From the NCBI GenBank assembly GCA_031278055.1, contig JAITLD010000014.1, forward strand, positions 1 to 19,506: a stretch of 19,506 nucleotides of DNA. Direction: 5' to 3'. This DNA comes from Rickettsiales bacterium (GTDB taxonomy: Bacteria > Pseudomonadota > Alphaproteobacteria > Rs-D84). The notes under the pieces were generated by a model that made no database searches, was not told the origin of the DNA, and worked only from the letters and a program-made list of their open reading frames with translations. A program made the translations under genes and the position numbers. Positions 1 through 19,506 of the stretch are shown here, in pieces. Numbering within the stretch: position 1 is the first letter of the stretch; every line of letters begins with the position of its first letter.

Positions 1-60
1 AGTTCAGAGTTATGAGTTAAATTATTAATTATCAATTATTAATAATTGATAATTAATTGT
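1..60. repeat. Heptad repeat block with 34-bp AT palindrome
   Basis: Positions 1-20 hold GAGTTNN-type heptads (the first one cut by the window edge). They run directly into AT-rich heptads of the ATTATYA type. Positions 24-40 and 41-57 are exact reverse complements with no spacer, giving a 34-bp perfect palindrome. It lies just downstream of the bamD stop codon. It could form a cruciform or an mRNA 3' hairpin, but it has no GC and no proper T-run, so I do not call it an intrinsic terminator. The same heptad families recur elsewhere in the window. Confidence 0.8.
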
Positions 61-68
61 TTATTAGG

Positions 69-782
69 TTATAGCTTTTTTGTCCAGGTATTATCTGGAA
101 AATTATTGCGCAACATTTCCGCATAACCGGCCGCTTGTTCCGGCAGCCCTATTGCCTTATACGCCTCTGTCAGGCGAAACAGCGCCTCTGGCGTCATTTG
201 TGTTTCGCGCATGTCTTTTATTATGGTTTGCAAATTCGTGATGGCGACCGGATAATTCTGTTTGACCAAATCGCGCCGCGCGGAATACATTATTTTTCCC
301 GCAATATAATTTCTCAGAATGATAATTTTGTTTGCGGCGTTTTTCGCATATTCGGAATTCGGAAACCTTTGCGTTAATTGATTGAATGCCCCCAGCGCGT
401 ATGACGACATCCCGGGCTCGCGCCTGACGTCGCTGACTTGTCTGTAAAAGCACATTCCTTTCAGATATAAAACATAATCCACATTCTTGTGCCCCGGATG
501 GAATCGCATGAATCGATCGATTGTCGTGAGCGCACCGGCAAAATTATTCGCCTGATATTGCGAATAGGCCGCCATTATCAGTGCCTCGGCCGCCCATGGA
601 CCGGTCGGAAAAGATGATTCTATTTCCAGAAAAAATCCGGCTGCCTCTTCGTAATTATTGCTGTCGATTTTCTCATACGCGGAATCATACATTTCAGGCA
701 GCGTTTTTGCCATAGGTTCCGGTGTTCCGCCGCATGCGGTCAATAGAATGGCAATCAGCAAATATGGGGCGATTCTTTTCAT
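69..782 (-). CDS. bamD: Outer membrane assembly lipoprotein BamD (ComL/YfiO family)
   Basis: A 237-residue lipoprotein and TPR-rich component of the BAM complex, which inserts beta-barrel proteins into the outer membrane from its periplasmic face. The chosen start gives a type II signal peptide with the lipobox LLTAC and Cys17 as the lipidated residue. It is followed by the family's opening around MYDSAYEKIDSNNYEEA and by helical repeats such as FFLEIESSFP, FMRFHPGHKNVDYVLYLKG and AFNQLTQRFPNSEYAK. The length is normal for BamD. The open frame extends 130 codons further upstream, but that part lacks a signal peptide and overlaps the divergent murJ gene, so I use ATG 782. A TATAAT hexamer ends 7 nt before this ATG, so the transcript may be almost leaderless. 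BamD is needed for assembly of the autotransporter encoded later in the window. Confidence 0.93.
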   Translation of the reverse strand: MKRIAPYLLIAILLTACGGTPEPMAKTLPEMYDSAYEKIDSNNYEEAAGFFLEIESSFPTGPWAAEALIMAAYSQYQANNFAGALTTIDRFMRFHPGHKNVDYVLYLKGMCFYRQVSDVRREPGMSSYALGAFNQLTQRFPNSEYAKNAANKIIILRNYIAGKIMYSARRDLVKQNYPVAITNLQTIIKDMRETQMTPEALFRLTEAYKAIGLPEQAAGYAEMLRNNFPDNTWTKKL

Positions 783-789
783 CCCGCCA

Positions 790-795
790 ATTATA
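790..795 (-). promoter_or_regulatory. -10 box of bamD, adjacent to the start codon
   Basis: A perfect TATAAT on the minus strand ends 7 nt upstream of the bamD ATG, placing the likely transcription start at or one base before the start codon. The -35 region is poor (GTGGAA at a 17-bp spacing). No Shine-Dalgarno element could fit between start site and ATG. Confidence 0.5.
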
Positions 796-842
796 ACTAA
801 AATAAAAAACATTTCCACTTGTATTTTTTCGCAGGCGTGATA

Positions 843-891
843 GAGTCCAGAGTTATGAGTTGTGAGTTCTAAACTCATAACTCTGAACTCA
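843..891. repeat. GAGTTNN heptad array with inverted half, upstream of murJ
   Basis: Forty-nine bases form exactly seven heptads: four in the GAGTTNN orientation (843-870), then three in reverse complement (871-891). The inner part gives a hairpin with a perfect 14-bp stem (849-862 against 873-886) and a 10-nt loop. It abuts the murJ start codon at 895 and takes up the space where a ribosome-binding site would be. Confidence 0.85.
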
Positions 892-894
892 ATA

Positions 895-2349
895 ATGTCG
901 TTGGCAAGAAAAATTTTCGGCGTCGGATTATGGACGGGTTTTTCCAGAATTCTCGGATTTTTGCGCGACATGCTGGTCGGGCGGTATCTCGGGGCCGGAA
1001 GATTGTCGGATATTTTTCTAACGTCATTCAAATTGCCGAACCTGTTTCGCGACCTTTTGGGCGAGGGCGCGTTGTCGTCGGTGTTCATTCCGTTATTTTC
1101 GCGCGGAAATAAAAATGAAAATTTTGCGTCGAACGCGTTTTCGTGGCTGATGTTGGCGCTTCTTGTTATCACGCTCGTGATGGAGATTTTTATGCCGTTT
1201 GTAATTCTCGGATTGGCACCGGGATTCGATGCCGAAAAGCTGCATGCGACCGTTGTTATAGCGCGGCTGATGTTCGGATATGTGATTCTCGTATGCGGGG
1301 TCGGTTTTTTGGCCGCAATTCTAAACGCCTTCTCTGATTTTGCGGTTGCGGCCGCCGTTCCAATTTTATTGAATGTGTTTTTAATTTTTGGTCTTCTCTT
1401 ATTCGGCGCAAATTTGTATGTATTGGCCGGAACAGTGCTGTTCGCCGGAATCGTTCAGATTGCGATTTTGTTTAATCGGATTCGCGGTCGGGGTTTCGGT
1501 TTGCGACTTGTTCGGCCGCGGATGACGCCGATGATAAAAAGCATGATGCGTCGCCTGTCATGGGGTTTTGTCGGAAGCGGATTTTATCAATTGAATATTT
1601 TTGTCGGCGTGCTTCTGGCTTCGTTTCAATCCGGCGCGGTGTCGTATTTATATTATAGCGATCGCATGGTTCAGTTGCCTTTTGCAATCATCGGGCTTGC
1701 CGCCGGAACAGTAATTCTGACAAAAATTTCGGATGCGATTTCATCGAAAAAAACAGATGCCGTATATCGATATCAAAATGCGGCGGCGCGTCAGTCAATG
1801 ATGTTGACATTTCCGTGCATGGCCGGACTGTTCGCGTTGTCCGATCCGATAATTCGTATCTTGTTCGAACATGGAGAATGGGCGCCCGCCGCCACATCCG
1901 CCGTTGCCGCTGCGATAATGATTCAGGTGTGGGTTCTGCCGTTCATGACGACCTCGCAAATTTATTTGAAAACATTGTATGCCTCGGGCGATGCAAAAAC
2001 GCCGGTAAAAATCGGCGCGCTATCGTTGGCTTTTGGAGTTGCCGTGATGTTGGCCGCGTTTTTTTATGGATTTGAATATTTAAGCGTGCCGATAGGGACA
2101 GTCGTGTCCGGAATTTTCAGGAATATTTTATTAAAGAGGACATGCGTCAAATTGGGGCTGTTCAAAACGGATAAAAACACTCTCGTTGCGAATGGGGTAT
2201 TTTTATTTTTGTCGGCGACGATGGGGCTTGGTTTGTGGTTTATTCGTCCGGTAATTACAGGGGTGTTCCCGCTGGCTGCTGTTCTGGCGGCTGCGGCAAT
2301 AATATATTTGCCAATGGCGTTTTTTTGTGATAAAATCACCAAGAGATAG
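895..2349 (+). CDS. murJ: Lipid II flippase MurJ (MviN family)
   Basis: A 484-residue polytopic inner-membrane protein of the MOP exporter superfamily that flips undecaprenyl-linked lipid II to the periplasmic side for peptidoglycan synthesis. The amino-terminal motif FSRILGFLRDMLVGRYLG places Arg18 and Arg24 at the same positions as the functionally important arginines of E. coli MurJ. KLPNLFRDLLGEGALSSVF supplies the TM2 arginine (Arg52) and Glu57. This register supports ATG 895 over the in-frame GTG at 862, which would add 11 residues encoded by the heptad repeat. Hydrophobic segments continue to the end, compatible with the family's 14 helices. No Shine-Dalgarno sequence is visible because the repeat ends 3 nt before the ATG. 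The stop codon is 12 nt before rlpA, so the two probably form an operon. Confidence 0.95.
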   Translation: MSLARKIFGVGLWTGFSRILGFLRDMLVGRYLGAGRLSDIFLTSFKLPNLFRDLLGEGALSSVFIPLFSRGNKNENFASNAFSWLMLALLVITLVMEIFMPFVILGLAPGFDAEKLHATVVIARLMFGYVILVCGVGFLAAILNAFSDFAVAAAVPILLNVFLIFGLLLFGANLYVLAGTVLFAGIVQIAILFNRIRGRGFGLRLVRPRMTPMIKSMMRRLSWGFVGSGFYQLNIFVGVLLASFQSGAVSYLYYSDRMVQLPFAIIGLAAGTVILTKISDAISSKKTDAVYRYQNAAARQSMMLTFPCMAGLFALSDPIIRILFEHGEWAPAATSAVAAAIMIQVWVLPFMTTSQIYLKTLYASGDAKTPVKIGALSLAFGVAVMLAAFFYGFEYLSVPIGTVVSGIFRNILLKRTCVKLGLFKTDKNTLVANGVFLFLSATMGLGLWFIRPVITGVFPLAAVLAAAAIIYLPMAFFCDKITKR

Positions 2350-2361
2350 AAGGGATGCTTC

Positions 2362-3228
2362 ATGAAGAAATTATTATTATTGCTCCCGCTTGTCGTTTCC
2401 GCGTGCGGTGGACTGAACGGTGTTGACGGCCTGTCGGAAGAATCGTTGAGTGGCGCGGTCGCGAATGATTATGCCGAATCCAAAATCAGCCAAGGTTTGA
2501 TTTTACAATCCGGGGAAAGCGATTTGATTTATGCCGGTCCGAAATATCACATAGGGACTGCTTATAGAATCGAGGACATTCAATACACTCCGGCCGAGGA
2601 TTACAACTATAACCAGACTGGAATGGCGGGCATAGTGCCGGTCGATCTTAACGGCATTCCGACGACCAATGGGGAAAAGTTTGATACCGACGCGATGATA
2701 GCCACCAGCAAAGTTCTGCCGCTACCGTCGATAGTCAGGGTTACGAATCTTGAAACCGGTGTGTCGGCTGCGCTACGCGTAAACAATCGCGGTCCGTTTT
2801 TGAATAGCCGCCTGATGGATGTATCGCCGGCGGCCGCGCGAAAACTCGGCATGACGGGACAGACCAAAGTTCAAGTTCAGATTATGGCAGAGGAATCGAA
2901 GAAAGTGAAAGATTTGACGAACGGGGTTGTTGCAATCGGACAGACCGGACAGGTTGTCGATTCGGCGTACTATGTTTCGTCCGGTCCTTATACGGTTCAG
3001 GTCGGCGCATACTATTCCAAAGAAAGCGCGGATGCGGTCGCACGTCGAATTTCGTCCATTGGAGCGGCGGCAATTGTCGAAGAATCCGGAATGTATAAGA
3101 TACGGATAAAAAACTTGTCGGCAGAAGATGCAAGAAGCGTGATTCAGAGGTTGCGCAATGAAGAGAATATGGCGCCCGGCCCCGGACTTTTGAAAGACGG
3201 TCGATGGGTGAACACGGATTCGATATGA
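2362..3228 (+). CDS. rlpA: RlpA-family septal lipoprotein with SPOR domain, probably non-catalytic
   Basis: A 288-residue protein with lipobox LVVSAC (Cys15), an alphaproteobacterial RlpA lead-in (IGTAYRIEDIQYTPAEDYNYNQTG, about 64-87), a double-psi beta-barrel (about 88-175) and a SPOR domain (208-288) beginning GPYTVQVGAYY. SPOR domains bind glycan strands stripped of stem peptides at the division site. Family members that are lytic transglycosylases carry AHRTLP and VNDRGP motifs. Here these read TSKVLP (Ser116 in place of His) and VNNRGP (Asn142 in place of Asp). The usual SWYG-type segment is also absent, while Glu105 is kept. I infer loss of cleavage activity with glycan binding retained. 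AAGGG lies 7 nt before the ATG. It follows murJ by 12 nt and ends in a terminator. The SPOR domain is closely similar to that at the end of the autotransporter (909-987). Confidence 0.9.
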   Translation: MKKLLLLLPLVVSACGGLNGVDGLSEESLSGAVANDYAESKISQGLILQSGESDLIYAGPKYHIGTAYRIEDIQYTPAEDYNYNQTGMAGIVPVDLNGIPTTNGEKFDTDAMIATSKVLPLPSIVRVTNLETGVSAALRVNNRGPFLNSRLMDVSPAAARKLGMTGQTKVQVQIMAEESKKVKDLTNGVVAIGQTGQVVDSAYYVSSGPYTVQVGAYYSKESADAVARRISSIGAAAIVEESGMYKIRIKNLSAEDARSVIQRLRNEENMAPGPGLLKDGRWVNTDSI

Positions 3229-3258
3229 AGAACGCGCCCTTGGGCGCGTTCTTAATTT
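3228..3258 (+). terminator. Rho-independent-type terminator after rlpA
   Basis: A 12-bp GC-rich inverted repeat, AAGAACGCGCCC (3228-3239) with GGGCGCGTTCTT (3242-3253), starts on the last base of the rlpA stop codon. The trailing sequence AATTT is a weak T-tract, but the stem is strong. Confidence 0.75.
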
Positions 3259-3313
3259 AGGTCCCCACTTTCATAACCGGCCGGAAACTTGTCGCTTTTG
3301 TAAATCGCGGGCA

Positions 3314-3341
3314 TTGACAAACAAAATTTTCTTGCTATAAT
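3314..3341 (+). promoter_or_regulatory. Consensus sigma70-type promoter giving a leaderless transcript
   Basis: TTGACA (3314-3319), a 16-bp spacer and TATAAT (3336-3341) are perfect hexamers. Only 6 nt separate the -10 box from the ATG at 3348, so the expected start site coincides with the first base of the start codon. This is the clearest leaderless arrangement in the window. Confidence 0.85.
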
Positions 3342-3347
3342 CGGCGT

Positions 3348-3704
3348 ATGAAAAAAATAATTTTATTTGCGTTTTGCGTCTTTTTTGCAATTTCTGCCCG
3401 CGCGGCCGATTATTCTTTCGGCGCCGCGTCGAATCAAAAGCCGTGCGAGAAAACCGAACAGTCCCTTTTGTATGAAATATCTCTGATGGGGCAACAGCGG
3501 ACGATAGAGGACCATGTCAAGACCGCGCGAATTTACGCGTCAATAGCCAGGCATGGATGTCCAAATAATTCTCCGACATACAAGCAGATGTCGACAGCTT
3601 CTCTTGAAACGGCGCGCGCACTGGTTGGGGTTGCGGATTATCGCGGACAGGATAAAATTCGTTACGACGATATGATAAACAAAGCCGCAGTCAGGAACTT
3701 CTAA
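3348..3704 (+). CDS. Small exported protein of unknown function
   Basis: 118 residues with a clear Sec signal peptide (KKIILFAFCVFFAISARA, cleavage probably after residue 19 or 20). I do not recognise a family. The mature part is short, helical and hydrophilic, with two cysteines (Cys33 and Cys71) that could form a periplasmic disulfide. The stretch EHVK-like to LETARALVG resembles a pair of helices. A perfect promoter directly abuts the ATG, which argues that the ORF is real and expressed. It is monocistronic: it follows the rlpA terminator and converges with the TPR gene. A periplasmic role next to rlpA is an inference from position only. Confidence 0.75.
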   Translation: MKKIILFAFCVFFAISARAADYSFGAASNQKPCEKTEQSLLYEISLMGQQRTIEDHVKTARIYASIARHGCPNNSPTYKQMSTASLETARALVGVADYRGQDKIRYDDMINKAAVRNF

Positions 3705-3791
3705 ATTCTTATGATTTCAAGACGGTGTGCGACACAGTGTTCTTATTATCGCTGTCGTCGTGACGATTTCTGCCAAATTATTGAGACATGA

Positions 3792-3840
3792 CAATTGAGA
3801 GTTCAGAGCTACGAGTTAAGAGTTCAGAGTTATGAGTTCA
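3792..3840. repeat. Heptad array (one CAATTNN plus six GAGTTNN units)
   Basis: CAATTGA (3792-3798) is followed in register by six heptads of the form GAGTTNN (3799-3840, 42 bases), one of them with a T-to-C change. The next bases (TAATAATTG) resemble the AT-rich family again. It sits between the convergent 3348-3704 gene and the TPR gene. The 169-bp gap holds no gene. A short GTGT-GCG-ACAC hairpin near 3725 is too weak to call as a terminator. Confidence 0.85.
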
Positions 3841-3873
3841 GAAAGATTAATAATTGTTATTGTATCTCTTAAT

Positions 3874-4929
3874 TCATTTTAAGCTTGATATCAAGACTTC
3901 AAGCCGGTTTTTGTTTTCTATGTCATCCAATGCTATCGCCAAAGTATGCGCGGCCTGCAAATCGGAAAGCGCCGCCTCCATTTGTCCTATTTTCACGCGC
4001 AACGCACCGCTCTTTTCAAAGAAACCCATCGCCTGCCTGCTCATATTTTCGCGCGTTTTTTCATCCGGCGTCTTTTGAATCCTTTCAGATATAATCGTCA
4101 CAGCCGATGAATAATCCGCGATCGCGCTGTCATAGCCGCCCCTGTTGGTCCGCGCCTCGGCCCGACCGGTATAGTCGGTCCAATCCGGTTCCCCCATGTT
4201 CTTTGCTATCGCCATGGTGTAATCGTCGTCCGCCTCAGTCCAGTTTCGCAGCCACAGATTCACCTGCGCGCGTTTTGCGTAAATATCATGCGTCGAAATT
4301 TCACCGCCCTCCGGATCAGATTGCGCCAAGCTGGTCATGCTCATACGCGCGTTAATCGCCATATCCAAATCGCTTTTTGCCTCGCTCAATTTTTCAAGTT
4401 TTATATTCGCCAGCGCGCGATCGTAATATGCGGCGATGGATATCGGACTGATTCTGATAGCAGAGCTGAAGTCTGCAATGGCCGCCTCAAAGTTTCCGCC
4501 CGACATCAGGACTTCGCCCCTATAAATGTAATTCAGGGGTTCCCCCGGATTTCTTTCGACCGCAATCGTGAAATCATTCAACGCCCCGACAGCGTCGCCA
4601 TTCAGCAATTTATTCTTGCCGGATTCCCTGTATTCGATCGACGAATCCGGTCCCGCTTGTAGCGGCTCTTCTTGCAATGTCGGCTCTACTTCCGGAACGG
4701 TTTCCTGTTCCGAGATTGTTGTCGGCGCGTCAGCTTCAATAACCTGAACGTTATCAGGCGCCTTTCTGCCAAACCATGACAGCATATAACATGTCGTTCC
4801 GACAAATATCGCGATCGCTATCCAATATAGATAAACCAATACGTGCGATTTTTTCTTTTTATTTTCCTTCGGGTTGTCCGCAACCTCGGAAACGGAAACA
4901 TTCTTGGTGTTTATTTTTTTTGCTGGCAT
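3874..4929 (-). CDS. Inner-membrane protein with periplasmic TPR domain, unknown function
   Basis: 351 residues. A Lys-rich cytoplasmic amino terminus (about 1-29) leads into one transmembrane helix (about 30-52, LVYLYWIAIAIFVGTTCYML) and then an acidic Pro/Glu-rich linker (about 60-100). From about 105 to the end there are tetratricopeptide-like repeats, including NYIYRGEVLMSGGNFEAAIADFSSAI-type units and YDSAIADYSSAV. TPRs bind proteins; the partner is unknown. The start is set by a strong Shine-Dalgarno (AGGAG, 4938-4942 on the minus strand) before ATG 4929. An in-frame ATG 21 nt upstream would place that site inside the coding sequence. It has its own promoter and a leader of about 25 nt. 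That ribosome-binding region is an 11-nt perfect complement of the pyrimidine-rich sRNA at 12079-12267. Confidence 0.85.
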   Translation of the reverse strand: MPAKKINTKNVSVSEVADNPKENKKKKSHVLVYLYWIAIAIFVGTTCYMLSWFGRKAPDNVQVIEADAPTTISEQETVPEVEPTLQEEPLQAGPDSSIEYRESGKNKLLNGDAVGALNDFTIAVERNPGEPLNYIYRGEVLMSGGNFEAAIADFSSAIRISPISIAAYYDRALANIKLEKLSEAKSDLDMAINARMSMTSLAQSDPEGGEISTHDIYAKRAQVNLWLRNWTEADDDYTMAIAKNMGEPDWTDYTGRAEARTNRGGYDSAIADYSSAVTIISERIQKTPDEKTRENMSRQAMGFFEKSGALRVKIGQMEAALSDLQAAHTLAIALDDIENKNRLEVLISSLK

Positions 4930-4961
4930 AGTTCTCTCCTCTATCCCCAATTATGTTTTCA

Positions 4962-4991
4962 ATTATATCTTTTTTCCTCTATCAAAGTCAA
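4962..4991 (-). promoter_or_regulatory. Promoter of the TPR membrane-protein gene
   Basis: On the minus strand, TTGACT (4986-4991), an 18-bp spacer and TATAAT (4962-4967). The predicted start is near 4955, leaving a leader of about 25 nt with a strong Shine-Dalgarno. The -35 and spacer lie inside the 3' end of the methyltransferase gene, so the TPR gene can be transcribed independently. Confidence 0.75.
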
Positions 4992-5601
4992 TGGAAAAAA
5001 ATATTTTTGTCGGCGTTTTAACGCCAAGCCGCGCGGAAATAATCACGCGCTTTATTCCATTGCTCGTGGCAAAGGGTTTGATTTCGATTTTCCCGCATTT
5101 GCCATCGTGAAGCGCCGCAATTACCTTGTCCATTACGGCAGGGGCGACTATGCAGAAAAACATTCCGCGCGCGCGCAATCTTTTCACGCAAGATGCCGTC
5201 CATTCATAAATATTAACATTGTGATGTGCGCCGTCCTTGCGCGCTGTTCCCGAAAAATAGGGCGGATTCGTCACGACAAAATCAAACAAGCGGTTCGTTT
5301 TCCAATCGAATATGTCTGCATGCAACAATTCGATGTCGCGCCCGTTCAATAGCGTGTTGACAGATGTGTCCGACAGCATTTTCTTCGAAATGTCGATTCC
5401 GGTTATCAATAGCTTCGGATTTTTGTCGAGCAGGCATAATGCCACGCCGCCCGCGCCGACTCCGACATCTAGAACAGTTCCGGATTTTGCGTTGGCTGAT
5501 TCGGCCAGAATTATCGCGTCGGCCGTCGTCTTGTATCCGCCGTTATCAATCATTTTCACGCGGCCGTTTTTGATTGCAAAAAACTCTTGTCTTTTTTGCA
5601 T
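4963..5601 (-). CDS. trmN6: TrmN6-like tRNA (adenine-N6) methyltransferase
   Basis: A 212-residue class I SAM-dependent methyltransferase. Motif I is VLDVGVGAGGVAL (about 44-55), the acidic end of strand 2 is GIDIS (Asp70), and the amino-methyltransferase motif is NPPY (112-115). The opening with IKNGRVKMIDNGGYKTTADAIIL and the overall order match COG4123, which includes E. coli YfiC/TrmN6, the enzyme methylating A37 of tRNA-Val1. Substrate specificity here is inferred from the family. ATG 5601 is preferred to the in-frame ATG 36 nt upstream because family members start at this point and TATAAT plus an AAGAGA stretch lie immediately upstream. It is divergent from the 5640 gene, from which it is separated by 38 bp. 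Confidence 0.85.
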   Translation of the reverse strand: MQKRQEFFAIKNGRVKMIDNGGYKTTADAIILAESANAKSGTVLDVGVGAGGVALCLLDKNPKLLITGIDISKKMLSDTSVNTLLNGRDIELLHADIFDWKTNRLFDFVVTNPPYFSGTARKDGAHHNVNIYEWTASCVKRLRARGMFFCIVAPAVMDKVIAALHDGKCGKIEIKPFATSNGIKRVIISARLGVKTPTKIFFSIDFDRGKKI

Positions 5602-5610
5602 TTCTCTTAT

Positions 5611-5616
5611 ATTATA
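5611..5616 (-). promoter_or_regulatory. -10 box of the methyltransferase gene
   Basis: A perfect TATAAT on the minus strand ends 9 nt before ATG 5601. The best -35 is TTGATT at a short 15-bp spacing. On the plus strand the same AT core could serve the divergent gene (TTGTCT 5587-5592, 17 bp, TATTAT 5610-5615). The two promoters would overlap within the 38-bp intergenic gap. Confidence 0.45.
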
Positions 5617-5639
5617 TCGCGAATGGCAAGAAATCAAAC

Positions 5640-6662
5640 ATGAATAACGAAATAGTAGCGTCCGCGATCACCAGTTTCAACAACGCCGCCTTGGTAGAAC
5701 CGAACTTTGTCTGGACCGCGGTCTTGATGTTGCCGGTTTTTATCGCGGTGTGGAAAATCGCGCCGGAACTTTTGGATTTCTTTTTTCCCGGGAAAAAAAG
5801 CCGCGATTATAATTTCGCTTTTCTGGCCGAGGCAATGTTGGTCGTGTGGTTGATATTCAATCATGGCAATTGGCAGTCGATTCGCGATGGCACAGGATTT
5901 CTGCCGTATCTGGTGTCGGCGGTTTTGTTTCTTCTTTGCCGTGATGTCATGGCGCGTCTTTGCGAAATGAATCCGAAAATGCCGGTATGGTGGCGCAAAA
6001 TTGACAGACGCACGCGCAAATGGATAAAAATCGGCATACTTTTGTCGACTGTTGCGGTCGTCGCGGCGTCCGCGATTCAGGAATTTAATTTCATATCGTT
6101 GCAAATCAATGCGGTTATGTTCGGCATTGCCGCCGGATATTTTGGCCGTAAGTCGGCCGCGCCGGTAAATTATTTGATGATGGTCATGACAGTGCTGGCC
6201 GTCGGAATCGCCATGCAGCCCGAATATTTTCGATTCGGTCAATTGGGACGATTGTCGTTCGCGCACTTGGCCGCGCTTGCGTTTATAGTCATGCTCGGCG
6301 CGGTGATTTTCGTATTCAGAAACTTCAACCCATCCGGATTCATACGCGATAATCATTACAGATATGTAAAGTGGTTTATGCGCCTTGGCACTTTGCTGGC
6401 GCTCATATTATTCGTGATGACCGAGTCTGTCCCGGTGCTGTTGGGATTCTGCGCATCCGCGGCGGTGACATCGTGGTTTGCCGTCAAGCATTCGGACAGA
6501 AATACGGATGTATTCGTTCTGTCGGGAAATTTATGGGCGATGATGATGTTCGTTTTCGGAATGATGACTTTTATGCCGGTTATTTCCATAATCGGAATTT
6601 TATGTTGGAAAAACAATAACGGCAAATTGTTTTGGCAAAATCTTTTGAATGTTATGAAATGA
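5640..6662 (+). CDS. Polytopic membrane protein of unknown function
   Basis: 340 residues with about nine or ten hydrophobic helices, roughly at 24-40, 58-74, 88-104, 129-148, 153-169, 176-192, 207-226, 245-260, 262-283 and 292-323. A basic cytoplasmic-type loop lies at 111-130 (WWRKIDRRTRKWIK). I do not recognise a family, and no active-site motif stands out. ATG 5640 is preferred over the in-frame ATG at 5574, which would lie inside the divergent methyltransferase gene. The lpxA ATG follows 50 bp downstream with its own -10 box. A lipid or envelope role is possible only from the neighbourhood. Confidence 0.75.
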   Translation: MNNEIVASAITSFNNAALVEPNFVWTAVLMLPVFIAVWKIAPELLDFFFPGKKSRDYNFAFLAEAMLVVWLIFNHGNWQSIRDGTGFLPYLVSAVLFLLCRDVMARLCEMNPKMPVWWRKIDRRTRKWIKIGILLSTVAVVAASAIQEFNFISLQINAVMFGIAAGYFGRKSAAPVNYLMMVMTVLAVGIAMQPEYFRFGQLGRLSFAHLAALAFIVMLGAVIFVFRNFNPSGFIRDNHYRYVKWFMRLGTLLALILFVMTESVPVLLGFCASAAVTSWFAVKHSDRNTDVFVLSGNLWAMMMFVFGMMTFMPVISIIGILCWKNNNGKLFWQNLLNVMK

Positions 6663-6697
6663 TATAATTATTGAGTGTCCGAATACGATAAATAAAT

Positions 6698-6703
6698 TAT
6701 AAT
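6698..6703 (+). promoter_or_regulatory. -10 box of lpxA close to the ATG
   Basis: TATAAT ends 9 nt before the lpxA ATG at 6713. No Shine-Dalgarno is present in the 9 nt between. A TTGAGT lies upstream (6671-6676), but its 21-bp spacing is too long to be convincing as a -35. Confidence 0.4.
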
Positions 6704-6712
6704 CCGAAAACC

Positions 6713-7522
6713 ATGATAGATAAAACAGCGACAATAGAAGACGGCGCGACGGTTGGGCGCGATGTGCAAATCGGCCCGTATTGCGTTGTCGGCAAGAATG
6801 TGAAATTGGGCGATCGCGTGGAACTTGTGTCCCATGTCGTCATAGGCGGAAAGACGGAAATCGGCGACGATACGATTGTCTACCCGTTCGCCGCGGTCGG
6901 AATTAAGGGGCAAGACTTAAAGTTCCAAGACGATTCGGAAATGACGGGTCTTTTCATTGGAAAAAGGTGCAAAATCCGCGAATACGCGACGATTCAGTCC
7001 GGCACGCCCGCAAGTAAGGGAACTAAAATCGGGGACGATTGCCAGATTATGGTAAACGCGCATGTCGCGCATGACTGCCAATTGGGAAACAACATAGTTC
7101 TGTCGAATTTGGTTCAATTGGCGGGGCATGTTGAGATTGAAGATTTTGCGATTATCAGCGCGATGTCCGCAGTGCACCAATTCTGCCACATCGGCGCGTA
7201 TGCTTTTCTTGGCGCAATGTCCGGCACGCCGGTTGATATTCCGCCCTATGTGATTTACGAGGGAACTCCGGCGCGCTATCGAACAATCAATAAAGTCGGC
7301 CTGGCGCGGCACGGATTTACAAATGAAGACATGCATGCGATTCATTTGGTGTATTCGGCGGTGCTGGGCGGCGATTCAAACGAGGACCTGGCCTCGAAAA
7401 TAGCCAAAGTCAGAAAACAAGTCAGGGATAACCAGCATGCGATGAATGCGCTGGACTTCATTGAGAATCGCGCGGCGCGCGGGATTACCGCCGGCGCAAA
7501 AACCAATTATGAAAAAAGTTAA
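6713..7522 (+). CDS. lpxA: Acyl-ACP--UDP-N-acetylglucosamine O-acyltransferase LpxA
   Basis: A 269-residue first enzyme of lipid A synthesis, transferring a 3-hydroxyacyl chain from ACP to UDP-GlcNAc in the cytoplasm. The amino-terminal two thirds is a left-handed beta-helix of hexapeptide repeats (ATIEDGATVGRDVQIGPYCVVG onward). NAHVAHDCQLGNN carries the catalytic His (His120, equivalent to E. coli His125). AVHQFCHIGAYAFLGAMSG and PPYVIYEGTPA are LpxA signatures. The carboxy-terminal part is helical. It overlaps lpxB by 14 bp, so translation is probably coupled. The usual alphaproteobacterial partners lpxD and fabZ do not precede it here, and no lpxI lies between lpxA and lpxB. Confidence 0.97.
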   Translation: MIDKTATIEDGATVGRDVQIGPYCVVGKNVKLGDRVELVSHVVIGGKTEIGDDTIVYPFAAVGIKGQDLKFQDDSEMTGLFIGKRCKIREYATIQSGTPASKGTKIGDDCQIMVNAHVAHDCQLGNNIVLSNLVQLAGHVEIEDFAIISAMSAVHQFCHIGAYAFLGAMSGTPVDIPPYVIYEGTPARYRTINKVGLARHGFTNEDMHAIHLVYSAVLGGDSNEDLASKIAKVRKQVRDNQHAMNALDFIENRAARGITAGAKTNYEKS

Positions 7523-8615
7523 GATTTTCGTCGTCGCGGGCGAAGTCAGTGGTGATGTGTTGGGCGGCGAAATTATGCGCGCCGCGCCGCGGAATTTTGA
7601 ATTTTCAGGAATCGGCGGCGAAAGTATGAAGGCCGCGGGGTTAAAAACATTATTTCCAATTTCCGATTTGTCCGTAATGGGTTTTGTCGAGGTTTTGAGA
7701 AAATCGCGTACTTTGTTGCGCAGAATAAAACAAACCGCGGACGCAATCATCCGGTTGCGTCCGGATGTTGTTCTGACAATAGACAGTCCTTCATTTGCGA
7801 CGCGCGTCATAAGGCGTGTTCGGCATGCGGGAACAAAGGCAAAATTTTACCATGTCGTCGCGCCGATGGTTTGGGCGTGGGGCGCGCGGCGGGCGAAAAA
7901 ATATGCCGAAATTTTTGACAGGCTTTTTTGTTTTTTTGATTTCGAAGTTCCGTATTTCACAAAATACGGATTGGATACGGTCGCAATCGGATATCCTATT
8001 TATGATTTGGTGCGCAGTCGAATCGGGGTGAAAAAAGCGCCCCGTAATTCCCGCAACGACATTATCGCATTACTCCCGGGTAGCCGTATGGGCGAGGTTC
8101 CTAAAATGCTGCCGGTTTTCAAAAAACTTGCGGATTGCTGTCCGGAATATGACTTTGCGATTCCGACAACCGAAACGACGCATGATTTTATTTCGGGGGA
8201 AATCAAGTCATGGACCGTTCGTCCGAAATTGGTTTCGTTCGCCGACAGGTACGAGTTATATAAAAAAACAAAGCTCGCGATTGCGACCAGCGGCACCGCG
8301 ACGGCAGAGTTGGCGATTATGTGGATTCCCGCAATCGTGGTTTACAAGGCGAATTGGCTGACGACTTTATTGGCGAATATCGTGTTGAAAGTAAAACACA
8401 TAGGTTTGGTAAACATTTTGGCAAAAAAAGAAATATATCCGGAACTTCGCGGACGACGCGTCAGCGCCCAAAACATAATGCGCGCGATAAAAAACATGGA
8501 CGTGAGGAAAATGATTTCCGAATTGAAGTCCGCCGATAAATTATGGCACAAGAAAAAAAGCCCGATGAAAATTGTGATTGACGAGATTGCCGATTTTGCG
8601 AGACCCGCGGAATAG
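7509..8615 (+). CDS. lpxB: Lipid-A-disaccharide synthase LpxB
   Basis: A 368-residue GT19 glycosyltransferase at the inner membrane that joins UDP-2,3-diacylglucosamine and lipid X into the lipid A disaccharide. Recognised segments are FVVAGEVSGD (7-16), SVMGFVEVL (55-63), APMVWAWGARRAKK (118-131), LLPGSRMGEV (188-197) and SGTATAELA in the donor-binding half. Two motif positions differ from the common form. IDSPSF (91-96) has Ser where many members have Asp in IDxPDF, and GYPIYD (161-166) has Tyr where GHP is usual. The remaining core is intact, so I expect function. ATG 7509 is chosen because the conserved KIFVVAGE begins there; it overlaps lpxA by 14 bp. Confidence 0.95.
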   Translation: MKKVKIFVVAGEVSGDVLGGEIMRAAPRNFEFSGIGGESMKAAGLKTLFPISDLSVMGFVEVLRKSRTLLRRIKQTADAIIRLRPDVVLTIDSPSFATRVIRRVRHAGTKAKFYHVVAPMVWAWGARRAKKYAEIFDRLFCFFDFEVPYFTKYGLDTVAIGYPIYDLVRSRIGVKKAPRNSRNDIIALLPGSRMGEVPKMLPVFKKLADCCPEYDFAIPTTETTHDFISGEIKSWTVRPKLVSFADRYELYKKTKLAIATSGTATAELAIMWIPAIVVYKANWLTTLLANIVLKVKHIGLVNILAKKEIYPELRGRRVSAQNIMRAIKNMDVRKMISELKSADKLWHKKKSPMKIVIDEIADFARPAE

Positions 8616-8679
8616 TTTTTATTGTTTTAATATCGGAAAGTTTTCATGAGTTTTTAACTTTGCCTGATAAAAAATTATA

Positions 8680-9954
8680 CTATTTCAAATCCAAAATATC
8701 ATTTGCTTTCATATACTCCGGTGAATCGGAGGGCAGGATTTTTATCGCTTTTTTCGCGTGCGATTTCGCCTGTTTCGGATCCCCGTGCAGATAATAATAT
8801 TCCGCCAGATAATAGTCGGTCTTTTTTTCGTCCGTTTTCGCCAGCACCCAGTATGCCAGCGGCATAGGTTCGATTAAAAGCGTTTGTTTGCATAATTTTA
8901 TCGCGCGTTCAATATCCCCTGTTTTTTTTCGACCGGCCAATACCAGCGCCAGGGCTATTTCAATTTGCGGCGAATCCTTTTTCAGCGACAGCGATTTCTC
9001 GTATGCTTCGACGCTGTCGTCGTAATGTCCGAATTGAAATTCTATATCCCCCAGGAGTTCATAGAAATACGGGTTGTTTTTATTTCGTGAAATCAATGTC
9101 AATGTTCCGGTTTTTGCCAATTCCAGATTTCCGCCGCGTATGTTGGCGATTGCGCGCGCGTAAATCGCCGCATTCGATTTATCATGCGCCGGATACAATG
9201 TTTGCACGCGTCCGAACGAATCGATATAACCCGCGAGTTTCGCCTGAATCAGTTTCAAATCGTGACTGTCTTCTTGCGCTTTGTACTTTGCGCCCCGCGC
9301 CCTGTATTTTATATTTTTAATCCGTTCTTCCGGCAACGGATGATTGGTATTATTCGGATTGATTTTATCTTGATTGGTCGAGTTCTGCATTTTTTGAAAA
9401 ACAGAAAGCAGGGCTGACGGGTCTGTCCGGACCTTTGCGAGCAATTTAACCGCATAATCGTCCGCCGCGCGCTCTTCATCCCTGGTGAATGCCAGCATAG
9501 ATTGCGCGGCCAGTCCGCTCGCCCCGGCCATAACGCCGATTGCGGCCTGTGGATTCACCGCCATCAATCCGATACCGAGGGCCCGCATTGCAAGCGCGCG
9601 CGTGCCTTCGGCGCGGATTTTCGCGCCCATTTGCGCCATATGCCCGAGGACAGTATGACCGATTTCGTGTGCTAAAACAGCCTGCAATTCCGCGGGAGAA
9701 TCGATTTTTGCCAACAGTCCCGTGTTGATGAAGATTTCCGTTCCGCCAGAAACATACGCGTTGAATGCATTGTCGCCGACAATGTGGATTTTCATTCTGT
9801 TCGCGGGAATATCGGCGGCTTCGGCCAACGGTCGGACGATTTCGTAAATTTTGCTTTCTATTTCGGTATCTCGAATTTCAGTCGCGGCGCGGCAATTTGC
9901 AATTGATAACGAACAATTAACAATTATTGATAAAAAGAAAAAAATCTTTTTCAT
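8680..9954 (-). CDS. Exported M48-family zinc metalloprotease with TPR domain (BepA-like)
   Basis: 424 residues. The signal peptide spans about 1-24 (hydrophobic FFFLSIIVNCSLSIANC, then RAATE). The M48 catalytic domain contains HEIGH (96-100) and a downstream glutamate in the RDEERAADD region (about 159-165), the expected third zinc ligand. From about 255 there are TPR-like repeats such as NPYFYELLGDIEFQFGHYDDSVEAYEKSL. This is the architecture of BepA/YfgC-type periplasmic proteases that act in outer-membrane protein and LPS-transport quality control; the substrate here is inferred. The signal-peptide coding DNA includes a CAATTNN heptad array. It follows rne by 26 bp on the same strand, as in many alphaproteobacteria, so the two are probably co-transcribed. 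It converges with lpxB; the 64-bp gap shows no clear terminator. Confidence 0.92.
   Translation of the reverse strand: MKKIFFFLSIIVNCSLSIANCRAATEIRDTEIESKIYEIVRPLAEAADIPANRMKIHIVGDNAFNAYVSGGTEIFINTGLLAKIDSPAELQAVLAHEIGHTVLGHMAQMGAKIRAEGTRALAMRALGIGLMAVNPQAAIGVMAGASGLAAQSMLAFTRDEERAADDYAVKLLAKVRTDPSALLSVFQKMQNSTNQDKINPNNTNHPLPEERIKNIKYRARGAKYKAQEDSHDLKLIQAKLAGYIDSFGRVQTLYPAHDKSNAAIYARAIANIRGGNLELAKTGTLTLISRNKNNPYFYELLGDIEFQFGHYDDSVEAYEKSLSLKKDSPQIEIALALVLAGRKKTGDIERAIKLCKQTLLIEPMPLAYWVLAKTDEKKTDYYLAEYYYLHGDPKQAKSHAKKAIKILPSDSPEYMKANDILDLK
9893..9927. repeat. CAATTNN heptads inside the M48 gene's signal-peptide region
   Basis: Five consecutive heptads, four of them CAATTNN and one degenerate (9907-9913), lie within codons about 10-21 of the M48 protease gene. 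They encode most of the hydrophobic core of the signal peptide. The array is 35 bp, not a multiple of three, so adding or losing one unit would shift the frame. Confidence 0.8.
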
Positions 9955-9958
9955 AACC

Positions 9959-9979
9959 TAATTGTCAATTGCCAATTAT
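9959..9979. repeat. Three AATTG-type heptads between rne and the M48 gene
   Basis: Twenty-one bases form exactly three heptads (one TAATTGT and two CAATTNN). They fill almost the whole 26-bp gap between the rne stop codon and the M48 start codon. The same family continues inside the M48 gene at 9893-9927. Confidence 0.8.
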
Positions 9980-9980
9980 T

Positions 9981-11783
9981 TCATCCCACGAGTTTTCGCC
10001 AGAACGTCAGTTTTTTCTTCTGTTTTCCGCGACGTTTCGGCTTTATATTTCTGTTGCGGGTTTCAACGGTGATTTTCTTCGCGTTTTTATGAATCTCGTT
10101 TTCGCGCTTGGCGTCCGTCGACGGCCTATGTGCCCCGAGAATTTCATCCGTCTCCGGTTTATCTTTGGCGGCGCGCTGTATGGTATAGTCCGCGAAGTTC
10201 ATCGTGGAATCATCGCCTATTATCGTGATTTCTGTTCCGAATTCACGCTCTAATGCGGCGATTTCCGTGCGCTTTTGGTTCAACAGATAAATCGCTATGT
10301 CAGATGGAACATTCATGACGAATTTCTGTGCGCTCTTTACCGCAATCTTGTCCTGCAAATGGCGGAATAAAACAATAGCCGCCGTCTGTATGCTGGGAAC
10401 TATTCCGGCGCCCTTGCAATACGGGCATTGGACATACGAGCTTTCCAAGAACGATGACCGCATGCGCTGGCGCGACAGCATTAATACGCCGAAATTATTT
10501 ATGCGCGAAATCTGCGATCGGGCGCGATCGCGCCTCATCACCTCGCGCATTTTCTGTTCCAGTTTCCGATTGTTTTTTTCTTCTTCCATGTCGATGAAGT
10601 CGATTGCGACTATGCCGGCCAGGTCGCGCAAACGCAATTGCAATCCTATTTCTTCGGCCGCTTCCATGTTTGTGGTGAACGCGGTTCTCTCTATGTCGTT
10701 TTCCTTTATTGCGCGTGATGAATTCACGTCAATTGTCACCATCGCCTCGGTTTGATTGATTACCAGCGATCCGCCGCTGGGCAGTTCGACGGACGGACCG
10801 TGCAGGCCTTCAAGCTGACGTTCAATTCCCATTTTTGCAAACAGCGGCTTTGAGATGTCGTCATATTTCACGATTTGTTTTTTTGACGGTTTCTTTCCAT
10901 ACAGCTGATGAAAATATGAAATAGCCGCGTCAAACGCTTCATCCCCTTGGATTGTCAGAACGTCGCTTGGCTCGGTAATAAAATCGCGGATTATGCGCTT
11001 TAATAGGGAATCCTCGGTATGAATAGTTGCCGGCGCGGTGGATTCTATCGTTAATTTATGTATTTCATTCCATTCCTTTGTCAAAAAGTCATAGTCCTTT
11101 TCAATATCGTCGGCTGTCGTGCCGAATGCCGCTGTGCGCAGAACCAGCGTCATACCTTTCGGAATTTTCAGCTTGTGCAGGATATCGCGCAGGCGCACCC
11201 GTTCCGCGCGGTCGCCGATTTTTTTGGAAATTCCATATCCGTTGCGTTTTCTTGAATTCGGCATTAGAACGGCGAACCGACCGGCCAATGACAGAAAGGT
11301 TGTCATTGACGCGCCCTTGTTGCCGCGCTCTTCCTTCACGCTTTGGACCAACAAAATCTGTTTTGGCGCGATAACATCCTGAATCTTGAACTCGTTTGCT
11401 CGTTTGGTGATTTCTTTATTATCTTCGCCCGCCGATTCGTCGTCGTATTCCGTCACCTCGGCACTATCTTCATCCGGATCGTCGTCATCGTCAATGATGT
11501 TCGCATGCGCGAGCTCGAGCAGACGTTTTTTCTTCTCTGATTCAAGTTGGTAATAGGCGGGGTGTATTTCTGAAAACGGAAGGAATCCATTTTTATCGGC
11601 GCCATATTCCACAAATGCGGCCTGAAGCGACGGCTCGATTCGTATAACTTTTGCCAGATAAACGTTTCCTTTGATTTGTGGTTTTGTTGTAGTTTCTATA
11701 TCAAAATCCGAAACACGCCCGTTTTCCATCACCACGACGCGGGTCTCCTCCTGGTGAGCCGCATCTATGTAAATATTTTTCAT
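9981..11783 (-). CDS. rne: Ribonuclease E/G family endoribonuclease
   Basis: A 600-residue single-strand-specific endoribonuclease for mRNA decay and rRNA/tRNA processing. The S1 domain (about 36-150) contains GNVYLAKVIRIEPSLQAAFVEYGADKNGFLPFSEI and is interrupted by an acidic insert (about 97-125), common in alphaproteobacterial RNase E. The RNase-H-like/DNase-I-like core carries MVTIDVNSSRA (catalytic Asp352) and GIVAIDFIDM (catalytic Asp395 region). The Zn-link is CPYC (453-456). After about 540 only a short Lys/Arg-rich tail remains, so the long degradosome scaffold of E. coli RNase E is absent. The start has AAGGA 7 nt upstream. A leader of about 177 nt with a hairpin and a strong promoter precedes it, suggesting autoregulation as in E. 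coli rne. The M48 gene follows by 26 bp. Confidence 0.95.
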   Translation of the reverse strand: MKNIYIDAAHQEETRVVVMENGRVSDFDIETTTKPQIKGNVYLAKVIRIEPSLQAAFVEYGADKNGFLPFSEIHPAYYQLESEKKKRLLELAHANIIDDDDDPDEDSAEVTEYDDESAGEDNKEITKRANEFKIQDVIAPKQILLVQSVKEERGNKGASMTTFLSLAGRFAVLMPNSRKRNGYGISKKIGDRAERVRLRDILHKLKIPKGMTLVLRTAAFGTTADDIEKDYDFLTKEWNEIHKLTIESTAPATIHTEDSLLKRIIRDFITEPSDVLTIQGDEAFDAAISYFHQLYGKKPSKKQIVKYDDISKPLFAKMGIERQLEGLHGPSVELPSGGSLVINQTEAMVTIDVNSSRAIKENDIERTAFTTNMEAAEEIGLQLRLRDLAGIVAIDFIDMEEEKNNRKLEQKMREVMRRDRARSQISRINNFGVLMLSRQRMRSSFLESSYVQCPYCKGAGIVPSIQTAAIVLFRHLQDKIAVKSAQKFVMNVPSDIAIYLLNQKRTEIAALEREFGTEITIIGDDSTMNFADYTIQRAAKDKPETDEILGAHRPSTDAKRENEIHKNAKKITVETRNRNIKPKRRGKQKKKLTFWRKLVG

Positions 11784-11940
11784 TATATAATCCTTTTTTT
11801 CTCATTCCAGTAAAAGCCGAAACCTTATTTTTTAGCATAAAGCGAGGCCTAAGGATTCCGCAGGCAACCGCCGCTTTTGGAATCGTTGCAAAGGTCAGAA
11901 ACATTGCGCAAAGGCACAAAAATGCGAGAGATACGTGCAT
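11701..11940 (-). CDS. Possible leader ORF overlapping the rne start
   Basis: A 79-codon frame inside the rne leader, out of frame with rne and overlapping its first 83 bp. Its opening looks like a secretion signal: MHVSLAFLCLCAMFLTF, then ATIPKAAVA before Cys27. AAGAG lies 6 nt upstream of the ATG. The part overlapping rne has no recognisable character. It could be a translated regulatory leader peptide, the stub of a lost exported protein, or chance. Translation through 11854-11884 would open the leader hairpin. I cannot decide between these from sequence alone. Confidence 0.3.
   Translation of the reverse strand: MHVSLAFLCLCAMFLTFATIPKAAVACGILRPRFMLKNKVSAFTGMRKKGLYNEKYLHRCGSPGGDPRRGDGKRACFGF
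11854..11884 (-). promoter_or_regulatory. Hairpin in the rne leader RNA
   Basis: On the minus strand GATTCC (11879-11884) pairs with GGAATC (11854-11859). Inside, a GC-GGC/GCC-GC stem with a one-base bulge closes on a GGTT tetraloop, about 11 bp in total. It lies roughly 70-100 nt upstream of the rne ATG. E. coli RNase E binds hairpins in its own 5' leader to repress itself. The same role here is an inference. Confidence 0.5.
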
Positions 11941-11966
11941 TTATTACTCTTTTACCGATAGACGGA

Positions 11967-11995
11967 AGTATAACATAGGTTTTCTTGTTTGTCAA
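11967..11995 (-). promoter_or_regulatory. Promoter of rne
   Basis: On the minus strand, perfect TTGACA (11990-11995), a 17-bp spacer and TATACT (11967-11972). The predicted start is near 11960, giving a leader of about 177 nt. Confidence 0.8.
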
Positions 11996-12078
11996 AATAG
12001 AGACCAGATAATGATAGTAAATAGTATCGTGAATCAAGCGCGCGTCGTTAATGATTCCGGGTTCATGACGGCTGACTC

Positions 12079-12110
12079 AAAAAAAAACCGCGCTTTCGCG
12101 CGGTTTTTTT
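12079..12110 (-). terminator. Strong, symmetric terminator of the sRNA
   Basis: CCGCGC (12088-12093), loop TTTC and GCGCGG (12098-12103) are flanked by at least seven A residues on one side and seven T residues on the other. The structure is therefore a canonical intrinsic terminator on both strands. Only the minus strand has a transcription unit ending here. Confidence 0.9.
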
Positions 12111-12267
12111 CTGAGGAACGGCTTCACAAAAGGAAGGAAAGGAGAAAATAAAAAAACCGTTCCGCGATCTCGGACAGCACCCCCGCATTTCCGCGTTGTC
12201 CAAATCCAAATAATCAAGGGGGCTAGAGGAGAGAGAATGTAGGAGGGAGTCTAGGTTCCCCTTGATT
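12079..12267 (-). ncRNA. Candidate small RNA with pyrimidine-rich anti-Shine-Dalgarno-like loops
   Basis: A transcription unit of about 190 nt without a credible ORF, bounded by a near-consensus promoter (12274-12302) and a strong terminator (12079-12110). Hairpin 1 has a 10-bp stem (12258-12267 with 12212-12221), then a 5-bp CTAGA/TCTAG stem, closing on a 22-nt loop that is pyrimidine except for one ACA and includes CUCCCUCCU and CUCUCUCC. Hairpin 2 is closed by GGACA/UGUCC (12197-12201 with 12172-12176). Hairpin 3 has a 7-bp stem GGAACGG/CCGUUCC (12157-12163 with 12115-12121) and a 35-nt loop rich in U and C with CUCCUUUCCUUCC. Such C/U-rich loops occur in trans-acting bacterial sRNAs that pair with ribosome-binding sites, for example the CcsR/cuckoo RNAs of Rhodobacter. 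It is not recognisable as 6S, SRP, RNase P or tmRNA. The spacer 11996-12078 between it and the rne promoter holds nothing I can identify. Confidence 0.75.
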
Positions 12268-12273
12268 GCGTTA

Positions 12274-12302
12274 AATATAATACAGAAAAATATGTTTGTC
12301 AA
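12274..12302 (-). promoter_or_regulatory. Promoter of the small RNA
   Basis: On the minus strand, TTGACA (12297-12302), a 17-bp spacer and TATATT (12274-12279). The expected start is at 12267-12269, exactly where the first stem of hairpin 1 begins. Confidence 0.8.
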
Positions 12303-12341
12303 GTATATTGACGGGAAATGTTTTGGATTGGATTTTATATA

Positions 12342-12370
12342 TTGACAAATTATTATTTTAATATTATATA
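12342..12370 (+). promoter_or_regulatory. Promoter of the 12474 gene
   Basis: TTGACA (12342-12347), a 17-bp spacer and TATATA (12365-12370). The predicted start is near 12377, giving a leader of nearly 100 nt. It is divergent from the sRNA promoter about 40 bp away. Confidence 0.7.
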
Positions 12371-12473
12371 AGAAGTATTCTTGCAAGCGGTTGAATGATT
12401 TATTGAAGGGCCTGTCTTCTGTCAATTTTGTCGCAAAGGGGTAAAGTTTGTTTGTTGAAAATAAGGGTTAATT

Positions 12474-13187
12474 ATGGAAAAAGACTTAGTTATCATTAAG
12501 GCGGCGGGGGATTTGTTTTCGCAACAAAAGGCGGGAAGCCTTGCTAAATTTCATACATATAATGAGGCGTTTCATGCTATAAACATGTGGAATCCAGACG
12601 CAAAAATCAGCACAATGTGCGGCAAATGCTGCATGAATTCGCCGCGTCGCGGGGTTTTCGCTGTAAAGCGGGCGATTGCCGATTTAATTGATCCCGACTA
12701 TTTGAACGAGGACCTGTCGCCGAAATGCGGTTATAAGGAATTGCAGGTCAAGCATGTTCTTGATAAATTTATTGAAGACGGATTGGGCGGGACATTTTTG
12801 TATGTGTCCGATTTGCATGCTATGGTCGCGAAACATGTCAAAATCAGCGAGGATTCATTTCGTTTCATGCTATGCGAATCGGACAAATCGCATTTTTCGC
12901 GGATAGTGTCCGACGCGGTTAAGAAATTGATGAAGGAAGGATATTTCGATATGTCCCCCGGCGACAAGGTAAAAAATAAGACCAATGCGAGGATGACGGA
13001 CGCAGTCCAAAGTTTTATCAGCGGGGATATTTCCCTTGATTCGACGAATGAGTTTCATCGGCATGCTGAATTTGTAAAAAAGTTCGCTGAACAAGTGGGG
13101 GTGAAAGTAAAATTCGCGCGGAAAAAATGCCGTTCGCCGCTTATTGAGGCAGCTATGAAGCAAATCATCGGCGGAAAGATGATTTAA
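12474..13187 (+). CDS. Cysteine-containing protein of unknown function
   Basis: 237 residues, soluble, mixed helical, with no signal peptide or membrane segment. I do not recognise the family. A cysteine cluster C-GK-CC (Cys49, Cys52, Cys53), with further cysteines at 85, 134 and 219, could bind metal. The helical stretches VKHVLDKFIEDG (about 92-103) and VSDAVKKLMKEG (about 145-156) resemble one another, and the overall feel is of winged-helix or helical repeats, but this is weak. AAGGG lies 6 nt before the ATG. A promoter at 12342-12370, a leader of about 100 nt and a terminator just after the stop make it a self-contained unit between the sRNA and holA. Confidence 0.8.
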   Translation: MEKDLVIIKAAGDLFSQQKAGSLAKFHTYNEAFHAINMWNPDAKISTMCGKCCMNSPRRGVFAVKRAIADLIDPDYLNEDLSPKCGYKELQVKHVLDKFIEDGLGGTFLYVSDLHAMVAKHVKISEDSFRFMLCESDKSHFSRIVSDAVKKLMKEGYFDMSPGDKVKNKTNARMTDAVQSFISGDISLDSTNEFHRHAEFVKKFAEQVGVKVKFARKKCRSPLIEAAMKQIIGGKMI

Positions 13188-13209
13188 TCCGCGTTTGCGG
13201 ATTTTTTTT
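13186..13209 (+). terminator. Terminator of the 12474 gene
   Basis: AATCCGC (13186-13192), loop GTTT and GCGGATT (13197-13203) are followed by T residues to 13209. It begins within the stop codon of the 12474 gene, and its T-tract overlaps the end of holA on the opposite strand. Confidence 0.85.
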
Positions 13210-14200
13210 ATTTCTTTTTTCTTGTCATTGCAAGTTTATACGCGCGCGCGGCTAGCTTTAATGAAAAGTCGCGGAACAAAATCTCCGGCTCAATCCGTCC
13301 GCGCATGTCGGATTCCAATTTATTCAGTTTTATTAAGACAGCCGATAAATCCGATTCGGGCCAAATTTTTCGGGCCGCGTCGAACGAATTTTGATATTTC
13401 CAGAAAATCCGCGGCATTTGTCCGCCCGCCACGCAATTCAAAAGGTCTTTGAAATGACCGCCCAGCACGCGCGCCATAAACGTCGTGTCCAGATTTTCCG
13501 CAAATAATCTGTCCATCGCGCGCAAAGTCTGCGTGATGTTTCCGGCTGTAAGCGCAAACTTGAACTCGTCCATATTCGCAGCGCCGGTATCCGGAAGGCA
13601 TTTTTCAACGTCATCCAGAGAGACCGTTTTTTTATCATCGACATAAAGCGCTATTTTTTTCAAGAACCCGCGCGCGATTTGCCGGTCGCGCCCGAGATGT
13701 TGAAACATGTATCCCATGGCGTCGGGGTCGATTTTCGTGATTCCCAAATCCGATAGGGTTTTCCTGATTAAAACTCCTAGCGACTGCTCGTCGTCCGCAT
13801 AAAGGGGCAGGGCGGCAAATTTTTCATGATCTTCAAAAAATTTTCGCAAAGTGTTTTTTGCCTCTAGTTCCCCGTCCGCGATAAGGACCGGTGCGACCGC
13901 CGACCCGCATAGATTTTGAAGTAGCGGAAGGTCGCGCCCGTCCGGATTATGAACCAGAACCAGTTTGTCGCCCCCGAACATAGAGGCCGAGCAGGCGTCT
14001 GAATAAATCGAATCGAATTTATCGCGCAAGGACGCGCCGTCGACGGAAACCAAGTTGTCCGACTGAATTCCGAGTTTCTCAATGATTTTGTCGATGAAGT
14101 CGCCGATTTTTCCGTTATCGGGGCCGTAAATCAAAACGGCCGGAATTCCCGCCAAATTATTTTTCAAAATTCCGTTAAAATCAGACTCTTTAAGTTTCAT
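13208..14200 (-). CDS. holA: DNA polymerase III delta subunit
   Basis: 330 residues; the clamp-loader subunit that opens the beta sliding clamp during replication. The amino-terminal domain opens with VLIYGPDNGKIGDFIDKI (about 22-39), the degenerate nucleotide-binding region typical of delta. ASMFGGDKLVLVHNPDG is the expected strand region of domain I. The middle has LGITKIDPDAMGYMFQHLGRDRQIARGFLKKIALY (domain II). The carboxy-terminal collar domain includes LDTTFMARVLGGHFKDLL and FSLKLAARAY. The length is normal for the family. The gene lies 93 bp downstream of lptE on the same strand, a common alphaproteobacterial pairing. No clear Shine-Dalgarno is visible. Its stop codon overlaps the T-tract of the convergent terminator at 13186-13209. 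Confidence 0.92.
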   Translation of the reverse strand: MKLKESDFNGILKNNLAGIPAVLIYGPDNGKIGDFIDKIIEKLGIQSDNLVSVDGASLRDKFDSIYSDACSASMFGGDKLVLVHNPDGRDLPLLQNLCGSAVAPVLIADGELEAKNTLRKFFEDHEKFAALPLYADDEQSLGVLIRKTLSDLGITKIDPDAMGYMFQHLGRDRQIARGFLKKIALYVDDKKTVSLDDVEKCLPDTGAANMDEFKFALTAGNITQTLRAMDRLFAENLDTTFMARVLGGHFKDLLNCVAGGQMPRIFWKYQNSFDAARKIWPESDLSAVLIKLNKLESDMRGRIEPEILFRDFSLKLAARAYKLAMTRKKK

Positions 14201-14293
14201 TTTTTATTGGTGGTCGGTCATGGTCGCGCCCCGCGTATAGGTTATTTATTATGAATTTAGAATTGGGTTGAAACTTCTTAACCTCGAATTCTT

Positions 14294-14782
14294 TTATTCA
14301 TACTTTGCCAAATCCTTTAATTTCGCATTTACTTTCAATTCGATTTTTTCGGCGACGGAATGTATTGCGTGTTCAATCGCGCTGGTTTTCGACGCGCTGG
14401 CGGAAACCAAATCCGACACGAACGCGTATGATTCGGATGCTGTTTCGGATGATTTGGCAATTATATTTTCACCTTCGCTCAACGTCCAAGAGGCGGTAAT
14501 TCGAACCTCGTCCCATGTCGCGTCGCCAGAACGTTGCAGGGCCTTATAAATTGTCTGCGGCTCATTCAACTTGACGGATAGTCTATATTTTGCAGATTTA
14601 TCGTTCGATGTGTTCCACGACAAAATCAATGAATTGCGCAGGTCGATTCCATTCGTTCCGGCAATCGGCGCGATGTAAATGTCAGCCACTCTGTTTTGCA
14701 GAATCAAGTTGTCGGAATACATCGGCGACCAGCCGCAAGCGGAAAGCAGACAAGGCGCAAGAAAATAGACAAGTCTTTTCAT
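14294..14782 (-). CDS. lptE: LPS-assembly lipoprotein LptE
   Basis: A 162-residue lipoprotein that plugs the LptD barrel and helps insert LPS into the outer leaflet. The signal peptide ends in lipobox LLSAC with Cys16, followed by GWSPMY, the counterpart of the CGFQPLY seen in alphaproteobacterial LptE. IYIAPIAGTNGIDLRNSL corresponds to the first conserved strand and helix, and the carboxy-terminal half carries the helix AIEHAIHSVAEKIELKVNAKL. ATG 14782 is preferred to the in-frame ATG 9 nt upstream because the n-region MKRL is typical. The promoter at 14838-14866 is interleaved with the rpsD-direction promoter. AT-rich heptads fill the leader. leuS, the usual upstream neighbour, is absent here. 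Confidence 0.88.
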   Translation of the reverse strand: MKRLVYFLAPCLLSACGWSPMYSDNLILQNRVADIYIAPIAGTNGIDLRNSLILSWNTSNDKSAKYRLSVKLNEPQTIYKALQRSGDATWDEVRITASWTLSEGENIIAKSSETASESYAFVSDLVSASASKTSAIEHAIHSVAEKIELKVNAKLKDLAKYE

Positions 14783-14803
14783 AATTATCAATTATTAATT
14801 ATT
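14783..14803. repeat. AATTATY heptads in the lptE leader
   Basis: Three successive heptads AATTATC/AATTATT (14783-14803) begin at the base next to the lptE ATG. A more degenerate run continues near 14817-14840. Confidence 0.7.
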
Positions 14804-14837
14804 AATCGGCTTTGCATATTAATAATTAACAGTTGAA

Positions 14838-14866
14838 ATTATATCTTGCAAAACCGGAAAAAACAA
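14838..14866 (-). promoter_or_regulatory. Promoter of lptE
   Basis: On the minus strand, TTGTTT (14861-14866), a 17-bp spacer and TATAAT (14838-14843). Its -35 lies in the spacer of the plus-strand promoter at 14846-14873, and the reverse also holds, so the two cannot be occupied together. Confidence 0.65.
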
Positions 14867-14873
14867 GTATAAT
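14846..14873 (+). promoter_or_regulatory. Promoter of the rpsD leader
   Basis: TTGCAA (14846-14851), a 16-bp spacer and TATAAT (14868-14873). The predicted start is near 14880, giving a leader of about 158 nt before rpsD. Confidence 0.75.
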
Positions 14874-14884
14874 TCGGCCGTCGG

Positions 14885-14972
14885 ATAATCAGAACTGAAT
14901 AATTTACGACGCCGCCTGTGGTCGTCCGAAAAGATAAGGATTCTGTCGAATGTCTGGCGGTAAACTGATTAT
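14885..14972 (+). ncRNA. Structured leader or small RNA upstream of rpsD
   Basis: ATAATCAG (14885-14892) pairs with CTGATTAT (14965-14972), TTTA (14903-14906) with TAAA (14961-14964), and CCGCC (14912-14916) with GGCGG (14956-14960). A small ATTC/GAAT hairpin lies near 14940-14951. A competing hairpin, GACG/CGTC with CC/GG (14908-14926), uses some of the same bases, so two folds are possible. I do not recognise the class. S4 represses its own synthesis through mRNA leaders in other bacteria. A similar role, or an independent sRNA, is inference. Confidence 0.5.
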
Positions 14973-15019
14973 TATTTATTGTTGATTAATAATTAATAGT
15001 TAATGATAAACAATTATTT
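14971..15019. repeat. AT-rich heptad array in the rpsD leader
   Basis: Forty-nine bases split into exactly seven AT-rich heptads, most of the form ATTANTN, including two identical ATTAATA units (14985-14998). It lies between the structured element and the rpsD ribosome-binding site. Confidence 0.7.
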
Positions 15020-15037
15020 TAACCATAGGAAATCGTT

Positions 15038-15670
15038 ATGGCAAAAATTGGCGCAAAGCGCAGCACGAAGAAACTCAAAATAGGGCGCCATTGGGGCGTC
15101 AATCTGTGGGGGCAGGCGAAATCCCCGTTTAACAAACGTAAATACAAGCCGGGCCAGCATGGGCCGACCGCGCGCACGGGAAACCTGTCGGATTATGGCA
15201 AGCAGTTGCGGGCAAAGCAATTATTGAAGGGATATTACGGCAACGTTGGAGAAAAGAAATTCCGCAAATATTATGACGAGGCGTCGAATATGCGCGGCGA
15301 CACACCCGCGAACATGATTGGTTTGTTAGAGTCGCGGCTGGACGCGGTTGTGTATCGCGCGAAACTTGCCCCGACGGTTTTTTCGGCGCGGCAATTGGTA
15401 TCGCATGGGCATGTTTATGTAAACGGAAAACGTGTCAGGATTTCATCGTATCAGGTGAAGCCGAATAATGTCATAACGGTTGGCGAAAAAGCAAAGCAAA
15501 TGCCGTTGGTCGTTTTGGCGCTGGAATCTGCGGAAAGGGATTTTGCGGATTATGTAAAGGTTGACAAAGGGTCGTTTACCGCGACATTTGTGCGCGTTCC
15601 GTCATTCGACGAAGTTCCGTATCCGGTTCAAATGCAGCCGGATTTGGTAGTCGAATTTTATTCGAGATAA
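15038..15670 (+). CDS. rpsD: 30S ribosomal protein S4
   Basis: 210 residues; a primary 16S rRNA-binding protein that nucleates small-subunit assembly. The alphaproteobacterial form is evident: [54 protein letters not shown] and the S4 RNA-binding domain [38 protein letters not shown] (about 97-134). It ends LVVEFYSR, as expected. AGGA lies 7 nt before the ATG. A long structured leader and a strong promoter precede it, and a strong terminator follows, so rpsD is monocistronic. Confidence 0.98.
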
Positions 15671-15685
15671 TATTTTTCACATGAT

Positions 15686-15713
15686 AAAAAAAGCCGCTTT
15701 TTGCGGCTTTTTT
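15686..15713 (+). terminator. Terminator of rpsD
   Basis: AAAAAAAGCCGC (15686-15697), loop TTTTT and GCGGCTTTTTT (15703-15713) make a canonical intrinsic terminator with a U-tract. Confidence 0.92.
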
Positions 15714-15743
15714 AATTTGTTTTTATTTCACCGGATTTTATGA

Positions 15744-15769
15744 TATAATTCCCAAAAATGAAAGAATGA
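15744..15769 (+). promoter_or_regulatory. -10 box followed by a three-codon upstream ORF overlapping the autotransporter start
   Basis: TATAAT (15744-15749) lies 8 nt before ATG 15758. That ATG opens a Met-Lys-Glu-stop ORF (15758-15769) whose TGA overlaps the autotransporter ATG (15766) in an ATGA arrangement. A leaderless start on the mini-ORF followed by re-initiation is possible. The -35 is weak. No independent Shine-Dalgarno precedes 15766, though AAAGA lies directly before it. Confidence 0.4.
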
Positions 15770-18729
15770 AGCGCATTTATACGTTTTTAATCACTCTTGC
15801 GTTTGGATTGAATTTCCGCGCCGGGTTTTCCGTCAGTTATCCGCTTGAAATTCCAGATGATGACTATACGTATGAAAATTCTACTATCACAGATAATCCA
15901 GTCCATTTCCATAACAGCCATTCACGCGATAAGGGTGGAATACTTCATATTGGTTTGCGCGCCAAGGTTGGCTCCATAGAATCAATAGGATGGTTAAATT
16001 TTGTGAACAATTCGACTAGCGAAGCCGGTGGGGCCATTTATACCAGTGGTCTTTCCCTAATAAGAGAAATAAAGTCTAATTTTACATCGAATTGCGTAGG
16101 GGATTGTAGTTGGAGTAATCCCACGCCCGCAGGTTCCCATCCAGCTTCCACGTCGGCAGTTTTTGGTGGGGCGATTTATAACAGTGGGACAATCAATGTG
16201 ATCGATGGAAGTTTTACCGATAATTATGCCAAGAACACTTCAAGCGCTTCTGGCGGCGCATACGGCGGCGCCATATACAATGATGGAAGGATTGCTACTA
16301 TTAATGGAAGTTTTACAGGTAATTATGCCCAAAGTAACGGTACCGCGTATGGTGGTGCCATATACACCAGAGGAAACATAACTTTTGTTGCAAAAAATAA
16401 CATTCCCATTACGTTTACCGGAAATTATGTAAAGGATAATTTGGGAAAAATATACAACGCCATATATGTCGGCGCCAAGGCCGATTTGACTTTTAACGCC
16501 GAAAGCGGGTCGAGTATAACTGTTAACGACCGGATTGAAAGTTATGAGGTTGATGAGCTTGGGAAACCAATTTATAACATAAAGATCATTGGTGATGGAG
16601 AGACAGTATTCAACAATTATGTAGTGAATGCGAAAAAAGTCAGCATTGAGAGTTCGGCTCTTCGCCTCGGATTTATCGGGAGATCAGGCGATCAGTATAT
16701 CGATAACGGTGATTCTACGTATGTATACGGGCTTTTTATTCCGGAATTCAACACGGATATAAAGGTCAATTATTATGATAGCCCGATGTTGCCGCTAACG
16801 GCAGTTGCTCTTGATAACGGCAAATTATTTTTGGCCTATGCAACCGTGCTGGAATTACATGTTGAAGAACTGACCATGAAAAACGGGAGCACCATTTATC
16901 TGGATCCTAGTAGCAGTAATGTCATGTCCGGAATTTACGCCAGAACAGCATACAATTTTTATGGCAAAGACAATAAAATCACCGGTGCCGTTGATGCGCA
17001 GGGGATAGATACAGCTACCGGCGATATCAATTTCAGCAACAAGGATTTGAATTTCTGGTTGCTGGATACTAACGCCAATGGCGACACTGTTTTAACCGTT
17101 AATGGAATTGCCGATATAACTAATTCCAAAGTCAGCGTAGGACTTAGCGGCGCGGGGCAGCCGCTTTCCATCGGTGACACAATCACTCTGATAGATGCGG
17201 TCACTTTGAACGGTGATATTCAAAATGTATCGGGAAGCGGAAATAATTTTCAAGTGGTCAAGGGTGTAAGTTTGGTTTATGACTTGGAAGTTTCAAAGCA
17301 GGGCAACCAATTGATTGCCACCGTTTCAAGCGGCATCGGATTGAATCCGCAGACAAAATCGTTCAGCGAGGGAAACCTTGCCGGTGTGGCCTTTGTCAAT
17401 GTCGGCGCCGATGTGGCTTCCACGCTTGGAATAGCGAGCGCGGCCAAGGCCGCCGACGAAGCGAGGGGCTCGGTAAATATGTTTGCCGCGTCGGCTGTCG
17501 GTAAATCGCGTTATAAAACTGGGTCTTATATCGATTCAGGCGGGATATCCCTGATGCTTGGCCTATCTGCTGCGGCCGCCGATTCGCTTGTTGTCGGCGG
17601 ATTTGCGGAGTATGGACAGGGTGTGTATGATTCATTCAATGATTTTGCCACGGTGGATTCTATTGCGGCCGGCGGAAATATCACTTATATCGGCGGTGGT
17701 CTGCTCGGACGTTATTCATTCTGGGACGGGGTATACATCGATACTACTTTGCGCGCCGGGTTCATAAATACGACGTTTGAGAGCAGTGAGTTCACGGATT
17801 TCACTCAGTTGCAACCTGCGGTGAAAGCGGATTTTGATTCCAAGACCTTGTATTACGGCGGACATTTCGGCGCCGGTTACAATGTGAAACTGACAGACAG
17901 TTTGGAACTAGACGCTTCCGCAAAATATCTGCTGACAATTCAGGCGGCGCATGATGTGGAGGTTTCAACCGGCGAAACAGTGAAATTTGACAATCTGATT
18001 TCACATCGTATTCGTGCAGGGGGTAAGCTGACAACTGGCAATGGCGCTATGCGTCCCTATGCCGGTTTGTATGTCGATTACGAATTTGATGGCGAGTCGA
18101 AAGCGTCTATTTTTGATCTGGATGTCAGTGTGCCGAACTTGTCGGGCACGACCGGTGTCGGACAATTAGGCCTGGCTATCGAAAGCGGAAGACTTTCGGC
18201 CGGTTTCGGCATTGAAGGATATCTTGGCATGCGCAATGGTTTTGGCGCCTTGCTGACATTTAGATACAGATTGGGTTCCGATGTCAAATCGGTGTCGCTC
18301 AACCAGACTAGGAAGCAGGCGGAAGAAACTGCGCAGGCAAAAGTCGCCGCCGCAAATGGGAATGAAGCCGTAGCTAGCCAGAAAATGTTGATGAGGTCTT
18401 ATTCTATCGAAAACCCGGCACAGCCCGCGGCGGCGGCCGTTGCGGTTCCGTTGGCGGCGGGTGCGACCGGCGCCGTAGAGGTTGGGGCGGGACCTTACAC
18501 TATTCAAGTCGGCGCGTATTACACCGAAGAAAGGGCGCGCTCTATCGCGGCCAAGGTTGCATATATCGGAAATGTCACCATTGTTCAAGAATCCGAAATG
18601 TATAAGGTTCAATTCAGAAATCTATCGGAATCCGAGGCGAAGAGGATCATTGAGGAACTTCCGAAAGAAAAGCACATGCGTCCCGGGTTGCTGAAAAATG
18701 GCCGTTGGACAAGGATGGGGTCGCTGTAA
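15766..18729 (+). CDS. Autotransporter (type Va) with carboxy-terminal SPOR domain
   Basis: 987 residues. The signal peptide is about 1-20. The passenger (about 25-565) has pectin-lyase-like repeats marked by GGAIY at 88, 134, 167 and 197, each followed by a GSFTGNY-type strand, and a Cys110/Cys114 pair. The outer-membrane autotransporter beta-domain is about 572-837, entered by NMFAASAVGKSRYKTGSYIDSGG and closed by LLTFRYRLGS. A low-complexity Ala/Gln linker (about 838-908) leads to a SPOR domain (909-987) starting GPYTIQVGAYY. Ordinary autotransporters end at the last barrel strand. Here about 150 residues follow, topologically in the periplasm, and the SPOR domain should bind denuded septal glycan. 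By eye about half its positions match the SPOR domain of the RlpA homologue at 2362-3228. The passenger function is unknown. It lies between the rpsD terminator and tRNA-Val. Confidence 0.92.
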   Translation: MKRIYTFLITLAFGLNFRAGFSVSYPLEIPDDDYTYENSTITDNPVHFHNSHSRDKGGILHIGLRAKVGSIESIGWLNFVNNSTSEAGGAIYTSGLSLIREIKSNFTSNCVGDCSWSNPTPAGSHPASTSAVFGGAIYNSGTINVIDGSFTDNYAKNTSSASGGAYGGAIYNDGRIATINGSFTGNYAQSNGTAYGGAIYTRGNITFVAKNNIPITFTGNYVKDNLGKIYNAIYVGAKADLTFNAESGSSITVNDRIESYEVDELGKPIYNIKIIGDGETVFNNYVVNAKKVSIESSALRLGFIGRSGDQYIDNGDSTYVYGLFIPEFNTDIKVNYYDSPMLPLTAVALDNGKLFLAYATVLELHVEELTMKNGSTIYLDPSSSNVMSGIYARTAYNFYGKDNKITGAVDAQGIDTATGDINFSNKDLNFWLLDTNANGDTVLTVNGIADITNSKVSVGLSGAGQPLSIGDTITLIDAVTLNGDIQNVSGSGNNFQVVKGVSLVYDLEVSKQGNQLIATVSSGIGLNPQTKSFSEGNLAGVAFVNVGADVASTLGIASAAKAADEARGSVNMFAASAVGKSRYKTGSYIDSGGISLMLGLSAAAADSLVVGGFAEYGQGVYDSFNDFATVDSIAAGGNITYIGGGLLGRYSFWDGVYIDTTLRAGFINTTFESSEFTDFTQLQPAVKADFDSKTLYYGGHFGAGYNVKLTDSLELDASAKYLLTIQAAHDVEVSTGETVKFDNLISHRIRAGGKLTTGNGAMRPYAGLYVDYEFDGESKASIFDLDVSVPNLSGTTGVGQLGLAIESGRLSAGFGIEGYLGMRNGFGALLTFRYRLGSDVKSVSLNQTRKQAEETAQAKVAAANGNEAVASQKMLMRSYSIENPAQPAAAAVAVPLAAGATGAVEVGAGPYTIQVGAYYTEERARSIAAKVAYIGNVTIVQESEMYKVQFRNLSESEAKRIIEELPKEKHMRPGLLKNGRWTRMGSL

Positions 18730-18751
18730 TTTTATATCTCTGAAATATGTG

Positions 18752-18779
18752 TTGAATTCCATGGAAAAATAAATATAAT
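18752..18779 (+). promoter_or_regulatory. Promoter of tRNA-Val
   Basis: TTGAAT (18752-18757), a 16-bp spacer and TATAAT (18774-18779). The first tRNA base is 11 nt after the -10 box, so the primary transcript would have only a few leader bases. Confidence 0.75.
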
Positions 18780-18789
18780 ATGTGCCGCC

Positions 18790-18866
18790 GGATGACTAGC
18801 TCAGTTGGTTAGAGCACTTCGTTCACATCGAAGGGGTCGGGGGTTCAAATCCCTCGTCATCCACCA
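18790..18866 (+). tRNA. tRNA-Val (anticodon CAC)
   Basis: 77 nt with encoded CCA. The acceptor stem GGATGAC/GTCATCC is perfect. The D-arm is GCTC/GAGC. The anticodon arm CTTCG/CGAAG closes the loop TTCACAT with anticodon CAC, reading GTG. The T-arm is GGGGG/CCCTC with loop TTCAAAT. It has its own promoter. No duplicated tRNA 3' end (attachment site) is visible in the remaining 640 bp. Confidence 0.97.
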
Positions 18867-18988
18867 TTAATTTTCATCAAGTGATGGGGTTGTTGAAAGT
18901 CGAATGCCATAATAGCTCGCGAATTATTTTCCGCCAGTCTTATCATAACGGATTGGTGTCATGGTTGCGGTTTTTGTAAGCATAGTAT

Positions 18989-19016
18989 TTGACAAGAATA
19001 TATTTAGTGATAATTT
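18989..19016 (+). promoter_or_regulatory. Possible promoter of the 19040 ORF
   Basis: TTGACA (18989-18994), a 16-bp spacer and TAATTT (19011-19016), about 24 nt before ATG 19040. The -35 is perfect and the -10 moderate. The preceding 18867-18988 shows no other feature. Confidence 0.5.
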
Positions 19017-19039
19017 TATGTCATCGGTAACAAGAAAAA

Positions 19040-19279
19040 ATGGTTGATTATCCGGAATTTTACAAATCCGTAAATGTGGTAAAATATAAAAAGGCCATCG
19101 AGGCAAGATTGTTTTTCGCCCAATACCGCGGTATGTATGTCGCGGCACGACGTTATTTTATAGAATGGTTACGTCTGATGTCATATGTGCAAAAATATGG
19201 AGGCACGGTTCTCAAATACGGTAAAATCGGAAAGAATGGATATTTTGTTTTTGACAAACATGCCCAGAAAATGATATGA
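19040..19279 (+). CDS. Small basic, aromatic-rich protein of unknown function
   Basis: 79 residues, rich in Tyr, Phe, Lys and Arg (for example EARLFFAQYRGMYVAARRYFIEWLRL, about 21-46), with no signal peptide. I do not recognise it. The central part could be an amphipathic helix. A plausible promoter lies 24 nt upstream. The spacing to the ATG contains only AAGAAAA, a weak ribosome-binding site. The ORF ends 22 nt before the cysteine-rich gene, and its 3' end contains that gene's promoter. Its reality rests on promoter, length and composition only. Confidence 0.5.
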   Translation: MVDYPEFYKSVNVVKYKKAIEARLFFAQYRGMYVAARRYFIEWLRLMSYVQKYGGTVLKYGKIGKNGYFVFDKHAQKMI

Positions 19280-19280
19280 T
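19251..19280 (+). promoter_or_regulatory. Promoter of the cysteine-rich mini-gene
   Basis: TTGACA (19251-19256), an 18-bp spacer and TATGAT (19275-19280), inside the end of the 19040 ORF. The predicted start is near 19287, leaving a leader of about 15 nt that contains AAGGAG. Confidence 0.7.
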
Positions 19281-19301
19281 ACGACGAAAACGAAGGAGTC
19301 G

Positions 19302-19424
19302 ATGATGTGTAAAAAATGCGGATGTAGTAAAGATTGCCATAGCGAGGAAGCTCATAAAACGGGTGTAAAGGCCTGTGCCGTGTGCGGCAAAGAAAAATGC
19401 ACATGTAGCGAGCACACTAAATAA
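19302..19424 (+). CDS. Tiny cysteine-rich, probably metal-binding protein
   Basis: 40 residues (39 if the adjacent second ATG at 19305 is used). Eight cysteines are at 3, 6, 8, 12, 25, 28, 33 and 35, in the pattern CxxCxC-x3-C, then CxxC-x4-CxC, with His at 13, 18 and 38. This is a metallothionein-like or double-knuckle zinc-binding layout with a high Lys content. The two halves look like a duplicated four-cysteine unit. AAGGAG lies 4 nt before the first ATG and 7 nt before the second, which favours the second. A consensus promoter and a terminator bracket the gene, so it is very likely expressed. I know no named family that fits with confidence. Confidence 0.8.
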   Translation: MMCKKCGCSKDCHSEEAHKTGVKACAVCGKEKCTCSEHTK

Positions 19425-19449
19425 ATTCAGAAAATTTGCTTTTGTTTCA

Positions 19450-19477
19450 CGCAGACTTTTCTCTGCGCTGGTTTTTT
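19450..19477 (+). terminator. Terminator of the cysteine-rich gene
   Basis: CGCAGA (19450-19455), loop CTTTTC and TCTGCG (19462-19467) are followed by CTGG and six T residues (19472-19477). A further TTGACA at 19494-19499 hints at a promoter cut by the window end. Confidence 0.7.
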
Positions 19478-19506
19478 GGACCAATTTTGCATATTGACAT
19501 CAAGGA

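What the first reader, a model, noticed from the sequence alone, without database searches (positions are those of the whole stretch)
12079..12302. Unrecognised sRNA gene displaying two large anti-Shine-Dalgarno-like pyrimidine loops
Seen: promoter with perfect TTGACA at 17 bp from TATATT, then a strong first stem starting at the predicted +1. A 22-nt apical loop that is almost all C/U contains CUCCCUCCU. A second hairpin follows, then a third with a 35-nt C/U-rich loop, then a strong terminator. No credible ORF. Known: C/U-rich loops that pair with ribosome-binding sites are the hallmark of several sRNA families, such as CcsR/cuckoo RNAs. Inference: a multi-loop translational regulator, perhaps of a new family.
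Basis: partly seen in the sequence, partly recalled or inferred. Interest (0 to 1): 0.82.

Follow-up and report, generated by a model that had tools for sequence, protein, structure and literature searches.

The report
Ultraconserved two-loop small RNA gene
A small RNA of gut bacteria with tiny genomes shows two unpaired pyrimidine loops that hardly change across a family while the stems that hold them change freely; one loop fits the ribosome-binding site of the replication gene dnaA in most relatives, and three viral sequences carry one or both loops, so it looks like an unrecognised translational switch that phages may imitate.

Summary
The finding is real and stronger than stated. The minus strand encodes a ~190-nt RNA (12267-12079) of an uncultured alphaproteobacterial lineage (Enterousia relatives). 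Loop 1 (CUCCCUCCUACAUUCUCUCUCCUCU), up to 3 mismatches allowed, is in 167 of 183 family genomes (112 of 115 good ones), exact in every listed copy but one, on covarying stems; loop 2 (UUCUCCUUUCCUUCCUU) follows. Related hairpins occur in 11 of 18 genomes from other families of the order. No Rfam match. It is not tied to rne.

Best explanation: an Hfq-independent, trans-acting repressor covering Shine-Dalgarno regions. Loop 2 fits dnaA leaders: first among sampled genes in 3 of 3 genomes; over 21 genomes 0 of 500 shuffled loops fit as well, though 7 of 21 fail singly, the window's own genome among them. Loop 1 has weaker candidates: a KefB-like antiporter and a divergent HTH gene.

Unexpectedly, three viral contigs carry loop 1 on unrelated stems; one also has loop 2 exactly, another a looser look-alike seen by eye. 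All function is inferred; no transcript was measured. It works like cuckoo/ar14 and EcpR1 RNAs but is a member of neither.

The parts
12274..12302 (-). sigma-70-type promoter TTGACA-17-TATATT
   Evidence: 11 of 12; TTGACA...TATTATATT/TATTACATT before homologues, read by eye
12079..12267 (-). predicted sRNA transcript, about 189 nt (ends inferred)
   Evidence: fold z -4.33; loop 1 in 167 of 183 family genomes
12212..12267 (-). hairpin 1: outer stem 12258-12267/12212-12221, inner stem 12250-12254/12223-12227
   Evidence: pair counts of both helices over 38 sequences
12225..12252 (-). 28-nt block AGACUCCCUCCUACAUUCUCUCUCCUCU, loop 1 with its three closing pairs; identical in all 38 aligned sequences
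12166..12206 (-). middle hairpin; no counterpart seen in the relatives aligned
   Evidence: fold; alignment A1 by eye
12113..12165 (-). hairpin 3, carrying loop 2
   Evidence: stem columns 136-144/199-212 of A1 covary
12130..12147 (-). loop 2 core UUUCUCCUUUCCUUCCUU, complement of dnaA leaders in many relatives
12079..12112 (-). intrinsic terminator, near-palindromic
   Evidence: relatives have terminator stems of other sequence at this place

Best explanation
It is the gene of a trans-acting, Hfq-independent small RNA that holds two different fixed pyrimidine loops on replaceable stems. Each loop pairs with the Shine-Dalgarno region of its own mRNAs and keeps 30S subunits off: loop 2 mainly with dnaA, so that the RNA restrains replication initiation; loop 1 with others (best candidates a KefB-like antiporter and a small HTH regulator encoded divergently beside the sRNA in Enterousia and near kin). 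Shown: gene anatomy, loop invariance, stem covariation, distribution, no Hfq gene found, and complementarity to dnaA leaders beyond that of shuffled loops. Inferred: transcription, binding, repression, any cell-cycle role. For the window's own genus only the RNA is shown; in the window's genome dnaA is at best a weak target and the real targets are unknown.
For: Loop 1 in 167 of 183 family genomes, 112 of 115 good ones, reversed-pattern control 0; covariation score 0.508 against 0.237 in shuffles, 24 of 30 pairs with two-sided changes (18.0 in shuffles), 0 of 500 shuffles reach either. Loop 2 and dnaA: the complement lies at the dnaA RBS in at least 18 of 44 genomes searched; blind search for dnaA by PF11638 (25 of 30 genomes), then 21 of the 22 family members among them: mean duplex -20.9 kcal/mol, best of 500 shuffled cores -18.9, 14 of 21 singly at 25 of 500 or fewer; first of 420, 320 and 397 sampled genes in three genomes of two genera. 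Loop 1 and the kefB-like gene: ranks 1, 1 and 4 in the same samples; loop 1 and the divergent HTH gene: 2 of 300 shuffles as good. Hfq: 0 of 27 genomes, positive controls ring.
Against: No RNA data. dnaA fails singly in 7 of 21 genomes, the window's own (275 of 500) among them. Six genomes with a fitting dnaA leader (G012, G043, G085, G131, G160, G165) have no sRNA in the assembly, although 112 of 115 good genomes do. Over all gene starts the real loops are about as good as 20 shuffled ones, and in G181 shuffled loops usually find a site as strong as dnaA. In the ortholog test shuffled loops reached the best real score in 15, 3 and 5 of 40 runs for three of six comparisons, 0 of 40 for the others. 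Whole loop 1 against kefB over 23 genomes is not significant (35 of 300); only its 3' half is (1 of 300, chosen afterwards). Invariance over 25 nt is more than short mRNA seeds usually require.
Confidence: 0.6

Rival explanations
1. The loops are binding sites for a protein (an unknown RNA-binding or chaperone protein standing in for Hfq, or a ribosomal protein such as S1); the RNA is a sponge or scaffold, and the phage hairpins are decoys for the same protein.
For: 25-28 nt without change is more than base-pairing seeds need; the three closing pairs never vary; loop-1 hairpins in viral contigs keep 22-25 nt exactly on foreign stems; Hfq not found.
Against: Does not explain the fit of loop 2 order to dnaA leaders (0 of 500 shuffles over 21 genomes) or dnaA as first of the sampled genes in three genomes. 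Two different sites for one protein would be needed.
Confidence: 0.22
2. A generic anti-SD RNA that lowers translation of many purine-rich leaders without specific targets.
For: Both loops are rich in CCUCC-like stretches; shuffled loops also pair fairly well with the best candidates; in the G003 sample loop 2 has 13 genes below -18 kcal/mol, more than any of 20 shuffles.
Against: Loop order matters for dnaA, the two loops prefer different genes, and over all gene starts the loops are about as good as shuffles. A generic role would not fix 25 nt.
Confidence: 0.1
3. A cis-acting leader or attenuator of rne.
For: Lies upstream of rne on the same strand in the window and in G166.
Against: Own terminator about 300 nt before the rne start; another promoter-like site at 11995-11967; other neighbours in the other genera looked at; no special pairing with the two rne leaders tested.
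Confidence: 0.02
4. A diverged member of the cuckoo/ar14 family.
For: Same layout: fixed anti-SD loops on variable stems, terminator, class Alphaproteobacteria, no Hfq gene found.
Against: No CCUCCUCCC motif; two different loops instead of identical ones; no ar14 match among 29 Rfam hits up to E = 10; no convincing homologue outside the order among 385 genomes drawn from the class.
Confidence: 0.05

Closest known systems
Cuckoo RNAs / ar14 (NfeR1, SmelA075); CcsR named from recall
   Same: Several hairpins with an invariant anti-SD motif in the loop while stems diverge; NfeR1 silences ntrB at its translation start and is called Hfq-independent (PMC3927594, PMC10746234: passages read)
   Different: Their loops carry CCUCCUCCC and act redundantly; here two unlike loops, 25 and about 17 nt, with different predicted targets
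EcpR1 of Sinorhizobium (PMC4414408: abstract, outline and one results section read)
   Same: Alphaproteobacterial sRNA whose fixed loop pairs with dnaA (and gcrA); two dnaA sites overlap RBS and start codon; Hfq-independent by a section heading
   Different: Loop UCCGCCGCAUCU, GC-rich; Rhizobiales; that loop is absent here; in the section read its loop 1 is the acting one
GcvB (recalled, no call on its biology)
   Same: Long, nearly invariant single-stranded region used for many mRNAs
   Different: Hfq-dependent, unrelated sequence
Phage sRNAs PreS (dnaN) and DicF (ftsZ) (review PMC12197685: passages read)
   Same: Phage RNA acting on a host replication or division mRNA
   Different: Not described in those passages as carrying the loops of a host sRNA

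Membership tests
cuckoo / ar14 | CCUCCUCCC in the loops | tested here: not met
   Absent from the window RNA and from the loops aligned in A1, by reading
cuckoo / ar14 | identical motif in each of several loops | tested here: not met
   Loop 1 and loop 2 differ
cuckoo / ar14 | match to a curated covariance model (that Rfam holds an ar14 model is recalled) | tested here: not met
   No such hit among 29 matches up to E = 10; at gathering scores only tRNAs in ten loci of relatives
cuckoo / ar14 | variable stems around fixed loops | tested here: met
cuckoo / ar14 | represses by covering translation starts | not testable with these tools
   Complementarity only
EcpR1 | loop UCCGCCGCAUCU | tested here: not met
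   Absent from the window RNA; motif from PMC4414408
EcpR1 | pairs with dnaA mRNA near the RBS | tested here: inconclusive
   Fit beyond shuffles singly in 14 of 21 genomes, not in the window's own; no binding assay
EcpR1 | works without Hfq | tested here: inconclusive
   No Hfq gene found in 27 of 27 genomes of the order, so any action would be Hfq-free; the action itself was not tested
known Rfam family of any kind | score at or above gathering cut-off | tested here: not met
   the best sub-threshold hits include the terminator

The most novel reading that the evidence does not exclude
A family, and perhaps a whole order, of Hfq-less, genome-reduced alphaproteobacteria controls replication initiation and other genes through one sRNA with two fixed anti-SD loops, and unrelated phages, one with a 231-kb contig and its own replication genes, encode RNAs carrying the same loops on stems of their own, to press the host's switch (for example to stop host dnaA translation).
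Probability: 0.4. Interest if true: 0.92.

Novelty: new variant of a known kind. Interest (0 to 1): 0.78.

Why it matters
It is an unrecognised sRNA gene present in 112 of 115 good genomes of a gut lineage, with a loop that hardly ever changes. It offers a post-transcriptional control of DnaA outside the Rhizobiales and without Hfq, and a case in which viral contigs carry the working letters of a host sRNA on stems of their own, which makes the function of the loops directly testable.

Tried and rejected
Rfam: only sub-threshold hits, the best on the terminator half. Class-wide search with model R1: 12 of 385 genomes at E <= 0.1: 4 in the family, G199 in the order, 7 outside with E 0.008-0.09; E-values are for one genome each, so such hits are expected by chance; the six of these seven that were read are unlike the RNA. 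Loop 1 as a code word at gene starts (pattern RGGRGRGRGRRTG, one mismatch): more hits than the reversed control in 12 of 12 genomes, from 34 against 33 in G000 to 11 against 1 in G003, but many are G-runs or the sRNA itself; of 20 regions fetched afterwards several hold gene starts of envelope-like proteins, not followed up. The octamer GGAGAGAG is the commonest of its permutations in G181 (6) but not in G003 (1) or G153 (0). KefB-like gene singly: 14 of 25 genomes in the best 3.1% of sampled genes, but only 3 of 25 at 10 of 200 shuffled loops or fewer. Target scan of 15 window genes: best -20.0 at an inner GTG of rne and -17.5 for the TPR gene 3874-4950, not pursued. Viral patterns were mistyped (two bases too many) and found nothing; one search repeats the question, and its one extra contig, L424, does not form the hairpin. 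Loop-2 17-mer in IMG/VR: 29 contigs; apart from L419, L421 and L422 the other 26 show no loop 1 nearby and no strong hairpin with the 17-mer open, so the 17-mer alone proves little. An f2-type loop pattern: 0 viral contigs. Terminase PF03237: 0 of 3 viral records. Papers: the listings of searches showed no report of this RNA; one search covered the loop letters themselves and found only papers with the word Enterousia; one search was swamped by unrelated papers; the cuckoo family paper PMC4615179 is not held.

Full report
Observation. The minus strand at 12302-12079 holds a promoter (TTGACA-17-TATATT), three hairpins and a terminator. The 189-nt RNA folds at -67.4 kcal/mol, z -4.33, 0 of 200 shuffles as stable. 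At gathering scores Rfam finds only a tRNA in the window; the best sub-threshold matches include the terminator.

What organism. The genome (G000, 0.67 Mb in 92 contigs, 83% complete) has as closest named relatives 'Rickettsiales bacterium' MAGs, then Alphaproteobacteria MAGs, among them Candidatus Enterousia (RNase E 70-80% identical in the 80 loci kept). PMC12306168 (passages read) places Enterousia in order Rs-D84, family Rs-D84 of GTDB, with reduced genomes. That the window is of the same family follows from the kinship table together with G003, whose contig length (1,001,484) equals that of the Enterousia intestinigallinarum chromosome; by that match genus g2 of the tables is Enterousia.

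Distribution. The 25-mer of loop 1, up to 3 mismatches, is in 167 of 201 genomes of the order: 167 of 183 in the family, 0 of 18 outside; reversed control 0. All listed copies are exact except one single-mismatch copy, G088:C21, a lone hairpin (the listing is cut after G157). Among genomes at least 90% complete and at most 5% contaminated, 112 of 126 have it; 115 of the 126 lie in the family and 11 outside, none of the latter matching, hence 112 of 115. Loop 2 follows within 260 nt in 75 of 76 distinct held copies at up to 2 edits, 67 of 76 exactly over 17 nt; the exception, L013, ends at a contig edge (three of the 76 are IMG/VR contigs). Outside the family, model R1 and a loop pattern find hairpins with related loops (UCCCUCCUUAUUUUCUCUCUCCUC and similar) in 11 of 18 genomes of the order: G183, G184, G186, G187, G188, G189, G191, G194, G195, G196, G200; judged by eye on fold and loop, R1 E-values from 2.6e-5 (G195) to above 0.1, several not reached by R1 at all. 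Not found in G185, G190, G192, G193, G197, G198, G199. Of 385 genomes drawn from the class, none outside the order gives a convincing hit.

Structure. In 38 aligned sequences from eight genera the 28-nt block AGA-loop-UCU is invariant (the copies were found by this block, so other loops would have been missed, but allowed 3 mismatches) while the stems change: 24 of 30 pairs have two-sided changes (18.0 in shuffles), 167 cells (47.7), covariation 0.508 (0.237 in shuffles, at most 0.204 when slid), 0 of 500 shuffles as high. The structure came from the same alignment, which favours it in the sliding control. Left out of A1 were L013, L019 (long insertion), L020, L123, duplicates and further g2 copies; A2, used for the model, has 27 of the 38.

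Context. Beside rne in the window and in L032/L003 (one genome, G166); other neighbours in the other loci looked at (92 loci). In 54 loci, of Enterousia and of genera g3 and g4, the sRNA is divergent from a small HTH gene (81 aa in the two read). Three IMG/VR contigs show the sRNA near prophage-like genes (head and tail families tested in L421 only; L418 and L422 by likeness of the frames). A conserved RNA in changing surroundings argues for action in trans.

Targets of loop 2. Two R1 hits turned out to be the antisense of a ribosome-binding site that complements loop 2. Searching the complement in 44 genomes and reading 20 of the non-sRNA places gave 16 dnaA leaders, of the kind AGGGAAGGAAAGGAGAAAC-AUG, and two more stand in L145 and L155; four of the 20 were other genes. 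DnaA_N was confirmed by Pfam for one of them and for G036, G153, G158 and G169; the rest by reading. To avoid selection, dnaA was sought by PF11638 in 30 genomes (25 found; some of these genomes were already known). Of the 22 in the family, 21 were used (G164 dropped, start unclear). Mean duplex energy with the fixed 18-nt core was -20.93 against -14.97 for 500 shuffled cores, best shuffle -18.90, 0 of 500. Singly 14 of 21 at 25 of 500 or fewer; against: G173 67, G162 30, G168 69, G181 312, G177 207, G000 275, G167 150. The three dnaA leaders found outside the family (G189, G194, G196) were not tested. Ranked against 404 sampled G003 genes (G003's own dnaA included), 15 of 20 genomes are within the best 6; G181 8th, G168 14th, G000 32nd, G167 66th, G164 351st. 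In samples of 420, 320 and 397 genes of G003, G153 and G181, dnaA is first for loop 2 each time; in G003 and G153 its energy beats every site found by 20 shuffled loops, in G181 it does not.

Targets of loop 1. The best conserved candidate is a KefB-like antiporter (PF00999 + TrkA_N): ranks 1, 1 and 4. Over 23 genomes the whole loop is not significant against shuffles (35 of 300), its 3' half is (1 of 300, chosen afterwards), its 5' half 42, loop 2 98 of 300. The divergent HTH gene (54 loci, 40 distinct leaders, mostly one genus) fits loop 1 at 2 of 300 shuffles, its 3' half at 1, 5' half at 14, loop 2 at 81 of 300; some leaders pair over 13 nt, and kefB of G153 over 14 nt. General controls are sober: over all gene starts the real loops are about as good as 20 shuffled ones, and in the ortholog test shuffled loops reached the best real score in 15, 0 and 0 of 40 runs for loop 1 and 3, 0 and 5 of 40 for loop 2.

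No Hfq. PF17209 is found in 0 of 27 genomes of the order tested, while E. coli, B. subtilis and Caulobacter ring. Long exact pairing without a chaperone is compatible with this.

Phages. The loop-1 25-mer occurs in five IMG/VR contigs, a 20-mer of it in six, and a 17-mer of it in the same six of 2.9 million. L418, L421 and L422 are host-type copies with loop 2. L419, L420 and L423 carry the loop on unrelated stems. L419 lies in a 231-kb contig; of ten proteins in three sampled stretches seven have a PHROG, among them DNA polymerase, DnaB-like helicase, primase, exonuclease and tail fibre, while 0 of 7 proteins near the hairpins has one. It holds loop 2 exactly (18 of 18) in the open part of a hairpin, then a loop-1 variant hairpin, with TTGATA-17-TATAAT 109 nt before loop 2; 407 nt after loop 2 stands the exact loop-1 hairpin with TTGACA-17-TATAAT 116 nt before it and, by eye, a terminator after it. 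L423 (36 kb; tail protein and Holliday-junction resolvase families) has a terminator-like hairpin with 22 nt of loop 1 and TTGACA-17-TATAAT 75 nt before it; upstream, by eye only, a terminator-like hairpin whose loop reads CUCCUUUACCUUCCUUU, a look-alike of loop 2 with one extra base; a search for the 18-mer with up to 3 edits did not report it and did report chance-level sites elsewhere in L420 and L423. L420 (31 kb; Mu Gam-like and Erf-like families) has loop 1 alone, with no promoter found within 250 nt. Promoters of that quality occur in 10-15 of 300 random 120-nt windows of these loci. No terminase of PF03237 was found in the three records. That these phages infect Rs-D84 is inferred from the shared loop only.

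Mechanism. Same-sense loops in a phage RNA would press the same mRNAs as the host RNA (mimic); if the loops bind a protein they would be decoys. The first is favoured because loop 2 fits dnaA and because L419's contig has its own replication proteins, but this is inference.

Verdict. Real gene, new family; it works like cuckoo/ar14 and EcpR1 RNAs but is a member of neither; dnaA control is likely in several genera and unproven in the window's genus; the viral copies raise the interest. That it is not in print rests on the listings of searches of open-access papers only.

Noticed in passing
L419 4544-4112 (-), L423 near 11650 (-), L420 7907-7931 (+): Viral contigs carry loop 1 on unrelated stems; L419 also loop 2 exactly, L423 a look-alike read by eye; near-consensus promoters before them in L419 and L423.
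   Followed up: partly
L418, L421, L422: Host-type copies of the sRNA near prophage-like head and tail genes (families tested in L421 only); L421 and L422 also show the divergent HTH gene.
   Followed up: partly
L020 (G088:C21:2701): Lone loop-1 hairpin with one changed base, just before an open frame, in a genome that also has a normal copy.
   Followed up: no
dnaA leaders, e.g. L212-L219: Upstream CUCUUUU could pair with AAAGGAG of the same leader, so the dnaA SD may also be masked in cis (by eye).
   Followed up: no
L391 (G000:C49:6101-7789): The kefB-like gene of the window's genome contains one in-frame TAG stop.
   Followed up: no
L257 14523-15266: A SIMPL/DUF541 gene is the second-best loop-2 candidate in the G003 sample.
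   Followed up: no
L312, L313, L318: Gene starts of secreted or outer-membrane-like proteins with GGAGAGA before the ATG, complementary to loop 1; families not tested.
   Followed up: no
L398, L399, L401, L403: Homologues of family f2 seem to have a further 5' hairpin with a shared loop around ACGACCCCUCAUU (by eye).
   Followed up: no
window 11967-11995 (-): Second promoter-like site TTGACA-17-TATACT, between the sRNA terminator and rne.
   Followed up: no
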